The notes under the pieces: generated by a model | Databases searched by the model: none | Told to the model about the DNA's origin: nothing | Seen by the model: only the letters and a program-made list of their open reading frames with translations | Program-made: the position numbers and the translations under genes | Shown here: in pieces, positions 1 through 64,000 of the stretch | How positions within the stretch are numbered: position 1 is the first letter of the stretch | How the letters are laid out: every line of letters starts with the position of its first letter | Origin: Orlajensenia leifsoniae | GTDB lineage: Bacteria > Actinomycetota > Actinomycetes > Actinomycetales > Microbacteriaceae | Length of the DNA: 64,000 bases | Reading direction: 5' to 3' | NCBI RefSeq assembly: GCF_004570845.1 | Contig: NZ_SPQZ01000003.1 | Span: 558,001-622,000 of the forward strand

Positions 1-502
1 CGCCGATGCGGGCGATGGCGAGGGTGGCGATGACGGTCTCGAGCAGCACCGGCAGGTAGACGACCACGCGGTCGCCCTGCGTGACGCCGAGGGCCGTGAG
101 GGCGTTGGCGGCGCGGGCCACCTCGCGCTGCAGTTCGGCGTAGCTCAGGGAGCGGCGGTCTCCGCGTTCGCCCTCGAAGTGGAAGGCGATGCGGTCGCCG
201 TTCCCCGCATCGACGTGCCGATCGACGCAGTTGACGGCCACGTTGAGGCGTCCGCCCGAGAACCACTCGGCCTGCGGTACCGAGAGCTCGCCGGCGGCAT
301 CCGTCACCGCGGGCTGCCAGCTGTGGTCGGTGTGCCACGGTTCCGCCCAGTCGAGGCGCTCGGCCTGCTCGGCCCAGAAGGCGACGGGGTCGGATGCCGC
401 ACGCTCGTACTCCGAGTGCGGAACGTTCGCATCCGCTGCGAATCCGGCCGGTGCCGGGAAGCGGCGCAGCTCATCGAGCAGGGGGCTGATGGTGTCGTTC
501 AC
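1..502 (-). CDS. Acetyl-CoA synthetase-like AMP-dependent acyl-CoA ligase, N-terminal part
   Basis: This is the first 167 codons of an AMP-forming acyl-CoA ligase; the rest lies beyond the window edge. Reading from GTG at 502 gives an ACS-type N-terminal cap (FWAEQAERLDW, then a GRLNVAVNCVDRH stretch), followed by the start of the large domain (RIAFHFEGE, SYAELQREV, GDRVVVYLP). These are usual for acetyl/propionyl-CoA synthetases, which activate a carboxylate with ATP to an acyl-AMP and then an acyl-CoA in the cytoplasm. The GTG overlaps the stop of the upstream permease gene by four bases (GTGA), so the two are translationally coupled. The context could mean a substrate released from an imported sulfonate rather than plain acetate. 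The catalytic part is not visible, so substrate is open. Confidence 0.85.
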   Translation of the reverse strand, partial: MNDTISPLLDELRRFPAPAGFAADANVPHSEYERAASDPVAFWAEQAERLDWAEPWHTDHSWQPAVTDAAGELSVPQAEWFSGGRLNVAVNCVDRHVDAGNGDRIAFHFEGERGDRRSLSYAELQREVARAANALTALGVTQGDRVVVYLPVLLETVIATLAIARIG

Positions 503-1377
503 GCCCACTTGCGCACCGCCCACTTCTCGAAGAGGCCGACGAGAGCATCCGTCAGCTTGCCCAGAAGGGCCAGCAGGATGATCGCCAGGAAGATGCGGTC
601 GATGCGGCCGTTCTGGCCGGAGTCGTTCAGGAGGAATCCGAGGCCCATCGACGAGGCGATGAGTTCGGCAGCCACGAGGAACAGCCACGACTGGGCGAGT
701 GCGAGGCGCAGGCCCGAGATGACGGAGGGAACGACTGCGGGAAGCTGCACCGACGTGAACAGCCGGACGCCGCCGAGGCCGAAGGCGCGCCCGGCCTCGA
801 TGAGGTGACGGTCGACGTGCCGCAGGGACGACGCGACGATCGTGTAGACGGGGAAGAACGCCCCGATCGAGATGAGGATGATCTTCGATTCCTCGCCGAT
901 CTTGAACCACAGGATGAGCAGCGGGATCCAGGCGAGGGAGGGCACGGCGCGGATCGCGCCGAGCGTGGGGGCGAGGAGGATGTCCGCGAGGCGCGACAGG
1001 CCGACGACCGCTCCGACCAGGAGTCCGAGGGCGCCGCCGATGGCGAAGCCGAGAAGCACGCGCTGGGTCGAGATGGCGACGTAGAGGCCGAGCAGGCCAC
1101 GCTGGGCGAGGTCGACGGCGGCGAGCCAGACCATCTCGGGCGACGGCAGTTGGGAGATCGGCACGAGCCCGCTGGTCGACGCGACCTGCCAGGCGGCGAG
1201 GATGAGCACCGGGAGGATCGCGCCGCCGACGATGACGAACCAGCGGCGGTTGGTGAGGCGCGTGCGTCCCTTGGTACGTGGGGCGCCGGTGTCATTCTGC
1301 GATCGAGTGGAGACGGAGTAGCCGACGTCCGACACCACGACCTGCGTCTGCGCGTCCGGATCGGTCAGGTAGGTCAT
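499..1377 (-). CDS. ssuC: Sulfonate/nitrate-type ABC transporter permease
   Basis: An integral membrane permease of 292 residues of the SsuC/TauC/NrtB family, which forms the channel of importers for sulfonates, taurine, nitrate or pyrimidine-like compounds. About six hydrophobic segments follow a roughly 45-residue cytoplasmic N-terminus. The ATPase-contact loop near the middle (EAGRAFGLGGVRLF) is typical of binding-protein-dependent permeases. The ATG at 1377 was chosen because it follows a GAGAGGAGAGACC ribosome site and drops an Arg-rich unconserved extension. It is the third gene of ssuB-ssuA-ssuC, and its stop overlaps the acyl-CoA ligase. An unusual hairpin precedes it. Family assignment is firm; sulfonate as the substrate is inferred from the trio. 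Confidence 0.88.
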   Translation of the reverse strand: MTYLTDPDAQTQVVVSDVGYSVSTRSQNDTGAPRTKGRTRLTNRRWFVIVGGAILPVLILAAWQVASTSGLVPISQLPSPEMVWLAAVDLAQRGLLGLYVAISTQRVLLGFAIGGALGLLVGAVVGLSRLADILLAPTLGAIRAVPSLAWIPLLILWFKIGEESKIILISIGAFFPVYTIVASSLRHVDRHLIEAGRAFGLGGVRLFTSVQLPAVVPSVISGLRLALAQSWLFLVAAELIASSMGLGFLLNDSGQNGRIDRIFLAIILLALLGKLTDALVGLFEKWAVRKWA

Positions 1378-1412
1378 CGGTCTCTCCTCTCGGTGCTGTT
1401 CTTCGTGCTGTA

Positions 1413-1449
1413 CTCGTGCGGGGCGCCGGCATCCGGCACCCCGCACGAG
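1413..1449. repeat. Intercistronic hairpin between ssuA and ssuC
   Basis: A strong dyad: arms CTCGTGCGGGG (1413-1423) and CCCCGCACGAG (1439-1449) pair perfectly. A mismatch follows, then a GCCGG/CCGGC inner stem closed by a CAT loop. There is no T-run, so a classic terminator is unlikely. A role as mRNA stabiliser or processing site between the binding-protein and permease genes is more plausible. A comparable hairpin sits beside another binding-protein gene at 38764-38791. Confidence 0.7.
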
Positions 1450-1458
1450 CGGTGGCGG

Positions 1459-2517
1459 CTAGCCGATCGCGTCGGCGTCGGCCGCCTTCGCGTAGGTGTC
1501 GTTCACGATGGTGTCGATGGCGTCGTCGACCTGCTGCTGGGTCTGCACGTCGCCGTTCTCGACGAACACCGGGCCGATCGTCGTCAGCACCGAGATCTGG
1601 GCGTCTCCGGGAACGTTGTCGACGTCGAGGTTCGTGCGCTCGTCGATGACCTTGGTGGCCACGGCCGGGTCGAGGCCGGCGACGGATGCCAGGATCTCGG
1701 CGGTCTTCTCGGGGTTGTCGAGAGCCCAGGTGCGAGCGTGCTCGTAGGCGTTGACGACGGTCTGCGCGACGTCGGGCTTGGCCTTCAGGAACGACTCCGT
1801 GGCGTTCAGGAAGCCGTAGCTGTTGAAGTCGACGTTGCGGTAGATGAGCTGGGCTCCCGACTCCTCAGCTCCGGCCATGATCGGGTCGAGGCCCGCCCAG
1901 GCGTCGACGGACCCGTTCTGCAGGGCGGCCCAGCCGTCGGCGTGCTGCAGGTTCTGCACGGTCACGTCGGAGGCGCTCAGACCGGCCTCCTCGAGCGACT
2001 GCAGCAGGAAGAAGTACGGGTCGGTGCCCTTGGTGGCTGCGACCTGCTTGCCCTTGAGCTCGGTCACGTCGGTGATGGGCGAGTCCTGGCCTACGACGAT
2101 GGCCGACCATTCGGGCTGCGAGTATATGTCGATGACCTGGATGGGCGAGCCGTTCGAGCGAGCGAGCAGCGCGGCCGATCCCGCGGTGGATCCCACGTCG
2201 ATGGCGCCGGCGCGCAGCGCCTCGTTGGCCTTGTTCGACCCGGCCGACTGCACCCAGTTGACGGTGATGTCCTGGTCGGCGAGGGCGTCCTCGAGCCAGC
2301 CCTGGTCCTTGATGACGAGGCTCAGCGGGTTGTAGGTGGCGAAGTCGATGTTGAGGGTTCCGCCCTCGGTGACGACGGCATCGCCATCGCCGGCGCTGGT
2401 CGAGGCGGGCTCAGCGGCCGAGCCCTCGCCGGCGACGCATCCGGTGAGCACGAGGGCGACGGATGCCGCTGCTGCGACGATCGCCGCTGTCGTTGAGGTC
2501 TGTCGAAGGAAGGTCAT
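1459..2517 (-). CDS. ssuA: Aliphatic sulfonate-type ABC transporter substrate-binding lipoprotein
   Basis: A 352-residue secreted binding protein with a lipoprotein signal peptide (lipobox LTGC, Cys27), so it should be anchored outside the membrane. After a Ser/Ala-rich linker the mature part shows the SsuA/TauA fold: an early NPLSLVIKDQGWLEDAL segment, a GAIDVGSTAGSAALL substrate-site stretch, and DVTELKGKQVAATKGT in lobe two. These proteins deliver alkanesulfonates, taurine or related anions to an SsuC permease. It lies between ssuB and ssuC on the minus strand, 100 bases after ssuB and 81 before ssuC, a wider spacing than elsewhere in the operon. Substrate is not fixed by sequence. Confidence 0.88.
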   Translation of the reverse strand: MTFLRQTSTTAAIVAAAASVALVLTGCVAGEGSAAEPASTSAGDGDAVVTEGGTLNIDFATYNPLSLVIKDQGWLEDALADQDITVNWVQSAGSNKANEALRAGAIDVGSTAGSAALLARSNGSPIQVIDIYSQPEWSAIVVGQDSPITDVTELKGKQVAATKGTDPYFFLLQSLEEAGLSASDVTVQNLQHADGWAALQNGSVDAWAGLDPIMAGAEESGAQLIYRNVDFNSYGFLNATESFLKAKPDVAQTVVNAYEHARTWALDNPEKTAEILASVAGLDPAVATKVIDERTNLDVDNVPGDAQISVLTTIGPVFVENGDVQTQQQVDDAIDTIVNDTYAKAADADAIG

Positions 2518-2555
2518 GGCGTGTCTCTCCTGGTGCTGTGAGGGGAAGTGGTGCA

Positions 2556-2600
2556 GGGAGGTGCTGTGGTGCCGTGTGATGCCGGGAGGTGCTGTGGTGC
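2556..2600. repeat. Short direct repeat in the ssuB-ssuA gap
   Basis: The 17-base word GGGAGGTGCTGTGGTGC occurs twice (2556-2572 and 2584-2600), 28 bases apart, with more degenerate GTGCTGTG words around it. It fills most of the 100-base gap between the ATPase and binding-protein genes. Function is unknown; a regulator site or RNA element is possible. Confidence 0.6.
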
Positions 2601-2617
2601 GCTGGTGTCTTCGTTGG

Positions 2618-3463
2618 TCAGTACGGGAAGGCCGGGATGGTCGTGCTGCTCGCGATGCCGCGGGCGTGGCCGTGCCTGTCGATTCCGAGTCCGGAGAGCA
2701 GACTGGCGCGCAACTCGGCGAGCTCTGCGGAGCCGCGGTCGCGCGGGCGGCGCCCGGGCACGGTGACGGTCTCGAGCACGGTCGCCGCGGCGTCGCCGTC
2801 GGCGCGGCCGAGCAGCACGATGCGGTCGGCCAGTTGCAGTGCCTCGTCGACGTCGTGCGTCACGAGCAGCACAGTGGTGGGCTCGGCCGCGTGGATGTCG
2901 AGGAGCAGGTCCTGCATCTTGAGACGGGTCAGGGCGTCGAGCGCCCCGAACGGCTCGTCGAGCAGCAGCACGCCGGGGCTACGGGCGAGGGCGCGCGCGA
3001 GCGACGCGCGCTGGGCCATGCCGCCCGACACCTCGCGGGGTCGCTGGCCGGCCGCATCCGCCAGCCCGACGAGCTCGAGCAGGCGATCGACTCCGGCACG
3101 GGCCGTGGCCTTCGGCGTGCCGCGTGGAACGCCGAGCGCCACGTTGTCTGCGATGCTGCGCCAGGGGAGCAGGCGCGGCTCCTGGAAGCCGACCGCCGTG
3201 CGGGGGTCGTAGGTGGCGACGGGAGTGCCGTCGATGCTCACACTGCCCGAGGTCTGGGTGTCGAGTCCGCCGGCGATGCGCAGCAGCGTGGACTTGCCGC
3301 ATCCGCTCGCCCCGATGATGGCGACGATCTCACCGGGCTCGACCCGCAGGTCGACGTCGGCGAGCACGGGCTTCGAGGGGTCGAAGGCCCGGCCCAGGCG
3401 CCCGAACTCGACCGAGACCGCGACGCCGGTGGGCGTCGTGGAGGTCGCGGAATCGGTGGGCAT
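2618..3463 (-). CDS. ssuB: Sulfonate/nitrate-type ABC transporter ATP-binding protein
   Basis: A 281-residue cytoplasmic ATPase that powers the SsuC permease. Visible motifs are Walker A GASGCGKST (about residues 51-59), Q-loop region GFQEPRLLPW, signature VSGGM (145-149), Walker B LLLDEP (165-170) with the D-loop GALD, and the switch His in LVTHDVDEA. GFQEPRLLPWRS is typical of the SsuB/TauB/NrtD group. It is the first gene of the operon. Its ATG at 3463 has a possible -10 element (GGTAAT) eight bases upstream, which suggests a nearly leaderless transcript. Confidence 0.9.
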   Translation of the reverse strand: MPTDSATSTTPTGVAVSVEFGRLGRAFDPSKPVLADVDLRVEPGEIVAIIGASGCGKSTLLRIAGGLDTQTSGSVSIDGTPVATYDPRTAVGFQEPRLLPWRSIADNVALGVPRGTPKATARAGVDRLLELVGLADAAGQRPREVSGGMAQRASLARALARSPGVLLLDEPFGALDALTRLKMQDLLLDIHAAEPTTVLLVTHDVDEALQLADRIVLLGRADGDAAATVLETVTVPGRRPRDRGSAELAELRASLLSGLGIDRHGHARGIASSTTIPAFPY

Positions 3464-3471
3464 CCTTCGAA

Positions 3472-3477
3472 ATTACC
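3472..3477 (-). promoter_or_regulatory. Candidate -10 box of the ssuB operon
   Basis: On the minus strand GGTAAT lies eight bases before the ssuB ATG. This spacing matches the other -10-like boxes seen close to start codons in this window. No clear -35 was recognised. Confidence 0.4.
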
Positions 3478-3552
3478 CACCGTATGCATGCGTCGGTCAG
3501 GTGGGCGAGACACGACGTAACAGTGCGTTGCCCGGCGTCGCAGGGCGCCTCG

Positions 3553-4029
3553 CTAGAGGTGCTTGCGCATGTGCACGCTGGTGACGCTGTACCCGACGCG
3601 GTCGTAGAGCCTGCGCGCCGTGTCGTTGCCGCCGAACACGTTGAGCCCGATCGCGGTGACGCCGGCCGCGCGGGCGACGTCTTCGGCGAGCAGCATGGTG
3701 GCCTCGGCGATGCCGCGGCGGCGGAAGGCCTCGTGCACCTCGATGTCCCAGATCCACCAGTCGCCTCCGGTGCCGTCCGCCGTCGGCCCGATCCACAACC
3801 AGCCGGCATCGTCTTCGTCGACCGTGATGGTGAAGATGCGGTGGCCATCGACAGGCACGCCATCCGGGAAGAACCTCGCCTGCGAGCTCGCGGCGGCGCT
3901 GGCGGCCTCGGCGGGGATGTCGCCGGCATCGATGCGCGCCTGCTCGTAGAGCGCGTTCGAGATCGGCAGCCAGGCGGCGAGCTGCTCGGGGGTCTTGTCG
4001 ACGAGGGTGACGGATGCAGCAGGGCTCAT
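3553..4029 (-). CDS. GNAT family N-acetyltransferase
   Basis: A 158-residue single-domain acetyltransferase of the GNAT fold, which transfers an acetyl group from acetyl-CoA to an amine. The acetyl-CoA pyrophosphate loop is seen as FRRRGIAEATMLLAED in the second half, after the WWIWDIEVHE strand; DTARRLYDRVGY is the usual C-terminal segment. ATG at 4029 was chosen because GGAG precedes it; an ATG eight codons earlier is possible. It stands alone on the minus strand, 89 bases upstream of the ssu operon, and is divergent from the SDR gene. Substrate cannot be told. Confidence 0.88.
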   Translation of the reverse strand: MSPAASVTLVDKTPEQLAAWLPISNALYEQARIDAGDIPAEAASAAASSQARFFPDGVPVDGHRIFTITVDEDDAGWLWIGPTADGTGGDWWIWDIEVHEAFRRRGIAEATMLLAEDVARAAGVTAIGLNVFGGNDTARRLYDRVGYSVTSVHMRKHL

Positions 4030-4197
4030 GGCTCCATCGTTCCATGCGCCCACCCACCCAGGCCCGGACTTCGGCTCGCCGCTTCTGGTCGCGAAGCGCC
4101 GCTCATTCCGCCCGAAAGTGGCGAGCTGGCGCTCGGGGTGGGGTGGGCGAGCGGCGTCGACCCACCGTTCTGACGGAGTGCGCTCGGACTGTGCTGC

Positions 4198-4203
4198 GAC
4201 AAT
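4198..4203 (+). promoter_or_regulatory. Candidate -10 box for the SDR gene
   Basis: GACAAT lies six bases before the ATG at 4210, with no Shine-Dalgarno sequence between. This fits a leaderless transcript, as at several other genes here. Confidence 0.45.
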
Positions 4204-4209
4204 GAATCC

Positions 4210-5046
4210 ATGACGAGAACCGTGCGTGGCGCATCAGTCCTGATCACTGGAGCGGCCATGGGCATGGGGCGGTTGTACGCGGAGCGGGCCGTCGCGGAAG
4301 GGGCGGCATCCGTCGTTCTCTGGGACCGTGACGCCCACGCCCTGGCCCAGACCGTGGGCGACCTCGGCACGGCCTCGAAGGGGCGCACCCGCATCCACTC
4401 CTACGTCGTCGACGTGGCCGACCTCGGTGCGATCGCCAAGGCCGCGCAGAAGGTGCGCAAGGAGGTCGGCAACCCCGACGTGCTCATCAACAACGCCGGA
4501 GTCGTGCGCGGCAACGGGTACTTCTGGGAGACCGACAACGGCGACGACACCCGGCCGACGATGCAGGTGAACGCCCTCGCCCCCATGTACATCACGCGCG
4601 AGTTCCTGCCTGGCATGGTGGCCCGCGCCTATCGGGCGTCGCGCATCGTGAACATAGCGTCGGCCGCGGGCATGATCTCGAACCCGCGCATGAGCGTCTA
4701 TGCGGCGTCGAAGGCCGCGCTCATCGGATGGAGCGACTCACTGCGCCTCGAGCTGGTGCGCGATGACCACGCGAACGTGAAGGTCACGACAGTGGCGCCC
4801 AGCTACATCTCCACGGGCATGTTCGATGGCGCCCGCGGGCCGCTGCTCACGCCGATCATGACGCCGGAGTACGTGGTCGACCAGGTCTGGAAGGCGATGC
4901 TCGCCGGGCGCCCGATGCTGATGCTGCCGTGGACCGTCGGGTTCTCGAAGGTGCTGCGCGGAGTGCTGCCCGGCGCGGCCTTCGACGCCGTCGCCGGCCG
5001 CTTCTTCGGCGTCTACCGCTCGATGGACCGCTTCACCGGTCGCTAG
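4210..5046 (+). CDS. Short-chain dehydrogenase/reductase (SDR)
   Basis: A 278-residue classical SDR that oxidises or reduces an alcohol/carbonyl with NAD(P). The cofactor motif TGAAMGMG is at residues 13-20, NNAG at 94-97, and the catalytic Ser151, Tyr164 and Lys168 (YAASK) are present. After the catalytic lysine come a substrate loop (VAPSYISTGMFDG) and a hydrophobic C-terminal extension (residues 220-265) resembling membrane-associating SDRs of the DHRS type. It appears monocistronic, with the convergent xthA gene only 12 bases downstream. Substrate unknown. Confidence 0.9.
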   Translation: MTRTVRGASVLITGAAMGMGRLYAERAVAEGAASVVLWDRDAHALAQTVGDLGTASKGRTRIHSYVVDVADLGAIAKAAQKVRKEVGNPDVLINNAGVVRGNGYFWETDNGDDTRPTMQVNALAPMYITREFLPGMVARAYRASRIVNIASAAGMISNPRMSVYAASKAALIGWSDSLRLELVRDDHANVKVTTVAPSYISTGMFDGARGPLLTPIMTPEYVVDQVWKAMLAGRPMLMLPWTVGFSKVLRGVLPGAAFDAVAGRFFGVYRSMDRFTGR

Positions 5047-5058
5047 AGAACTGCCGGG

Positions 5059-5895
5059 TCAGAAGATCATCGGCCGATCGTCGTCGTCGCCCGCGAGCTC
5101 GATGTCGACGAGCACGGGCACGTGGTCGCTGGGAGCGTCGCCCTTGCGCTCGTTGCGGTGGATGGAGGCATCCGTCACCAGATCGGCGAAGGCCGGCGAG
5201 CCGAGGATGAAGTCGATGCGCAGGCCCTCGTTGCGCGGGAACCGCAGCTGCTTGTAGTCCCAGTAGGTGTAGCCGGTGGGCAGGATCGGGCGCACGACGT
5301 CGCTGAGGCCGGCCTCCTCGAGCGCAGCGAACGCAGCACGTTCGGGCGGCGAGATGTGGGTCGACAGTCCGGGGACGAGGGCGGGGTCGCCCACGTCGGC
5401 GTCGGTGGGCGCGACGTTGAAGTCGCCCATGAGGGCCAGAGGCAGGTGCGGGTCGGATGCGAGCGAGTCGCGCGTGTAGGCAGCGAGCGCCTCATACCAG
5501 TCGAGCTTGTAGGTGTAGTGCGGGTCGTCGAGTGAGCGGCCGTTGGGAACGTAGAGGCTCCAGAGGCGCATGCCGTCGATGGTGACGCCCATGGCGCGGG
5601 CCTCCTGCGGCTGATCCGGCCCCTCGACGCCCTTGAGGAAGCCGGGCATGGCGGGGAACGCGTGCTCGACGTCGGTGATCGGGGTGCGGCTCGCGAAGGC
5701 CACGCCGTTCCACTGGCTCAGGCCGTGGGCGACGACTTCGTAGCCGGCTTCCTCGAACTGCTCGTAGGGGAACTGCTCGGGCTTGCACTTGATCTCCTGC
5801 ATCGCGAGCACGTCGACGTCTTCACGCACCATCCAGTCGACGGTGCGGCCCACACGGGCGCGGATCGAGTTGACGTTCCAAGTGGCGATGCGCAT
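5059..5895 (-). CDS. xthA: Exodeoxyribonuclease III
   Basis: A 278-residue Mg-dependent 3'-5' exonuclease and AP endonuclease of the ExoIII/APE1 family, acting in base excision repair. Key residues are visible: Asn7 (TWNVNS), the metal ligand Glu34 (MQEIKCK), the MGDFNVAP pair, the IDFILGS aspartate and the catalytic His in SDHVPV near the C-terminus. Length fits the family (about 260-280). The ATG at 5895 gives the canonical MRIATWNVNS start; an upstream ATG would add 37 unconserved residues. A TAGCGT box lies seven bases upstream. Confidence 0.95.
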   Translation of the reverse strand: MRIATWNVNSIRARVGRTVDWMVREDVDVLAMQEIKCKPEQFPYEQFEEAGYEVVAHGLSQWNGVAFASRTPITDVEHAFPAMPGFLKGVEGPDQPQEARAMGVTIDGMRLWSLYVPNGRSLDDPHYTYKLDWYEALAAYTRDSLASDPHLPLALMGDFNVAPTDADVGDPALVPGLSTHISPPERAAFAALEEAGLSDVVRPILPTGYTYWDYKQLRFPRNEGLRIDFILGSPAFADLVTDASIHRNERKGDAPSDHVPVLVDIELAGDDDDRPMIF

Positions 5896-5902
5896 ACCGA
5901 GA

Positions 5903-5908
5903 ACGCTA
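5903..5908 (-). promoter_or_regulatory. Candidate -10 box for xthA
   Basis: On the minus strand TAGCGT lies seven bases before the xthA ATG and no ribosome site lies between, consistent with a leaderless mRNA. Confidence 0.5.
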
Positions 5909-6059
5909 CCGGCTGCCCCGGACGCGAATCGAACCGCCAGAAGTCGAGGATGCGTCACCACAATTGGGGGGCGCCCGAACGGGGGTCGAGGGCATAGTGT
6001 GTCCACTGTCTATCACCCGAAGACAGACCGGAACCCGAATCCGAAATGCGGAGGCCATT

Positions 6060-6734
6060 GTGCTCCGAAGTATCCCTGCTGCCCTATTTCTCGCTGCCGC
6101 CATCGTGCTCACGCCGACGGTGGCCAACGCGGAGGACTATGTTCCCCGCACTCCTCCCGTCGAGCCGTCGATCGCGGGATCAGCCGCGACCGGTGTCTGC
6201 GACGGCGACGTGCCGTACATCTTCTACGACGTCACCCTCACCGATCCCGACGACAAGGCCACCAGTCACACGGCCTACCTCACGCTGTCGGGCGGTGGTC
6301 AATCCGAGACGTTCCTGCTCGGCGAGATCGTCGGCGGCCAGCTGAGTGGGAGCATGCTCTGGCCCGGCGCCAGCGTCGGCCCGAACGGCGAGCCGACAGG
6401 CTGGCCGGGCTGGATCCAGGTCGGTGGCACGTGGGTGCAGACCGACGGCAACTACGGCTGGACCCGCGGCATCACCTCGGCCGAGATCACGGTCAACCCC
6501 GAGACGACCGTGCCGCTGAGCTACCCGCCTGCGTCGCCGAACTGCGTGATGGCTCCCCCCGGAGCCGACCCCACGCCGCCCGGATCGACCACGACGTCAG
6601 CGTCCGGCACGGGACTGGCTGAAACGGGCGTGAGCCCGGTGCTGCTGCCTCTCGGTGTCGGCTCGGTTCTGGTGATCCTCGCCGGACTCGTGTTCTTCCT
6701 CGTGCGACGTCGCACCAACACCAGCACTCGCTGA
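6060..6734 (+). CDS. Cell-surface protein with LAETG sortase motif
   Basis: A 224-residue exported protein of unknown function. It starts at GTG 6060, which has a GGAGG ribosome site five bases upstream; a longer frame reaches 5964. It has an N-terminal signal peptide (hydrophobic LFLAAAIVLTP, cleavage near ANA-ED), an extracellular domain of about 130 residues rich in Gly/Trp with two cysteines, a Pro/Thr/Ser linker, then LAETG followed by a hydrophobic helix and an RRR tail. LAxTG is the signal known for class E sortases in high-GC actinobacteria, so it is probably anchored to the wall. It is followed after four bases by the DUF4012 gene. Confidence 0.75.
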   Translation: MLRSIPAALFLAAAIVLTPTVANAEDYVPRTPPVEPSIAGSAATGVCDGDVPYIFYDVTLTDPDDKATSHTAYLTLSGGGQSETFLLGEIVGGQLSGSMLWPGASVGPNGEPTGWPGWIQVGGTWVQTDGNYGWTRGITSAEITVNPETTVPLSYPPASPNCVMAPPGADPTPPGSTTTSASGTGLAETGVSPVLLPLGVGSVLVILAGLVFFLVRRRTNTSTR

Positions 6735-6738
6735 CAAC

Positions 6739-8520
6739 GTGAGTGAGGACGTGCCGGCAGTCGAGCCGGCCACTGCGACGCGTCGTCGTGGCCGGCTCGT
6801 CTGGCTGATCGTCGGTGTCGTGCTCGTCGCGGTGGTCGGCGCCGTCGTCTGGGTCGGCGTACGTGGCTGGCTCGCCAAGGGCGAGCTCGAGGCCGCCGCG
6901 GTGACGGCCGAGAAACTGCAGGCCGACATCGTCGCGGGCGACACCGCTGCGGCCGCTGACGGTGCCGACAAGCTCGTCGACCACACCCATGAGGCGGCCG
7001 CTCTCACGGGCGACCCGATCTGGGCGCTCGCCGAGATCGTGCCCGTCGTCGGACCGAACCTGAGCGCGGTCAGGGTGCTGTCGACCCAGCTCGACGCTGC
7101 CGCCAGCGGAGCCATCCGGCCGTTGACCGGCCTGGCGCAGTCGGTGTTCGCCGAGTCGTTCCGACCCGTCGACGGCCGCATCGATGTGGAACCTCTCGTC
7201 GCGGCGCGCCCGGCAGCCCATTCCGCGCGCACTGTGCTGACGGATGCCGCGGCAGCAGTGGGCGCGATCGACGACGACGGCCTCCTCGGCCCCGTCGCCG
7301 ACGCGAAGACGTCCCTCGCCACGGCCCTGGGCCAGGCAGCGGGACTCAGCGCGACTCTCGATGACGCGCTCGTGATCGCCCCCGTCATGCTGGGTGCCGA
7401 CGGCCCCCGCAACTACCTGGTGCTGTTCCAGAACAACGCGGAGCTCCGCACGGCCGGCGGCATCCCCGGAGCCTTCGCCCTCGTGCACGCGGAGGACGGG
7501 TTGCTCCAGCTGGTCAGGCAGGCGAGTACCGCGGACTTCTCGCCGAACGGACCAGCGCTTCCCGCGCCCGCCGCGATGGCCGCCGTGTTCGGTGACGGCA
7601 TGAGCAGCCACATCCAGGACGTCACGATGACGCCGGACTTCACCGTGAGCGCCGACCTCGCCTCAGCCATGTGGGAGCGGAAGTTCGGCGGCACGGTCGA
7701 CGGCGTGATCGCCGTCGATCCCGTCGCCCTCAGCTATCTGCTGGGAGCGACAGGCCCGGTGACCCTCGCCGATGGTTCCGAGCTCACCACAGAGAACGCG
7801 GTGACGTCTCTGCTCGTCGACGTCTACACGCGCTTCCCCGATGGCGCCGCCCAGGACGCGTTCTTCGCCGAGTCCGCCGCGGCGAGTTTCAAGGCGATCA
7901 CCGGAGGCGCCGCGGATCCGAAGGCCCTGGTGTCGGCTCTCGCCCGCGCCGGCGACGAGAACCGCGTCGCCCTCTGGAGCAACGACGAATCCGTGCAGAG
8001 CGTTCTCGCCGGAACCACTCTCGCGGGTCTCGACGCTGCGCAGAAGGAGCTCGGCCCGGAGGCCTACGGCGTCTATCTCAACGACGCCACCGGCGCGAAG
8101 ATGGACCCGTATCTCGACGTCGCGATGGCCGTGGGGGCGGTGCCGCGCGATGACGGGCGGTCCGACGTCACGGTCACCGTGACCCTCACCAGCACGGCCG
8201 CAGCGGACGCCGCGACGAGCTACCCTCCCGTGGTCGCCGGCACCGGCTTCTACGGGGTCGCACCAGGTCAGATCGCGACGAACGTGACGGTCTTCGCTCC
8301 TGCCGGCGCCTTCGACGCCGGCGTGGAACGCGACGGCGAGCGGGTCGAGTACGCCCCGGCCGTCGTCGACGACCGTGCAGTGAGTTCGGTGGGCGTCACG
8401 CTGGCTCCGGGCGAGAAGGCGGAGCTGGTCTTCCACTACACCTCGGCCGAGAAGGGTCAGTCGGAACCGCTGCTGCTCCACACGCCGTTGATGAAGAACA
8501 TCACCGTCGGCTCCCTCTGA
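6739..8520 (+). CDS. DUF4012 domain membrane-anchored protein
   Basis: A 593-residue protein of the DUF4012 family, whose biochemical role is not established; relatives often sit in actinobacterial cell-surface or polysaccharide loci. One transmembrane helix lies near residues 15-37 after an Arg-rich start, so the rest should be outside the cell. The family segments are a helical part with EIVPVVGPNLSAV, then NYLVLFQNNAELRTAGGIPGAF around residues 225-247, and a Gly/Asp-rich C-terminal half. GTG at 6739 is the start; the gene begins four bases after the sortase-substrate gene and is probably cotranscribed, which suggests a joint envelope role. Confidence 0.8.
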   Translation: MSEDVPAVEPATATRRRGRLVWLIVGVVLVAVVGAVVWVGVRGWLAKGELEAAAVTAEKLQADIVAGDTAAAADGADKLVDHTHEAAALTGDPIWALAEIVPVVGPNLSAVRVLSTQLDAAASGAIRPLTGLAQSVFAESFRPVDGRIDVEPLVAARPAAHSARTVLTDAAAAVGAIDDDGLLGPVADAKTSLATALGQAAGLSATLDDALVIAPVMLGADGPRNYLVLFQNNAELRTAGGIPGAFALVHAEDGLLQLVRQASTADFSPNGPALPAPAAMAAVFGDGMSSHIQDVTMTPDFTVSADLASAMWERKFGGTVDGVIAVDPVALSYLLGATGPVTLADGSELTTENAVTSLLVDVYTRFPDGAAQDAFFAESAAASFKAITGGAADPKALVSALARAGDENRVALWSNDESVQSVLAGTTLAGLDAAQKELGPEAYGVYLNDATGAKMDPYLDVAMAVGAVPRDDGRSDVTVTVTLTSTAAADAATSYPPVVAGTGFYGVAPGQIATNVTVFAPAGAFDAGVERDGERVEYAPAVVDDRAVSSVGVTLAPGEKAELVFHYTSAEKGQSEPLLLHTPLMKNITVGSL

Positions 8521-8575
8521 TCCACCCGATTCCCCGATCCCCTCGCCAATGCCCCCGAAAAGGGGGTATGGTCAT

Positions 8576-8589
8576 CTAAACCGGTTTAG
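8576..8589. promoter_or_regulatory. Palindromic LacI-type operator
   Basis: CTAAACCGGTTTAG is a perfect 14-base palindrome with the central CG typical of LacI/GalR operators. It lies 41 bases before the lacI-type gene and directly after a TATGGT that could be its -10 box, so it is probably used for autoregulation and for control of the sugar operon. A CCCCC/GGGGG mini-hairpin lies just upstream (8552-8566). Confidence 0.75.
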
Positions 8590-8630
8590 GTGAGCGATGC
8601 TCATCCGACCGGCCTCGACGAGGAGGACCG

Positions 8631-9707
8631 ATGGCTGAGGAACCCGACGTGACCGCAGCGCCTGCGCTGCCGGCATCCGGCGCCCGTCCGACCATCGCCG
8701 ATGTCGCGCGTCGGGCCGGCGTGAGCAAGGGACTCGTCTCCTTCGCCCTGAACGACAGGCCCGGCGTGAAGGCCGAGACCCGTGAGCGCATCCTGGGGGT
8801 CGCCGACGAGCTGGGCTTCACGCCGAGTGTGCGCGCCCGCGCCCTGAGCGTCGACCGCTCCTTCGCCCTCGGGCTCGTCATCGCCCGCGATCCGTCGATC
8901 GTCGCCGCCGATCCGTTCTTCCCCACCTTCATCTCGGGGGTGGAGAGCGAGCTCTCCGAGGTGGGCCAGGCGCTCGTGCTGGCCTCGACCACCTCGCAGC
9001 GGCAGGAGGCCGAGACCTATCGGCAGCTCGCCGGTGACAAGAGGGTCGACGGCGTCTTCCTCACCGACCTGCGCGCGAACGACGAGCGCATCGGCCTGCT
9101 GCAGAAGCTGGGCCTGCGCGCGGTCACCCTCGGGCGGCCCGACGTCTCCTCCCCGTTCCCCGCCGTGTCGAGCGACGATGGTGCCGGCATCCGCGCTGTC
9201 GTGGATCACCTCGTCCTCCTCGGCCACACTCGCATCGCGCACGTCGCCGGACCCGCGGACCTGCTGCACGCAGCGCACCGCCGCACCGCCTTCGAAGGCG
9301 CGATGACGGATGCCGGCCTCGACGCGACCCGCGTCGTCGAGACCGACTTCTCCGCGCGGGAGGGCGCCGAGGCGACCCGGCGCCTGCTCGCTGTGCGGTC
9401 GTCGCACCGGCCGACGGCGATCGTCTACTCGAACGACCCGATGGCCATCGCCGGTATCGCCATCGCCCGTCGCGCCGGCCTCGACGTGCCGCGCGACCTC
9501 TCGGTGGCCGGCTTCGACAACACCGACCTGGCCGAGCACGTGTACCCGTCGCTCACCTCGGTGGCCACGGATGTCGCACTCTGGGGCGCGACGGCCGCCC
9601 GCGTGCTGCTCGCGGCCGTCGCCGGCGACGCCATCGACGGCCGCACCCCGTTGCCGACCCGGCTCGTCATCCGCGAATCGACCGCTGCAGCCCCCACGAC
9701 CACCTGA
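8631..9707 (+). CDS. LacI family transcriptional regulator
   Basis: A 358-residue sugar-responsive repressor. The N-terminal helix-turn-helix reads TIADVARRAGVSKGLVSFALN (about residues 23-43), followed by the hinge-helix region and a periplasmic-binding-protein-like sensor domain ending in SVAGFDNTDLAEHVYPSLTSV, the usual C-terminal signature. GAGGAGG precedes the ATG. It is the first gene of a sugar import and glycosidase operon and has a perfect palindrome upstream, so it most likely represses that operon until a sugar binds. The inducer is unknown, but may be a manno-oligosaccharide given the GH130 gene downstream. Confidence 0.93.
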   Translation: MAEEPDVTAAPALPASGARPTIADVARRAGVSKGLVSFALNDRPGVKAETRERILGVADELGFTPSVRARALSVDRSFALGLVIARDPSIVAADPFFPTFISGVESELSEVGQALVLASTTSQRQEAETYRQLAGDKRVDGVFLTDLRANDERIGLLQKLGLRAVTLGRPDVSSPFPAVSSDDGAGIRAVVDHLVLLGHTRIAHVAGPADLLHAAHRRTAFEGAMTDAGLDATRVVETDFSAREGAEATRRLLAVRSSHRPTAIVYSNDPMAIAGIAIARRAGLDVPRDLSVAGFDNTDLAEHVYPSLTSVATDVALWGATAARVLLAAVAGDAIDGRTPLPTRLVIRESTAAAPTTT

Positions 9708-9757
9708 ACACAGTGAAGAACCGACGGTACGACCCGTCGCAACGAAAGGAAGAAATC

Positions 9758-11038
9758 ATGCGAAGAGGCATGACGATCGGAATCCTGGCCGCCGCGACGG
9801 CCGTCGCCCTCGTGGGCTGTTCGGGCGGAGGCGGAGGGGGAGACGCGAGGACGAAGGGCCCGATCACCATCTGGTACTCGAACAACGAGGCCGAGATCGC
9901 GTGGGGCAAGCAGATGGTGGAGGCGTGGAACGCCGACAACCCCGACGAGCAGGTCAAGGCGCAGGAGATCCCGGCCGGTGACAGCAGCGAAGAGGTCATC
10001 AGCGCGGCGATCACGGCGGGCAATGCGCCCTGCCTGATCTTCAACACCTCGCCGGCCGCCGTGCCGCAGTTCGAGAAGCAGGGCGGACTCGTCTCGCTCA
10101 GCGACTTCGAGGACGGCGACGACTACATCACCTCGCGCACCGGCGACCTCGCCGAGCAGTACGCCTCGGCCGACGGCGCGTACTTCCAGATGCCCTGGAA
10201 GTCGAACCCGGTCATGATCTTCTACAACAAGGACCTGTTCGCGAAGGCCGGCCTCGACGCCGACAGCCCGAAGCTGTCGACCTACGACGAGTTCCTCACG
10301 GCCTCCCGCGCCATCGTGGACTCCGGTGCGGCGAAGTACGCCATCCACCCGGCTCCGACGAGCGAGTTCTTCCAGAGCTGGTTCGACTTCTATCCGCTGT
10401 ACGCCGCCGAGACCGAGGGAACGCAGCTCGTCGAGGACGGCAAGGCCACCTTCGACTCCGACGAGGGCGAGGCCGTCTCCGAACTCTGGCGCACGATGTA
10501 CGAGGAGAACCTCGCCGGCCAGGAGCAGTACCAGGGCGACTCCTTCCTCGACGGCGAGGCCGCCATGGCCATCGTCGGTCCGTGGGCCATCGCGGTCTAC
10601 GGCGACGACGTGAACTGGGGCGCGGTTCCGGTTCCCACGTCGGAGGGAACGGATGCTGCTGAGACGTACACCTTCAGCGACGCCAAGAACATCGGCCTCT
10701 ACAGCGCCTGCAAGAACCAGCAGACGGCCTGGGACGTGTTGAAGTTCGCCACCAGCGAGGAGCAGGACGGCAAGCTGCTCGAGCTCACCGGCCAGATGCC
10801 GCTGCGCAGCGACCTCACGACGGTCTACCCCGACTACTTCGCCGACAACCCCGCCTACACGGTGTTCGGCGACCAGGCGAGCCGAACCGTCGAGGTGCCC
10901 AACGTCGCGAACTCCGTGGAGATCTGGCAGAACTTCCGCGACGGCTACTCCAAGGCCGTCATCTTCGGCGAGGGCGACATTCCCGCCTTCCTGAAGGACA
11001 CCGCCGCCAAGATCGACACCCTCGCAAGCGCGAACTGA
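9758..11038 (+). CDS. Sugar ABC transporter substrate-binding lipoprotein
   Basis: A 426-residue family 1 extracellular binding protein for oligosaccharides. The signal peptide ends in a lipobox (ALVGC, Cys21) followed by a Gly run. The mature part begins PITIWYSNNEAE and later shows MPWKSNPVMIFYNKDLFAKAGLD and MAIVGPWAIAVYG, both typical of this family. ATG 9758 was chosen because AAAGGAAGAAATC precedes it; a GTG 15 codons earlier has no such site. It belongs to the LacI-regulated operon with two permeases and a GH130 enzyme. No ATPase gene is present, so a shared MsmK/UgpC-type ATPase elsewhere is expected. Confidence 0.92.
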   Translation: MRRGMTIGILAAATAVALVGCSGGGGGGDARTKGPITIWYSNNEAEIAWGKQMVEAWNADNPDEQVKAQEIPAGDSSEEVISAAITAGNAPCLIFNTSPAAVPQFEKQGGLVSLSDFEDGDDYITSRTGDLAEQYASADGAYFQMPWKSNPVMIFYNKDLFAKAGLDADSPKLSTYDEFLTASRAIVDSGAAKYAIHPAPTSEFFQSWFDFYPLYAAETEGTQLVEDGKATFDSDEGEAVSELWRTMYEENLAGQEQYQGDSFLDGEAAMAIVGPWAIAVYGDDVNWGAVPVPTSEGTDAAETYTFSDAKNIGLYSACKNQQTAWDVLKFATSEEQDGKLLELTGQMPLRSDLTTVYPDYFADNPAYTVFGDQASRTVEVPNVANSVEIWQNFRDGYSKAVIFGEGDIPAFLKDTAAKIDTLASAN

Positions 11039-11046
11039 CATCGATC

Positions 11047-11991
11047 ATGACCACCATCACCCGACCGACGGAGGTCGAGGCGCAGCGACAAGACGCGCCT
11101 CGGCCCCGCCGCCGGCGCTGGCTGGGAAGCAGCCCCCTCGGTCTGCTCTTCACGGCGCCCTACCTGATCTTCATCTGCGCGATCTTCGCGTATCCGATCG
11201 TCTTCGCGGTCTGGATGTCGTTCCAGGACTACTTCTTCTCCGCTCCCGGGGTCGAGGTCGACCGGCCGTTCGTGGGCTTCGACAACTACATCGCGGTGCT
11301 GCAGGACCCGGCGGTCTGGCAGTCCTTCCGCAACGTCGGCGTCTTCCTGATCATCAACGTGCCACTCACGGTGGTGCTCTCGATCGTGCTGGCATCGGCG
11401 CTCAACCGCGTCGTGCACGCGCGGGCGTTCCTCCGCGTCAGCTACTACGTGCCCTACGTCGCGGCTTCGGTCGCCGTGGTCGGCGTCTGGCTGTTCCTGT
11501 TCAGCGGGGGCGGGCTCGTGAACAACGTGCTCGGCGACTTGGCCCCCGTTCCGTCCTGGCTCATCAACTCGCAGCTCGCGATGCCCGTCATCGCGCTCTT
11601 CGTCACCTGGAAGCAGCTCGGGTTCTACATCCTGCTCTACCTCGCGGCTCTCCAGAACGTGCCGAAGGAGCTGTACGAATCGGCGGCGACGGATGGCGCA
11701 GGCGGTGTGCGCACCTTCTTCTCCGTCACGGTCCCGGGCGTGCGCCCGGCGACCCTGCTCGTCCTGCTGATCTCGACGATCACCGGCGCGAACCTGTTCA
11801 CGGAGCCCTACCTGCTGACGGGCGGCGGAGGACCCAACGGTGCATCGGCCAGTCCGGTGCTCCTGATGTACCAGAAGGGCATCGAGCAGGGGAATCCGGA
11901 TGTCGCCTCGGCGATCGGCGTGATCCTGATCATCTGCGTGCTCATCATCGCCTTCATCCAGCGTCGCCTCGTGAGAGATGAGGAATCATGA
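11047..11991 (+). CDS. Carbohydrate ABC transporter permease, MalF type
   Basis: A 314-residue inner-membrane permease of the MalF/UgpA family. Six hydrophobic segments follow a 35-residue Arg-rich cytoplasmic N-terminus. The EAA loop that contacts the ATPase appears as ESAATDGAGGVRTFFSVTVP near residue 215. FTEPYLLTGGGGPNG is a common MalF-like periplasmic segment. It starts eight bases after the binding-protein gene and overlaps the next permease by four bases. Confidence 0.92.
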   Translation: MTTITRPTEVEAQRQDAPRPRRRRWLGSSPLGLLFTAPYLIFICAIFAYPIVFAVWMSFQDYFFSAPGVEVDRPFVGFDNYIAVLQDPAVWQSFRNVGVFLIINVPLTVVLSIVLASALNRVVHARAFLRVSYYVPYVAASVAVVGVWLFLFSGGGLVNNVLGDLAPVPSWLINSQLAMPVIALFVTWKQLGFYILLYLAALQNVPKELYESAATDGAGGVRTFFSVTVPGVRPATLLVLLISTITGANLFTEPYLLTGGGGPNGASASPVLLMYQKGIEQGNPDVASAIGVILIICVLIIAFIQRRLVRDEES

Positions 11992-12821
11992 TCCGGTTCG
12001 GAATGGTGCTCCGCTACATCCTGCTGCTCCTCGGGGCACTCGTCTTCCTGTTCCCCTTCTACTACATGGTCGTGGGCTCGTTGCAGGCCACGCCCGACTC
12101 CAGCCCGGCGGGCGCCTTCCCGGCACCCGGCAACCTGACCCTCGACAACTACGTGGCCGTCAACGAGCGCATCAACCTGCTGCAGGGGCTGGTCAACTCC
12201 GGCATCTTCACCGGCGGTGTGCTCCTCGGAACAGTCGTGTTCGGGCTCCTGGCCGGGTATGCGCTCGCGGTGCTCTCGTTCCGCGGGCGAGGCACGATCT
12301 TCGCGCTCGTGCTGCTGGTGCAGGTCATCCCGTTCCAGTTGCTGATGATCCCGCTCTACGTGATGATCGCCCGCAACTACGGCCTCAGCGACAACTACCT
12401 GGGCATGATCCTGCCGTTCTTCATCAGCTCGGTGGCCGTGCTCATCTTCAGGCAGTACTTCCTGCAGTTGCCGAAGGACCTGTTCAACGCCGCCCGCATC
12501 GACGGCGCCAGTGAGCTGCGCATCCTCTGGAGCGTCGCCATCCCGCTGGTGCGACCGGCCCTGCTCACCGTGGTGCTGCTCACCTTCATCGGTCCGTGGA
12601 ACGAGTTCCTCTGGCCGTTCCTGATCACCAAGGAGGCGTCGATGCAACCACTCGCCGTCTCGCTCGCCAACTACATCTCCTCGATCGCGGCGTCGACGGC
12701 GAACCCCTTCGGTTCCCTCCTCGCCGGAGCCGTCGTGCTCGCCGTGCCCGTCGTGGTGCTGCTGATCATCTTCCAGCGTCAGTTCGTCTCGAACGACATC
12801 GGATCGGGAGTGAAGGGATGA
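11988..12821 (+). CDS. Carbohydrate ABC transporter permease, MalG type
   Basis: A 277-residue partner permease of the MalG/UgpE family with six hydrophobic helices. The conserved cytoplasmic loop reads NAARIDGASELRILWSVAIPLVRPAL (split by family into an EAA-type motif), and WNEFLWPFLIT follows. It overlaps the upstream permease (ATGA) and the downstream GH130 gene (ATGA), so import and phosphorolysis/hydrolysis are translationally coupled. Confidence 0.92.
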   Translation: MIRFGMVLRYILLLLGALVFLFPFYYMVVGSLQATPDSSPAGAFPAPGNLTLDNYVAVNERINLLQGLVNSGIFTGGVLLGTVVFGLLAGYALAVLSFRGRGTIFALVLLVQVIPFQLLMIPLYVMIARNYGLSDNYLGMILPFFISSVAVLIFRQYFLQLPKDLFNAARIDGASELRILWSVAIPLVRPALLTVVLLTFIGPWNEFLWPFLITKEASMQPLAVSLANYISSIAASTANPFGSLLAGAVVLAVPVVVLLIIFQRQFVSNDIGSGVKG

Positions 12822-13897
12822 CCATGCAGATTCCATACACGCTCACCCGGGCCGGCGTCATCATGACGCCGGAGCCCGGCAACGACCTCGAGGCCGAGGG
12901 GGTGCTCAACCCGGCGACGGCCCGCGCCGCGAACGGCGAGTTGTACCTGTTCCCCAGGCTCGTGGCATCCGGCAACGTCTCCAGGGTCGGCATAGCGCGC
13001 ATCGTGCTGGACGACGGAGTGCCTGTCGGCGTGGAACGCGAGGGCATCGTGCTCGAGCCGGACCGCGGGTGGGAGCACGGCGTCGGCAACGGGGGCGTCG
13101 AGGATCCGCGCATCACGCGCATCGACGAACTCGGCCTGCACGTGATGACCTACGTCGCGTACGGCCCCCTCGGTCCCCGCACGGCCATCGCCGTGTCGGA
13201 GGACCTGCGGGACTGGCAGCGCCTCGGGCCGGCACTCTTCGCCTATGACGACGCCCTCGACGCAGACCTCAACCTGTTTCACAACAAGGACACCGTGTTC
13301 TTCCCGGAGGCCGTGACGGGTCCGGACGGAGTGCGCAGCCTCGCCGTGCTGCACCGGCCGATGTGGGACCTCGACGAGGTCAAGGCGGGTCAGGGAGTGC
13401 GCACTCCCGCGAACGTGCCCGATGCGCGGCAGTCCATCTGGATCAGCTTCGTGCACCTGGCCGATGTCCAGAAGGACCTGGCCGCCCTCACGTTCTGGCG
13501 CAACCACCGCTTCCTGGCCGGCCCCGAGCACCCGTTCGAGGCGCTCAAGATCGGCGGCGGACCGGCTCCGCTGCGGGTCCCGGAGGGCTGGCTGCTGCTG
13601 CACCACGGGGTGACCGGCACCATCACGAGCGCCTTCGACCAGCAGCAGAACGTGAACTACGCCGTCGGGGCCATGATCCTCGACGCCGACGACCCCACCC
13701 GGGTGATCGCTCGCAGCGCGGAACCGCTGCTCGCCCCGGAGACCGAGGAGGAGCGCAGCGGCATCGTGCCCAACGTGGTCTTCCCCACGGCCATCGAGCT
13801 CATCGACGGCGTGCACTGGCTGTTCTACGGGATGGCCGACTCGAAGATCGGCGTCGCCAGACTCGATCGCAGTACCGCCCGCGAGACATCTGACTGA
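12818..13897 (+). CDS. GH130 family beta-mannoside phosphorylase or hydrolase
   Basis: A 359-residue cytoplasmic five-bladed propeller enzyme of glycoside hydrolase family 130. Members cleave beta-mannosidic bonds, most by phosphorolysis giving mannose 1-phosphate, some by hydrolysis. The family signature GVEDPRIT carries the predicted proton donor Asp96, and LFHNKDTVFFPE and the later LLHHGV segment are also typical. The ATG at 12818 overlaps the permease stop, and no signal peptide is present, so it acts on an imported oligosaccharide. Whether phosphate-binding residues are all present was not settled, so phosphorylase versus hydrolase is open. Confidence 0.82.
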   Translation: MTMQIPYTLTRAGVIMTPEPGNDLEAEGVLNPATARAANGELYLFPRLVASGNVSRVGIARIVLDDGVPVGVEREGIVLEPDRGWEHGVGNGGVEDPRITRIDELGLHVMTYVAYGPLGPRTAIAVSEDLRDWQRLGPALFAYDDALDADLNLFHNKDTVFFPEAVTGPDGVRSLAVLHRPMWDLDEVKAGQGVRTPANVPDARQSIWISFVHLADVQKDLAALTFWRNHRFLAGPEHPFEALKIGGGPAPLRVPEGWLLLHHGVTGTITSAFDQQQNVNYAVGAMILDADDPTRVIARSAEPLLAPETEEERSGIVPNVVFPTAIELIDGVHWLFYGMADSKIGVARLDRSTARETSD

Positions 13898-13909
13898 GGA
13901 GCACCTCCC

Positions 13910-15949
13910 ATGACCACCATCACGACGCGACGGATGCGGATGGGCATGCTGCTCACGGCCACGCTCGCCGTCACCGGCCTCTCGGGCTTGGCGGCGGCGC
14001 CGGCGACGGCCGCGCCTGCGGCATCCGTCACCCCGCTCACCAACCTCGCCCACCTCGACTTCCTGCTCGACACCGCCGAGCCCGTCGCCGTCGACGGCCA
14101 CACGACCTACAGGCTCGACGAGGAGCCGCAGCTCGTGCTGCCGTGGACCTACGCCGACGCCCGTGACGGCGGCACCTTCGAACGTGTCGGCGGCGGACCG
14201 CTCGACGCGGCGACAGGGGACTGGGGCCAGGGCGCCTACAACGCCGACGACGTGGCGCGGGCCGCCGTCGTCTACCTCAGGCACTGGCGGCTCACGGGCG
14301 AGGCCTCGAGTCGCACCAGCGCCTACGAGATGCTGCGATCGCTCGCCTACCTGCAGACCTCGTCGGGAGCGAACTCCGGCAACGTCGTGCTGTGGATGCA
14401 GCCCGACGGCGAGCTCAACCCGAGCGCCGAGCCCGTCGAGCTGCCGAACCCGTCGGACTCCGGACCCAGCTACTGGACCGCCCGCGCGCTCTGGGCCTTC
14501 GGTGAGGGCTACGCGGCCTTCGCCGAGAGCGGCACAGCCGACGATGCGGCCTTCGCGTCCTTCCTCGGGGAGAGGCTCGCCCTCTCGCGTGCGGCGGTCG
14601 ACACCCAGGTGCTGAGCCGCTACGGGGAGTACGAGCAGAGCGACGGACTGAAGGTTCCCGCCTGGCTGATCGTCGACGGTGCCGACGCCTCGGCCGAGGC
14701 CGTGCTCGGACTGTCGGCCTACGTCGACTCGAGTGGCGACCCCGCGGCTCGCGAGACCCTGCGCAAGCTCGCCGAGGGCATCGCCGCGATGGGGGCGGCA
14801 TCGGGAGCCGACACCAGGTCGTGGCCCTACGGCGCGATCCTGCCGTGGGCGCAGTCGCGCTCGATGTGGCACGCGTGGGGGTCGCAGATGCCGGCGGCGC
14901 TCGCCGCGGCATCCGGAACCCTCGGCACGTCGTCTCTCCTGAAGCCGGCGGTACGCGACGCCGCCGTGTTCACGGCGACGCTCCTTCTCGCCGGCGGACC
15001 CGACAACGGCTGGTTCCCGACTCCGACCGACACCACCCAGATCGCCTACGGCGCCGACTCCCGCCTGCAGTCGCTCCTCGCGGTCGCCGATGCGACGGGT
15101 TCCCCGGCCTTCGACCAGCTCGCGGCCATCCAGGCAGCGTGGTTCTTCGGGGCCAACCGGGCCTCGGCGCCGATGTACGACCCGGCCACGGGTGTCACCT
15201 TCGACGGACTCGCTCCCGACGGCACGATCAACCGCAACGGCGGTGCCGAGAGCACGATTCACGGCCTGCTGTCGATGATCGCCCTCGATGCCCGCCCGGA
15301 TGTGGCTGCTCGAGCGCAGGGCGTCACCACGGTGTCGCAGCGCGACGGGCTGCACCTGCTCGAGGCCGAGACCGGCTCGGGCGGAGCGGTGTCGACGCCG
15401 GCTTCAGCGTGGACCGGCGAGTCTCTCTACAGCGGTGACGTGCTCACGGTGAAGACGGGCTCGAAGGCTGTCCTCCCGATCGGCGCCGCCGACCAGCCAC
15501 GCGTCGTGGAGTCTGTGCAGTGGGTCGAGCCGGGCGACCGGGTGCGATCGTTGTGGACGAGCGGCATCCTGCCCCTCGGGCTGCTCTCGATCCGCGGACC
15601 GGAGCAGGGCATCAGCCCGACGCCGGGGGTGCTGCTGCCGCAGGTGTTGCAGCTGCCCGTGCCGGCGCGTGCCACCACGGTGACCGTACGGCCGCTGGGC
15701 GGAACCGCCACCATAGACAACCTGATCGTGCGACCTCTGGTCTCGCGGATGCTGCTGAATGGGACAGCTGGCGACACGCAACTGCTGCAGTCGGCCGCCC
15801 GCATCCCGTGGCCCACGACAGTCGGAGTGGGAGCCGCGGCGTCACTGAGCGTCTACGACGCGTCGGGACGGCTGGTGAGCCAGCGCGACATCGGGGCGTC
15901 GGCCAGGACGGTGCTGCCCGCCGGAGGATTCGCCGTGGTCACGCGGTAG
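13910..15949 (+). CDS. Secreted six-hairpin glycosidase-like protein
   Basis: A 679-residue exported protein. A basic N-terminus and hydrophobic LLTATLAVTGLSGLAAA lead to a likely AxA cleavage (ATAAPAA). Residues about 60-460 look like an alpha/alpha barrel, with repeated helical pairs (GAYNADDVARAAVVYLRHW, SYWTARALWAFGEGYAAF, HAWGSQMPAALAAASG, ESTIHGLLSMIAL), as in six-hairpin glycosidases or lyases. Residues about 470-679 are beta-rich and may bind carbohydrate. It has no membrane anchor and closes the LacI-GH130 operon, 12 bases after GH130, with GAGGAG before the ATG. No family could be named with confidence; an extracellular depolymerase feeding the importer is the inference. Confidence 0.6.
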   Translation: MTTITTRRMRMGMLLTATLAVTGLSGLAAAPATAAPAASVTPLTNLAHLDFLLDTAEPVAVDGHTTYRLDEEPQLVLPWTYADARDGGTFERVGGGPLDAATGDWGQGAYNADDVARAAVVYLRHWRLTGEASSRTSAYEMLRSLAYLQTSSGANSGNVVLWMQPDGELNPSAEPVELPNPSDSGPSYWTARALWAFGEGYAAFAESGTADDAAFASFLGERLALSRAAVDTQVLSRYGEYEQSDGLKVPAWLIVDGADASAEAVLGLSAYVDSSGDPAARETLRKLAEGIAAMGAASGADTRSWPYGAILPWAQSRSMWHAWGSQMPAALAAASGTLGTSSLLKPAVRDAAVFTATLLLAGGPDNGWFPTPTDTTQIAYGADSRLQSLLAVADATGSPAFDQLAAIQAAWFFGANRASAPMYDPATGVTFDGLAPDGTINRNGGAESTIHGLLSMIALDARPDVAARAQGVTTVSQRDGLHLLEAETGSGGAVSTPASAWTGESLYSGDVLTVKTGSKAVLPIGAADQPRVVESVQWVEPGDRVRSLWTSGILPLGLLSIRGPEQGISPTPGVLLPQVLQLPVPARATTVTVRPLGGTATIDNLIVRPLVSRMLLNGTAGDTQLLQSAARIPWPTTVGVGAAASLSVYDASGRLVSQRDIGASARTVLPAGGFAVVTR

Positions 15950-15985
15950 ATCGGGAGAGGGTGCGGCGAGTGGCAGGATGGAGGA

Positions 15986-16987
15986 GTGGGTGACCTCCAG
16001 CTGGGCTACGCGGCGATGCTCGAGCAGTTCGCGCCCTCGGAGGCCGTCGCACTGGCGGCCTTCGCCGAGCAGAACGGCTTCCGCGGAGTCATGGCCGACG
16101 ACCACTTCCAGCCGTGGGTGCCCCAGCAGGGCCAGGCCGGTTTCGTGTGGAACGTGCTCACGGCCGTCGCCGAGCGCACGACGGGCGACATCGGCCCCGG
16201 TGTGACGGCGCCGACCTACCGCTGGCATCCCGCGATCGTCGCCCAGGCGTCAGCCACCCTCGCCTCGATGTACCCGGGCAGGCACTGGCTGGGCATCGGC
16301 TCGGGTGAGGCACTGAACGAGCACATCGTCGGCGCCTACTGGCCCGAGCCGGCTGAGCGCATCAACCGCATGTTCGAGGCCATCGAGGTGATCTCGAAGC
16401 TGTTCACAGCCTCGATCGCCGGCCGCGACGTCAAGCACTCCGGCCCCCACTTCACGCTCGAGTCCACGCGTCTCTGGACGATGCCGCCCGTCGCCCCCGA
16501 GATCCTGGTCGCGACCAGTGGACCGCTGACAGCACGTCGTGCCGGACGCGTCGCCGACGGACTCATCACCGTGGCCGCGCCGCTGGAGCGCATCGCCGGA
16601 CTCTTCGATCGGTTCGCCCTCGGGGCGCGCGATGCGGGCAAGGACCCCGCCACGATGCCCAAGGTGCTGCAGCTGCACCTGTCGTGGGCGCCGACAGACG
16701 AGGAGGCGATGCGCAACGCGCTCGTCGAGTGGCCCAACGGCGGCATGCGGTTCCCGAAGAGCGACATCCGTTCGCCGTTCGAGTTCGAACAGGTCGCGCG
16801 GATGGTCCGTCCCGAGGACTTCGAGGGCAGAATGGTGATCTCGAGTGATACCGACGTGCACCGCGCGTCGATCCAGAAGTACGCCGACCTGGGCTTCGAC
16901 CGCATCTACCTGCACAACGTGGGCCGCAACCAGCGGGAGTGGATCGAGGTCTTCGGCCGCGACGTGCTCCCCGCCGTCAGGAGGTGA
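15986..16987 (+). CDS. F420-dependent LLM-class oxidoreductase, FGD-like
   Basis: A 333-residue luciferase-like (TIM-barrel) oxidoreductase close to F420-dependent glucose-6-phosphate dehydrogenase. It keeps DHFQPW (His40, Trp44) and SGEALNEH, the F420-site motifs of FGD, but lacks the FGD sugar-phosphate segments, so it probably uses another substrate (the TIGR03557-type group, from memory). GTG at 15986 has a CAGGAT box six bases upstream. It begins the plus-strand F420 run; its stop is two bases before the cofE start, so the two are surely cotranscribed. Confidence 0.85.
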
Positions 16988-16989
16988 CG

Positions 16990-17760
16990 ATGTATTCCGT
17001 CAGTGTGATCGATGACATCCCCGAGGTGCGTCCCGGCGACGACCTCGTCGAGCTGATCGGCTCCCGGGCCGAGCTCGCCGACGGCGACATCGTGGTCGTC
17101 ACCTCGAAGATCGTCTCCAAGTCCGAGGGGCGATTCGTCGCGGCGGATGACCGGGAGCAGGCGATCTCGGACGAGACGGTCCGCGTCGTCGCGACCCGCA
17201 CCACGGCCGATGGCGGCACGACCCGCATCGTCGAGAACCGCCTCGGCATCGTGTCCGCTGCGGCCGGCGTCGACGCCTCAAACACCCCGGACGGAACCGT
17301 GCTGCTGCTGCCCGTCGACCCCGACGGGTCGGCCCGCTCCATCTGCGTCGGACTGCGCGAGCTGAGCGGCGCATCCGTCGGCGTCATCATCTCCGACACC
17401 CTCGGGAGGGCCTGGCGACAGGGGCAGGTGGATGTCGCGATCGGCGCCGCCGGCGTGCACGTCTTCGACGACCTGCGCGGCACCCTCGACACCAGCGGCA
17501 AGCCGATGGCAGTGACCCAGCCCTGCGTCGCCGACGAGCTCGCCTCGGCCGGCGACCTGGTGAAGGGCAAGACCGGCGGCACCCCCGTCGCGATCGTGCG
17601 CGGTCTCGGTCGCTTCGTCGGCGACCTCGACCTTCCCGGCGCCGCCACCATCGTGCGGCCGGTCGAGCAGGACATGTTCCGCACCGGCAGCGAGGAGGCC
17701 TACGACGAGGGCTACCGCGACGGCTTCGCCGAGGGCCAGCAGGAGGCCGTCGGCTCATGA
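16990..17760 (+). CDS. cofE: Coenzyme F420-0:L-glutamate ligase (single domain)
   Basis: A 256-residue enzyme that adds gamma-linked glutamates to F420-0 with GTP, the last step of F420 synthesis. Family motifs are [11 protein letters not shown] near residue 40, [18 protein letters not shown] near 135-150, and [24 protein letters not shown] split over 180-205. ATG 16990 follows an ideal AGGAGGTGA ribosome site. The length equals archaeal CofE; the nitroreductase-like domain fused to it in mycobacterial FbiB is missing. The acidic C-terminal tail ([18 protein letters not shown]) is unusual. It lies between two F420-dependent oxidoreductase genes. Confidence 0.92.
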
Positions 17761-17815
17761 TCCATCCCGCCCCGCACCCGCGCCCGGCATCCGGCACCAC
17801 GAAAGGCATCACAGC

Positions 17816-18835
17816 ATGACGCTCACCCTGGGATACAAGGCATCCGCGGAGCAGTTCGCGCCCCGGGAGCTGGTCGAGATCGCCGTGGCCGCGGAGGCGC
17901 ACGGCTTCGAGTCGGCGTTCGCGAGCGACCACTTCCAGCCCTGGCGCCATGAGGGCGGGCACGCTCCGTTCTCGCTGGCCTGGATGGCTGCAGTGGGCGA
18001 GCGCACCTCGACCCTGCGCATCGGCACGAGCGTGATGACGCCGACCTTCCGCTACAACCCGGCCGTTCTGGCACAGGCGTTCGCGACCCTGGGCTGCCTC
18101 TACCCGGGCCGCATCATCGCCGGCTTCGGAACCGGAGAGGCGCTCAACGAGATCGCGACGGGCTTCCGCGGAGCAGGGGAGCAGGACTGGCCTGAGTTCA
18201 AGGAGCGCTTCGGCAGGCTGCGCGAGTCGGTGCGGCTCATGCGCGCCCTGTGGAGCCAGGACCGCGTCGACTTCGAGGGCGAGTACTACTCCACGCACGG
18301 CGCGTCCATCTACGACCGGCCCGAAGGCGGCATCCCGGTGTACATCGCTGCGGGCGGCCCGACCGTCGCCAAGTACGCGGGGCGCGCAGGAGACGGCTTC
18401 ATCTGCACCTCGGGCAAGGGCTGGGACCTGTACACCGAGAAGCTCGTGCCCGCGGTGAAGGAGGGCGCCGAGGCCGGTGACCGCTCCTACGACGACCTCG
18501 ACCGCATGATCGAGATCAAGCTCTCCTACGAGGAGACCGAGGAGGCCGCGCTCGAGAACACCCGCTTCTGGGCCCCCCTGGCCCTCAGCGCGGAGCAGAA
18601 GTCGAGCATCCACGATCCGATCGAGATGGAGAAGGCGGCGGATGCCCTGCCGATCGAGAAGATCGCCTCGCGGTGGATCGTGGGCAGCGACCCCGACACC
18701 GTGACTGCCGAGATCGCGAAGTACGTCGATGCGGGCTTCAACCACCTCGTCTTCCACGCCCCCGGCGAGGACCAGCGGCGCTTCCTCGGCCTGTTCGAAC
18801 GCGACCTGGCCCCCCGCCTGCGCGCCCTCCCGTGA
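17816..18835 (+). CDS. fgd: F420-dependent glucose-6-phosphate dehydrogenase
   Basis: A 339-residue LLM enzyme that oxidises glucose 6-phosphate to 6-phosphogluconolactone while reducing F420 to F420H2, so it supplies reduced cofactor to the other F420 enzymes. It is nearly collinear with mycobacterial FGD1: [16 protein letters not shown] at the start, SDHFQPWRH with His39 and Trp43, GTGEALNE with Glu108, PVYIAAGGP, and [13 protein letters not shown] small insertion (AGEQD) follows GFRG. It starts 55 bases after cofE behind GAAAGG, and its stop overlaps cofC. Confidence 0.95.
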
Positions 18836-19491
18836 CGGCAGGCTGGTCCCTTGTCGTGCCGGTCAAGGGCACGATCGACGCCAAGAGCCGCCTGGGCGAC
18901 GCCCTCTCGGCCCAGGAGCGGTCGTCGCTGGCTCTGGCTTTCGCCCACGACACGGTCGTCGCGGCGGTGGCGAGTGCGCGAGTGGCGCGCGTCTACGTCG
19001 TGACGGACGCGGAGATCGACTGGCCTGCGTCGACGACGGCGGGGGCGGCTGAGACGGTCGTCGTGGTTCCCGAGGGCGAACGCCGCGGCCTGAACGCGGC
19101 GATCGAACTCGGCATCCGCGCCGCCGGACGTTCGCTGGGGTCGTCTGCGCCCGCCGCCGGCATCGCCGTGCTCCTCGGCGACCTGCCCGCGTTGCGAAGC
19201 GAGGACCTCGATGCGGCTCTCGCGTCGGCCGAGAATATCGACCGGGGGTTTGTCCCGGATGCCGAGGGCACGGGAACGACGCTGCTCACAGCGCGCGCCG
19301 GTCTGCCGTTGGAGCCGCGATTCGGGGAGAACTCGGCTGCGGCGCACGCCGCGCTCGGACACGTCCGCCTGGATGCCGGAACGTCACTGCGCCGCGACGT
19401 CGACGTTCCGGCCGCACTGGAGGAAGCCATGAGGCTGGGAGTCGGCGAGCGCACCCGCGCCGCCCTGTCGCCGCAGAGGATCCGGTCATGA
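18832..19491 (+). CDS. cofC: 2-phospho-L-lactate (or phosphoenolpyruvate) guanylyltransferase
   Basis: A 219-residue nucleotidyltransferase that activates a three-carbon phosphoacid with GTP for transfer by CofD. Seen motifs: [14 protein letters not shown] at residues 9-22 (nucleotide-binding loop), [17 protein letters not shown] mid-protein, and [13 protein letters not shown] with the metal aspartate. In mycobacteria the homologue (FbiD) uses phosphoenolpyruvate; archaeal CofC uses 2-phospholactate; the substrate here is not readable. GTG 18832 overlaps the fgd stop (GTGA) and its own stop overlaps the SGNH gene. Confidence 0.9.
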
Positions 19492-20276
19492 CCTCGTCCA
19501 CCCGCAAGCGACGTGGCGGTCGCGCCGGGGCCCGCGTGGTGGGTGCCGCCATCGGAGTCATCGGCAGTTTCGTCACGGTGGCGCTCTGGGTCGCGTGGCT
19601 GCGCGGCCGGCGGGAGCACTGGCGGGGCACCCTCTCGGGCTCGATCCCCGTGAACTCGGCCTACTGGCGGGAGCTCGGTTCGAAGCCCGGCGAGATCCTG
19701 TACGTGGCGATCGGCGACTCGGCGGCGCAGGGCATCGGCGCGAGCCGGCCGGCGCACAGCTACGTCGGATTCCTCGCGCGCGAGCTGCGCAACCGCACCT
19801 CCCGCGCTGTGCGCGTGGCCAACCTCAGTGTCTCGGGCGGCACCGTGCGCACGGCCATCGACATCGAGCTGCCCCTGCTCACCGCACTCGGTGCCCAGCC
19901 CGACATCCTCACCGTGTGCATCGGGGCCAACGACATCGCCGATTTCGATGCCGAGCGCTTCGACAGCGACATCCGCGAGCTGTTCGCTGCCCTGCCTCCT
20001 CACGCCATCGTCGCCGACCTGCCGAGCTTCTACTTCCTGCCGGGCGAGAAGAAGGTGCTGGTGGCCAACAGGCTGCTGCGGGCGGCAGCGGCCGACTTCG
20101 GCCTCGAGGTCGTCGGCCTGCACGCGATCACCAAGCGTCAGGGTCTGTGGGGTGTCTCCACCCAGTTCGCCGGCGACCTCTTCCACCCCAACGATCGCGG
20201 CTACGCGCTGTGGGCCCGTGCGTTCACGCCGGCTGTCGACCGGCGGCTGGGCGAGGTGCTGGCTCAGCTCGACTGA
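19488..20276 (+). CDS. SGNH/GDSL-family hydrolase, membrane-anchored
   Basis: A 262-residue esterase/lipase-like protein. A single N-terminal hydrophobic helix (about residues 18-38) probably anchors it. The SGNH blocks are GDSAAQGIG (Ser near residue 73), a Gly in block II, GANDIADF (block III Asn) and DLFHPNDRGY with the catalytic Asp and His. It overlaps cofC by four bases, an odd partner for cofactor synthesis. Substrate unknown; it may act on lipid or glycan esters outside the membrane. Confidence 0.85.
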   Translation: MTSSTRKRRGGRAGARVVGAAIGVIGSFVTVALWVAWLRGRREHWRGTLSGSIPVNSAYWRELGSKPGEILYVAIGDSAAQGIGASRPAHSYVGFLARELRNRTSRAVRVANLSVSGGTVRTAIDIELPLLTALGAQPDILTVCIGANDIADFDAERFDSDIRELFAALPPHAIVADLPSFYFLPGEKKVLVANRLLRAAAADFGLEVVGLHAITKRQGLWGVSTQFAGDLFHPNDRGYALWARAFTPAVDRRLGEVLAQLD

Positions 20277-20335
20277 CGGCATCCGGCGTCGCTGGGGGTT
20301 TGGTGGGGAACCGCCGATTGGCGCCGTTGCAGACG

Positions 20336-20341
20336 TACGCT
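20336..20341 (+). promoter_or_regulatory. Candidate -10 box (TACGCT) for the LolA-like gene
   Basis: TACGCT is followed by six bases (GGAACG) and ATG at 20348. The same layout, TACGCT-GGACGG-ATG, occurs at 50894, so this is likely a leaderless promoter. Confidence 0.55.
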
Positions 20342-20347
20342 GGAACG

Positions 20348-21466
20348 ATGCAGAGGCGTTGGGCGATGTGGCTTCCCGCGGTGGTTGTTCCCGTGGTGAT
20401 CGGGGTGGGCGTGCTCGCCGTGCCCCTGACAGCAGGCGCCGCCGTCGACCTGCCCGACAAGACTCCGGCCGAGGTGCTCGAACTCGCGCAGACCGCCGAC
20501 GTCTCGGCCTTCTCGGGCACGATCGAGCAGAGCTCCGACCTGGGTCTGCCCGACCTCTCGTCGCTCGGCAGCATCGGCGGCTCCGGTTCCGCCGGAGGCT
20601 CGGCTGACGCTGCGGCATCCGGCACCGACATCTCCAGCGCCCTCGAACTCCTCACCGGCTCGCACACGGCCCGTGTCTTCGTCGACGGAACGGATGCCCG
20701 CCTCCAGGTCCTGGACTCCCTGGCCGAACGCGACGTCGTGGCCACGCCCGACGGCGTCTGGATCTACGACTCCGAAGGCGCGTCGGCCACGCACATCACG
20801 GCTCCGGCCGACGGCGACTCCGATGCGAAGAAGGCTCCGGATGCCGCCGACATCCCGACGCCGAGCGCGGTGGCGACCGAGCTCCTCACGAAGCTCGACC
20901 CGAGCACCGAGGTGAGCGTCGGCACCGACGCGACAGTCGCCGGCCGCACCGTCTACGAGCTCATCCTCACTCCGCGGGCATCGGACACCCTGGTCGGATC
21001 CGTGTCGATCGACGTCGACTCCGCCACCGGCCTCCCCCTCGGCGTCGCCGTCCTGGCCGCGGGTTCCGACGAGCCCGCGTTCTCGATCGCGTTCACGGAA
21101 CTCTCGCTCGATGCTCCGGATGCCGCCCTGTTCGACTTCACGCCCCCCTCGGGCACCACCGTGACCGAGCAGGAGCTGCCTGATTCCGACAGGTTCGCCG
21201 ATCACGGCGACGTCGCCGCTCCCGAGCGCGACGGGGCGGAGCCCACGGTCATCGGGACGGGGTGGTCGTCGATCGTCGAGATCGCGGCATCCGAGGTTCC
21301 GGCCGAACTCGCCGACTCGCCCCTGCTCGACACCGCCGCCCAGGCCGTCGACGGCGGTCGGGTCATCTCCACGACGCTGCTCAGCGTGCTGTTCACCGAC
21401 GACGGGCGCATCCTCGCCGGAGCCGTCCCGCCCGCCGCGCTGGAGGATGCTGCTGCCGGGCGGTGA
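20348..21466 (+). CDS. Secreted LolA-like (lipoprotein carrier fold) protein
   Basis: A 372-residue exported protein. It has a signal segment (WLPAVVVPVVIGVGVLAVPL, cleavage near TAGAA), then KTPAEVLELAQTADVSAFSGTIEQSSDLGLP, which resembles the start of LolA/DUF2092-type half-barrels, with a Gly/Ser-rich loop inserted. A later VSIDVDSATGLPLGVAV segment fits the same fold. Gram-positive relatives of this fold are often called sigma-regulator or outer-membrane-carrier-like, but the role is unclear. It precedes and overlaps an ABC-2 exporter ATPase, suggesting a joint function in envelope export. Confidence 0.65.
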   Translation: MQRRWAMWLPAVVVPVVIGVGVLAVPLTAGAAVDLPDKTPAEVLELAQTADVSAFSGTIEQSSDLGLPDLSSLGSIGGSGSAGGSADAAASGTDISSALELLTGSHTARVFVDGTDARLQVLDSLAERDVVATPDGVWIYDSEGASATHITAPADGDSDAKKAPDAADIPTPSAVATELLTKLDPSTEVSVGTDATVAGRTVYELILTPRASDTLVGSVSIDVDSATGLPLGVAVLAAGSDEPAFSIAFTELSLDAPDAALFDFTPPSGTTVTEQELPDSDRFADHGDVAAPERDGAEPTVIGTGWSSIVEIAASEVPAELADSPLLDTAAQAVDGGRVISTTLLSVLFTDDGRILAGAVPPAALEDAAAGR

Positions 21467-22427
21467 GTCCTCCGATCTCGCGATCGAGACTCATGACCTG
21501 ACGAAGCGCTTCGGCCGCCAGACGGCCGTCGCCGGCATCGACCTCGCCGTTCCGCGCGGTTCGGTGTTCGGCTTCCTCGGTCCCAACGGGTCGGGCAAGA
21601 CCACCAGCATCCGCATGATGCTCGGCCTCGTCAGCCCGAGCAGCGGATCGGTGCGCCTGCTCGGCGAGGAGATGCCGCGCCGTCTCAGCGAGGTGCTGCC
21701 CCGGGTCGGCGCCCTGGTCGAAGGACCGGCGTTCTCGCCGTTCCTGTCGGGCGCGGCCAATCTGCGACGCTTCGACTCCGCCGATCCGCTGGCGCCACCC
21801 CGCACCCGCGGTGCACGCGTCGAGGCGGCTCTGGACCGCGTCGGGCTCGGCCACGCCGCCTCCAAGAAGGTGCAGGCGTACTCCCTCGGCATGAAGCAGC
21901 GGCTGGGGCTCGCCAACACGCTGCTCATGCCGCGCGAGCTGCTCGTGCTCGATGAGCCGACCAACGGCCTCGACCCGCAGGGCACCCGCGAGGTGCGTGC
22001 CCTCATCCGCTCGCTCGCCGACAGTGGCACCACGGTCTTCGTCTCGAGTCATCTGCTCGCCGAGATCGAGCAGATCTGCACCCACGTCGGGGTCATGAGC
22101 GCCGGTGCGCTGGTCGCGACGGGCACCCTCGACGAGCTGCGGCAGGTCGGCGCGGCCCGAGTGATCCTGCAGACTCCGGATGCCGCGGCTGCGCGCCGCG
22201 TGCTGGTGGGTCTCGGCCTCGCGCTGCTCGAGGCGACCGAGCCCGACCACGTCGTGGCATCCGTCGCCGAGGGAGTCGGTGGCGACGGCGACGGCCTCAG
22301 GCCTGAGGCCATCGTGGCTGCACTCGTCGAGGCCGGCGTGCGCGTGCGGGGATTCTCCGTGGAGCAGCCCAGCCTCGAGGATCGCTTCGTCGCCCTCACC
22401 GGAGAGGGGTTCGACGTTGTTCAGTAG
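21447..22427 (+). CDS. ABC-2 type exporter ATP-binding protein
   Basis: A 326-residue ATPase of the DrrA/CcmA-like exporter group. Walker A GPNGSGKTT is at residues 45-53, the signature is YSLGMKQR, Walker B is LLVLDEPTNGLDP, and the switch His lies in VSSHLLAEIEQ; a regulatory C-terminal domain follows. The ATG at 21447 overlaps the upstream gene by 20 bases and has GGAGG directly against it, so a start a few codons later (for example CTG at 21453) cannot be excluded. It pairs with the permease that overlaps its end. Confidence 0.88.
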   Translation: MLLPGGESSDLAIETHDLTKRFGRQTAVAGIDLAVPRGSVFGFLGPNGSGKTTSIRMMLGLVSPSSGSVRLLGEEMPRRLSEVLPRVGALVEGPAFSPFLSGAANLRRFDSADPLAPPRTRGARVEAALDRVGLGHAASKKVQAYSLGMKQRLGLANTLLMPRELLVLDEPTNGLDPQGTREVRALIRSLADSGTTVFVSSHLLAEIEQICTHVGVMSAGALVATGTLDELRQVGAARVILQTPDAAAARRVLVGLGLALLEATEPDHVVASVAEGVGGDGDGLRPEAIVAALVEAGVRVRGFSVEQPSLEDRFVALTGEGFDVVQ

Positions 22428-23229
22428 CCTCCTGCTCTCGGAGCTGCGCATCCTGTTCTCGCGCCGGCGCACCGTGGCGCTTCTCGTCGCGCTGGCGGCC
22501 ATCCCGATCCTCATCGCCGTCGCCATCAGGCTGGCGTCGTCACCCGGAACCGGTCGTGGTCCCGCCTTCCTCGACCAGGTCACCCAGAACGGCCTCTTCG
22601 TCGGGGTCTCGGCGCTCGTCGTGGCCATCCCGCTGTTCCTGCCGCTCACCGTCGGGGTCGTCGCCGGCGACACCATCGCCGGCGAGGCCAGCCACGGCAC
22701 CCTGCGCTATCTCCTCGTCGCCCCGGCGGGCCGCGCGCGGCTGCTCGTGGTGAAGTACCTCGGGGCCGCCGCATTCTGCATCGCCGCAGCCCTCACCGTC
22801 GTCATCGCCGGCACCCTGATCGGTGCGGCGCTGTTCCCCGTCGGTCCGGTCACGGTGCTGTCGGGCACCACCATCGACGTGGGCGAGGCCCTCCTGCGCT
22901 TCCTCGCCATCGCGGGCTACGTGGCGGTCTCGCTGCTGGGACTCTCGGCCATCGGCCTGTTCTTCTCCACCCTCACGAACGTGCCGGTTGGAGCCATGGC
23001 CGCCACCATCTCGTTCTCGGTGGCGTCGCAGATCCTCGACGCGCTGCCGCAGACCGAGTGGCTGCATCCGTGGCTCTTCAGCCACTACTGGTTCTCGTTC
23101 GCCGACATCCTGCGCGACCCCGTCTCGTGGGCATCGTTCGGCGACAACGCGCTGCTTCAGGCCGGCTACATCGCCGTCTTCGGAGCTCTCGCGTTCGGGC
23201 GGTTCCTCACGAAGGACATACTGGCCTGA
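22417..23229 (+). CDS. ABC-2 type exporter permease
   Basis: A 270-residue membrane protein with six hydrophobic segments. LFSRRRTVALLVALAAIPI is the first, and AGEASHGTLRYLLVAPAGR is the amphipathic cytoplasmic segment characteristic of ABC-2/NosY-like permeases. The likely start is TTG 22417, seven bases after GGAGAGGGG, overlapping the ATPase stop by 11 bases; earlier in-frame starts lie deep in the ATPase gene. Cargo unknown. The gene ends 21 bases from the convergent phosphatase gene. Confidence 0.85.
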   Translation: MFSSLLLSELRILFSRRRTVALLVALAAIPILIAVAIRLASSPGTGRGPAFLDQVTQNGLFVGVSALVVAIPLFLPLTVGVVAGDTIAGEASHGTLRYLLVAPAGRARLLVVKYLGAAAFCIAAALTVVIAGTLIGAALFPVGPVTVLSGTTIDVGEALLRFLAIAGYVAVSLLGLSAIGLFFSTLTNVPVGAMAATISFSVASQILDALPQTEWLHPWLFSHYWFSFADILRDPVSWASFGDNALLQAGYIAVFGALAFGRFLTKDILA

Positions 23230-23250
23230 CGGACCCTGTCGGCTCTCGCG

Positions 23251-23910
23251 TCAGCGCTTCATGAGGGCATCGGGCGGGCAGTTCCACAACCTGATCACGT
23301 GGTGGTCGTGCTCGAAGGCGAGTTCGCTCATGGTTCCCGTCGACAGGGAGAAGACGGCGCCGTCCTGCGGGCGCAACCCGAGCCAGGCGGCTGCGATGGC
23401 CCGCAGCATGTGGCCGTGGGCCACGAGGAGCACGTCGCCGCCGGCGTCGAGAACTGCATCGCAGCGTGCGATGACGGCCAAGGCGCGCTTCTGCACGTCG
23501 ACAGCGGTCTCGCCGGGGGTGTCGCCGGGCGGAACGCCGTCGGTCCAGAGGTTCCAGTCGTGACCGAGGTCGGCCACGATCTGCGCACTGGTCACACCCT
23601 CGTAGGCGCCGTAGTCCCACTCGACGAGGTTGGGGTCGATCTGCACCTGGTCGCCATAGCCCGCCAGGCGCGCAGTCTCACGGGCCCGCTGCAGGGGGCT
23701 GGAGATGACCAGATCGAAATGCTGGCCCGCGAGTGCCCGCCCCAGCGAGCGCGCCTGCTCCTCCCCGGCTGCAGTCATCGGCAGGTCGGTGGTGCCGGTG
23801 TGCTGGCCGCTGCGACTCCAGGCCGTCTCGCCGTGCCGAGCCATGACGAGGCGGGGGGTCGTGGGCACATCGTGCGAGGCCTGCGGATCGAGGGCGGGTT
23901 GAGCTGTCAC
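23251..23910 (-). CDS. Histidine phosphatase (phosphoglycerate mutase-like) of the F420 operon
   Basis: A 219-residue member of the histidine phosphatase superfamily. The phospho-accepting histidine lies in MARHGETAW (His26), the partner Arg/Glu in SSPLQRARETA and EWDYGAYEG, and the second His in VAHGHMLR. GTG 23910 overlaps the cofD stop by four bases. Such proteins dephosphorylate small metabolites or act as mutases; tight coupling to cofD suggests a substrate linked to F420 assembly, but that is inference only. About 22 residues precede the domain. Confidence 0.85.
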   Translation of the reverse strand: MTAQPALDPQASHDVPTTPRLVMARHGETAWSRSGQHTGTTDLPMTAAGEEQARSLGRALAGQHFDLVISSPLQRARETARLAGYGDQVQIDPNLVEWDYGAYEGVTSAQIVADLGHDWNLWTDGVPPGDTPGETAVDVQKRALAVIARCDAVLDAGGDVLLVAHGHMLRAIAAAWLGLRPQDGAVFSLSTGTMSELAFEHDHHVIRLWNCPPDALMKR

Positions 23911-24905
23911 CCTCCCGAGTGTCCCACGTCTGCCAGAGCGAGTGCGGCTGCGGCGATCGCACCGGTCTCCTCGACCGAGCTGAACCAGAGCGGACGTGCT
24001 GCCGAACGGATGCCGCCGGCCTCGAGCAGAGCGACGGCCTCGACGTCGACCTCGTCGACCAGCCAGCCGTCGATCAGGCCGCCCAGGCTGCGGGCGCCGT
24101 AGTGCTGAGCCACGGCGAGAGCGCTGGTCTCGACGCCGATGGCGCTGAGGCAGGCGTCGGCCATGCCCCGAACGACGCCGCCACCGATGATGGGCGAGAC
24201 GCCGACGACGGGAGCGGGAGTCGAGCGCACGGCATCCGCAATGCCGGGGATGCCGAGGACCGTGCCGATCGAGACGACGGGGTTCGACGGAGCGAAGAGC
24301 ACGACGTCGGCGCCGGCGATCGCCTCGAGCACTCCGGGAGCCGGGAGGGAAGCGGCGACATTCCGCTGGGTGAATGCGAGCGCCGGTCGGGAGGCGCGCA
24401 GACGCACCCACCATTCCTCGAAGTGCATGTCTTTGGTGGGTGAGCCGTCATCGTCGGAGGCGACGGTCACGATGGTCTCGACCTCGTCATCCGTTGCCGG
24501 GAGCAGGCTCACCCCGAGGTTCCAGCGTGCGGCGAGCCGCGCAGTCGCCTCGCTGAGCGGGATACCCTCGCGCAGCCAGGCCGAGCGGGCGATGTGCGTG
24601 CCCAGGTCGAGGTCACCGAGGGTGAACCAGGGCCAGCCGACGCCGTAGGCAGCGAGCTCGGCGCTCACCCTCTCGCTCTCGCCCTTCCGGCCCCATCCTC
24701 GCTCGTCGTCGTTGGCGCCACCGAGCGTGTACATGATCGAGTCGAGGTCGGGGCAGACGCGCAACCCGGCGAGCCAGAGGTCGTCGCCGGTGTTGGCGAC
24801 GACGGTGACCGACGCCGACGGGTCGGCGGTGCGCAGGTGGGCGAGCAGGCCGCGCGTGAAGCGCGCCCCGCCGACGCCGCCGGCGAGGATGGTGATGGTC
24901 GTCAC
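23907..24905 (-). CDS. cofD: 2-phospho-L-lactate transferase (F420-0 or dehydro-F420-0 synthase)
   Basis: A 332-residue transferase that joins the activated phospholactyl (or enolpyruvyl) group made by CofC to FO, yielding F420-0 or dehydro-F420-0. Motifs: ILAGGVGGARFTRGLL at the N-terminus (Rossmann glycine loop), NTGDDLWLAGLRVCPDLDS with the metal-site aspartates, YTLGGANDDERGWG, and ALFAPSNP-type segment (VVLFAPSNPVVSIG). It overlaps the importer ATPase gene upstream and the phosphatase gene downstream by four bases each, so the five minus-strand genes form one operon. Confidence 0.95.
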   Translation of the reverse strand: MTTITILAGGVGGARFTRGLLAHLRTADPSASVTVVANTGDDLWLAGLRVCPDLDSIMYTLGGANDDERGWGRKGESERVSAELAAYGVGWPWFTLGDLDLGTHIARSAWLREGIPLSEATARLAARWNLGVSLLPATDDEVETIVTVASDDDGSPTKDMHFEEWWVRLRASRPALAFTQRNVAASLPAPGVLEAIAGADVVLFAPSNPVVSIGTVLGIPGIADAVRSTPAPVVGVSPIIGGGVVRGMADACLSAIGVETSALAVAQHYGARSLGGLIDGWLVDEVDVEAVALLEAGGIRSAARPLWFSSVEETGAIAAAALALADVGHSGG

Positions 24906-25750
24906 AGGGAGGACTCCAGGTCGAGGGTGGGAGAGGTTTCCGCGGCGGCAGGGCTGCCCTCGGCGAAGGCGAGCAGCGGCCGTCCGGTGAGCGGATGCCG
25001 CAGTACGGCGGCGCGCACGCCGTAGACGTCGAGCACCAGTTCCGGCGTCAGCACGGTGGCGGGATCTCCGGCCGCGACGACCCGACCCTCGGCCAGCACG
25101 ATCACGTGGTCGGCGTAGGCGGCCGCGTGACCCAGGTCGTGCAGGGCCGCGAGCACCGTCAGCCCGCCGCGGGCGAGCTCGGCCAGCAGAGACAGCGCCG
25201 AGAGTTGGGACCTGATGTCGAGGTGGTTGGTCGGCTCGTCGGCGAGCAGCAGCGACGGCTGCTGGGCGAGCGCGCGGGCCAGCGTGACGCGCTGACGCTC
25301 ACCGCCCGAGAGGGTGTGGAAGCGGCGCGCGGCGAGTCCGGCGGCGCCCACGGCGGCGAGGGCGTCGCGCACGACCGCGGCATCCGTCGCCGAGGCGCTC
25401 GCGAAGGCCCCGAGATGCGGAGTGCGGCCGAGCATCACGACGTCGACCACGCTGAGGTCGAGCTCGGTGTCGGACTGCTGCTCGGCGACGGCGACGGTGC
25501 GAGCCCGCTCGCGCCGCGGCATCGTCGGTAGGGCGGCCCCGTCGAACACGATGCCACCGGATGCCGCCCGCTCGATGGAGGCGATGAGGTGCAGCAGCGT
25601 CGACTTTCCGGCCCCGTTCGGTCCGACGAGGGCGCCGAAGGCTCCGCGCGGGAGGGTGACGTCGACCCCGTCGATGATGACGCGACCCGCGCGCGAGAAG
25701 GCGACGCGGTCGAGGGAGAGGCCGGAGGTCGGCTGTACTGCATCCGTCAT
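24902..25750 (-). CDS. FecE/BtuD-type ABC ATPase of the proposed F420-0/FO importer
   Basis: A 282-residue ATPase of the iron-siderophore/cobalamin importer class. Walker A GPNGAGKST is at residues 43-51, the signature is LSGGERQR, Walker B LLLADEPTNHLD, and the switch His is in AALHDLGHA. The three-gene cassette next to F420 genes matches, from memory, the NCBI models that propose F420-0 uptake (TIGR03868, TIGR03869, TIGR03873). It overlaps both the permease and cofD. A haem or siderophore substrate is the alternative, but the coupling to cofD argues against it. Confidence 0.82.
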   Translation of the reverse strand: MTDAVQPTSGLSLDRVAFSRAGRVIIDGVDVTLPRGAFGALVGPNGAGKSTLLHLIASIERAASGGIVFDGAALPTMPRRERARTVAVAEQQSDTELDLSVVDVVMLGRTPHLGAFASASATDAAVVRDALAAVGAAGLAARRFHTLSGGERQRVTLARALAQQPSLLLADEPTNHLDIRSQLSALSLLAELARGGLTVLAALHDLGHAAAYADHVIVLAEGRVVAAGDPATVLTPELVLDVYGVRAAVLRHPLTGRPLLAFAEGSPAAAETSPTLDLESSL

Positions 25751-26817
25751 GAGATCCTCCGACTGCGCAGGATGAGAACGGCGAATACCGGGCCGCCGAC
25801 GAGGGCCGTGATGATGCCGACGGGCAGCTCGCGCGGGTCGAACAGGGTGCGGGCGGCGGTGTCGGCCCAGATGAGGAAGATCGCTCCGGCGAGGGCCGAC
25901 AGCGGGAGCAGTGCGCGGTGACCCGGACCCGTGAGCAGGCGCACGGCATGGGGGAGCACGAGGCCGATGAAGCCGATGGAGCCGCTGACCGAGACCATCG
26001 CGCCGGTGAGCAGGGCGGTGCCGCCCAGCAGGAGCCAGCGCGTGCGGTCGACGTTCACGCCGAGGGCTGCAGCAGACGCGTCGCCGAACGCGAAGGCATC
26101 GAGGGTACGAGCGCTGGCGAGCAGCGGCCCGCCGACGAGCAGGAGAGCGCCGACCGAGATCGCGACAGCCGGCCACTCGGCGCCGGCGAGCGAGCCGAGC
26201 AGCCAGTTGAGGATCTCGCGGTAGCTGTCTCCGGTGGCACTCCAGAAGATGATGAGGCTGGTGACGGCGCCGAAGACGCTCGAGACGGCGAGGCCGGCGA
26301 GCACCGTGCGGGTCGGGGTGATGCGCCCGGCAGCTCCGGCGAGCACCAGCGTGAAGCCCAGTGCGACCAGGGCGCCGGCGAACGCGGCGAACGGCAGGGC
26401 GATGCTGACGCCGAGCACGAGCACGATGACGGCGCCGACGGATGCCCCTGACGAGAGTCCGAGGAGGTACGGATCGGCCAGCGGGTTCCGCGTGACGGCC
26501 TGCATGATCGCGCCGGCCAGGGCGAGGCCGGCTCCCACGGCGGCTGCGGTCAGGACCCGCGGCATCCGGAGCTGCCAGACGATGCCGTCACGCAGCGGCG
26601 ACAGGGTCGGATCCCCGAACCCGAGGTGGGCCAGGATGCTCGCCCACACGTCGCCTGCGGTCAGGCCGGCGGGTCCGATGGTCACGGCCACCACGATCGA
26701 GGCGGCGAGGAGCACGCTCAGGATGACCGCCCAGACGGCAGCGGGCAGGGAGCGCGAGGTCTTCACGACCTCAGCCTCCCGTGCCTGCTGCACCGTCGTC
26801 ATGCCCGCTTTCGTCAT
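25747..26817 (-). CDS. FecCD-type ABC permease of the proposed F420-0/FO importer
   Basis: A 356-residue permease of the BtuC/FecCD family with about ten hydrophobic helices. RMPRVLTAAAVGAGLALAG and NPLADPYLLGLSSGASVGA are signature segments, and FIGLVLPHAVRLL is the cytoplasmic coupling region; the C-terminus has DPRELPVGIITALVGGPVF. Its ATG at 26817 shares a base with the stop of the binding-protein gene (TGATG), and it overlaps the ATPase gene. A second ATG five codons later is possible. Confidence 0.88.
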   Translation of the reverse strand: MTKAGMTTVQQAREAEVVKTSRSLPAAVWAVILSVLLAASIVVAVTIGPAGLTAGDVWASILAHLGFGDPTLSPLRDGIVWQLRMPRVLTAAAVGAGLALAGAIMQAVTRNPLADPYLLGLSSGASVGAVIVLVLGVSIALPFAAFAGALVALGFTLVLAGAAGRITPTRTVLAGLAVSSVFGAVTSLIIFWSATGDSYREILNWLLGSLAGAEWPAVAISVGALLLVGGPLLASARTLDAFAFGDASAAALGVNVDRTRWLLLGGTALLTGAMVSVSGSIGFIGLVLPHAVRLLTGPGHRALLPLSALAGAIFLIWADTAARTLFDPRELPVGIITALVGGPVFAVLILRSRRIS

Positions 26818-27881
26818 CAGAGGCCCAGAGTCTCCAGCTGGTCGGTGATGCTCGAGACGGCGTCGACGTTGCGCACGCCGGCCTCGCCCGCGGGGAACGG
26901 CACCGTCACGTAGTGCTTCTCCTTCACGGCGGTGAGTTCTGCCGTGGCAGGATTGGCCTCGAGCGTCGCGATCTTCGAGGCCGCGGTGTTCCAGGTGGCG
27001 TCGATGAGCACGATCACGTCGGGGTCGTCGGCCACGATCGACTCCCAGCCGAGCGCCGACCAGGTGTCGTGCACATCGGCCGCGATGTTCTCGAGGCCGG
27101 CGGCCTCCATCATCATCTCGGGTGCGCCGATGCCCGCGCCGACGTAGGGCGTGTCCGTGCCCGAGCTGTACCAGAGGGCGGTGAGGCCGGACTCGTTCTT
27201 CGTGACGGCCGCGAGATCCTTCTCCTGCTCGGCCACGAGTTCGGCGGCGCGATCGGAGACGTCGAAGATGGCCCCGACCTCCTCGATCTCGGAGAAGACG
27301 TCGTCGAAGGTGAGGGGATCGGGCTTGTAGGCCTCCTCCTTGCACGCCGACGGAGCCACGTAGCTGTTGACTCCGAGGCCGGCGAGGGTGGCGCGATCGC
27401 CCGCGCCCTCCGCGGTGAGGTTCGACTCCCAGCCCGCATAGACGAGATCGGGTTCGAGGGCGAGGGTCGCCTCCTGGCCGGGCACGAAGTCGGAGATCGA
27501 GGTGATGGCCGCTGCGGCGTCGGCCTGGTCGTCGGGCACGGGGCCGTCGGTGAAGGCCGAGCCGACGACGTGGTCGCCGAGGCCGAGGGCCAGCAGGGTC
27601 TCGAGGGTCGTCGACTTGATGGTCACGACCTTCTGGGGAGCCTGCGTGAAGGTCACCTCGGTGCCGCAGTTGTCGACGGTGAGCGGGTAACCGGTCGATG
27701 CGGTGTCGGTTCCACTTCCGCTTGCTGCCGCGGTCGAGGAGGGCTCGGGAGTGGCCGCGCATCCCGAGAGCAGGGCGACGGATGCCGCGAGGGTGACGAG
27801 GGGAACGACGGATCGACGGATGGTGGCCTCCGGAGGGTGCAGCGACAGGACGAGGGATCGTACCCGGACGGTCGCGCTCAT
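26817..27881 (-). CDS. Substrate-binding lipoprotein of the proposed F420-0/FO importer
   Basis: A BtuF/FhuD-like binding protein. The lipobox is LLSGC; after a Ser/Thr/Ala linker comes YPLTVDNCGTEVTFTQAPQKVV, the usual opening of this fold, and later FDVSDRAAELV and DPDVIVLIDATW. The boundary given is the upstream ATG (354 residues), but a better start is probably ATC at 27821: it has GGAGG five bases upstream, gives a normal 20-residue lipoprotein signal, and a TACGAT promoter box lies inside the extra N-terminal part. It heads the importer-cofD-phosphatase operon. The substrate is inferred only from neighbours. Confidence 0.8.
   Translation of the reverse strand: MSATVRVRSLVLSLHPPEATIRRSVVPLVTLAASVALLSGCAATPEPSSTAAASGSGTDTASTGYPLTVDNCGTEVTFTQAPQKVVTIKSTTLETLLALGLGDHVVGSAFTDGPVPDDQADAAAAITSISDFVPGQEATLALEPDLVYAGWESNLTAEGAGDRATLAGLGVNSYVAPSACKEEAYKPDPLTFDDVFSEIEEVGAIFDVSDRAAELVAEQEKDLAAVTKNESGLTALWYSSGTDTPYVGAGIGAPEMMMEAAGLENIAADVHDTWSALGWESIVADDPDVIVLIDATWNTAASKIATLEANPATAELTAVKEKHYVTVPFPAGEAGVRNVDAVSSITDQLETLGL
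27827..27862 (-). promoter_or_regulatory. Promoter box and ribosome site of the importer operon
   Basis: On the minus strand TACGAT (27862-27857) is a plausible -10 box and GGAGG (27831-27827) a ribosome site, five bases before ATC at 27821. Their order places transcription start downstream of the ATG at 27881, which is why translation is suspected to begin at ATC. Confidence 0.45.
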
Positions 27882-28058
27882 TCGACGCGATCCCGGGCGA
27901 CCTGCGGCTCAAGTCCAAGCCGGCGCATCCGGTCAAAGCCAACCGGTGGTCTGTGCACGAGTCTAGCGGCCCGCCGATCGAGGAGGCCGGGAGAAGCACG
28001 AGCGGCTGGTGCACGGCGCGCCCACGACTGGGGCGCGCGAGCACGGCGCGCACACTCC

Positions 28059-28064
28059 TACGCT
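28059..28064 (+). promoter_or_regulatory. Candidate -10 box (TACGCT) for the unknown gene at 28073
   Basis: TACGCT lies eight bases before the ATG at 28073 with no ribosome site between, matching the leaderless layout seen elsewhere. The rest of the divergent region 27882-28058 holds a CCGGT/ACCGG dyad and two GCACGGCGCGC words but nothing else recognisable. Confidence 0.45.
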
Positions 28065-28072
28065 TGAACTCG

Positions 28073-29047
28073 ATGACGGCTGCTGGGATGCCGGCACGCG
28101 AGGGGCGGCTCATGGCTGAGTTCGAGGTGTGCGAACTGCTGTGCGTCGGTGTCGACGATTCGGCGCTCGACGTCGTGCGTGAGCACCTGCGCAGGCTGGG
28201 GCATCCGTCGCTCGTGCACTACGACGTGGAGGCGCGCACCGTCGAGGCCCGCATCCTGGCGGCCGTCGGCGGCGCGCCCCTGGTCGTCGTGCCGCAGGGC
28301 GAGCGCGGATTCGCGCTCGAGGAGTCAGTGTCGAGGGCGGGCTTTCAATCGCTCAGCGATCGGCTCGGTGCGCGCGTGATCGTCGATCGCAACCGCGCCG
28401 GCTACGTGCTCGGCGAGCAGTTCGACTTCCCCTTCGGATCGTTCGCGCCGCCTCGCGTGGTGTGGTTCTCGGCTGCGCCCCGCCAGGGCGAGGCCGCGCT
28501 CGTCGCGAGGTCCGTCGGCTTCCCCGTGATCGCGGCACCCGTGGGCGGGGGTGAGGTGATCGTGGCGCCGCACGATCCCGGGACGCTCCTGCTGGCCTGG
28601 CACGCGATGTCCTCCCACGCCGTGCTTCTCTGGACCAACGGCGTGCACGGCGGATTCGGCGTGCACGATGCCGCGGGGCGCATCGTGCACCGGTGGGGAG
28701 AGCACTGGTGGTGGGTCGATCCGAGTGACGGGTCGGTGACGGATGCCGCAGGCCGCATCGTGCGCGACACCCTGCTCGAGATCGCCGACCCACCGCCGGA
28801 CTTCGCCCGTATCGTGGCCGCCTTCGGGCTCGACGGCGCCGGTGCCCAGCGGCTGCGCCCGTTCATCGATCCGCCGGTGTTCTCGACCGCCACCGTCGAG
28901 GGGTTCGCTGCGGCGGTCGGCCTGCCGGGGGAGCTCGCGGCGATGGCCGGAAGCGGTGCGCTGGCGCATCGCGTGCCCGGTGCCCGTGAGGTGCAGCCGG
29001 CCTCGTGGCTGGCGGCGCTGCGGGCGCGCCTCAGGCCGGTCCGCTGA
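28073..29047 (+). CDS. Protein of unknown function
   Basis: A 324-residue soluble protein that I do not recognise. It has no signal peptide, membrane helix or familiar catalytic motif. Visible are an acidic N-terminal segment (CELLCVGVDDSALDVV), a central Gly-rich part (GGGEVIVAPHDPGTLLLAWH), and a Trp-rich stretch (HRWGEHWWWVDPSDG). The C-terminal 90 residues are helical with Pro-Pro breaks. ATG 28073 was chosen from a -10 box; ATG 28112, after GAGGGG, is an alternative. It is divergent from the importer operon and convergent with the ABC-2 permease gene; neither context suggests a role. Confidence 0.7.
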   Translation: MTAAGMPAREGRLMAEFEVCELLCVGVDDSALDVVREHLRRLGHPSLVHYDVEARTVEARILAAVGGAPLVVVPQGERGFALEESVSRAGFQSLSDRLGARVIVDRNRAGYVLGEQFDFPFGSFAPPRVVWFSAAPRQGEAALVARSVGFPVIAAPVGGGEVIVAPHDPGTLLLAWHAMSSHAVLLWTNGVHGGFGVHDAAGRIVHRWGEHWWWVDPSDGSVTDAAGRIVRDTLLEIADPPPDFARIVAAFGLDGAGAQRLRPFIDPPVFSTATVEGFAAAVGLPGELAAMAGSGALAHRVPGAREVQPASWLAALRARLRPVR

Positions 29048-29068
29048 GGACCGGCCTGAGGCACTCGA

Positions 29069-29833
29069 CTAGCGCGGAGTCGCGCGGCGGATCACGATGT
29101 ACCCGCCGACCCCGCAGAGCACGGCGATCGCGAGCACCAGGCTGAACCCTCCCACGAGGCCCAGCGCGCCGAACCACTCGAAGATCGCCGCCCAACTGCT
29201 GGTCAGGGTCGCCCAGGCGATGCCGCCGAGCAGGACTGCGGTGAAGGCTGCCGTGATGATCAGCATCCCGGGAATGCGCCACCGCATGTAGATGGTGGTG
29301 ACGGCGGCTCCGATGAAGAGCACGAGCATCTCGAGGGCGAAGGCAGTGTAGAAGTCGACGAACCAGTTCGTCTGGCCGTACCAGAGCGCGTCGAACATGT
29401 GCACTCCGAGCCCCCAGCCGCCCGTCGCGATCTCGATCTGCACGAGAGTCGCGATCACCGCGGCGAACAGCACGGAGACGAGAACGAACATCACGGCGGT
29501 GCCCAGCCAGAAGTCCCGGCGGGTGGCGCCGAAGCCCAGCGCGAACGAGAACGTGAGGCCGACGGCTTGCACGCCGACGACGACGAGGTACCACTGCGGC
29601 GAGATCACCGCCCAGCTGTACCGCATGTTCTCGAGGTCGGCGGGCGTGGCTCCGGCGCCCTGGGCGATCAGGCCGATGACCATCACGACGGCCCACGCCC
29701 CGGCGAGGATGATCGCGGGGATGCCGAAGAAGACCGAGGGGTTGATGCTGTGCAGCCTCACGATCCTCCAGATCTCGTGGGCCCGTGATCGGGTCTCGGT
29801 GCGGGTGGTCGGTGGGGCGACGGCGGTGGTCAT
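29069..29833 (-). CDS. ABC transporter membrane protein of a YtrA-type operon
   Basis: A 254-residue membrane protein with about six hydrophobic helices after a Thr/Arg-rich cytoplasmic start. It has no ATPase or binding motif and is recognised as a permease mainly because its start overlaps the stop of an ABC ATPase gene (ATGA) controlled by a GntR/YtrA regulator. Such trios export peptides or respond to cell-wall stress in other Gram-positives. Cargo unknown. Confidence 0.75.
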   Translation of the reverse strand: MTTAVAPPTTRTETRSRAHEIWRIVRLHSINPSVFFGIPAIILAGAWAVVMVIGLIAQGAGATPADLENMRYSWAVISPQWYLVVVGVQAVGLTFSFALGFGATRRDFWLGTAVMFVLVSVLFAAVIATLVQIEIATGGWGLGVHMFDALWYGQTNWFVDFYTAFALEMLVLFIGAAVTTIYMRWRIPGMLIITAAFTAVLLGGIAWATLTSSWAAIFEWFGALGLVGGFSLVLAIAVLCGVGGYIVIRRATPR

Positions 29834-30735
29834 GCTGCTTCCTCTCCTTCTGACGAGGCGGCGAGGTCGTCGCCGGTGAGGTGGATGATGAGCTGCTGGA
29901 GCGAGACCGGTGCGAGTTCCAGGCCGAGCTCGGCTGCTCGCTGCCGGTCGGCGGGGTCGAGCCTGCCGTCGATGGTGACGGATGCGAGTCCTCCGAGCGT
30001 CTGCCGGCCGATCACGGGCCGGTCGGCGACGAAGGCCTCGATGGCCGCCGTGGGTCCGGCCACCGTCGACGCCGAGCCGCGCACCTCCTCCGCGTCGCGA
30101 TCGAGGATGATGCGGCCCTGGTCGATGAGGATGACGTGCTCGAGGAGGTTGGCCACCTCGTCGATCAGGTGGGTGGAGAGCACGATGGTGCGCGGGTTCT
30201 CGGCGTAGTCCTCGAGGAGCCGGTCGTAGAAGATGTGCCGTGCCACGGCGTCGAGCCCGAGGTAGGGCTCGTCGAAGAAGGTGAGCGGGGCGCGCGAGGC
30301 GAGCCCGACGATGACGCCGACGGCGGACAACTGGCCGCGGGAGAGCTTCTTGATCCGTCGTTTCGCGGGCAGCCGGAAGTCGGCGATCAACCGCGTCGCG
30401 AACGCCTCATCCCAGTTCTCGTGGAACCACGGCGCTGCAGCGAACACATCCGCCGCCGTGAACATGTCGGGGTAGCGCTGCGACTCCGCGATGAAGCAGA
30501 GCTTGCGCAGCACGTCGGCGTGCTCGGCCGGCTCCCGACCGAAGACCTGCAGCGTGCCGTCATCCGGGAACAACTGGCCCGTCAGCATCTGCATGATCGT
30601 GGTCTTGCCGGCTCCGTTGCGGCCGAGCAGGCCGTAGATGCGGTTCGGCTCGATGGTGAAATCGACACCGTCGACGGCGGTGAACGCGCCGTACCGCTTC
30701 GTGAGTCCACTCGCCTGTACAGCGGTGTCAGTCAT
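29830..30735 (-). CDS. ABC transporter ATP-binding protein of a YtrA-type operon
   Basis: A 301-residue ATPase. Walker A GRNGAGKTT is at residues 38-46; the signature is LSRGQ instead of the usual LSGGQ; Walker B is LTFFDEPYLGLD with an uncommon Phe pair, and the switch His lies in LSTHLIDEV. Residues after 220 form an accessory domain. The atypical signature is also found in other GntR-linked exporter ATPases. It overlaps the regulator gene upstream and the permease gene downstream by four bases each. Confidence 0.88.
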   Translation of the reverse strand: MTDTAVQASGLTKRYGAFTAVDGVDFTIEPNRIYGLLGRNGAGKTTIMQMLTGQLFPDDGTLQVFGREPAEHADVLRKLCFIAESQRYPDMFTAADVFAAAPWFHENWDEAFATRLIADFRLPAKRRIKKLSRGQLSAVGVIVGLASRAPLTFFDEPYLGLDAVARHIFYDRLLEDYAENPRTIVLSTHLIDEVANLLEHVILIDQGRIILDRDAEEVRGSASTVAGPTAAIEAFVADRPVIGRQTLGGLASVTIDGRLDPADRQRAAELGLELAPVSLQQLIIHLTGDDLAASSEGEEAA

Positions 30736-31100
30736 GGTTCAGTCCTTTCCGAGCGGATGAGTTCCGCGAGGCTCTCGACGTCGATGCCGAGTTTTCGAGC
30801 CTCGAGGATGAGCGGTCGTACGTATTGGGCGGCGAACTCCGCCCGGCGTTGTTCCATCAGCCGGGCGCGGGCGCCCTCCATCACGAACATGCCGATTCCC
30901 CGACGCTTCACGACGATCCCGGTGTCCACCAGGCGGTTCACCCCCTTCAGGGCTGTCGCCGGATTGATCCGGTGGAACGCCGCGAACTCGTTGATCGACG
31001 GGATCTGGGCGTTCTCGGCAAGGGCGCCATCGATGATGTCGTTCTCGACCTGTTCGGCGATCTGGATGAAGATCGGACGGGAGTCGTCCATTCGGTCCAC
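30732..31100 (-). CDS. GntR family regulator, YtrA subfamily
   Basis: A 122-residue repressor. The winged helix spans about residues 8-78 (PIFIQIAEQVENDIIDGAL, then IPSINEFAAFHRINPATALKGVNRLVDTGIV), and only a short two-helix dimerisation tail follows, which defines the YtrA subfamily that usually controls an adjacent ABC exporter. Starts at 31100 or 31091 are both possible. It heads the operon and has a long dyad 24 bases upstream, the likely operator. Confidence 0.9.
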   Translation of the reverse strand: MDRMDDSRPIFIQIAEQVENDIIDGALAENAQIPSINEFAAFHRINPATALKGVNRLVDTGIVVKRRGIGMFVMEGARARLMEQRRAEFAAQYVRPLILEARKLGIDVESLAELIRSERTEP

Positions 31101-31123
31101 TCTGCTGCGCAGCTCGCAACCTC

Positions 31124-31153
31124 GTTGGTTAGTTACTTATGTAGTTAACCAAC
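31124..31153. promoter_or_regulatory. Operator dyad of the YtrA-type regulator
   Basis: Two 13-base arms, GTTGGTTAGTTAC and GTAGTTAACCAAC, flank TTAT and match in 11 of 13 positions. The AT-rich composition stands out strongly from the surrounding GC-rich DNA. Its place just upstream of a YtrA-type gene marks it as the probable autoregulatory operator. Confidence 0.75.
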
Positions 31154-31190
31154 CACGGCTCGTGGATCCTGTCAAGGATCGATTCCGGTG

Positions 31191-32591
31191 CTACGACCAG
31201 CGCGAGCCGAGCGTGTGCGATCCCGGCGGGTGCGGCAGGGCCGCTGCGGCGAGCGCTGATGCGACCTCGGTGGTGTCGTCCCGCACCATCCCCGCCGTCA
31301 CGCGCACGAAGGCCGGGGCACCCGGAACATCCGTCGCCATGAACGCCGAACCCGCGGCGACCCTGATGCCGACGGCGGCCAGCTGCACCAGTGCCGAGCG
31401 CTCGTCGGCCACGGGCAGCCAGGTGTTGATGCCGTCGGAGCGCACCGGAGACGCCACGCCCCAGATCCCGAGTGCCGTCGCGAGGGAGCGCTGGCGCGTG
31501 TGGTACTGGCGCCTGGCCTCGGCCACCTCGTCGATCGACTGGCCGTCGGTGAGCAGGTCGTAGAGGATGCGCTGCGTCATGCGCGACGTCCACCCCGGTC
31601 CCAGCATCCGTCTCGCGACGATGCGATCGACGATGCGGGTCGGGCCGCCCAGTGCGGCGATACGCAGGTCGGGGCCGTGCGACTTCGAGAAGCTGCGCAC
31701 GTGCAGCACCTGATCAGGCAGCCACTCGCCGAGGCTCACGTCGCCCGAGGTCGAGATCTGACCGGAGTGGTCGTCCTCGATCACGGTCACCTGCGAGCCG
31801 TTCGGATGGGCGCGGATGACGCGCGCCAGCTCCTCGGCCCGGGCTCGGGGCATCGACGCCCCCGTCGGGTTCTGGGCTCGGGGCTGCAGGATGATGGCAC
31901 TCGGATGCGTTCCCAGTGCTGCGGCGAGCGATGCGGGCAGCATGCCGTCGTCGTCGAGGATCACCGGCACGCGCTCGGCTCCGAGGGCGTCGATGAGATC
32001 GAAGAACGGCGGGAACCCCGGGCTCTCGACGATCACCCGGTCGCCGAAGCGCACCACGGACTCGAGAGCACGCGAGACGGCATCGAGTGCCCCGTCGACG
32101 ACGGTGATGGCCTCGGCGGGGTAGGGCCAGGCAGTCCGAAGCACCCGCTCGAGCTCGGGGATCAGCGGCAGGTCGTGGTAGCTCGAGGTCTGGGCGCTCT
32201 GCGCTCCGGCCGACACCCGGGCGAGCGCGCGGGCGAGGCCGGGGAGCAGCAGCGGATCGGGGGTGCCGCGCGACAGGTCGAGCCTGGCGTCGCCGGGGTG
32301 CCCGGCCAGGCCCTGCGTGCGGGGAGGCAGCCAGGCGGCATCCGTGCTGCGGACGAAGCTGCCGGCGCGTCCACGCGAGACGATGAGACCGGCGCGGGCG
32401 AGGGCCTGCCAGGCGTGGCTGACCGTGGCCGGACTCACCCCGATCTCGCCCGCGACCTCGCGCACGGTGGGCAGGCGATCGCCGGGTGCGAGCTCACCCG
32501 AGGTGATCTGACGCGCGATGGAGGCCGCGATGTCGCGGGGCGACGACCCGTCGATGTCCTGGATCCACGAGTGCATGGGTTCATCGTGCAT
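31191..32591 (-). CDS. MocR-type regulator (GntR wHTH fused to aminotransferase-like domain)
   Basis: A 466-residue MocR/GabR-type protein. Residues about 10-80 form a GntR winged helix (GDRLPTVREVAGEIGVSPATVSHAW); the rest is a fold-type I aminotransferase-like domain with the PLP lysine in FSKSHGPDLR (near Lys303) and PRAQNPTGASM upstream. These proteins sense PLP with an amino compound. ATG 32591 has GGAGGG eight bases upstream. It is divergent from the pyrimidine degradation locus, so beta-alanine or a related amine is a reasonable effector. Function as regulator is firm, target inferred. Confidence 0.88.
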   Translation of the reverse strand: MHDEPMHSWIQDIDGSSPRDIAASIARQITSGELAPGDRLPTVREVAGEIGVSPATVSHAWQALARAGLIVSRGRAGSFVRSTDAAWLPPRTQGLAGHPGDARLDLSRGTPDPLLLPGLARALARVSAGAQSAQTSSYHDLPLIPELERVLRTAWPYPAEAITVVDGALDAVSRALESVVRFGDRVIVESPGFPPFFDLIDALGAERVPVILDDDGMLPASLAAALGTHPSAIILQPRAQNPTGASMPRARAEELARVIRAHPNGSQVTVIEDDHSGQISTSGDVSLGEWLPDQVLHVRSFSKSHGPDLRIAALGGPTRIVDRIVARRMLGPGWTSRMTQRILYDLLTDGQSIDEVAEARRQYHTRQRSLATALGIWGVASPVRSDGINTWLPVADERSALVQLAAVGIRVAAGSAFMATDVPGAPAFVRVTAGMVRDDTTEVASALAAAALPHPPGSHTLGSRWS

Positions 32592-32784
32592 GGGTCTTGC
32601 CCTCCGGGAGGTGGGGAACCACAATGACTTACACGTACGTCACACAGTGAAACAAAAGAGAAATGTTTACGCCGAACAATAACAGAACGGACGAAGAAGT
32701 CCGGTTCGGCTTCAACCCTCGGCGTTGGTGACTCTCGCGTAGTACCGCCATCGCCGGCAGATCCTTTCGTGGAGGCAACCGGTC
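32592..32784. promoter_or_regulatory. Divergent control region of the pyrimidine locus
   Basis: This 193-base gap is the most AT-rich stretch nearby. It holds a TGAC-N10-GTCA dyad containing ACGTACGT (about 32625-32643), an A-rich segment, and a bulged hairpin GAACGGAC/GTCCGGTTC (32685-32707) in the probable leader of the plus-strand operon. The dyad is a candidate MocR site. No riboswitch class was recognised. Confidence 0.5.
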
Positions 32785-33666
32785 ATGACCAGCGTCAGCA
32801 AGAGCACGACTACCAGCACGAACATCGTGCGAGCAGCGATCACCCAGACGACCTGGACGGGCGACAAGGAGTCGATGATCGCCAAGCACGAGCAGTTCGC
32901 TCGCGAGGCGAAGGAGCAGGGAGCCCAGGTCATCTGCTTCCAGGAGCTGTTCTACGGCCCGTACTTCGGCATCACGGAGGACGCCAAGTACTACGACTAC
33001 GCCGAACCGGCTGACGGGCCCATCGTGCAGCGCTTCGCGGCTCTCGCCGAAGAGCTCGACATGGTCATGATCCTCCCGATCTACGAGGAGGAGCAGCCCG
33101 GCGTCTACTACAACACGGCCGTCGTGGTCGACTCCGACGGCAGCATCCTCGGGTCGTACCGCAAGCACCACATCCCCAACCTCGATCGGTTCTGGGAGAA
33201 GTTCTACTTCCGTCCCGGCAACCTCGGCTACCCCGTGTTCGACACCGCCGTCGGCAAGATCGGCGTCTACATCTGCTACGACCGGCACTTCCCCGAGGGC
33301 TGGCGCGAGCTCGGCCTGAACGGGGCGCAGATCGTCTTCAACCCCAACGCCACCAAGCCCGGCCTCTCGAACCGCCTCTGGGAGATCGAGCAGCCGGCGG
33401 CCGCAGCGGCCAACGGCTACTTCGTGGCCGCCGCCAACAGGGTCGGCCTCGAGGACAACGAGTACGGAGACCTCGCCGTGAACTTCTACGGCAAGAGCCA
33501 GTTCGTCGACCCGCAGGGCAACATCATCGGCGAGTACGGGTCGGAGGACCACGAGGAAGTCGTCGTGCGCGACCTCGACATGGACATGATCCGCCAGGTG
33601 CGCAACAACTGGCAGTTCTACCGCGACCGTCGTCCGGAGTCGTACACGTCCATCCCGAAGCCGTAG
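32785..33666 (+). CDS. Nitrilase-superfamily N-carbamoyl amidohydrolase (beta-ureidopropionase-like)
   Basis: A 293-residue carbon-nitrogen hydrolase with the full Glu-Lys-Cys triad: Glu54 in FQELFYGPYF, Lys127 in YRKHHIP, and Cys164 in ICYDRHFPEG. Next to dihydropyrimidinase, the expected reaction is cleavage of N-carbamoyl-beta-alanine (or the 2-methyl analogue) to the beta-amino acid, CO2 and ammonia; N-carbamoyl-D-amino acids are the alternative. GGAGG precedes the ATG. It is the first gene of the locus, 21 bases before hydA. Confidence 0.9.
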   Translation: MTSVSKSTTTSTNIVRAAITQTTWTGDKESMIAKHEQFAREAKEQGAQVICFQELFYGPYFGITEDAKYYDYAEPADGPIVQRFAALAEELDMVMILPIYEEEQPGVYYNTAVVVDSDGSILGSYRKHHIPNLDRFWEKFYFRPGNLGYPVFDTAVGKIGVYICYDRHFPEGWRELGLNGAQIVFNPNATKPGLSNRLWEIEQPAAAAANGYFVAAANRVGLEDNEYGDLAVNFYGKSQFVDPQGNIIGEYGSEDHEEVVVRDLDMDMIRQVRNNWQFYRDRRPESYTSIPKP

Positions 33667-33687
33667 CCGACCGCGAAGGAGCGAACC

Positions 33688-35151
33688 ATGGCAACGACCC
33701 TCATCACCAACGGCACCGTGGTCAGCGCCACCGGCCGCGCGCAGGCCGACGTGCTGATCGACGGGGAGCGCATCACCGCGGTGCTGGAGCCCGGCAGCGT
33801 GCTGCTCGGCACCGATGTCGCGGCATCCGTCGACACCGTCATCGACGCCGCGGGCAAGTACGTGATCCCGGGCGGCATCGATGCGCACACCCACATGCAG
33901 CTGCCGTTCGGCGGCACCGAGGCCTCCGACACCTTCGAGACCGGGACCCGGGCCGCCGCATGGGGTGGAACGACGAGCATCGTCGACTTCGCCGTGCAGA
34001 CCTACGGCCAGAAGATCCAGGACGGCCTCGCCGCGTGGCACGAGAAGGCCGCAGGCAACTGCGCCATCGACTACGGCTTCCACCAGATCGTGGGGGACGT
34101 GAACGACGAGTCCCTTCTCGCGATGCGCGGCCTCGTCGACGAGGGCATCTCGAGCTTCAAGCTGTTCATGGCCTACCCGGGGGTCTTCTACTCCGACGAC
34201 GCGCAGATCCTCAAGGCCATGCAGCTCTCGCGCGACACGGGCATGCTCACGATGATGCACGCCGAGAACGGCCCGGCCATCGACGTTCTCGCGGCCCAGC
34301 TCGTCGAGCAGCGGAAGACCGACCCGTTCTACCACGGCAAGGCGCGAGCCTGGGAGATGGAGGAGGAGGCCACTCACCGGGCGATCATGCTGGCCAAGCT
34401 CACCGGTGCCCCCCTCTACATCGTGCACGTCAGCGCCAAGCAGGCCGTCGAGCAGGTGGCGTGGGCCCGCGACAAGGGCCAGAACGTGTTCGCCGAGACC
34501 TGCCCCCAGTACCTCTACCTCTCGCTCGAGGAGCAGCTCGGCGCCGTCAGCGAGAAGTGGGGCGCCTTCGAGGGTGCCAAGTGGGTGTGCTCGACGCCGC
34601 TGCGCTCGCGGGAGGAGGGCCACCAGGACGCCATGTGGCAGTCGCTGCGCACCAACGACGTGCAGATGGTCTCCACCGACCACTGCCCGTTCTGCATGAA
34701 GGACCAGAAGGAGCTGGGCCTCGGCGACTTCCGCAAGATCCCCAACGGCATCGGCTCCATCGAGCACCGCATGGACCTGATGTACCAGGGCGTCGTGACG
34801 GGGGAGATCACCCTCGAGCGCTGGGTGGAGCTCACCAGCACCACCCCGGCTCGCATGTTCGGTCTCTACGGCCAGAAGGGTGTGATCCAGCCGGGGGCGG
34901 ATGCCGACATCGTCGTCTACGACCCGAACGGCCACACCTCCATCGGCATGCCCGTCGATGAATCGGGCAAGCCCACGGGCAGGACCCACCACATGAACAT
35001 GGACCACTCGGCGTGGGAGGGCTACGAGATCGACGGCCACGTCGACACCGTCATCTCGCGCGGCAAGGTCGTGGTCGACGACAACCAGTACCTGGGCGCC
35101 AAGGGCGACGGCCGGTTCCTCAAGCGCGGCCTGTCGCAGTACCTGATCTAG
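33688..35151 (+). CDS. hydA: Dihydropyrimidinase / D-hydantoinase
   Basis: A 487-residue zinc amidohydrolase that opens 5,6-dihydrouracil, dihydrothymine or hydantoins to the N-carbamoyl amino acid. The metal histidines are in DAHTHMQ (His67, His69), the carbamylated lysine is Lys158 in SFKLFMAYPG, further metal ligands lie in VHVSAKQA-type and TDHCPF segments, and the C-terminus ends in the composite domain. Length and order are normal for the family. GAAGGAG precedes the ATG. Confidence 0.94.
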   Translation: MATTLITNGTVVSATGRAQADVLIDGERITAVLEPGSVLLGTDVAASVDTVIDAAGKYVIPGGIDAHTHMQLPFGGTEASDTFETGTRAAAWGGTTSIVDFAVQTYGQKIQDGLAAWHEKAAGNCAIDYGFHQIVGDVNDESLLAMRGLVDEGISSFKLFMAYPGVFYSDDAQILKAMQLSRDTGMLTMMHAENGPAIDVLAAQLVEQRKTDPFYHGKARAWEMEEEATHRAIMLAKLTGAPLYIVHVSAKQAVEQVAWARDKGQNVFAETCPQYLYLSLEEQLGAVSEKWGAFEGAKWVCSTPLRSREEGHQDAMWQSLRTNDVQMVSTDHCPFCMKDQKELGLGDFRKIPNGIGSIEHRMDLMYQGVVTGEITLERWVELTSTTPARMFGLYGQKGVIQPGADADIVVYDPNGHTSIGMPVDESGKPTGRTHHMNMDHSAWEGYEIDGHVDTVISRGKVVVDDNQYLGAKGDGRFLKRGLSQYLI

Positions 35152-35160
35152 GAGACCCCC

Positions 35161-36177
35161 ATGGATTTCGGAGCAGTCCTCCAGACCAACCCGCCCGCGT
35201 CCCGCACGGTGCAGCTCGCCAAGCTCGCCGAGAACCACGGCTTCAGCCACGTGTGGACCTTCGACTCGCACCTGCTCTGGCAGGAGCCCTACGTCATCTA
35301 CAGCGCCATCCTCGCCGAGACGCGCAAGGTGATCGTCGGGCCGATGGTCACCAACCCGGCGACCCGCGACTGGACCGTGACGGCCTCGGTCTTCGCGACC
35401 CTCAACGAGATGTACGGCAACCGCACCATCGTGGGCATCGGCCGCGGCGACTCGGCTGTGCGCGTGACCAACGGGGCCCCCACCACCCTGAAGACGCTGC
35501 GCGAGTCGATCCACGTCATCCGCGAGCTCGGCAACTCTCGTTCGGTGGAGTACAACGGCTCGCAACTGCAGTTCCCGTGGAGTCGCGGCTCGGAGCTCGA
35601 CGTCTGGGTGGCGGCCTACGGTCCGCTCGCGCTCAAGCTCACCGGTGAGGTGGGCGACGGGTTCATCCTGCAGCTCGCCGACCTCGACATCGCCGCCTGG
35701 ATGATCAAGACGGTTCGGGATGCCGCAGAAGCCGTCGGCCGGGACCCGATGTCGATCAAGTTCTGCGTGGCGGCACCCATGTACATCGGCGACGACTGGG
35801 AGCACATGCGCGACCAGTGCCGCTGGTTCGGCGGCATGGTCGGCAACCACGTGGCGGACATCGTCTCGAAGTACGGCGTCCATGGCGACGTGCCGGAAGC
35901 CCTCACCGACTACATCGCCGGGCGCGAGGGCTACGACTACAACGAGCACGGCCGTGCGGGCAACTCGCATGCCAGCTTCGTGCCCGACGAGATCGTCGAC
36001 AGGTTCTGCATCATGGGCACCGCAGAGCAGCACATCGAGAAGCTCGAGGCGCTGAAGGCGCTCGGAGTCGACCAGTTCGCCGGCTACCTGCAGCACGACA
36101 ACAAGGAGGAGACCCTCCGCGTGTACGGCGAGACCGTCATCCCGGCACTCTCCGACCACATCACGGCGAAGGCATGA
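35161..36177 (+). CDS. LLM-class oxidoreductase of the pyrimidine locus
   Basis: A 338-residue luciferase-like TIM barrel. GFSHVWTFDSHLLWQEPYVIYSAIL is split by family into the flavin/F420 face, with GIGRGDSAVRV and WVAAYGPLALKLTGEVGDGFIL later. From memory it resembles the TIGR03842 group, often encoded beside dihydropyrimidinase. That group also occurs in bacteria without F420, so FMN is possible. It lacks the GEALNE motif of FGD. It starts ten bases after hydA and overlaps the permease gene, so it belongs to the pathway; it may act in place of, or after, the missing dihydropyrimidine dehydrogenase. Confidence 0.82.
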   Translation: MDFGAVLQTNPPASRTVQLAKLAENHGFSHVWTFDSHLLWQEPYVIYSAILAETRKVIVGPMVTNPATRDWTVTASVFATLNEMYGNRTIVGIGRGDSAVRVTNGAPTTLKTLRESIHVIRELGNSRSVEYNGSQLQFPWSRGSELDVWVAAYGPLALKLTGEVGDGFILQLADLDIAAWMIKTVRDAAEAVGRDPMSIKFCVAAPMYIGDDWEHMRDQCRWFGGMVGNHVADIVSKYGVHGDVPEALTDYIAGREGYDYNEHGRAGNSHASFVPDEIVDRFCIMGTAEQHIEKLEALKALGVDQFAGYLQHDNKEETLRVYGETVIPALSDHITAKA

Positions 36178-37139
36178 GCGTGTCCGAGGCGCTGAAGGCG
36201 GTCGACGCGGGGTCGATCGGCACGGTGCCCGGAATCGTCGAGGATTCGACCCGACGACCGCTGCGTGGCGCAGCCTTCCTCCGCCGCTTCGGGCTGGGCG
36301 CCCTCGGCGTGCTGCTGCTCGCCGTGGTGTGGGAGCTCTACAAGGCCCTCGGCCCGGCCGAGGGCGTGATCGTCGGCGGCGTCACGGTGCTCCCGCGCAC
36401 CACCGACCTCGCCATGCCGCACGTCGTGGACATGGTCGGCCGTCTGTTCGAGCCGGTCTCGAGCGCCGCCAACGCCCTGCCGATGTGGATGGCGGTGCTG
36501 CAGGCCTCGGCATTCAGCCTGGGAGTGGCATCCGTCGGCTGGATCGCCGGAGTGATCGTCGGTCTCTTCCTCGCCCTGCTCATGCAGCGCTTCCTCACGG
36601 CCGAGGCCGCACTGTTCCCGTGGATCGTGCTGAGCCAGACGGTCCCCCTCATCGCCATCGCCCCGCTCGTGCGGCGCTGGGGCGCGCAGATCGAGATCGG
36701 ATCCTTCGAGTGGGAGCCGTGGATGTCTGTGGCCCTCATCGCCAGCTACCTCGCCTTCTTCCCCATCTCGATCGGCGCGCTCCGCGGTCTCAACTCGCCG
36801 GACACCAACCACATCGAGCTCATGCGCAGTTACGGCGTCGGCTGGTGGACGACGCTGTTCAGGCTGCGCCTGCCCGCCAGCGTTCCCTACCTGCTGCCGG
36901 CACTCCGGCTCGGCGCGGCCAGCGCCGTCATCGGCACGATCGTCGCCGAGGTGTCGATCGGCCTGCGCGGCGGCATCGGGCGCATGGTCGTCGAGTTCGC
37001 CGCGGCAGCGGGCGGGGACCCGGCCAAACCGTACGCGCCCATCTTCGGCGCCGTGCTCGTGGGCCTCGTGGCCGCGGGCTTCGTCAGTCTCATCGGCGTC
37101 TTCCTGCGCCGGTACCGCCGTGGAGAGGTTCCAGCATGA
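36174..37139 (+). CDS. ABC transporter permease, pyrimidine/thiamine-precursor type
   Basis: A 321-residue permease of the SsuC/ThiX family with about seven hydrophobic segments after a 40-residue N-terminal tail. The coupling loop is MRSYGVGWWTTLFRLRLPASVPYL. A long loop (RRWGAQIEIGSFEWEPW) between helices is unusual. ATG 36174 overlaps the LLM gene stop, and the next ATPase gene overlaps its end, so transport and catabolism are coupled. Confidence 0.88.
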   Translation: MSVSEALKAVDAGSIGTVPGIVEDSTRRPLRGAAFLRRFGLGALGVLLLAVVWELYKALGPAEGVIVGGVTVLPRTTDLAMPHVVDMVGRLFEPVSSAANALPMWMAVLQASAFSLGVASVGWIAGVIVGLFLALLMQRFLTAEAALFPWIVLSQTVPLIAIAPLVRRWGAQIEIGSFEWEPWMSVALIASYLAFFPISIGALRGLNSPDTNHIELMRSYGVGWWTTLFRLRLPASVPYLLPALRLGAASAVIGTIVAEVSIGLRGGIGRMVVEFAAAAGGDPAKPYAPIFGAVLVGLVAAGFVSLIGVFLRRYRRGEVPA

Positions 37140-37996
37140 CCGATCAGACGACCACCCCGGGTGCGGGCGCAGCATCAGGCGCCGCATCCGACGCCGTCAG
37201 CATCACCGGCGTCTCCCGGGTCTTCACCGGCCGCCGGGGCGAGAGCACCGTCACCGCCCTCGACGGCATCGACCTCACGGTGTCGCCGGGTGAGTTCGTG
37301 AGCCTGATCGGGCCGAGCGGATGCGGCAAGTCCACCCTGTTGCGCCTCATCGCCGACCTCGACCAGCCCACGGCGGGCGAGATCCGGATCTTCGGCAAGA
37401 CGGCCAAGAAGGCCCGCCTCGACCAGGAGTACGGCATCGCGTTCCAACAGGCCGGGCTGCTGCCGTGGCGCAGCGTCGCCGCGAACATCGAGCTGCCCCT
37501 GCAGCTGCACGGCATGGCGGCGGCGGGCCGCAAGGCGCGCACGGCCGAGCTGCTCGAACTCGTGGGCCTCGGCGACTTCGGCTCCAAGTACCCCGACCAG
37601 CTCTCCGGCGGCATGCAGCAGCGCGTCGCCATCGCCAGGGCTCTCGCCGAGAGCCCCAACCTGCTGCTCATGGACGAGCCGTTCGGCGCCCTCGACGAGA
37701 TGACGCGCGAGCGGATGCAGAACGAACTGGTGCGCATCTGCGGTGAGACGCAGGCGGCCGTGGTGTTCGTGACCCACAGCATCCCCGAGGCCGTCTTCCT
37801 CTCCAACCGCGTCGTCGTGATGTCGCCCAGGCCCGGGCGCATCCAGGGAATCCTGCCCGTCGCCCTCGGCTCCTCCGGCCAGCGCGGCGAGGGCCTGCGC
37901 GAGGCCGACGGCTTCTTCGACGCGGTCAGCGAGGTGCGCGAGCTGCTCCACGGTGCGCCGGCCGAGGCGGGCGCGCGAGGGGTCGAGAACCGATGA
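37136..37996 (+). CDS. ABC transporter ATP-binding protein of the pyrimidine locus
   Basis: A 286-residue SsuB/ThiZ-type ATPase. Walker A GPSGCGKST is at residues 59-67; the Q-loop reads AFQQAGLLPW; the signature LSGGMQQR and Walker B LLLMDEPFGALDEMT follow, with the switch His in VTHSIPEAV. About 20 Ala/Gly-rich residues precede the domain. It lies between two different permease genes, both overlapping it by four bases, so the transporter is probably a heterodimeric-permease importer. Confidence 0.9.
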   Translation: MTDQTTTPGAGAASGAASDAVSITGVSRVFTGRRGESTVTALDGIDLTVSPGEFVSLIGPSGCGKSTLLRLIADLDQPTAGEIRIFGKTAKKARLDQEYGIAFQQAGLLPWRSVAANIELPLQLHGMAAAGRKARTAELLELVGLGDFGSKYPDQLSGGMQQRVAIARALAESPNLLLMDEPFGALDEMTRERMQNELVRICGETQAAVVFVTHSIPEAVFLSNRVVVMSPRPGRIQGILPVALGSSGQRGEGLREADGFFDAVSEVRELLHGAPAEAGARGVENR

Positions 37997-38763
37997 GGCC
38001 GCAGATCGGGTCGGCGCGCGCCGTCGCCGCTCCCCTCATCCTCGGCATCGGGGCGCTGCTCATCTGGCAGCTCACCGTCATGGCCCTCGACATCAAGCCC
38101 TTCGTGCTGCCCAGTCCGGTGTCGATCTTCACGCAGTTCATCGACAACGTCCCGACGGTGTGGGCGGCATCCGTCGTCACCGGAACCAACGCGCTCATCG
38201 GCCTCATCGTCGGCGGCATCGTCGGGGTGGTCTCGGCCGTGATCGCCGCGCTGCTTCCGATCATCGACGAGTTGAGCGCCGGGCTCGTGGCTGCACTCTC
38301 CGTCATCCCGATCGTCGCCCTCGCGCCGGTGCTCTACACGATGTTCGGAGCGGCTGAAGAGACCGCTCGCCAGATCGTGGCAGCCATCGCCGTGTTCGTG
38401 CCGGTCTACCTCAACTCGCTCCGGGGGCTCAGGCAGGTGCGTCCGGTGCACCGCGATCTCATGCGTGCCACAGCCGCGACGCCGTGGCAGGCGACCCGAG
38501 TCGTCACGCTGCCGACGGCGACGCCCTTCGTCTTCACCGGCCTCCGCATCGCGTCCTCCCTCGCCGTCATCTCGGCGCTCATCGCCGAGTACTTCGGCGG
38601 CCCCGTCGGCGGCCTCGGCAAGTCGATCACCTCGGCGGCGTCGAGCAGCAACTACGCGCTCGCCTGGGCCTACGTCCTCGGATCCATCATCCTCGGCCTG
38701 TTGTTCTACTCGGCAACCCTGGCCCTCGAGAAGCTCGCGTCCCGGCACCGTCCGAGCGCGTAA
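37993..38763 (+). CDS. ABC transporter permease of the pyrimidine locus
   Basis: A 256-residue second permease of the SsuC/ThiX family, six helices, with the coupling loop MRATAATPWQATRVVTLPTATPF. It begins WQLTVMALDIKPFVLPSPVSI, a frequent opening in this family. It overlaps the ATPase gene. A perfect hairpin follows directly on its stop codon, separating it from the binding-protein gene. Confidence 0.9.
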   Translation: MRPQIGSARAVAAPLILGIGALLIWQLTVMALDIKPFVLPSPVSIFTQFIDNVPTVWAASVVTGTNALIGLIVGGIVGVVSAVIAALLPIIDELSAGLVAALSVIPIVALAPVLYTMFGAAEETARQIVAAIAVFVPVYLNSLRGLRQVRPVHRDLMRATAATPWQATRVVTLPTATPFVFTGLRIASSLAVISALIAEYFGGPVGGLGKSITSAASSSNYALAWAYVLGSIILGLLFYSATLALEKLASRHRPSA

Positions 38764-38791
38764 ATCGTGCGCCGGTCATCCGGCGCACGAT
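38764..38791. repeat. Perfect intercistronic hairpin before the binding-protein gene
   Basis: ATCGTGCGCCGG (38764-38775), loop TCAT, CCGGCGCACGAT (38780-38791): a 12-base perfect stem beginning on the base after the permease stop codon. No T-run follows. It could stabilise mRNA ends or set a higher level of the binding protein than of the membrane parts; it parallels the hairpin at 1413-1449. Confidence 0.75.
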
Positions 38792-38821
38792 GCACCCAGG
38801 CACCACATGAAGGAGGAAGAA

Positions 38822-39973
38822 ATGAAACGCAGCAGACAGTACGCGATCGGCACGGCAGCAGCACTGGCCGTCTCCGCACTCGTTCTCAGCGGATGCAGCA
38901 GCACCGGCAGCAGCGACGACTCGTCGTCGGCGGCCGACGGCGAGCTCACTCCGGTCAAGCTCCAGCTCCAGTGGTTCTCCCAGGCCCAGTTCGCCGGCTA
39001 CTACGCAGCCGTCGACCAGGGCTACTACGAGGATGAGGGCCTCGACGTCGAGATCGTCGAGGGAGGCGCAGACATCGTTCCGCAGGATGCCCTGGCATCG
39101 GGAGACGTCGACTACGCCATCTCGTGGGTTCCCAAGGTGCTCGGCTCCATCGAGCAGGGCGCCCACATCACCGACGTCGCGCAGATCTTCGAGCGCAGCG
39201 CCACCACCCAGATCTCCTTCAAGGACAAGGACATCACCTCGCCCACCGACCTCGCGGGCAAGAAGGTCGGCAGCTGGGGCTACGGCAACGAGTGGGAGCT
39301 CTTCGCCGGCATGCAGAAGGACGGCGTGGAGGTCGGCGACATCTCGCTCGTGCAGCAGGCCTTCGACATGAACGGCTTCCTCGCCGGCGACATCGACGCA
39401 GCGCAGGCGATGACGTACAACGAGTACGCGCAGGTGCTGGAAACCGTCAACCCCGCCACAGGTGAGCTCTACCAGCCGGACGAGCTCAACGTCATCAACT
39501 GGAACGACGTCGGAACGGCGATGCTGCAGGATGCGATCTGGGCTGATGCCGACAGGCTGGCCGACGACGAGGACTACGCCGACACCACGGTGGCCTTCAT
39601 CAAGGCCTCCATCAAGGGCTGGGTCTACGCGCGCGACAACCCCGACAAGGCTGCCGCCATCGTGACCGCCGCCGGCTCCACACTGGGCGCGAGCCACCAG
39701 CTCTGGATGACCAACGAGGTCAACAAGCTGATCTGGCCCTCGACCGACGGCATCGGCATGGTCGACGAGGCGGCCTGGGACCAGACCGTCGACATCGCGA
39801 TGAAGACGAAGAACGAGACCGGCGCGACCATCATCTCGACCGATCCGCCCGAGGACGCCTACTCCAACGAGTACGTGGAGAAGGCTCTCGCCGAACTGAA
39901 GGACGAGGGGGTCGACACCCTGGGCGCCGACTTCGCGCCCATCGACGTCACCCTCACCGAGGGCGGCAACTGA
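38822..39973 (+). CDS. NMT1/ThiY-type substrate-binding lipoprotein of the pyrimidine locus
   Basis: A 383-residue lipoprotein (lipobox VLSGC, near Cys25) of the NMT1/THI5-like family. The mature start reads KLQLQWFSQAQFAGYYAAVDQGYY, the classic opening of ThiY-type proteins that bind formylaminopyrimidine or other pyrimidines, and KVGSWGYGNEWE follows. GAAGGAGGAAG precedes the ATG. It supplies substrate to the permeases encoded just upstream. In this locus uracil, thymine, a dihydropyrimidine or a hydantoin is the likely ligand. Confidence 0.9.
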   Translation: MKRSRQYAIGTAAALAVSALVLSGCSSTGSSDDSSSAADGELTPVKLQLQWFSQAQFAGYYAAVDQGYYEDEGLDVEIVEGGADIVPQDALASGDVDYAISWVPKVLGSIEQGAHITDVAQIFERSATTQISFKDKDITSPTDLAGKKVGSWGYGNEWELFAGMQKDGVEVGDISLVQQAFDMNGFLAGDIDAAQAMTYNEYAQVLETVNPATGELYQPDELNVINWNDVGTAMLQDAIWADADRLADDEDYADTTVAFIKASIKGWVYARDNPDKAAAIVTAAGSTLGASHQLWMTNEVNKLIWPSTDGIGMVDEAAWDQTVDIAMKTKNETGATIISTDPPEDAYSNEYVEKALAELKDEGVDTLGADFAPIDVTLTEGGN

Positions 39974-40012
39974 TTCGGGCTTCAGCGAGCGAAGCGAAGT
40001 GCACGAATCAGA

Positions 40013-40050
40013 TCGAGTAGCGCCCGACGGAGTCGGACGCGTATCGAGAT
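40013..40050. repeat. Dispersed intergenic repeat, copy A
   Basis: The block starts TCGAGTAGCG, continues CGACGGAGTCGGACGCG and ends TATCGAGA. A near-identical block lies at 41459-41493, and a hairpin made of the same words follows at 40083-40115. Repeats of this GAGTAGCG type between genes suggest a REP-like family. The gap 39974-40143 contains little else. Confidence 0.7.
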
Positions 40051-40082
40051 CTCACAACTGAACAACGCTTCATAAGTTGGTG

Positions 40083-40115
40083 GAGTAGCGACCGGGCGAA
40101 GCTCGGTCGCTACTC
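40083..40115. repeat. GAGTAGCG hairpin in the aminotransferase leader
   Basis: GAGTAGCGACCG (40083-40094) pairs perfectly with CGGTCGCTACTC (40104-40115), extendable by a G-T and a G-C pair around a short loop. It lies 28 bases before the aminotransferase ATG and could end transcription from the binding-protein gene or tune aminotransferase expression. Confidence 0.7.
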
Positions 40116-40143
40116 GACCAGCGGTGGATGAAAGGCACGCAGC

Positions 40144-41466
40144 ATGACCGACCTCGACCTCTCCGAACTCGACGACCGCACGCGCGAGCTCGACGCCGCG
40201 CACGTCTTCCACTCCTGGTCGGCGCAGGCCGGGCTGAATCCGCTCGTCATCGCCGGCGGCGCGGGTTCCCGCGTCTGGGACCACGCCGGCCGCAGCTGGC
40301 TCGACTTCTCGTCGCAGCTGGTCAACACGAACATCGGCCACCAGCATCCGGCGGTCATCGCGGCCATCCACGAGCAGGCCGACCTCCTCACCACGGTCGC
40401 ACCGGCCACGGCCAACCTGGCCCGCGGCGAGGCCGCCAAGCGCATCACCGACCGTGCACCGGCCGGCTTCAACAAGGTCTTCTTCACCAACGGCGGGGCG
40501 GATGCGAACGAGAACGCCATCCGCATGGCCCGCCTGTTCACGGGCCGTGACAAGATCCTCTCGACCTACCGCTCGTACCACGGCAACACCGGTGCTGCCG
40601 TGGTCGCGACGGGCGACTGGCGCCGCATCCCCAACGAGTACGCTCGCGGCCACGTGCACTTCTTCGGACCCTGGCTCTACCGCAGCGAGTTCTGGGCGAC
40701 GACGCCGGAGCAGGAGTCCGAGCGGGCGCTGCGCCACCTCGAACGCGTCATCCAGTCGGAGGGCCCGTCGTCGATCGCGGCCATCCTGATCGAGACCATC
40801 CCCGGAACGGCCGGGGTGCTCATTCCGCCGCCCGGCTACCTCGCGGGCGTGCGGGAGATCGCCGACCGCTACGGCATCCTCATCATCACCGACGAGGTCA
40901 TGTGCGGCTTCGGACGCGCAGGGCGCTGGTTCGCCTTCGAGGGCTATGACCTGGTCCCCGACCTCATCACCTTCGCGAAGGGGGTGAACTCGGGCTACGT
41001 GCCGGCAGGCGGCGTGATCATCTCCGATGCCATCGCGGCCACGTGGGACACGGCGGTCTTCCCCGGCGGACTCACCTACAGCGGGCATCCGCTCGCCATG
41101 GCGGCCATCGTCGGGGCACTCGATGCCATGAGCTCGGAGGGCATCGTCGAGAATGCCGCCCGCGTGGGCCGGGAGGCCATCGGGCCCGGGCTCGAGGAGC
41201 TCTTCGCCAAGCACGACATCATCGGCGAGGTGCGCGGCGAGGGCGTCTTCTGGGCGCTCGAACTCGTCGCCGACCGCGAGACCCGGGAACCCGTGAGCGC
41301 CGCCGTGATCGGGCGCATCAAGGGCGCACTGGTCGAGCGCGGCCTGCTGCCGTTCGTCGCCGAGAACCGCATCCACGTCGTGCCGCCCTGCACGGTCACC
41401 GACGACGAGGTCGCCGAGGCGCTCGCCACCTACGACGAGGTGCTCTCACTCCCGCTGGTCGAGTAG
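40144..41466 (+). CDS. Class III aminotransferase (beta-alanine/omega-amino acid type)
   Basis: A 440-residue PLP enzyme of the class III aminotransferases. TNGGADANENAIRMAR and YRSYHGNTG form the phosphate-binding region; the PLP lysine is near Lys279 in TFAKGVNSGY, after DEVMCGFGR. In this locus it should move the amino group of beta-alanine or beta-aminoisobutyrate to a keto acid, giving malonate or methylmalonate semialdehyde. GAAAGG precedes the ATG. Its last residues (LVE) and stop codon fall inside a dispersed repeat. Confidence 0.9.
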   Translation: MTDLDLSELDDRTRELDAAHVFHSWSAQAGLNPLVIAGGAGSRVWDHAGRSWLDFSSQLVNTNIGHQHPAVIAAIHEQADLLTTVAPATANLARGEAAKRITDRAPAGFNKVFFTNGGADANENAIRMARLFTGRDKILSTYRSYHGNTGAAVVATGDWRRIPNEYARGHVHFFGPWLYRSEFWATTPEQESERALRHLERVIQSEGPSSIAAILIETIPGTAGVLIPPPGYLAGVREIADRYGILIITDEVMCGFGRAGRWFAFEGYDLVPDLITFAKGVNSGYVPAGGVIISDAIAATWDTAVFPGGLTYSGHPLAMAAIVGALDAMSSEGIVENAARVGREAIGPGLEELFAKHDIIGEVRGEGVFWALELVADRETREPVSAAVIGRIKGALVERGLLPFVAENRIHVVPPCTVTDDEVAEALATYDEVLSLPLVE

Positions 41467-41493
41467 CGACGACGAAGTCGACGCGTATCGAGA
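41459..41493. repeat. Dispersed intergenic repeat, copy B, supplying a stop codon
   Basis: TCGAGTAGCGACGACGAAG followed by TCGACGCGTATCGAGA matches copy A at 40013 with few changes. The TAG inside it is the stop codon of the aminotransferase gene, so the repeat overlaps coding sequence by eight bases. Confidence 0.7.
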
Positions 41494-41540
41494 CCACACA
41501 CACCTCACCTCAGAATCCACGAACACAGATCGGACCCATC

Positions 41541-43034
41541 ATGACCACCACGCTCGACCACTGGATCAACGGAGCTGCCAGTGCGGGAGAGTCGACGCGC
41601 ACGGCGCCCGTCTACGACCCCGCGAAGGGCATCGTGCAGAAGGAGGTGCGGCTGGGCAGCGTCGCAGACGTCGGTGCCGCCGTCTCGGCTGCGGCAGCAG
41701 CGTTCCCGGCCTGGAACGAGACCTCGATCGCACGTCGCCAGCAGGTGATGTTCGCGTTCCGCGAGCTGCTGAACTCGCGCAAGGGCGAGCTCGCCGAGAT
41801 CCTCACCAGCGAGCACGGCAAGGTGCTCTCGGATGCCGGCGGTGAGATCGCGCGCGGCCTCGAGGTCGTGGAGTTCGCCTGCGGCATCGCCCACCTCACC
41901 AAGGGCGACTACTCCGAGAACGTCTCGACCGGGGTCGACGTCTACACGGTGCGCCAGCCGCTCGGCGTCGTCGGCATCATCTCGCCGTTCAACTTCCCGG
42001 CGATGGTGCCGCTCTGGTTCTTCCCGATCGCGATCGCAGCCGGCAACACCGTGGTGCTGAAGCCGTCGGAGAAGGATCCGTCTGCGGCCATCTGGATGGC
42101 CGAGCTGTTCGCCGAGGCGGGGCTGCCGGCCGGCGTCTTCAACGTGGTGCACGGCGACAAGGAGGCCGTCGACGCCCTGTTGACGCATCCGGACGTCGCG
42201 TCCATCTCCTTCGTGGGCTCGACGCCGATCGCGCAGTACATCTACGAGACGGCGTCGGCCAACGGCAAGCGCGTGCAGGCCCTCGGCGGCGCCAAGAACC
42301 ATATGCTGGTGCTGCCGGATGCCGACCTCGACCTGACCGCCGACGCCGCGGTGAACGCCGGCTTCGGGTCGGCGGGCGAGCGCTGCATGGCCATCTCGGT
42401 GGTGCTCGCGGTCGACTCCATCGCCGACGAGTTGGTCGCGAAGATCACCGAGCGCATGGCCGGACTGACCACGGGCGACGGCCGCCGCTCCTGCGACATG
42501 GGACCGCTCATCACCGAGGTGCACCGCGACAAGGTGGCCTCCTACATCGATGTGGCTGCGACGGATGGCGCGACAGTCGTCGTCGACGGGCGAGACGGCG
42601 AATTCGATGGAGACGCCGACGGCTTCTGGCTCGGGCCGACGCTCATCGACAAGGTGCCGCTCACCTCATCGGTCTACACCGACGAGATCTTCGGCCCGGT
42701 GCTGTCGATCGTGCGGGTGTCCTCCTACGAGGAGGGACTCGGCATCATCAATGCCGGCAGGTACGGCAACGGCACCGCCATCTTCACCAACGACGGCGGC
42801 GCCGCCCGGCGCTTCCAGCGCGAGGTGCAGGTGGGCATGGTCGGCGTGAACGTGCCGATCCCGGTGCCCGTGGCGTACCACTCCTTCGGCGGGTGGAAGG
42901 CCTCGCTGTTCGGCGACGCCAAGGCCTACGGGCCGGCCGGTGTGCAGTTCTTCACCCGCGAGAAGGCCATCACCTCGCGCTGGCTCGACCCGAGCCACGG
43001 CGGCATCAACCTGGGCTTCCCGCAGCACGATTAG
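41541..43034 (+). CDS. mmsA: CoA-acylating methylmalonate-semialdehyde dehydrogenase
   Basis: A 497-residue aldehyde dehydrogenase of the MMSDH type, converting (methyl)malonate semialdehyde with CoA and NAD to propionyl-CoA or acetyl-CoA plus CO2. The nucleophile is Cys282 (SAGERCMAIS); the place of the usual general-base Glu reads ALGGAKNH, as expected for this CoA-dependent branch; ISPFNFPAMVPLWFFPIA is the cofactor-site segment. It completes the route from beta-alanine. ATG 41541 is 75 bases after the aminotransferase stop, with the repeat between. Confidence 0.94.
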   Translation: MTTTLDHWINGAASAGESTRTAPVYDPAKGIVQKEVRLGSVADVGAAVSAAAAAFPAWNETSIARRQQVMFAFRELLNSRKGELAEILTSEHGKVLSDAGGEIARGLEVVEFACGIAHLTKGDYSENVSTGVDVYTVRQPLGVVGIISPFNFPAMVPLWFFPIAIAAGNTVVLKPSEKDPSAAIWMAELFAEAGLPAGVFNVVHGDKEAVDALLTHPDVASISFVGSTPIAQYIYETASANGKRVQALGGAKNHMLVLPDADLDLTADAAVNAGFGSAGERCMAISVVLAVDSIADELVAKITERMAGLTTGDGRRSCDMGPLITEVHRDKVASYIDVAATDGATVVVDGRDGEFDGDADGFWLGPTLIDKVPLTSSVYTDEIFGPVLSIVRVSSYEEGLGIINAGRYGNGTAIFTNDGGAARRFQREVQVGMVGVNVPIPVPVAYHSFGGWKASLFGDAKAYGPAGVQFFTREKAITSRWLDPSHGGINLGFPQHD

Positions 43035-43045
43035 GGAGTATCGAA

Positions 43046-43109
43046 GCGCTTCGGACGCCGACTTCGTCGGGTCCTCAGCGAGCGGTTCTCGAGGACCCGC
43101 TCGCTGAGG
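43046..43109. repeat. Convergent-junction repeat with 13-base hairpin
   Basis: GCGCTTCGGACGCC and the following bases to 43083 match 51777-51814 with one difference over 38 bases. CCTCAGCGAGCGG (43073-43085) and CCGCTCGCTGAGG (43097-43109) form a perfect 13-base stem. A CGCGCGCAGCGCGCG palindrome follows. It fills the gap between the convergent mmsA and hydratase-like genes and may be a two-way terminator or mobile REP-like element. Confidence 0.7.
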
Positions 43110-43139
43110 CCCGCGCGCAGCGCGCGGTCGAAGCGTCTT

Positions 43140-43913
43140 CTAGCGGGAGCTGAACGCCGCGATGCGCGCCTGCGCCTCCGGCGTCCCGAACGCGGCGCCG
43201 ATGGTGCGCGCCTCGTCGTCGAGGTTCTCCTGGAAGGTTCTCCCGCGGCTCGCCAGCATCAGTCGCTTCGCCTGACCGAACGCTCCGGTCGCCCCGGCGA
43301 GCCACGCTTCGGCGATGGCGCGCGCACGCCGGGCGACGGCATCCGCTCCGCCCGTATCAACGCTGACGACCTCGGTCACGAGTCCCCAGTCGAGGGCTTC
43401 GGATGCCGTCAGCCGCCGTGACGTGAGAGTGAGCTCGAGGGCCCGCCGCATGCCGATCGCCTCGGGCAGCAGCGTGCTCACGCCGCAGTCGGGGGTGAGG
43501 CCGATGTCGGAGTACTTGCTGGCGAAGCTCGCGTGCTCCGACGCCACGATCACGTCGGCGCACAGCATGAAGCCGAGTCCGCCGCCGGCGACGGCGCCCT
43601 GCACTGCAGCCACGATGGGCTTGCCGCTCTCGCGGAAGAACACGTGGCCGGCGTGGATCACGTCGGCGTGCGCGGCGATCGCCGATCCGTCACCCACCGT
43701 CGTGCCCATCTCGCGCACGTCCCCGCCGGCGCAGAACGCGCGGCCGGTGGCATCGAAGAGCACGGCGCCGATGTCGTCGCGCTCGGCGATCTCGCGCCCG
43801 ATGTCGCGCCAGCGTTCGGCGGCCTCGGGGTTGATCGCGTTGAGGCGCTCGGGGCGGTTGAGCGTGACGTGGGCGAGCCCGTCCGTCACCTCGAGGAGAA
43901 TCGTGTCGCTCAC
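43140..43913 (-). CDS. Enoyl-CoA hydratase/isomerase family protein
   Basis: A 257-residue crotonase-fold protein. The oxyanion-hole segments are GRAFCAGGDVREM and GAVAGGGLGFMLCADVIVAS. At the position of the first catalytic Glu of enoyl-CoA hydratase there seems to be Asp (KYSDIGL), while ALELTL keeps a Glu, so isomerase or another crotonase reaction is possible. GTG 43913 was chosen to give the normal length; GTG 43931 is an alternative. It is convergent with mmsA and 134 bases downstream of the lysR gene; a branched-chain or fatty acid role is only a guess. Confidence 0.85.
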   Translation of the reverse strand: MSDTILLEVTDGLAHVTLNRPERLNAINPEAAERWRDIGREIAERDDIGAVLFDATGRAFCAGGDVREMGTTVGDGSAIAAHADVIHAGHVFFRESGKPIVAAVQGAVAGGGLGFMLCADVIVASEHASFASKYSDIGLTPDCGVSTLLPEAIGMRRALELTLTSRRLTASEALDWGLVTEVVSVDTGGADAVARRARAIAEAWLAGATGAFGQAKRLMLASRGRTFQENLDDEARTIGAAFGTPEAQARIAAFSSR

Positions 43914-44047
43914 CTGCGGCAGCCTACTCACGCCTTCCCCGGAACGCTGCAGACTTGTCGGTCCCCGCAATCGCACACCGTCCGCGCGATCCGACGTTGA
44001 GAGCTTGTCGTGCACCGGAGGCCTTCGAGAACGAAGATCGCCACCTC

Positions 44048-44962
44048 CTACGCGTGCGCCGCCTCGATGTCGGCCGCGCGGGTGCGCAGGATGTCGACGA
44101 CGGTGCGCACGGCCAGGCGCTCCGCCACATCAGGGCGCAGCAGCGCCACGATGTCCCGCTCGGCATCCACTCCCCGCAGGGGCTTCAGGATGACGCGGCT
44201 CGGGTCGATGCCGCCCGAGGTGTACCGCGGGATGAGCGAGATGCCGAGGCCGGCTGCCACGAACGACTCGACCATGCGCAGATCGCTGATGCGCTGGAAC
44301 ACCGTCGCGCGGTGCCCGGCCACCTGTTCGATGTCGTGCAGGATGCGCTCGAACGGGAAGCCGACGGGCACGCCGATCCACGGGTCGTCGATCACGTCGG
44401 CGGGGGTCAGGTAGCTGCGTCCGGCGAGGCGGTGGTCGGGCGGGATGGCGATGTCGAGCGGCTCGACCATGAGGGGAACGGCGCGGAGCCCCCGACCGCC
44501 CCACGCGCGAGTGCCGCGCAGCGAGTGCGCCAGCACGATGTCGAAGTCGGCCGTGAGCGACGGGAAGTCGAGCAACTCGGCGTCGCCGTCGGAGCAGTGC
44601 ACCACGAGTCCGGGGATGAGCGCCACATCCGCGAGCACGCCGGGCAGCAGCACCTGGCCGGCCGAGGGGAACGTGGCCAGCCGCACCTCGCCACTCGGGT
44701 GATTGCGGAACTCGTCCCAGAGCGCCGTCGCCCGCTCCAGCGCCACGGCGACGTCGGTCGCGCTGCGGGCCAGGGCGATGCCGGCGCCGGTGAGCTGGAT
44801 GCCGCGACCGCTGCGCTCGGTGAGCGGCATGCCGGCCTCCCGCTCGAGCACCTTGAGCTGTTGCGACACCGCTGAGGGCGTGCGGTGGGTGGCCTCGGCG
44901 ACGGCCGTGACGCTGCCGCGCTCGGAGAGTTCGCGGAGTAGGTCGAGTCGTCGCACATCCAT
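44048..44962 (-). CDS. LysR family transcriptional regulator
   Basis: A 304-residue LysR regulator. The N-terminal HTH reads RRLDLLRELSERGSVTAVAEATHRTPSAVSQ over the first 34 residues, followed by the linker helix and a two-lobed effector domain (ADFDIVLAHS, DDPWIGVPVGFPFERIL, VAAGLGISLIPRY). A dyad overlaps its own start codon, suggesting autoregulation. It is divergent from a 40-residue membrane protein gene, the best candidate target. Effector unknown. Confidence 0.92.
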   Translation of the reverse strand: MDVRRLDLLRELSERGSVTAVAEATHRTPSAVSQQLKVLEREAGMPLTERSGRGIQLTGAGIALARSATDVAVALERATALWDEFRNHPSGEVRLATFPSAGQVLLPGVLADVALIPGLVVHCSDGDAELLDFPSLTADFDIVLAHSLRGTRAWGGRGLRAVPLMVEPLDIAIPPDHRLAGRSYLTPADVIDDPWIGVPVGFPFERILHDIEQVAGHRATVFQRISDLRMVESFVAAGLGISLIPRYTSGGIDPSRVILKPLRGVDAERDIVALLRPDVAERLAVRTVVDILRTRAADIEAAHA

Positions 44963-44977
44963 GTAGCCAACCTACAT
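44961..44977. promoter_or_regulatory. LysR operator candidate overlapping the lysR start
   Basis: ATGTAG and CTACAT flank CCAAC: perfect six-base arms covering the lysR start codon. A second dyad, TGCAG-N15-CTGCA (44984-45008), lies between it and the divergent small gene. LysR proteins usually bind such interrupted dyads in divergent regions. Confidence 0.5.
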
Positions 44978-45059
44978 CCATCATGCAGAATCATTCGATT
45001 GTGCTGCAAGGTTGCGCGGAGCAGAATGACAGTACCCACCCAACTCGAAAGGCTCCATC

Positions 45060-45182
45060 ATGACCGCGCTGCTCATCATCCTCGGCATCATCGCGGTCGG
45101 CGCCATCGCCGGAACCCTCACCCTTCTCGCGACGGACGGCTACGGCCGCACCCCCAAGCGCGAGTACGTCCGCATCTTCTAG
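45060..45182 (+). CDS. 40-residue single-pass membrane protein
   Basis: A small gene missed by length filters. ATG 45060 has GAAAGG seven bases upstream. The product starts MTALLIILGIIAVGAIAG, a single hydrophobic helix to about residue 24, and ends with a short polar tail (TDGYGRTPKREYVRIF). It lies divergent from lysR and is followed by a good terminator, so it is a complete transcription unit. The basic tail should be cytoplasmic or outside depending on orientation. It could be a regulatory subunit or stress microprotein; function unknown. Confidence 0.7.
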   Translation: MTALLIILGIIAVGAIAGTLTLLATDGYGRTPKREYVRIF

Positions 45183-45242
45183 GAAGAGAGCGGGCATTCG
45201 CATCCGCTCGGTTCGCCGCACAGACGAACTCCGGATGCGCTG

Positions 45243-45287
45243 AGGCCGCCACCACGCCAGGGACGGCGCGGGAGGCGGCCTTTCTCA
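45243..45287 (+). terminator. Terminator after the 40-residue gene
   Basis: AGGCCGCC (45243-45250) pairs with GGCGGCCT (45274-45281), and TTTCTC follows. The 23-base loop is itself GC-rich. It ends about 60 bases after the small gene and before the promoter of the exporter gene. Confidence 0.6.
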
Positions 45288-45340
45288 TTGCCACCCCCGC
45301 GGCCTTCCGCAAGGCCCTTCGCATTGACCGGGGCAGCCGA

Positions 45341-45346
45341 TACGTT
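45341..45346 (+). promoter_or_regulatory. Candidate -10 box (TACGTT) for the ThrE-type gene
   Basis: TACGTT lies seven bases before the ATG at 45354 and no ribosome site lies between, as at other probable leaderless genes in the window. Confidence 0.5.
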
Positions 45347-45353
45347 GGCCGAC

Positions 45354-46697
45354 ATGGCTGAGATCGCACCCGATGAGAGCGAGTTGCGTTCGCCGGACGA
45401 CGGCGAGCTGCGTCGCTTCTTCGTCGGCCTCGCCGAGGGCCTGACGGCGGCCGGCGAATCCGTCGACAGGGTGCAGGCGATCATGCAGGAGGTCGCGGCC
45501 GCCTACGGCGCACCGGATGCCAACTTCGCCGTGCTCCCCACCATGATCATGGTCCAGACGGGAGAAGCCACCGACACCCGCGTCGCCATCTCCTCCAAGG
45601 TGCGGTCGAGCCTGAGGTTCGACCAGATCGCCGAGCTCTCGGCCCTCGTCCGACGTGCTCGCGACGGCGCCATCGATCCCGTGGAGGGGATCGACGAGCT
45701 CAACGCGATCGGCGAGTCGACGCCGCGCTTCGGCTGGCCGCTGCGCGTCTTCGGCCACGGCGTGCTCACGCTGGGCCTCGCCCTGATGCTGTTCCCGAGC
45801 TGGCAGGGCGCGGCCGTCGCCTTCGCTCTGGGCCTTCTCGTCGGGCTGTTGAAGCTCCTGCGCTCTCCCACGCTCGCCCTCATCTTCCCCGTGGTGGCCG
45901 CGTTCATCTCGTCGCTGGTCGTGTTCCTGCTCGCAGACACCCTCGGCATCTCCGACCCGCTGCGTGTGCTCATCGCTCCCCTCGTGACCTTCCTCCCGGG
46001 TGGTCTCCTCACGACGGGCACGGTCGAACTCGCGGCAGGCCAGATGATCGCCGGAACGGCTCGGCTCGTGACGGGCTTCGTGCAACTGGCCCTCCTCGCC
46101 TTCGGCATCCTCGCGGCAGGAACCCTCGTCGGGATCGACGGCTACAGCTACATGTCGAGCGACTCGGAGCGGCTCTACCTCTGGTGGGTGCCCCTCATCG
46201 GACTCGTGCTCTTCGCTGCCGGAAACTACCTGCACTTCTCGTCGCCGCCACGCACCTTCGGCTGGGTGCTGCTCGTGCTGGTGGTCGCCTACGGCGGACA
46301 ACTCCTCGGCGGCGTCGTCTTCGGCGCCACCCTGAGCGGATTCTTCGGCGCGCTGCTCATGACGCCACTCGTGCTCTGGATCGAATCGCTCCGCCGCGGA
46401 GTGCCGTCGCAGCTCACCTTCCTGCCCGCCTTCTGGATCCTGGTTCCAGGATCGGCCGGGCTCATCGGACTGACCGAGGTCTTCGGCGCCGACGCCAACG
46501 ACCAGGACCTGAGTTCGGCTCTGACGACGGTGATCGCCATCGCACTCGGAGTGCTCATCGGCACGGCCGTCTATCGCAGCATCCGGTACGGAGCACAGGA
46601 GCTCGGCAACTTCCACATCGACCTCCCCGGGGTCGTCGCCCCGCTGAAGCCCGGAACGCCGGGCTCCTGGAAGCGCGTCTTCCGACGCGGGCAATAG
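45354..46697 (+). CDS. ThrE-type threonine/serine exporter
   Basis: A 447-residue inner-membrane exporter combining both halves of the ThrE family. Residues 1-120 are the cytoplasmic hydrolase-like domain (FFVGLAEGLTAAGESVDRVQAIMQEVAAAYG), followed by about ten hydrophobic segments including FLPGGLLTTGTVELAAGQMIAGTARL, the conserved region. It exports threonine, serine or small peptides in corynebacteria. ATG 45354 is set by the promoter box. Its stop lies 10 bases before the pyrE start. Confidence 0.88.
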   Translation: MAEIAPDESELRSPDDGELRRFFVGLAEGLTAAGESVDRVQAIMQEVAAAYGAPDANFAVLPTMIMVQTGEATDTRVAISSKVRSSLRFDQIAELSALVRRARDGAIDPVEGIDELNAIGESTPRFGWPLRVFGHGVLTLGLALMLFPSWQGAAVAFALGLLVGLLKLLRSPTLALIFPVVAAFISSLVVFLLADTLGISDPLRVLIAPLVTFLPGGLLTTGTVELAAGQMIAGTARLVTGFVQLALLAFGILAAGTLVGIDGYSYMSSDSERLYLWWVPLIGLVLFAAGNYLHFSSPPRTFGWVLLVLVVAYGGQLLGGVVFGATLSGFFGALLMTPLVLWIESLRRGVPSQLTFLPAFWILVPGSAGLIGLTEVFGADANDQDLSSALTTVIAIALGVLIGTAVYRSIRYGAQELGNFHIDLPGVVAPLKPGTPGSWKRVFRRGQ

Positions 46698-46700
46698 AGT
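46695..46700 (+). promoter_or_regulatory. Candidate -10 box (TAGAGT) for pyrE
   Basis: TAGAGT begins on the stop codon of the exporter gene and lies seven bases before GTG 46708, which supports that codon as the start over GTG 46702. Confidence 0.4.
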
Positions 46701-46707
46701 TGTGGCC

Positions 46708-47262
46708 GTGACTGACGCGCGGACCAAGCTCATCGAACTCATCTCATCGGATGCCGTGTTCCACGGCGACTTCACCCTGACGAGTGGCAAGAAGGCGACG
46801 TACTACGTCGACCTGCGCAAGGTGAGCCTCGACCACCGTGCAGCACCGCTCATCGGGCAGGTCATGCTCGACCTCATCGCCGACATCCCCGATGTCGCCG
46901 CCGTCGGCGGCATGACGATGGGCGCAGACCCCGTGGCGTCCGCGATCCTGCACCAGGGCGTGGCTCGCGGTCTCGAGTACGACGCCTTCGTCGTGCGCAA
47001 GGAGCCGAAGGACCACGGTCGCGGTCGCCAGGTCGAGGGACCGGAGCTCGCCGGCAAGCGCGTGATCGTGCTCGAGGACACCTCGACCACGGGTGGCTCG
47101 CCACTCAAGGCCATCGAGGCCCTCCGCAAGGTGGGCGCCGAGATCGCCGCCGTGGCCGTCGTCGTCGACCGCGACACCGGAGCACGCGAGATCATCGAGG
47201 CCGAGGGCGTCCCCTACTTCTACGCCATCGGACTCGACGACCTGGGCCTGCGCGATGCCTGA
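46708..47262 (+). CDS. pyrE: Orotate phosphoribosyltransferase
   Basis: A 184-residue phosphoribosyltransferase that makes OMP from orotate and PRPP in de novo pyrimidine synthesis. TLTSGKKATYYVDLRKVSLD near residues 20-40 is the orotate segment, VRKEPKDHGRGRQVEG the flexible catalytic loop, and VIVLEDTSTTGGSPL the PRPP motif. The start at 46708 fits the family and a TAGAGT box; 46702 would add two residues. It overlaps the next gene by eight bases. Confidence 0.95.
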   Translation: MTDARTKLIELISSDAVFHGDFTLTSGKKATYYVDLRKVSLDHRAAPLIGQVMLDLIADIPDVAAVGGMTMGADPVASAILHQGVARGLEYDAFVVRKEPKDHGRGRQVEGPELAGKRVIVLEDTSTTGGSPLKAIEALRKVGAEIAAVAVVVDRDTGAREIIEAEGVPYFYAIGLDDLGLRDA

Positions 47263-48976
47263 CGGTCCTGACGAACGCGACGGAACCGACGCCGAGCAGG
47301 ATCCGGAGATCGGCGGCGCGGACTGGCTGCTCGCGCAACTCTCGGGCGGCCGTCGCGCCCGTCGCGACGCTGACGTTCCGGCCGAGGTGGCTGACGACGA
47401 CGTCACGTCCGACGACGCGTCGTCCCCGGATGCCGCCGACGACGAGCCGGTCATCCCGGTCTGGTCCGGCGCACCGGCCTCTGCGCCCGCCCAGGAGTCG
47501 ACTCCTCCTGAGCAGCAGCCGACCGAGAGCGTGCCGCAGCCCGACTTCTCGGATGCTTCGGATGCTGCCGACCCTGCTGACGTACCTGTCGCGCCCGTCG
47601 TTGCCGACGAGCGCGCGACGGACGCCTCGGCCGGGCTCGAAGCCGAGGCGCACCGCGAACCCGAAGCCGCCGAAACTGCTGCCACATCGTCGGCGGTGTG
47701 GCACCTGTTCTCCGACTTCGACGATGAGCCTGTGTCGCCCGCATCCGCTGCTCCCGATGACGAGCCGCAGTCGGGTTCCGAGCAGGCCCAGCCGATCACC
47801 GCCGACGCGGCGTCTCAGGCCGACGACCTCGCCGCCGCCGAAGCCGAGGCCGGCTTCCACTGGGGCCTGCGCGCCGGAGAGGACCCGGCGAAGTACGCCA
47901 ACGGCCACGAGTCCGAGTCCGACGCTGAGCCCATCGACGACGTGGTTCCCGCGGTCGGCATGGCTCCGTTCGTCGCGCCGGTCTTCGGGGCCCCTCCCGC
48001 CGAGCCGCTGCGGTTCCCCACCCCGGTGCCGCCTGCGTCCGAGTCTGATCCGGAGCCCGAGGCGGACCCCGAGCTCGAGGGAGCGGCAGAGGCGCAGGCG
48101 GAGCTCGAGCCCGCGCGGGAACCCGACCCCGAGGCAGAGCCGGACTCCGAGCGCGAGCCCGCCGCCTTCGCCGATGCCGACACTGCAGCCACCGCTCTGA
48201 TCGCGACGTCCGCGGCCGAGCGGCAGGCCTCGTTCATCGACACCCTCGACGCCAGCCCGGCCCTGAGCGGCCTCTCGTTGCCCCCGGTCTATGCCGCCGA
48301 GGCCGACAACGCCTCGACCGACGGCACGGCGACACCGGACGCTGGGGGATCCGACGGTGGCACGCCGCCGACGACCCCGCCCACCGACACGCCTTCAGTC
48401 GACCGCCGTCTGCTCTGGATCGCGGGCGGCCTCGTGCTGCTCGTCGTGCTCGTCGGCCTGTTCTTCCTCGGCACCCTCCTGCCCAAGATGTTCGCGGGAG
48501 CACCGGCACCGACCCCCACGGCATCGGCGACGCCCACCCCGACACCCACCCCGACGCCGACTGTCGCCCCTCCGGTCACAGGCCCGGCCGCCGCCGGCGA
48601 GCACCCGTGGGATCAGCTGGGCGGCACCGAGTGCGTCGATCCCTACGCCGGCCCCTGGGCCGAGACGTTCACCGTCGTCGACTGCGCGGCCCCGCACGCG
48701 GCTCAGCTCGTCTACCGGGGCAGCTTCGGGGGCGACGCGACGACAGCGTTCCCCGGTGAGGAGGCGCTCGCCTCGCAGATCAACCTGCTCTGCAGCGCAC
48801 CGGGCGTCATCGACCTCGACGCCGCCGGCCAGTTCCCCGACCTGCAGCTGCAGGGCAGCTTCCCCGTGACCGAGGAGCAGTGGACCAGCGGCCAGCGCTA
48901 CTACTACTGCTTCGTCTCGCGCTCGGGCGGCGAGCCCATCACCGCCAGCGTGGCCGGGCCGGGCCCGGCGGCCTGA
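47255..48976 (+). CDS. Septum-formation domain membrane protein with long acidic region
   Basis: A 573-residue protein. Residues 1-380 are a disordered, acidic, Asp/Glu/Pro/Ala-rich region with DWLLAQLSGG near the start and EDPAKYANG-type words midway. One membrane helix lies at about 385-407, then a Pro-Thr linker with tandem TP repeats, and at 449-573 a domain with CVDPYAGPWAETFTVVDCAAPH, matching the actinobacterial septum-formation family seen in some penicillin-binding-type proteins. The last domain is outside the cell. Start 47255 overlaps pyrE. A link to cell division is known for the family, not shown here. Confidence 0.75.
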   Translation: MPDGPDERDGTDAEQDPEIGGADWLLAQLSGGRRARRDADVPAEVADDDVTSDDASSPDAADDEPVIPVWSGAPASAPAQESTPPEQQPTESVPQPDFSDASDAADPADVPVAPVVADERATDASAGLEAEAHREPEAAETAATSSAVWHLFSDFDDEPVSPASAAPDDEPQSGSEQAQPITADAASQADDLAAAEAEAGFHWGLRAGEDPAKYANGHESESDAEPIDDVVPAVGMAPFVAPVFGAPPAEPLRFPTPVPPASESDPEPEADPELEGAAEAQAELEPAREPDPEAEPDSEREPAAFADADTAATALIATSAAERQASFIDTLDASPALSGLSLPPVYAAEADNASTDGTATPDAGGSDGGTPPTTPPTDTPSVDRRLLWIAGGLVLLVVLVGLFFLGTLLPKMFAGAPAPTPTASATPTPTPTPTPTVAPPVTGPAAAGEHPWDQLGGTECVDPYAGPWAETFTVVDCAAPHAAQLVYRGSFGGDATTAFPGEEALASQINLLCSAPGVIDLDAAGQFPDLQLQGSFPVTEEQWTSGQRYYYCFVSRSGGEPITASVAGPGPAA

Positions 48977-48979
48977 GCC

Positions 48980-49948
48980 ATGACCGGCCGCGTGCTCGTC
49001 CTCGGGTCCCTCAACGTCGACTCGACGAGCTATGTCGCGGACTTTCCCGAGCCCGGTGAGACTGTCTCGAGCACCGGCTACGCCGTCGCGCTCGGCGGTA
49101 AAGGTACGAACCAAGCCATCGCCGCGCACCTGGCCGGGGCATCCGTCGACCTGGTCGCCCGCGTGGGAACCGATGCCGCGGCCACCTTCGCACTCGAGAC
49201 CGTGCGCGGCTTCGGTGTCGCGCTCGACGCGATCGACCAGGTTCCGGATGCCGCGACGGGCGTCGCGCAGATCACCGTGGCTGCCTCCGGCGAGAACACC
49301 GTCATCGTGTCGGCCGGAGCGAACGCCCATGTCACGGCCGACGCCGTCGAGGCGCACCGCTGGGACGTCGCCGCCGCCGATATCGCGCTCACCCAAGGCG
49401 AACTGCCGGTCGATGCCGTCGAGCGGTTGGCCTCTCTGAGCTCGGAGGTCGGCACCCGATTCGTGCTCAACCTCGCCCCGCCGGTTCCGGTGTCCACGGC
49501 GGCCCTCGCCGTCTGCGACCCGCTGGTCGTGAACCAGCACGAGGCCGTCGCCCTCGGCATCGGCACCGCGGAGACCACTGGACTCGACGCCTGGCGCACC
49601 GTCGCCGAGTCCGCCGCTGGACGACGCTGCAGGTCGATCGTCATCACACTCGGCGCTGAGGGTGCCGTCTCGGCCGCCGGAGCGGAGTCGGCGAGCGTCG
49701 ACGAGCACGACCTGTCGCGCAGCTCCCAGTGCCCGTCGCCCCGGGTCACCGCCGTCGACAGCACCGGAGCCGGCGACTGCTTCACCGGCACCCTCGCCGC
49801 CTTCCTCTCCGAGGGCCGCCCGCTGAGCGAGGCCGTCGCCGTGGCCGTCGCCGCCGGTGCGCTGTCCGTCACCTCCCGGGGGACCGTGGGCTCGTACGCA
49901 CCCCGGGCCGACCTCCTCGCCTTCGCGGCCCGATCGGGCATCGCGTGA
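48980..49948 (+). CDS. rbsK: Ribokinase (PfkB family)
   Basis: A 322-residue sugar kinase that phosphorylates ribose to ribose 5-phosphate. GSLNVDSTSYV at the start, GGKGTNQAIAA (first PfkB motif) and DSTGAGDCFTGTLAAFL with the catalytic Asp (second motif) are present. It overlaps the nucleoside hydrolase gene by four bases, so ribose released from nucleosides is the likely substrate. Three bases separate it from the septum-formation gene. Confidence 0.92.
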   Translation: MTGRVLVLGSLNVDSTSYVADFPEPGETVSSTGYAVALGGKGTNQAIAAHLAGASVDLVARVGTDAAATFALETVRGFGVALDAIDQVPDAATGVAQITVAASGENTVIVSAGANAHVTADAVEAHRWDVAAADIALTQGELPVDAVERLASLSSEVGTRFVLNLAPPVPVSTAALAVCDPLVVNQHEAVALGIGTAETTGLDAWRTVAESAAGRRCRSIVITLGAEGAVSAAGAESASVDEHDLSRSSQCPSPRVTAVDSTGAGDCFTGTLAAFLSEGRPLSEAVAVAVAAGALSVTSRGTVGSYAPRADLLAFAARSGIA

Positions 49949-50883
49949 CCGATCGCATCCCGGTGATCATCGACTGCGATCCGGGTCATGACGACGTCTT
50001 CGCACTCTGGCTGGCGGCGGGCAGCCCGCTCCTCGAGCTGCGCGCCGTGACCGCCGTCGGCGGCAACGGCACCCTCGTGCACACCGAGCGCAACGCGCGC
50101 ATCGCCCTCGGGGTCGCCGGGGTGATGGATGTCCCGGTGGCGGCCGGCGCCGACCGTCCTCTCGTGCGTGAACTCGTCACGGCCGAGTGGATCCACGGCG
50201 AGAACGGCCTCGGCGGCCCGGTGCTGCCGGAGCCCGTCGTGCCGCTCGACCCCCGCTCGGCCGTGGAGCTCATGGCCGATGCGATCACGGCATCCGTCGA
50301 CCCCATCGCCATCATCGCGACAGGACCGATCACCAACGTCGCCACCCTGCTGCGCGATCGCCCCGAGCTGGCGGCCGGCATCCGCGAGATCGTCTGGATG
50401 GGCGGATCGACCGGGCGCGGCAACGTGACGCCCGCGGCGGAGTTCAACGCCTGGGTCGATCCCGAGGCACTCGCCATCGTGCTCGACAGCGGCGTGCGCT
50501 TCACCATGGTCGGGCTGAACGTCACCCACGACGCCCTCGTCACCTCTGAGGTGCGGGCGCGCATCGCCGCCATCGGCAACGGCACCGCTGCGTTCGGGGC
50601 CGAACTGCTCGACTTCTTCTGCTCCACCAACGACGCCGTGTTCGGGCTGCCCGACGGCCCGCTGCACGATCCCGTGGCGGTGGCGGTGCTGGCTGCTCCG
50701 GATGCCGTCGGCACGGTGTTCACCAGGCTCGACGTCGAGGTCGCCGGCGTGCACACGGCGGGCGCGACACTGGTCGACCTCGACGGCATGCTGGGTCGGC
50801 CCGCGAACGCCCACGTCGCCGTGAGCCTCGACGTGCCGCGCTTCTGGGACGCGCTCGAGGCGGCGATCGCGCGCCTGGCCTGA
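49945..50883 (+). CDS. Inosine/uridine-preferring nucleoside hydrolase
   Basis: A 312-residue calcium-dependent nucleoside hydrolase splitting ribonucleosides to base and ribose. The signature DCDPGHDDVFAL is at residues 10-21, GGNGTLVHTERNA follows, ATGPITNVA is mid-protein, and LHDPVAVAVL carries the late metal-site Asp. GTG 49945 overlaps rbsK (GTGA). With ribokinase it forms a two-step nucleoside salvage unit, and the freed uracil could feed the pyrimidine locus at 32785-43034. Confidence 0.94.
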   Translation: MTDRIPVIIDCDPGHDDVFALWLAAGSPLLELRAVTAVGGNGTLVHTERNARIALGVAGVMDVPVAAGADRPLVRELVTAEWIHGENGLGGPVLPEPVVPLDPRSAVELMADAITASVDPIAIIATGPITNVATLLRDRPELAAGIREIVWMGGSTGRGNVTPAAEFNAWVDPEALAIVLDSGVRFTMVGLNVTHDALVTSEVRARIAAIGNGTAAFGAELLDFFCSTNDAVFGLPDGPLHDPVAVAVLAAPDAVGTVFTRLDVEVAGVHTAGATLVDLDGMLGRPANAHVAVSLDVPRFWDALEAAIARLA

Positions 50884-50893
50884 CCCGCCTGCG

Positions 50894-50899
50894 TACGCT
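50894..50899 (+). promoter_or_regulatory. Candidate -10 box (TACGCT) for the short LLM gene
   Basis: TACGCT, six bases GGACGG, then ATG 50906. This is nearly the same as the site at 20336-20348. Confidence 0.55.
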
Positions 50900-50905
50900 G
50901 GACGG

Positions 50906-51706
50906 ATGAGCACAACACCAGCCCTCGTCTCCCTCGGCCTCGCCGGGGTCCTCGATCGAGCAGCCATCCGGGAGCTCGCCGTGGCAGCCGAGGCCGCCGG
51001 CCTGCACGCGCTCTGGCTGAACGACACCCCCAATGGCGAGGCTCTCGCCGGGCTCGCCGCCGCGGCCGAGGTCACGGATCGGCTGGTGCTGGCGACGGGG
51101 GTGATCCCGTTCGACCGGTGGCCGGCATCCGTCATCGCCGAGAGGGTGCGCGACCTCTCACTGCCTCAGGACCGCCTCGTGCTGGGCGTCGGGTCCGGAT
51201 CCGCCCGCCGCCCGCTGGCTCTCGTGACGCCGCAGCTCGACGAGCTGCAGCGCAGCGTCGAGGCGCCCGTGCTGCTCGGGGCGCTGGGGCCGAAGATGCG
51301 CGAGCTGGCAGCGACGCGCGCAACAGGCGCGCTGCTGAGCTGGCTGCCCCCGGAGATCGCCTCCGAGACCGCCGCCGCACTGCGCGAGACGGCGACGGAT
51401 GCCGCCAGGCCACGTCCGCGGGCCGTGCTCTACGCACGCGGCATCGTCGACCCCGAGGCGGCAGACGCGCTGGCCGAGGAGTCGGCTCGCTACGGCTCGT
51501 ACCCGAGCTACGCCGCCAACTTCGAGCGCCTCGGCATCGGTGCGAGCGACACGACCATCACGGGGACGAGCCCGGAGGCGCTGCGCGAGCGGCTCGATGC
51601 CTACAGGGCGGGCGTCGACGAACTCGTGTTCCGGGCGATCACGGCCGACGGCTCGACTCCCGCGTACAGGCGCATCATCGACGCGCTGGCCGAAGCCGCT
51701 CGCTGA
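50906..51706 (+). CDS. Short LLM-class F420-dependent oxidoreductase
   Basis: A 266-residue luciferase-like protein, about 70 residues shorter than usual. The N-terminal half shows LAVAAEAAGLHALWLND and LVLGVGSGSARRPLALV, while the insertions of larger members are absent; the C-terminus ends with the common DELVFRAI helix. F420 use is likely from family and host, but no FGD-type motif is present. It appears monocistronic with its own promoter. The stop codon lies in a repeat (CCGCTCGCTGAG). Substrate unknown. Confidence 0.82.
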   Translation: MSTTPALVSLGLAGVLDRAAIRELAVAAEAAGLHALWLNDTPNGEALAGLAAAAEVTDRLVLATGVIPFDRWPASVIAERVRDLSLPQDRLVLGVGSGSARRPLALVTPQLDELQRSVEAPVLLGALGPKMRELAATRATGALLSWLPPEIASETAAALRETATDAARPRPRAVLYARGIVDPEAADALAEESARYGSYPSYAANFERLGIGASDTTITGTSPEALRERLDAYRAGVDELVFRAITADGSTPAYRRIIDALAEAAR

Positions 51707-51814
51707 GCGACAACCCGCTCGCTGAGGGCCGAGCGAAGCGACCGCCCGAAGCGCCTCTGGTGCTGGCTCGTCCGGCGCGCTTCGAACGCCGACTTCGTCG
51801 GGTCCTCAGCGAGC
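51696..51814. repeat. Convergent-junction repeat cluster
   Basis: CCGCTCGCTGAG occurs at 51696-51707 and 51715-51726; the first copy includes the stop codon of the LLM gene. The 38-base block 51777-51814 is almost identical to 43046-43083. GCTCGCTGAGG (51717-51727) and CCTCAGCGAGC (51804-51814) are reverse complements. The element occupies a convergent gap, as does its relative. Confidence 0.7.
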
Positions 51815-51852
51815 AGGGATGAGCCGCACCCGCCCGAAGCGCGCGCTGAGCG

Positions 51853-52650
51853 CTACACCTCCGACTCGAGCGGCTCCTTCGCGACCAGCTCGTGCACGCC
51901 GCTCAGGATCTCGTCGGGGCGGAAGGGGTAGCGGTTGATCTCGGCCTCGTCGCTGATGCCGGTCATCACGAGGATGGTGTGCAGGCCGGCCTCGATGCCG
52001 GCGACGATGTCGGTGTCCATGCGGTCGCCGATCATGGCGGTGTTCTCGGAGTGGGCGCCGATGCGGTTCATGGCCGATCGGAACATCATCGGGTTCGGCT
52101 TGCCGACGACGTAGGGGTCCTTGCCCGTCGCCTTGGTGATGAGCGCCGCGATGGCTCCGGTGGCGGGCAGGGGGCCGTCGGCACTCGGGCCCGTGGCATC
52201 CGGATTCGTCACGATGAAGCGGGAACCGCCGGCGATCAGCCTGATGGCCTTCGTGATGGCCTCGAACGAGTAGTTGCGGGTCTCGCCCACCACCACGTAG
52301 TCGGGGTCGGTCTCGGTCATGATGAAGCCGGCCTCGTGGAGGGCCGTGGTGATGCCCGCCTCCCCGATCACGAACGCCGATCCACCGGGGATCTGCGAGG
52401 CGCAGAAGTCGGCCGTGGCCAGCGCGCTCGTCCAGATGCGCTCCTCGGGAACGATCAGGCCCGAGGCGCGGAGCCGGGCGCTCAGGTCGCGGGGCGTGAA
52501 GATCGAGTTGTTCGTGAGCACGAGGTAGGGGGCGTCCTGGTCGCGCCACTGCTGCAGCAGGGCGGCGGCTCCGGGGAGGGGCTCGTTCTCATGGACGAGC
52601 ACGCCGTCCATGTCGGTCAGCCAGCATTCGATCTCGTCACGACGGTGCAT
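51853..52650 (-). CDS. HAD-IIA family phosphatase (NagD-like)
   Basis: A 265-residue phosphatase. The nucleophile motif is LTDMDGVLVHE (Asp13, Asp15), motif II is LTNNS, and the late motif is VGKPNPMMF plus IGDRMDTDIVAG with the metal Asp residues. The cap of about 110 residues marks the NagD type, which removes phosphate from nucleotides or sugar phosphates. It stands alone on the minus strand, divergent from the organosulfur operon. Physiological substrate unknown. Confidence 0.9.
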   Translation of the reverse strand: MHRRDEIECWLTDMDGVLVHENEPLPGAAALLQQWRDQDAPYLVLTNNSIFTPRDLSARLRASGLIVPEERIWTSALATADFCASQIPGGSAFVIGEAGITTALHEAGFIMTETDPDYVVVGETRNYSFEAITKAIRLIAGGSRFIVTNPDATGPSADGPLPATGAIAALITKATGKDPYVVGKPNPMMFRSAMNRIGAHSENTAMIGDRMDTDIVAGIEAGLHTILVMTGISDEAEINRYPFRPDEILSGVHELVAKEPLESEV

Positions 52651-52867
52651 GGCACCAGCCTAGAGCGTCCGAGTTCCCCGTGATCACTGGCCGAGGAGGC
52701 GCCTCATAGCGCATCGGGTGGCCTCGCGGTGAAGTTTTCCCCATGTGAAGCACTCTTACGCCGCCCGTCACAATGCACTCCCGATCCGCCGACATGCTCC
52801 ATAGCCTTGCGGCACTTCGACCGGCATCGACCTCCCTGGCCGGCCCTTCCCCTGGAGCACACACCTC
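52651..52867. promoter_or_regulatory. Divergent region before the organosulfur operon
   Basis: A 217-base gap between the HAD gene and the importer gene. It holds a GAGGCGCCTC palindrome and a GTGATCAC palindrome, and a GGAG 10-11 bases before the ATG at 52868. No riboswitch was recognised. It probably contains both promoters and a site for a sulfur-status regulator. Confidence 0.4.
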
Positions 52868-54514
52868 ATGACCAAGAAACGCCTCATCCTCGCGCCCGTC
52901 GTGGCGCTCGCCGTCACGGCCGCGATCGCCCTCTCCGGCTGCGCGGCGAACACGGCGACGACGCCTGCGGCAGACGCGAAGCCGCTCGACGGCGGCACGA
53001 TCGTCTACGGCCACCAGCAGGAACCGGCATGCGTCTTCGGCGGCTGGATCGAGCAGGCCTACCTCAGCTACAACGTGCTCGACAGCCTGGTCTCGCTCGA
53101 CGAGGACCACCAGGTGGTGCCCTGGCTGGCCGAGAAGTGGGCAGTCTCCGACGACGGCCTGCAGTGGACGTTCGACCTCAAGCCCGACGTGAAGTTCACC
53201 GACGGCAGCGACCTGACCGCCGAGGTCGTGGCCTACAACTTCGACTACTGGGTGAACGGCGGCGGCAACAGCACGGCGCTGGCCTGGCTCGGCGGCTACT
53301 ACCAGGGCGCTGAAGCCGTCGACGACCTCACCGTGCAGGTCGACCTGGCCAAGCCCTACCCGCGCCTCGCCGACAACCTGACGCAGGGCTACTTCGGCAT
53401 CCAGTCGCAGAAGGCATTGACCGAGCGCACCCAGGAGGAGAACTGCGCGGCCCCGATCGGCACCGGCGCCTTCATCGTGGACCACTGGGACCGCGGGCAG
53501 GAGATCGTGCTGAAGCGCAACGACGGCTACACCTCGTGGCCGGCCAACGCGGAGCACACGGGTCCGGCGCTGGTCGACGAGGTCGAGTGGAAGTTCATCG
53601 CCGACGCCACCACGCGTGTGGCAGCCCTGAAGAGCGGCGAACTCGACGCCGTCTACGACGTTCCGGCCGTGCAGTGGAAGCCGACGGGAGACGCCGGGTT
53701 CACCCTCGAGAAGTACGTCACGCCGGGGCGCCCGCAGGTGCTCACCTTCAACACCGCGCAGGGTCCGTTCACCGACGAGTCCGTGCGGCAGGCCTTCGCG
53801 TACGCCGTCGACCGCAAGGAGATCGTCGAGTCGATCGGCCGCGGCGTGATCCCCTACGAGGGCAACGGCGGTGTCAGCCAGACCACCCCCGGCTACAGCC
53901 AGAAGGCCGCGGACTGGTACACCCAGGACCTCGACAAGGCAGCCGACCTGCTCGACGCGGCCGGATGGACCGAGACCGACTCCGACGGATACCGCACCAA
54001 GGACGGCGAGACCCTCGAGGTGACGCTCCCGTACTTCACGGGCTCGATCATCACCGCCGATGGCGTCTCGATCCTGCAGGGCGTGCAGGAGCAGGCCAAG
54101 AAGTCGGGCTTCAAAGTCGACCTGATCCCCGTTCCGCAGGCCGAGGCGTTCTCGGGCGCGTACAGCAAGCCCGACGAGCGCGACATCTACCCGGGCTACT
54201 GGACGGCCGTCACGAGCGGCATCCTGCAGATCAACTGGGGTGCGGGATCGGACGGCAACCCGAACAACTGGAACGCCTCGTTCACCGACTACCCCGAGCT
54301 GCAGGCTCTCATCCTGCAGGCCAACTCCGAGCCCGACGTCGACAAGCAGAACGCCCTCTACGAGCAGGCGCAGGAGTACATCGCCGAGCACGCCCTCGCG
54401 ATCGGCGTCTACGACAGGCTCTCGACGCTGGCGGTCTCGCCGAAGCTCAAGGGCGTCTGGCAGGAGCACGCACAGGGAGGACCGACGTTCTATGACGCGT
54501 ACTTCGTTCAGTGA
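52868..54514 (+). CDS. Family 5 (dipeptide/opine-type) substrate-binding lipoprotein
   Basis: A 548-residue binding protein of the DppA/OppA class with a lipoprotein signal (lipobox ALSGC, near Cys24). GGTIVYGHQQEPACVFGGW opens the mature protein; later come LQWTFDLKPDVKFTDG and VRQAFAYAVDRKEIVE, the usual family segments. These bind peptides, opines, nickel or small organosulfur and organophosphorus compounds. As the operon continues with NtaA/DszA-type oxygenases, the ligand may be an organosulfur compound. The next gene overlaps its end by 23 bases. Confidence 0.9.
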   Translation: MTKKRLILAPVVALAVTAAIALSGCAANTATTPAADAKPLDGGTIVYGHQQEPACVFGGWIEQAYLSYNVLDSLVSLDEDHQVVPWLAEKWAVSDDGLQWTFDLKPDVKFTDGSDLTAEVVAYNFDYWVNGGGNSTALAWLGGYYQGAEAVDDLTVQVDLAKPYPRLADNLTQGYFGIQSQKALTERTQEENCAAPIGTGAFIVDHWDRGQEIVLKRNDGYTSWPANAEHTGPALVDEVEWKFIADATTRVAALKSGELDAVYDVPAVQWKPTGDAGFTLEKYVTPGRPQVLTFNTAQGPFTDESVRQAFAYAVDRKEIVESIGRGVIPYEGNGGVSQTTPGYSQKAADWYTQDLDKAADLLDAAGWTETDSDGYRTKDGETLEVTLPYFTGSIITADGVSILQGVQEQAKKSGFKVDLIPVPQAEAFSGAYSKPDERDIYPGYWTAVTSGILQINWGAGSDGNPNNWNASFTDYPELQALILQANSEPDVDKQNALYEQAQEYIAEHALAIGVYDRLSTLAVSPKLKGVWQEHAQGGPTFYDAYFVQ

Positions 54515-55511
54515 GACGGATGCCGAGACCGGCGGCCTGCTCGGTTCGGCCCCACCGCGTCGGGGCCGGGGAGCGCCGCGACTCGTCGTGGGCAAGGTGG
54601 TGAGCGCCGCGCTGGTCCTGTTCGGCGCCGCCACCGCCGCCTTCTTCGCCCAGGCGTCGCTTCCGGGTGACCGGGCCACGGTGATCCTCAACATCCGCGC
54701 CGGCCAGGCCGTCGCGCGCACGCCGGAGGAGCTCGCGCCGATCAACGCCGAGTACCACCTGCACGATCCGCTGATCGTGCAGTACTTCGGGTATCTGCGC
54801 GGGCTCGTGGTCGGCGACCTCGGGAACTCGTACCAGCAGCATCGCCCGGTGATCGCGATCATCGCCGACCAGCTGGGCGCGACCATCGTGCTCACTCTCA
54901 CCGCGCTCGTGTTCGCCTGGATCATCATGGTGGTCTGGGTGACCCTCACCGCGGGCAAGGGACCGGCATCCCGGGCCATCGGCGGATTCTTCGACACCGT
55001 GGCGGCAGGGCTTCCGCACTACTGGCTCGGGATCATCCTGCTGCTGGTCTTCGCGCTGTCGCTGGGATGGTTCCCCGTGATCGGGGGAACGGGCCCGGTG
55101 GGACTGGTGCTGCCGGCGCTGACCCTCGCGATCCCGCTGGCCGGATTCCTCGGTCAGGCCACGCGGACGGAGTTCGAGCGCGCCCTGGACTCGCCGTTCG
55201 TGCTGACGGCCCGGATGCGGGGAATGGGCGAGACCGGCATCCGGCTGCGCCACGTGCTCCGCCACGCCGTGCTTCCCGCCGTCACGCTGTCGGGCTGGGC
55301 GCTCGGCGCGACGATCTCGGGCGCCGTGGTGGTGGAGGCCGTGTTCGCACGGCCGGGCATCGGTCAGGTGCTGGTCACCGCCGTGAGCAGCCAGGACATG
55401 CCCGTCGTGATCGGCATCGTCATGCTCATCGCCGCCTTCTACGTGCTGGCGAACCTGCTCGTCGACATCGCCTACGCCATCATCGACCCGCGCCTCAGGA
55501 GGACGTCATGA
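54492..55511 (+). CDS. ABC transporter permease, DppB type
   Basis: A 339-residue permease of the DppB/OppB family with six helices. GDLGNSYQQHRPV is the family's periplasmic segment after the first helix, and LTARMRGMGETGIRLRHVLRHAVLPAV the coupling loop. The ATG at 54492 lies inside the binding-protein gene and has GGGAGG 11 bases upstream. It overlaps the second permease by four bases. Confidence 0.9.
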   Translation: MTRTSFSETDAETGGLLGSAPPRRGRGAPRLVVGKVVSAALVLFGAATAAFFAQASLPGDRATVILNIRAGQAVARTPEELAPINAEYHLHDPLIVQYFGYLRGLVVGDLGNSYQQHRPVIAIIADQLGATIVLTLTALVFAWIIMVVWVTLTAGKGPASRAIGGFFDTVAAGLPHYWLGIILLLVFALSLGWFPVIGGTGPVGLVLPALTLAIPLAGFLGQATRTEFERALDSPFVLTARMRGMGETGIRLRHVLRHAVLPAVTLSGWALGATISGAVVVEAVFARPGIGQVLVTAVSSQDMPVVIGIVMLIAAFYVLANLLVDIAYAIIDPRLRRTS

Positions 55512-56368
55512 CCGCGACCATCGCACCGGCGGCACCCCGGCCGACGGCATCCGCCCGCCTGCTGCAGCTGCCGTGGGACCTGTTCGCCGCCCTCACGGCG
55601 ACGGCGGTGTTCGCCCTCGCCGCGCTCTGGCCGGCGCTCCTGGCCACGCAGGGGCCGTTCGCGATGGACCTGGCGAACACGCTGGCTCCGCCGTCGTCGG
55701 CGCACTGGTTCGGCACCGACGAGTCGGGTCGCGACCTGTACTCGCGGGTGATCTACGGAACCGCGGCATCATTGGGCGTCGGCATCGGCGCCGCGGTGGT
55801 CAGCCTCACCCTCGCCGTCATCCTCGGGTCGCTGGCGGCCCTCGGCAACAGGCCCACGGCGGCCGCTGTGGGCTGGCTGCTCGAAGTGGCCTTCGCCTTC
55901 CCGGCGCTGCTGCTCTCCCTGCTGCTGATCGCCGTGCTCGGCCCGTCGATCCTCACCCTCATCCTCGCGGTGGGGATCGGCACTGCCCCGGGCTACGCCC
56001 GCATGGTGCGCGGGCAGATCCTCAGCGCCCGCGGCGCTCCCTACGTCGAGGCGGCCGTGGCGCTCGGCCACTCGCGTGGCCGCATCCTGCGCCAGCACAT
56101 CCTGCCGAACTCGTTGCGCCCCCTCGTGGCCGTGTTCGCGCTCTCGATCGGGCAGTCGATCGTCTGGGCGTCGAGCCTGTCGTTCCTCGGCCTGGGCATC
56201 GCGCCGCCGGCGCCCGAGTGGGGCGCCCTGCTCGACGCGGGACGCGGCTACATCACCGTCGCCGGATGGCTCACGGTGATCCCCGGCCTCGTGATCGTGC
56301 TCCTCGCCCTGACCACGACGACCCTCGGCCGCCACCTGCAGTCGATCCTCGAGAAGGGTGAGAAATGA
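55508..56368 (+). CDS. ABC transporter permease, DppC type
   Basis: A 286-residue permease of the DppC family with six helices. HWFGTDESGRDLYSRVIYG is the characteristic N-terminal periplasmic segment; EAAVALGHSRGRILRQHILPNSL is the coupling loop. Both neighbours overlap it by four bases, so the transporter is one translational unit. Confidence 0.92.
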   Translation: MTATIAPAAPRPTASARLLQLPWDLFAALTATAVFALAALWPALLATQGPFAMDLANTLAPPSSAHWFGTDESGRDLYSRVIYGTAASLGVGIGAAVVSLTLAVILGSLAALGNRPTAAAVGWLLEVAFAFPALLLSLLLIAVLGPSILTLILAVGIGTAPGYARMVRGQILSARGAPYVEAAVALGHSRGRILRQHILPNSLRPLVAVFALSIGQSIVWASSLSFLGLGIAPPAPEWGALLDAGRGYITVAGWLTVIPGLVIVLLALTTTTLGRHLQSILEKGEK

Positions 56369-58086
56369 TGAGCGCCATCACCACGGATGCCGCGGCCTCA
56401 GACCTCGCGGCCGAGATCGACAATCTGGCCGGCTTCAGGCCGCGGCTGCGCGTGCGCGACCTCTCCGTCGCATTCCAGACCACCGGCGGCCTGCGTCCGA
56501 TCGTTCAGGACGTGTCCTTCGACCTGTATCCGGGTCAGTGCGTCGCGATCGTCGGCGAGTCCGGGTCGGGCAAGTCGGTCACCGCCCGCACCGTGGTCGG
56601 GCTCACTGGCCGCGGCGCCCGGGTGTCGGCCGGCGAGCTCTCCCTGCACGGCCGCGACGTCTCCGGGCTGTCGGATCGGCAGTGGCAGGGCATCAGGGGC
56701 AAGGAGGTGGGCTTCATCCTCCAGGACGCCCTCGTGTCGCTGGACCCCCTGCGTCCTGTCGGAGCCGAGATTGCCGAGAGCCTGCGGCTCCACGGTTGGG
56801 GCGACGCCGCAGCCCGCAGCACGAAGGTCATCGAGCTGCTGACCTCGGTCGGCGTACCGAAGCCGGAGCTGCGGGCTCGCCAGCGTCCGGATCAGCTCTC
56901 GGGTGGCCTGCGCCAGCGTGCGCTGATCGCGTCGGCCCTCGCCCTCGCCCCCGACGTCGTCATCGCGGACGAGCCCACCACGGCGCTCGACGTCACGGTG
57001 CAGGCCCAGGTGCTCGAGCTGCTCGAGGAGTCCAAGCGCCGCGGCGCGTCGATCATCCTCATCAGCCATGACCTGTCCGTGGTCGCCCAGCTCGCCGATC
57101 ACATCCTCGTGATGAAGGACGGCCGCGTGGTGGAGCAGGGAGCGGCAGCAGACCTGCTGGCCGCTCCGCGCGAGGCGTACACCCGTGCGCTCATCGCCGC
57201 GGTGCCCAGCGAGGACACCCGGGGCGGTTCGCTCAGCCCGGCCGGTGCCGCCCTGCTCGAGGCCGCCCCGCCGGCGCGCGAGGTGCACGACGAGGTCGTG
57301 CTGTCCGCCCGCGACGTCGTCAAGCACTTCAGGTCGTCCGACGGTTCGGTGACGACCGCCGTCGACTCGGTGTCGTTCGACCTGCACCGCGGAGAGACCC
57401 TCGGCATCGTCGGCGAGTCCGGCTCCGGGAAGAGCACGACGGGGCGCATCGCCCTGGCGCTGGAGCAGGCTGATGCCGGCACGGTGACCCTGCTCGGCCA
57501 ACCGTGGTCGAGCCTGCCCGAGCCCAGGCGGCGTGCGCTGCGGTCGCGCATCTCGGTCGTCTCGCAGGACCCGCTCTCGAGCTTCGACCCGCGCTGGAAC
57601 GTGGAGCGCATCCTGGTCGACGCGCTGCAGCGCGGCGTGTTCCCCAGCGCCTCGGCTCGCGCCGAGCGCATCCGGGAACTCCTCGATCAGGTCGGCCTGC
57701 CGCACGCCGTGCTGCGGCGCTTCCCGCTGCGTCTCTCCGGAGGGCAGCGTCAGCGGATCGCCATCGCGAGGGCCCTCGCCGAGGCGCCCGACATCATCGT
57801 GCTCGACGAGGCGGTCTCGGCCCTCGACGTGACGATCCAGGCGCAGATCCTCGACCTGCTCGTCGTGCTGCAGCGACAGCACGGCCTGAGCTACCTGTTC
57901 ATCTCGCACGACCTCGGCGTCATCGCGCACCTCAGTCACCGGGTGCTCGTGATGAAGGACGGCGTCGTGGTCGAGTCCGGAACGCCCGACGACATCTTCC
58001 ACCGTCCGCAGGAGCCGTACACCCGCGAGCTCATCGCCTCCATCCCCGTCTTCGACCCCCGACCCGCTCAGGAGCAGAACGCATGA
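56365..58086 (+). CDS. Fused DppD-DppF-type dual ABC ATPase
   Basis: A 573-residue protein in which both importer ATPases are joined. The first domain has Walker A GESGSGKSV (64-72), signature LSGGLRQR and Walker B VVIADEPTTALDV; the second has Walker A GESGSGKST from about residue 350, signature LSGGQRQR and VIVLDEAVSALDV. The last Walker B region has Ala in place of Pro after Glu, which is common in this group. The fusion replaces separate dppD and dppF genes and drives the two permeases encoded upstream. It overlaps the monooxygenase gene. Confidence 0.93.
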   Translation: MMSAITTDAAASDLAAEIDNLAGFRPRLRVRDLSVAFQTTGGLRPIVQDVSFDLYPGQCVAIVGESGSGKSVTARTVVGLTGRGARVSAGELSLHGRDVSGLSDRQWQGIRGKEVGFILQDALVSLDPLRPVGAEIAESLRLHGWGDAAARSTKVIELLTSVGVPKPELRARQRPDQLSGGLRQRALIASALALAPDVVIADEPTTALDVTVQAQVLELLEESKRRGASIILISHDLSVVAQLADHILVMKDGRVVEQGAAADLLAAPREAYTRALIAAVPSEDTRGGSLSPAGAALLEAAPPAREVHDEVVLSARDVVKHFRSSDGSVTTAVDSVSFDLHRGETLGIVGESGSGKSTTGRIALALEQADAGTVTLLGQPWSSLPEPRRRALRSRISVVSQDPLSSFDPRWNVERILVDALQRGVFPSASARAERIRELLDQVGLPHAVLRRFPLRLSGGQRQRIAIARALAEAPDIIVLDEAVSALDVTIQAQILDLLVVLQRQHGLSYLFISHDLGVIAHLSHRVLVMKDGVVVESGTPDDIFHRPQEPYTRELIASIPVFDPRPAQEQNA

Positions 58087-59456
58087 CCACCCCGCTGCAC
58101 TTCAACGCCTTCGTGATGAACACGAACTCCCACATCCACCACGGCCAGTGGCGCCGCTCCGACGCCGGCCAGGTCGACTTCAACGACGTCAGGCTCTGGA
58201 TCGACCTCGCGCAGAAGCTCGAGGCCGCGAAGTTCGACGCGCTGTTCTTCGCCGACGTCACCGGGGTCTACGGCGACGCGGATGCCGACTTCGACGTGTA
58301 CATCCGCGAGGGACTGCAGATCCCGTCGAACGACCCCATCCCGCTCGTGGCGGCGCTCGCCGTGCACACCGAGAAGATCGGCCTGGCGCTCACCTCGAAC
58401 GTCGCGCAGAGCCACCCGTACCAGTTCGCGAGGCAGGTCTCCACGCTCGACCACATCTCGAACGGCCGCATCGCCTGGAACATCGTCACCGGCCTGCAGG
58501 ACAACGGGGCACGCAACTTCGGCTTCCCGCGACTGACCGACCACACCGAGCGCTACGCCTGGGCCGAGGAGTACGTCGACGTCACCTACAAGCTGTGGGA
58601 GGGCTCGTGGGACGAGGGAGCGCTCCTGAAGGACCGCGAGAACGGCGTCTTCGGCGACTCGTCGAAGATCCACAAGATCAACCACGAGTCGGAGCGCTAC
58701 TCGGTGCAGGGGCCGCACCTGCCGTCACCGTCGCCGCAGCGCACCCCCGTGCTCTACCAGGCGGGGTCGAGCGCTTCGGGTCGCGACTTCGCCGCCCGCA
58801 ACGCCGAGGCCGTGTTCCTGATCTCGCCGAGCCCCGAGCTCGCGCGCCAGCAGATCGAGGCGACGCGGTCGCGTGCCGTCGAGTTCGGTCGCAGGGGCGA
58901 GGACATCAAGTTCTTCCAAGGGCTCTCGTTCGTCATCGGCGACACCGAGGAGGAGGCCCTCGCGAAGGCCGAGGAGTACGAGAAGTACATCAGCATCGAG
59001 GGCTACCTCGCTCACTCCGCCCTGGTCGACTCCGACGGCAGGGTCTACGACCCGCAGACCCCGCTACGCGACGTCGACACGAACACGGCGAAGGGCTTCG
59101 GCGAGTGGGTGTCGAAGGCCATCACCGACCGTGAGCCGATCGTCGCAGACATCGCCGTGCTCATCTCGCGGTCGACGCGACTCGTCGGAACGCCCGAGCA
59201 GATCGCCGATGCCCTCGAGATCTGGCAGGCGGCCGGAGTCGACGGCATCAACGTCATCAACTGGGTCATCCCGGGCTCCTTCGAGGAGTTCGCAGACAAG
59301 GTCCTCCCGGTGCTGCGCGCGCGGGGCCTCGCCCAGAGCGAGTACGGCGACGGCCCCACGCTGCGCGATCGCCTGTTCGGCGAGGCACGGCTGAACGACC
59401 GGCATCCGGCGGCGAAGTACCGAGGTGCGTTCGCGCCGGTCGAGGTCGGGGCGTGA
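58083..59456 (+). CDS. NtaA/SnaA/DszA-type FMN-dependent monooxygenase
   Basis: A 457-residue luciferase-like monooxygenase of the group that oxidises nitrilotriacetate, pristinamycin or organosulfur compounds with FMNH2 and O2 supplied by a separate reductase. Typical segments are FNAFVMNTNSHIHHGQW, LALTSNVAQSHPYQFARQ, STLDHISNGRIAWNIVTG and LYQAGSSASGRDFAARNAEAVF. It overlaps the importer ATPase and the next flavoprotein gene, so imported substrate is passed to it. A C-S bond-cleaving role is inferred. Confidence 0.88.
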   Translation: MTTPLHFNAFVMNTNSHIHHGQWRRSDAGQVDFNDVRLWIDLAQKLEAAKFDALFFADVTGVYGDADADFDVYIREGLQIPSNDPIPLVAALAVHTEKIGLALTSNVAQSHPYQFARQVSTLDHISNGRIAWNIVTGLQDNGARNFGFPRLTDHTERYAWAEEYVDVTYKLWEGSWDEGALLKDRENGVFGDSSKIHKINHESERYSVQGPHLPSPSPQRTPVLYQAGSSASGRDFAARNAEAVFLISPSPELARQQIEATRSRAVEFGRRGEDIKFFQGLSFVIGDTEEEALAKAEEYEKYISIEGYLAHSALVDSDGRVYDPQTPLRDVDTNTAKGFGEWVSKAITDREPIVADIAVLISRSTRLVGTPEQIADALEIWQAAGVDGINVINWVIPGSFEEFADKVLPVLRARGLAQSEYGDGPTLRDRLFGEARLNDRHPAAKYRGAFAPVEVGA

Positions 59457-60685
59457 GCATCGGCACCGGAACCGCCGACACCGCGCTCGCCGCTGCACGC
59501 AGACGACTCGAGCCCGTGTTCGAGCGCATCGCCGCGACGGCGCTCGAACACGAGACGTCGGGAACGCGGCCCCACGCCGAGACCGCGACGCTCGCCGCAG
59601 CCGGATTCGGTGCCCTGCGCATCCCGGTGGCGGATGGCGGCGCCGGCCTCGGCGTCGAGGAATTCTTCGAGCTGCTCGTCGACCTCGCGGCGGCGGACTC
59701 GAACCAGCCGCAGATCTGGCGCAACCACATCGCCTTCGTCGAGGACCGTCTCGCCGGTCGCACGGATCGCGACGGCGAGTGGCGCCGGCGGATCGGGGCC
59801 GGCGCGGTGATCGGCGGAGCCTGGTCGGAGCTGGGGACCACGAGCATCCTCGGCGACACCAGGATCGAGCGCGTCGACGGCCGTCTGCTGCTGAACGGCG
59901 TCAAGTACTACAGCACGGGCTCGATCTACGCCGACTGGGTCGGCGTGCTCGCGCTCGCCGAGGACGGCGCCGCGCGCCTCGTACTCGTCGACGCGCGTGC
60001 CGACGGCGTCGACCTCGTCGACGACTGGAACGGATTCGGCCAGCGGGCGACGGGCAGCGGCACGACGCGGCTCCGCGACGTGCTGGTCGCCGAGGAGCAC
60101 GTTCTCGACTTCACCGACCGCTTCGTCTCCCAGGAGGCGGTGTACCAGCTCGTGCTGCTCGCGGCCCTCGCCGGAATCGCCCGGACGGTGCGGGACGAGG
60201 CAGTTCAGGCCGTGACGGCCCGCAGTCGGTCCTACCCGCACGGGCTGTCCGAGCGCCCGCGCGACGACGCCCAGGTGCAGCAGGTGATCGGTCGCATCGC
60301 GGCGCACGCGTTCGTCGCCGAGGCCGCGGTCGGCCGTGCTGCCCGAGTGCTCGACTCCGTGTGGGAGGAGATCGGCGCGGGTGGCGAACCCACCGTGGCG
60401 GCGCGCGCTGCGGCCATCGCGGTCTACGAGGCCCAGATCGGGGTGACGGATGCCGCCCTGGCGGCGTCGACGCTCGTCTTCGACGCGCTCGGCTCGTCGG
60501 GGGTCGGCCGCCCCTTGGCCCTCGACCGGCACTGGAGGAACGCCCGCACCATCACCTCGCACAACCCGCGCATCTACAAGGAGCGCGTGATCGGCGACGT
60601 CCGTCTCAACGCGGCGGACCCGCTGAGCATCTACACGGTCCCGTCGGCGGATTCGACAGCAGCGAACACGGAGGCATCGGCATGA
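59453..60685 (+). CDS. Acyl-CoA dehydrogenase-fold flavin monooxygenase (DszC/SfnB-like)
   Basis: A 410-residue protein with the acyl-CoA dehydrogenase fold. FGALRIPVADGGAGLGVEEFFELL, LNGVKYYSTGS and IYKERVIGD near the C-terminus are seen; the Glu base and CoA-binding features of true dehydrogenases are not obvious. This matches the DszC/SfnB group, which uses FMNH2 and O2 to oxidise sulfur compounds. GTG 59453 overlaps the upstream gene (GTGA) and the next LLM gene overlaps its stop. Two LLM oxygenases flanking it strengthens the desulfurisation reading. Confidence 0.82.
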   Translation: MSIGTGTADTALAAARRRLEPVFERIAATALEHETSGTRPHAETATLAAAGFGALRIPVADGGAGLGVEEFFELLVDLAAADSNQPQIWRNHIAFVEDRLAGRTDRDGEWRRRIGAGAVIGGAWSELGTTSILGDTRIERVDGRLLLNGVKYYSTGSIYADWVGVLALAEDGAARLVLVDARADGVDLVDDWNGFGQRATGSGTTRLRDVLVAEEHVLDFTDRFVSQEAVYQLVLLAALAGIARTVRDEAVQAVTARSRSYPHGLSERPRDDAQVQQVIGRIAAHAFVAEAAVGRAARVLDSVWEEIGAGGEPTVAARAAAIAVYEAQIGVTDAALAASTLVFDALGSSGVGRPLALDRHWRNARTITSHNPRIYKERVIGDVRLNAADPLSIYTVPSADSTAANTEASA

Positions 60686-62103
60686 CCGAGAAGAAGCAAC
60701 TCATCCTCAACCTCTTCGAGATGGCGTGCATCAGCCACATCACCCACGGGCTGTGGCCGCTGCCGGGCAACAACCGCCATCGCTTCGACGAGCTCGAGTA
60801 CTGGACGGAACTGGCAGAGATCCTCGAGGCCGGCGGTTTCGACGCCGTCTTCCTCGCCGACGTGATCGGCGCCTACGACGTGTTCCGCGACGGGCCCGAG
60901 ACGGCCCTGCGCGAGGGCCTGCAGAGCCCCAACATCGACCCGCTCCTGGTCATCCCGGCGATGGCGGCCGTGACCAAGCGACTCGGATTCGGCGCCACCT
61001 TCTCGACGACCTACGAGCCCCCGTTCGCGTTCGCGCGCCGGGCGTCGACCCTGGACCACCTCACCCGCGGCAGGTTCGGCTGGAACATCGTCACCTCGTA
61101 CCTGCCGAACGCCGCGCGCAACTTCGGGCTCGAGGGCGAGATCCCCCACGACCGCCGCTACGAGCTCGCCGACGAGTACCTCGACGTGCTCTACAAGCTG
61201 TGGGAGGGCTCGTGGGACGACGGGGCCGTCGTGTACGACCGTGAGCGGGGGATCGCCACGGATCCGTCGAAGGTGCGCTACATCGACCACGTCGGCGCGG
61301 CCCACCGCGTCGCCGGGCCCCACATCGTGCATCCGTCACCCCAGCGCACGCCGGTGCTGTTCCAGGCCACGGGATCGCCGGCGGGAACCGAGTTCGCCGG
61401 ACGCCATGCCGAGCTGGTGTTCACCGGCGGGCGCACGGCGGAGGACTTCCGTGACAACGTCGCCGGCATGACGGCGGCGGCAGAGCGTCACGGGCGCGCC
61501 CGCGAGGACATCAAGTTCATCGTGCAGGCCGGCGTGATCGTCGGGCGGACCGAGGAGGAGGCGGCGGACAAGTGGCGGCTCTACCGCGAGCACACCAGTC
61601 TCGACGGCATCCTCGCGCACGCCAGCCTGCCCGTGGACATCACGACCTCACCTCGCGACATCACCGTCGCCGAGGCGATCCGGCGCTCGGGCAGCGAGCT
61701 CGACCGCCTGCCGTTCCTGCCGCTCGACAGGTCGGTCGGCGAGGTGCTCGACGGGCTCCGCGCCGGTCGGGCCGAGCGGTACTTCGTCGTGGGAACCCCC
61801 TCGGTGGTCGCCGACGAGATCGAGCGCTGGCTCGACGAGGACGGCGTCGACGGCATCAACCTCCGCCAGTACCACTCCTTCGACACCGCGCGCGACTTCG
61901 CCGAGCTCGTCGTGCCGGAGCTGCGCCGCCGCGGTCGGCTTCCCGACCCGAGTGAAGCCGATGAGCGCGCCACCCTGCGCGAGCGCCTGTTCGGACGCGG
62001 GCCCCGCCTCCCCGACAACCACATCGCCACCCGGTACCGGGGCGGAGCCAACCTCGACGTTCCCGTGCCGCCGCTGCGGTTCCCCGAGGCGGCGCTGGCC
62101 TGA
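60682..62103 (+). CDS. Second NtaA/SnaA/DszA-type FMN-dependent monooxygenase
   Basis: A 473-residue paralogue of the oxygenase at 58083. Shared segments include FDAVFLADVIGAYD, FSTTYEPPFAFARRASTLDHL, WNIVTSYLPNAARNFG and LFQATGSPAGTEFAGRHAELVF. The two are clearly diverged, so they probably do successive or different steps. A C-terminal tail with RDRLFG-type LFGRGPRLPDNHIATRYRG is typical of the family. It ends the operon. No flavin reductase gene is in the window, so FMNH2 must come from elsewhere. Confidence 0.88.
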   Translation: MTEKKQLILNLFEMACISHITHGLWPLPGNNRHRFDELEYWTELAEILEAGGFDAVFLADVIGAYDVFRDGPETALREGLQSPNIDPLLVIPAMAAVTKRLGFGATFSTTYEPPFAFARRASTLDHLTRGRFGWNIVTSYLPNAARNFGLEGEIPHDRRYELADEYLDVLYKLWEGSWDDGAVVYDRERGIATDPSKVRYIDHVGAAHRVAGPHIVHPSPQRTPVLFQATGSPAGTEFAGRHAELVFTGGRTAEDFRDNVAGMTAAAERHGRAREDIKFIVQAGVIVGRTEEEAADKWRLYREHTSLDGILAHASLPVDITTSPRDITVAEAIRRSGSELDRLPFLPLDRSVGEVLDGLRAGRAERYFVVGTPSVVADEIERWLDEDGVDGINLRQYHSFDTARDFAELVVPELRRRGRLPDPSEADERATLRERLFGRGPRLPDNHIATRYRGGANLDVPVPPLRFPEAALA

Positions 62104-62141
62104 TCGCCGACCGGGTCGCGGGTCGGGTCGCGGGCGCGAGT

Positions 62142-62155
62142 CCGCCGGGAGGCGG
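62142..62155. terminator. Small convergent hairpin after the organosulfur operon
   Basis: CCGCC, loop GGGA, GGCGG, directly between the convergent oxygenase and mntR genes. A tandem GGGTCGC repeat precedes it. The stem is short and lacks a T-run, so the terminator call is weak. Confidence 0.35.
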
Positions 62156-62157
62156 TC

Positions 62158-62799
62158 TCAGGTCGTGAGCCAGATCGCTTCCCGGCCATCGGCGTCCAGC
62201 TCCACGGCCGTGCCGTCGGGTCCGTCGAGGGTGTCGCCCGACAGTGTCACGAGCACTCCGGGGCGGATGCCGCAGGCGGCCAGGCGGCGCAGCAGCTGGG
62301 GGTCGCGGTCGCTGATGCGCACGACGGTTCCCGCATGCCCCGCCGGGGCCTCGGAGAGCAGCACCGTCGGCACCGAGACGATGCTGCCGTCGGCCTGCGG
62401 GATCGGGTCGCCGTGGGGGTCGCGGGCGGGCCTGCCCAGGTGCGCGTCGATGGCCTCGAGCAGCCGATCGCTGATCGCGTGCTCGAGCACCTCGGCCTCG
62501 TCGTGAACCGCGTCCCAGCCGTAGCCCATGTCGCTCACGAGCCAGGTCTCGACGAGCCGGTGCCGGCGCACGACGCCGAGTGCTCGCGAGAGTCCGGCAT
62601 CCGTCAGCCTGATCGCGCCGTAGGGCTGATGCGTGACGAGTCCCTGGGCGGCGAGCTTCTTCACCATCTCGGTGACCGATGACGGCGCTACGGCCAGTCG
62701 CGTCGCGAGCACCGACGGCGTGATCGGCTCGGGCTGCCACTCCGTGTGGGCGTGGATCGTCTTGAGGTAGTCCTCGATCGCCGGGGAGGTGTTCGCCAT
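62158..62799 (-). CDS. mntR: DtxR/MntR family manganese-responsive regulator
   Basis: A 213-residue metal-dependent repressor. The winged helix covers about residues 5-65 (SPAIEDYLKTIHAH, then LATRLAVAPSSVTEMVKKLAAQGLV), a dimerisation and metal-binding part follows with HDEAEVLEHAISD (Glu/His ligands), and an SH3-like FeoA domain fills the C-terminus. It lies 23 bases downstream of mntH on the same strand, so it probably senses Mn(II) and controls the transporter. A GATAGT box lies nine bases before its ATG. Confidence 0.9.
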   Translation of the reverse strand: MANTSPAIEDYLKTIHAHTEWQPEPITPSVLATRLAVAPSSVTEMVKKLAAQGLVTHQPYGAIRLTDAGLSRALGVVRRHRLVETWLVSDMGYGWDAVHDEAEVLEHAISDRLLEAIDAHLGRPARDPHGDPIPQADGSIVSVPTVLLSEAPAGHAGTVVRISDRDPQLLRRLAACGIRPGVLVTLSGDTLDGPDGTAVELDADGREAIWLTT

Positions 62800-62808
62800 C
62801 GCGTTCAG

Positions 62809-62814
62809 ACTATC
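62809..62814 (-). promoter_or_regulatory. Candidate -10 box (GATAGT) for mntR
   Basis: On the minus strand GATAGT lies nine bases before the mntR ATG, within the short gap to mntH. It may allow mntR to be transcribed on its own. Confidence 0.4.
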
Positions 62815-62822
62815 CGCAGGTC

Positions 62823-64000
62823 TCAGCCGGTGAAGACGAGCCACAGCAGCACGCCGTTGAGGGTCACCAGGAACACCGACGCCGCCACGCCGGCTGCCGT
62901 CGTCGCCCAGTGGTTGCGCCATGGGCCGAGCACGCTCGAGCGGGCCGTGAGGATCACGAGCGGGATCAGCGCGAACGGGATGCCGAAGGAGAGCACGACC
63001 TGGCTGAGCACGAGCGCGAGTGTGGGGTCGAAGCCGATCGCGAGCACCACGAGGGCCGGCACGAGCGTGACGAGGCGACGCGTCAGCAGGGGGATGCGGG
63101 CATGCAGCAGGCCGGCCATGATCTCGGCTCCGGCATAGGCGCCGACCGAGGTCGAAGCCAGTCCCGAGGCGAGCAGGCCGACGGCGAAGAGGGTGGCGAC
63201 GATCGGGCCGAGTGATGCGCCGATGGCGGCGTAGGCGCCCTCGAGACTGTCGGTCCCGGCGATGCCGGAGAGGTTGGCGGCGGCCAGCAGCAGGATGCAC
63301 AGGTTCACCGTGCCGGCGATGGCCATGGCGATCGAGACGTCCCACCGGGTGGCGCGCAGCAGGCGCTTGGTGCTGAACCCGCCGTTGGCCGTGCGGGTCT
63401 CATCGCCGCCGAAGCGGTCGCGGGAGAGCGCGGAATGCGCGTAGATCGCATGCGGCATGATCGTGGCCCCGAGGATCGACGCGGCGAGCAGCACGGAACC
63501 CGAGTCCTCGAAGCGCGGAACCAGTCCGCCCAGCACGCTCCCGGCCTCGGGGGGCGCGAGGAAGACGCCGACGCAGAAGCCCGTGGAGATGATGACGACG
63601 AGCCCGATGATGATGAACTCGAAGGTGCGCGGCCCGCGCCGGCTGTGCACGACGAGCAGCAGCAGCGAGACGATCCCCGTGATCAGGCCGCCGACAACCA
63701 AGGGGATTCCGAACAACAGATTGAGGGCGACGGCCCCGCCGATGACCTCGGCCAGGTCCGTGGCCATGGCCACGGCCTCGGCCTGCAGCCAGTAGGCGAT
63801 GCGAGCCGGACGCCGACGGATGCGGCGGCCCAGCACCTGCGGCAGACTCTCGCCCGTGACGATGCCGAGCTTGGCCGAGAGGTACTGGATGAGCCACGCC
63901 ATGCCGTTGGCCAGCACGACCACCCAGACGAGGAGATAGCCGTAGCGTGCGCCGGCGGTCATGTTGCTGGCGACGTTGCCCGGATCGAGGTAGGCGACGC
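62823..64000 (-). CDS. mntH: Nramp-family manganese transporter, 5' end cut by the window
   Basis: A membrane protein of at least 392 residues and about ten hydrophobic helices. The start lies beyond 64000; reading frame continues to the window edge and shows VAYLDPGNVASN, the metal-binding DPGN of helix 1. The second ligand motif, MPHAIYAHS in helix 6, is present. These mark proton-coupled Mn(II)/Fe(II) importers. Its position before mntR supports manganese. The first in-frame ATG inside the window (63962) is too late to be the start. Confidence 0.92.
   Translation of the reverse strand, partial: VAYLDPGNVASNMTAGARYGYLLVWVVVLANGMAWLIQYLSAKLGIVTGESLPQVLGRRIRRRPARIAYWLQAEAVAMATDLAEVIGGAVALNLLFGIPLVVGGLITGIVSLLLLVVHSRRGPRTFEFIIIGLVVIISTGFCVGVFLAPPEAGSVLGGLVPRFEDSGSVLLAASILGATIMPHAIYAHSALSRDRFGGDETRTANGGFSTKRLLRATRWDVSIAMAIAGTVNLCILLLAAANLSGIAGTDSLEGAYAAIGASLGPIVATLFAVGLLASGLASTSVGAYAGAEIMAGLLHARIPLLTRRLVTLVPALVVLAIGFDPTLALVLSQVVLSFGIPFALIPLVILTARSSVLGPWRNHWATTAAGVAASVFLVTLNGVLLWLVFTG

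Follow-up and report, generated by a model that had tools for sequence, protein, structure and literature searches.

The 64,000-nucleotide stretch of Orlajensenia leifsoniae DNA analysed here (the window) contains, at positions 8576-15949, an operon made up of a 14-bp operator, a LacI-family regulator, a solute-binding protein, two permeases, a GH130 enzyme and a secreted protein of 679 aa, hereafter SEC (Table 1). All of these parts had been named in the sequence-only reading, together with the lack of an ATPase, and each was found where it had been placed. The host is a soil or plant-associated bacterium. For the solute-binding protein the ORF list gives an upstream GTG at 9713 as the start; we prefer the ATG at 9758, which is preceded by a ribosome-binding-like stretch and followed by a lipoprotein-type signal with a lipobox (both judged by eye). 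The 5' end of the GH130 gene overlaps the end of the second permease gene, and a gap of 12 bp separates GH130 from SEC. The operon itself has no ATPase gene; UgpC-type ATPases are matched 18 times in the genome, and the best four, which are 46-53% identical, all lie outside the operon. Clustering of the ORFs in a set of 42 loci (L021-L062), with part of the clusters scanned, returned only lineage-specific neighbours beyond SEC and no extra operon genes, the commonest downstream gene in Microbacterium being Ada/AlkA-like in the one example scanned out of 18 loci.

Table 1. Features of the operon, with positions in the window and the basis of each assignment
Feature	Position	Strand	Basis
LacI-type operator CTAAACCGGTTTAG	8576..8589		palindrome perfect over 14 bp
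LacI-family regulator, 358 aa, first operon gene	8631..9707	+	PF00356, PF13377, PF00532
Extracellular solute-binding lipoprotein, 426 aa from ATG at 9758	9758..11038	+	PF01547, PF13416
Sugar ABC permease 1	11047..11991	+	PF00528; UgpA-like
Sugar ABC permease 2	11988..12821	+	PF00528; UgpE-like
Predicted beta-1,2-mannoside phosphorylase of GH130, 359 aa	12818..13897	+	PF04041, E 1e-34
SEC, secreted, 679 aa	13910..15949	+	domains by model, signal peptide by eye

The symmetry of the operator is at chance level and was dropped as an argument. Because the window holds 18 perfect palindromes of at least 14 bp, the case for the operator rests on conservation instead. The core AACCGGTT lies upstream of LacI in 36 of the 36 loci scored, namely those whose LacI is matched at 50% identity or more, and across the 746,312 bp of L021-L062 this is the position of 54 of its 58 copies; the full motif occurs 44 times, always at this position. 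The scoring left out six of the 42 loci: three have cut or short contigs (L034, L041 and L045), the operon is missing from L025, and L026 and L039 carry the transporter, GH130 and SEC with neither a LacI match nor AACCGGTT, which we count against the interpretation preferred below. The exact site occurs once in the host's own genome, and LacI probably autoregulates. A regulon extending beyond the operon was considered and rejected, as sites with two mismatches occur at 13 other places versus 20 in the reversed control. In two genomes SEC is located 71 and 78 kb from GH130; there SEC is directly preceded by a CCTAAACCGGTTTAGA of its own, and the operator core is also found before the LacI of the distant operon.

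The functional tie of SEC to the operon, proposed from the sequence, held up, in that the gene is both co-inherited and co-regulated with GH130. The two genes adjoin in 20 of 20 loci from a search of the family sample, that of the host among them, and in 40 of the 42 loci L021-L062. The two others are L025, which lacks the remainder of the operon, and L045, whose contig begins 157 nt upstream. Among the 199 genomes of the family sample, 39 have a long SEC match and 50 an orthologous GH130 (in G022 the match is partial), and the 39 SEC genomes all belong to these 50 (Fisher p 9e-32, uncorrected for shared ancestry), with a distance of less than 1 kb between the two genes in 33 of them. GH130 occurs without SEC in 11 of the 50 genomes, so that SEC is not indispensable; in six of these 11 (L140-L145) the operator core, LacI, the solute-binding protein and at least one permease were called. 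One genome from outside the family (G474) has a barrel-only SEC, and no GH130 was found in the 17-kb stretch around it.

With a PF04041 score of 120 bits against a gathering score of 26, the enzyme belongs to GH130, and it carries E95-D96, N156-K157-D158, H179-R180-P181, K244 and H263 (full-length numbering). By profile its best PDB relatives are Lin0857, 7FIP (Teth514_1789) and 9FJ8 (a 1,2-beta-oligomannan phosphorylase), all of them beta-1,2 enzymes, with the beta-1,4 enzyme TM1225 ranking fourth; a single-sequence search of the PDB places 7FIP and 9FJ8 first and TM1225 third. Lys199 of BT3780 is described as a determinant of beta-1,2 specificity, and the corresponding rule, a lysine at this position and a Glu before the catalytic Asp (PMC4599007), holds for the window enzyme through K157, which aligns with Lys199, and E95-D96. 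This lysine of the NKD motif is present in all four beta-1,2 enzymes aligned, whereas TM1225 reads NRN, and 39 of 40 operon GH130s from L021-L062 retain the lysine. Galactomannan or beta-1,4-mannan was accordingly lowered as a candidate substrate, the operon enzyme having ED and NKD versus YD and NRN in TM1225. At the candidate phosphate-binding columns the window enzyme (R180, K244 and H263, with K or R at the second) agrees with characterised phosphorylases; the columns of K244 and H263 differ in two beta-1,2-mannosidase-like proteins, L060 and L115_1. The former, from Streptomyces sp. NP160, is a substitute GH130 without phosphorylase-type residues at the aligned columns and resembles beta-1,2-mannosidases, and locus L115 has both GH130 types. 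The NCBIfam equivalog for beta-1,2-mannobiose phosphorylase (NF052550) scores 124.8 bits, far below its cut-off of 450, and this too is counted against the preferred interpretation.

SEC matches no Pfam, NCBIfam or PHROG family, and no Pfam family up to an E of 1, GH76 and N-acylglucosamine 2-epimerases included, which agrees with the earlier statement that no family could be named for it. The guess of a helical barrel was likewise borne out by structure prediction and comparison: a signal peptide (1-35, by eye) is followed by a predicted (alpha/alpha) barrel (about 42-470), a CBM35/CBM6-like module (about 480-611) and a small beta domain (about 612-679). On the model the module has a beta-sandwich fold over the whole domain (Z 13.4 to 3wnn over 121 residues at 2.4 Å; Z 13.2 to CBM35 2w1w). 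No characterised family that acts on an unrelated substrate is clearly matched, which would have spoken against the sequence-only reading; the only significant PDB sequence match is the uncharacterised 7TEM, putative exported protein YPO2471 of Yersinia pestis (E 3e-31). It has the same barrel (Z 30.0 to the SEC model over 392 residues at 2.6 Å) and shares the DD..R, FDG and GAEST motifs, but it has only 427 residues (404 in the solved chain) and lacks the C-terminal beta domains. The signature of this family (the barrel, DD..R, W, R, WF.G.N, DG and GAES) is present in SEC. The open-licence literature yielded no published function for 7TEM/YPO2471, 7tem appearing in a structural paper as a data-list entry only and YPO2474 in an expression table only. 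D432 and E447 are invariant in 66 of 66 family sequences, and D113, D114, R117 and R192 in the 65 of 66 that cover them. The model places D113/D114, R192 and E447 close to where the first helix of a hairpin begins, and D424/D432 on the loop preceding the last hairpin; the conserved residues should thus sit at one mouth of the barrel.

Among structural neighbours, sugar 2-epimerases are the highest enzymes after 7TEM (Z about 20-21), and since they outrank the GH76 alpha-1,6-mannanases (about 17-19), the fold proves no hydrolase. GH76 enzymes share the (alpha/alpha) barrel and have an adjacent catalytic Asp pair (D136N/D137N variants in PDB titles), to which the invariant D113-D114 of SEC may correspond, but they show no sequence match, act on another linkage and are 7-12% identical in the structural alignment. 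The Foldseek matches also include xanthanase 6fhn and cellulase 1tf4, presumably GH9 enzymes like cellulase J30, against which the family profile gave a non-significant E of 0.39. GH9 kinship is kept as a lead.

The barrel family was found in Actinomycetota, Alpha- and Gammaproteobacteria (Pseudomonadota) and Gemmatimonadota, the range outside Actinomycetota being based on the PDB match and three plasmid records. In some loci barrel relatives pair with GH130s of the beta-1,2-mannosidase type or with a GT108 (mannogen-type) enzyme. A Sphingomonas plasmid operon combines a barrel, a transporter and a GH130 with a DUF1861 protein that matches Leishmania MPT-4 (E 4e-51), and Leishmania GT108 enzymes are described as acting on beta-1,2-mannan (PMC8950772); such mannogen enzymes are absent from the window operon. 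The Teth514_1788/1789 cluster of Thermoanaerobacter similarly joins an ABC importer to GH130, Teth514_1789 having the same ED and NKD motifs. It differs in its two GH130s, GH5, GT4, ATPases and two unnamed hypothetical proteins, and no SEC is described in the sections of the source drawn on here (PMC4264767).

We consider it an even proposition that the operon serves the catabolism of beta-1,2-mannan or beta-1,2-mannooligosaccharides, with SEC cutting the polymer outside the cell. SEC is most likely an extracellular beta-1,2-mannan glycanase, whether endo- or exo-acting, of a family that no tool used here could name. The beta-1,2 linkage is favoured because of the GH130 specificity residues and the partner genes in relatives, and on the same grounds the mannans and galactomannans (i.e., beta-1,4 substrates) first suggested are probably wrong. 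After export, the CBM35-like module would hold the polymer and the barrel would cleave beta-1,2-mannosidic bonds by inversion, with D113/D114 and E447 (or D432) as the putative acid pair. The freed oligosaccharides would be captured by the lipoprotein and imported through the two permeases, powered by a shared ATPase encoded elsewhere, and GH130 would phosphorolyse them to alpha-mannose 1-phosphate. LacI would repress the operon from its operator until the sugar, as the putative inducer, arrives.

With the same operon, SEC could instead cut another polymer that contains beta-mannose, such as glucomannan or beta-1,4-mannan, a glycan from plants or fungi or a bacterial exopolysaccharide, with GH130 taking the resulting oligosaccharide. 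GH130 as a family spans beta-1,4, beta-1,3 and beta-1,2 substrates (PMC8950772), and NRD replaces NKD in the Sphingomonas GH130 and in one of two Gemmatirosa GH130s, both beside barrel relatives, and this speaks against a beta-1,2 preference in these two enzymes; since the operon GH130s have ED and NKD and the partner enzymes are of the beta-1,2 type, however, we regard this alternative as rather unlikely. That SEC is no glycanase at all, and instead an epimerase/isomerase-like or exo-acting oligosaccharide processor with the N-acylglucosamine 2-epimerase fold, appears improbable. GH130 often partners a mannobiose 2-epimerase in beta-mannan pathways, the cellobiose and N-acylglucosamine 2-epimerases resemble the SEC barrel (Z up to about 21, for example over 341 residues at 2.9-3.0 Å), and the second hit of the family profile is the thioredoxin-domain protein 7tkv (E 0.0013), the later part of which we take to be an epimerase-like barrel. 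Epimerases need a histidine pair, however, and SEC has no histidine in the invariant or 90% columns, H321, the only one checked, being kept in 53 of 66 sequences; moreover, SEC has no Pfam match to that family, and secretion together with a CBM35-like module would be unusual for an epimerase.

A purely binding role, in which SEC would be a surface protein that helps the transporter to capture glycans, might be read from the CBM35-like module and from the genomes that run the operon without SEC. It is made very improbable by four acids and two arginines that are invariant across secreted and short relatives from several phyla, the short forms having no CBM-like part.

Beta-1,2-mannans are described from Candida, trypanosomatids and some bacterial O-antigens (PMC4264767), and a secreted enzyme acting on them, if confirmed, would be a new tool to analyse and remove such glycans. 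A function would also be assigned to the barrel family found here in Actinomycetota, Pseudomonadota and Gemmatimonadota, for which a structure has been solved but not explained. The operator and gene set allow a direct test of the hypothesis with a single purified protein. It can be speculated, as a bolder and doubtful extension, that SEC and 7TEM are founding members of a new family of glycoside hydrolases with endo-beta-1,2-mannanase activity, and that the short members in GT4-barrel-GH130 cassettes serve the synthesis and recycling of a bacterial, mannogen-like beta-1,2-mannan, with Leishmania mannogen as its eukaryotic counterpart. No enzyme with endo-beta-1,2-mannanase activity was found in the open-licence literature, and no activity is known for any member of the SEC/7TEM family. 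The short, apparently cytosolic relatives occur in GT4-barrel-GH130 cassettes in 16 of the 16 loci fetched, out of 31 genomes with weak matches, and this hints at a beta-mannan module of wider occurrence.

The region under study is a compact operon, with all genes in the same direction, in a bacterium of the Microbacteriaceae that resembles Leifsonia and whose closest named relative, Leifsonia sp. Leaf264, carries the 679-residue secreted protein (SEC) at 91% identity. The sequence-only reading had proposed a compact unit of operator, LacI, binding protein, two permeases, GH130 and SEC without an ATPase, and all of these parts were found at 8576-15949. No ATPase gene lies inside the unit; UgpC-type ABC transporter ATPases are encoded elsewhere in the genome, the best with 53% identity to Sphingomonas UgpC. 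The genome has one GH130 gene and one SEC copy. Downstream (15986-19491), genes for two luciferase-like oxidoreductases are accompanied by those for an F420 gamma-glutamyl ligase (CofE) and a CofC-like guanylyltransferase; the group is probably a cluster for cofactor F420. Upstream (6739-8520) is a 593-residue gene with DUF4012.

Features of the GH130 operon (window coordinates)
Feature	Position
Operator CTAAACCGGTTTAG	8576-8589
LacI	8631-9707
Lipoprotein solute-binding protein	9758-11038
Permease 1	11047-11991
Permease 2	11988-12821
GH130	12818-13897
SEC	13910-15949

The earlier statement that the secreted protein fits no nameable family held, as SEC has no match in Pfam, NCBIfam or PHROG. 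A profile built from both secreted and short relatives matched 7TEM, an uncharacterised putative exported protein of Yersinia pestis (YPO2471), at 2e-62, and its second row (E 0.0013) covers part of a thioredoxin-domain protein. Structure prediction and comparison bore out the initial guess of a helical barrel: the AlphaFold model (pLDDT 83, pTM 0.87) is an (alpha/alpha) barrel followed by C-terminal beta domains, and its VIA-align neighbours are 7TEM (Z 30.0), then sugar 2-epimerases (Z about 20-21) and, below these, GH76 alpha-mannanases (Z about 17-19), with one phage tail protein also listed (7xdi, Z 21.2, rmsd 4.2). The C-terminal part, predicted alone at pLDDT 91, contains a module resembling CBM35, CBM6 and CBM36 (best Z 13.4, over 121 residues) and ends in a small beta domain that the C-terminal fold search barely probed. 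D432, G433, G445, A446, E447 and S448 are invariant in all 66 family sequences, as are D113, D114, R117 and R192 in the 65 that cover these positions. According to the helix list of the model, D113/D114, R192 and E447 each stand near the start of a hairpin's first helix and D432 in the loop preceding the last hairpin, so that all of them should lie at the same end of the barrel. Their expected position together makes it plausible that SEC works as an inverting glycosidase.

SEC and GH130 are inherited together. A long SEC match occurs in 39 of 199 genomes sampled from the family (another 8 have short, weak matches only), and 50 carry an orthologous GH130, G022 being counted on a partial match. 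These 50 include every one of the 39 with SEC (Fisher p 9e-32, a value that ignores shared ancestry), and in 33 of the 39 the two genes lie within 1 kb. GH130 adjoins SEC in 40 of the 42 named loci; of the two exceptions, L025 is missing the remaining operon and the contig of L045 begins 157 nt upstream. A strong SEC match is found in 8 of 396 genomes of the wider phylum sample, including the present one. Three loci from the seven others were examined, two of which (L114, L115) have SEC together with transporter and GH130, while L113 encodes a barrel-only SEC with no GH130 in its 17-kb stretch. Six genomes (L140-L145) retain the operator core, LacI, binding protein and GH130, along with one or more called permeases, but have no SEC match; they may be scavengers living on oligosaccharides that others release. 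In Microbacterium sp. cf046 (L025:8744-10905), SEC stands beside its usual neighbours, LacI-GH130 being gone, with one AACCGGTT directly upstream, and in a Clavibacter michiganensis strain (L062:8821-10903) the SEC homologue is interrupted, its matches falling in separate reading frames.

In all 36 loci scored, the operator core AACCGGTT lies 5' of LacI, which is also where 54 of the 58 copies present in 746,312 bp are found; two complete loci with transporter, GH130 and SEC (L026, L039) have neither a LacI match nor the core. In G102 and G028, where SEC lies 71 and 78 kb from the operon, it has its own perfect operator directly upstream, the core also preceding the LacI of the distant operon. 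A copy is likewise found close to the 5' side of SEC in G178 and in G055, where LacI directly follows SEC. Both regulation and gene position thus connect SEC with the pathway.

A PDB search profile built from ten operon-type enzymes found Lin0857, 7FIP (Teth514_1789) and 9FJ8, named 1,2-beta-oligomannan phosphorylase, as best solved relatives, then TM1225 and Uhgb_MS; the window GH130 as a single sequence ranks 7FIP, 9FJ8, TM1225. TM1225 is a beta-1,4 enzyme; the activities of Lin0857, Teth514_1789 and TM1225 are those tabulated in PMC8950772. Cuskin et al. proposed Lys199 of BT3780 as a beta-1,2 determinant and noted Glu replacing Tyr beside the catalytic Asp (PMC4599007). Both features are present in the window GH130 (K157 and E95-D96) and in 39 of 40 operon GH130s of the named loci. 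The fortieth (L060, Streptomyces sp. NP160) has no phosphorylase-type residues in those columns where it could be aligned, and is similar to beta-1,2-mannosidases (NF058598, 174 bits, under the cut-off of 550); its best PDB matches are 3QC2, a beta-1,2-mannosidase-type enzyme, and 3TAW. G224 (L115) has one phosphorylase-type and one beta-1,2-mannosidase-like GH130. Five stretches (L145, L150, L152, L154, L155) carry an extra divergent GH130-like gene in the operon. Pfam confirmed three of these, and a PDB search with one gave 7FIP, a beta-1,2-mannobiose phosphorylase, as its closest match. Since solved relatives, K157 with E95-D96, and substitute and extra GH130s agree, the sequence evidence is consistent with beta-1,2-mannosides as the substrate. 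Against this reading, NRD replaces the NKD motif of the determinant lysine in the GH130 of Sphingomonas hankookensis and in one of two Gemmatirosa GH130s, the other having NKN. The S. hankookensis operon also encodes a DUF1861 protein matching the Leishmania enzymes MPT-1, MPT-2 and MPT-4; this plasmid locus (L063:7407-13938) comprises barrel, transporter, GH130 and the GT108-like (DUF1861) relative of Leishmania mannogen enzymes.

GH130 systems acting on beta-1,2-mannosides have been described (PMC4264767, PMC4599007). In the open-licence literature searched, judged from titles, the opening lines of abstracts and word counts, a secreted enzyme opening the beta-1,2-mannan polymer was not found, and '2-mannanase' papers look alpha-mannan-related or unrelated. 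We therefore propose SEC as a new enzyme family within an already known kind of system. Most likely, the operon serves the use of extracellular beta-1,2-mannan: SEC would bind and cut the polymer outside the cell, the transporter would import the released pieces, GH130 would convert them to mannose 1-phosphate with no ATP spent on that step, and LacI would sense the sugar. The analysis itself shows the gene content, the joint inheritance, the operator in common, the residues tied to specificity, the fold as predicted and the residues that do not vary. What SEC does and on which linkage, its action in endo mode, the parts played by the catalytic residues and the nature of the LacI inducer are inferred.

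The barrel also recurs in cassettes that contain a GT4 glycosyltransferase and GH130, with no signal peptide evident by eye; it measures about 340-390 residues as a separate protein and is sometimes fused to GT4 or GH130. Short, weak matches were the only or main ones in 31 genomes (8 of the family sample, 23 of the phylum sample), and all 16 loci examined have GH130, with GT4 close by. The determinant lysine is in place, by eye, in four cassette GH130s read out (L098, L099, L107, L129); the motif is NKD in L104, L105 and L106 (whose second GH130 has SRN), DKN in L109 and TKG in L111, the column being unaligned in most others. A Sphingomonas paeninsulae plasmid has a seemingly interrupted barrel copy with GT4, phosphomannose isomerase and GH130, and the order in Gemmatirosa is GH130-GH130-barrel-SBP (solute-binding protein)-permeases-ATPase. 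The barrel family is nearly always encoded near GH130, both in its secreted forms and in those that apparently stay in the cytosol, which suggests a common substrate. GT4-short barrel-GH130 cassettes recur in many Actinomycetota (L097-L112, e.g. L099:5923-9550), possibly as a cytosolic module of beta-mannan synthesis and recycling; in L099 a catabolic GH130 and a LacI adjoin the cassette.
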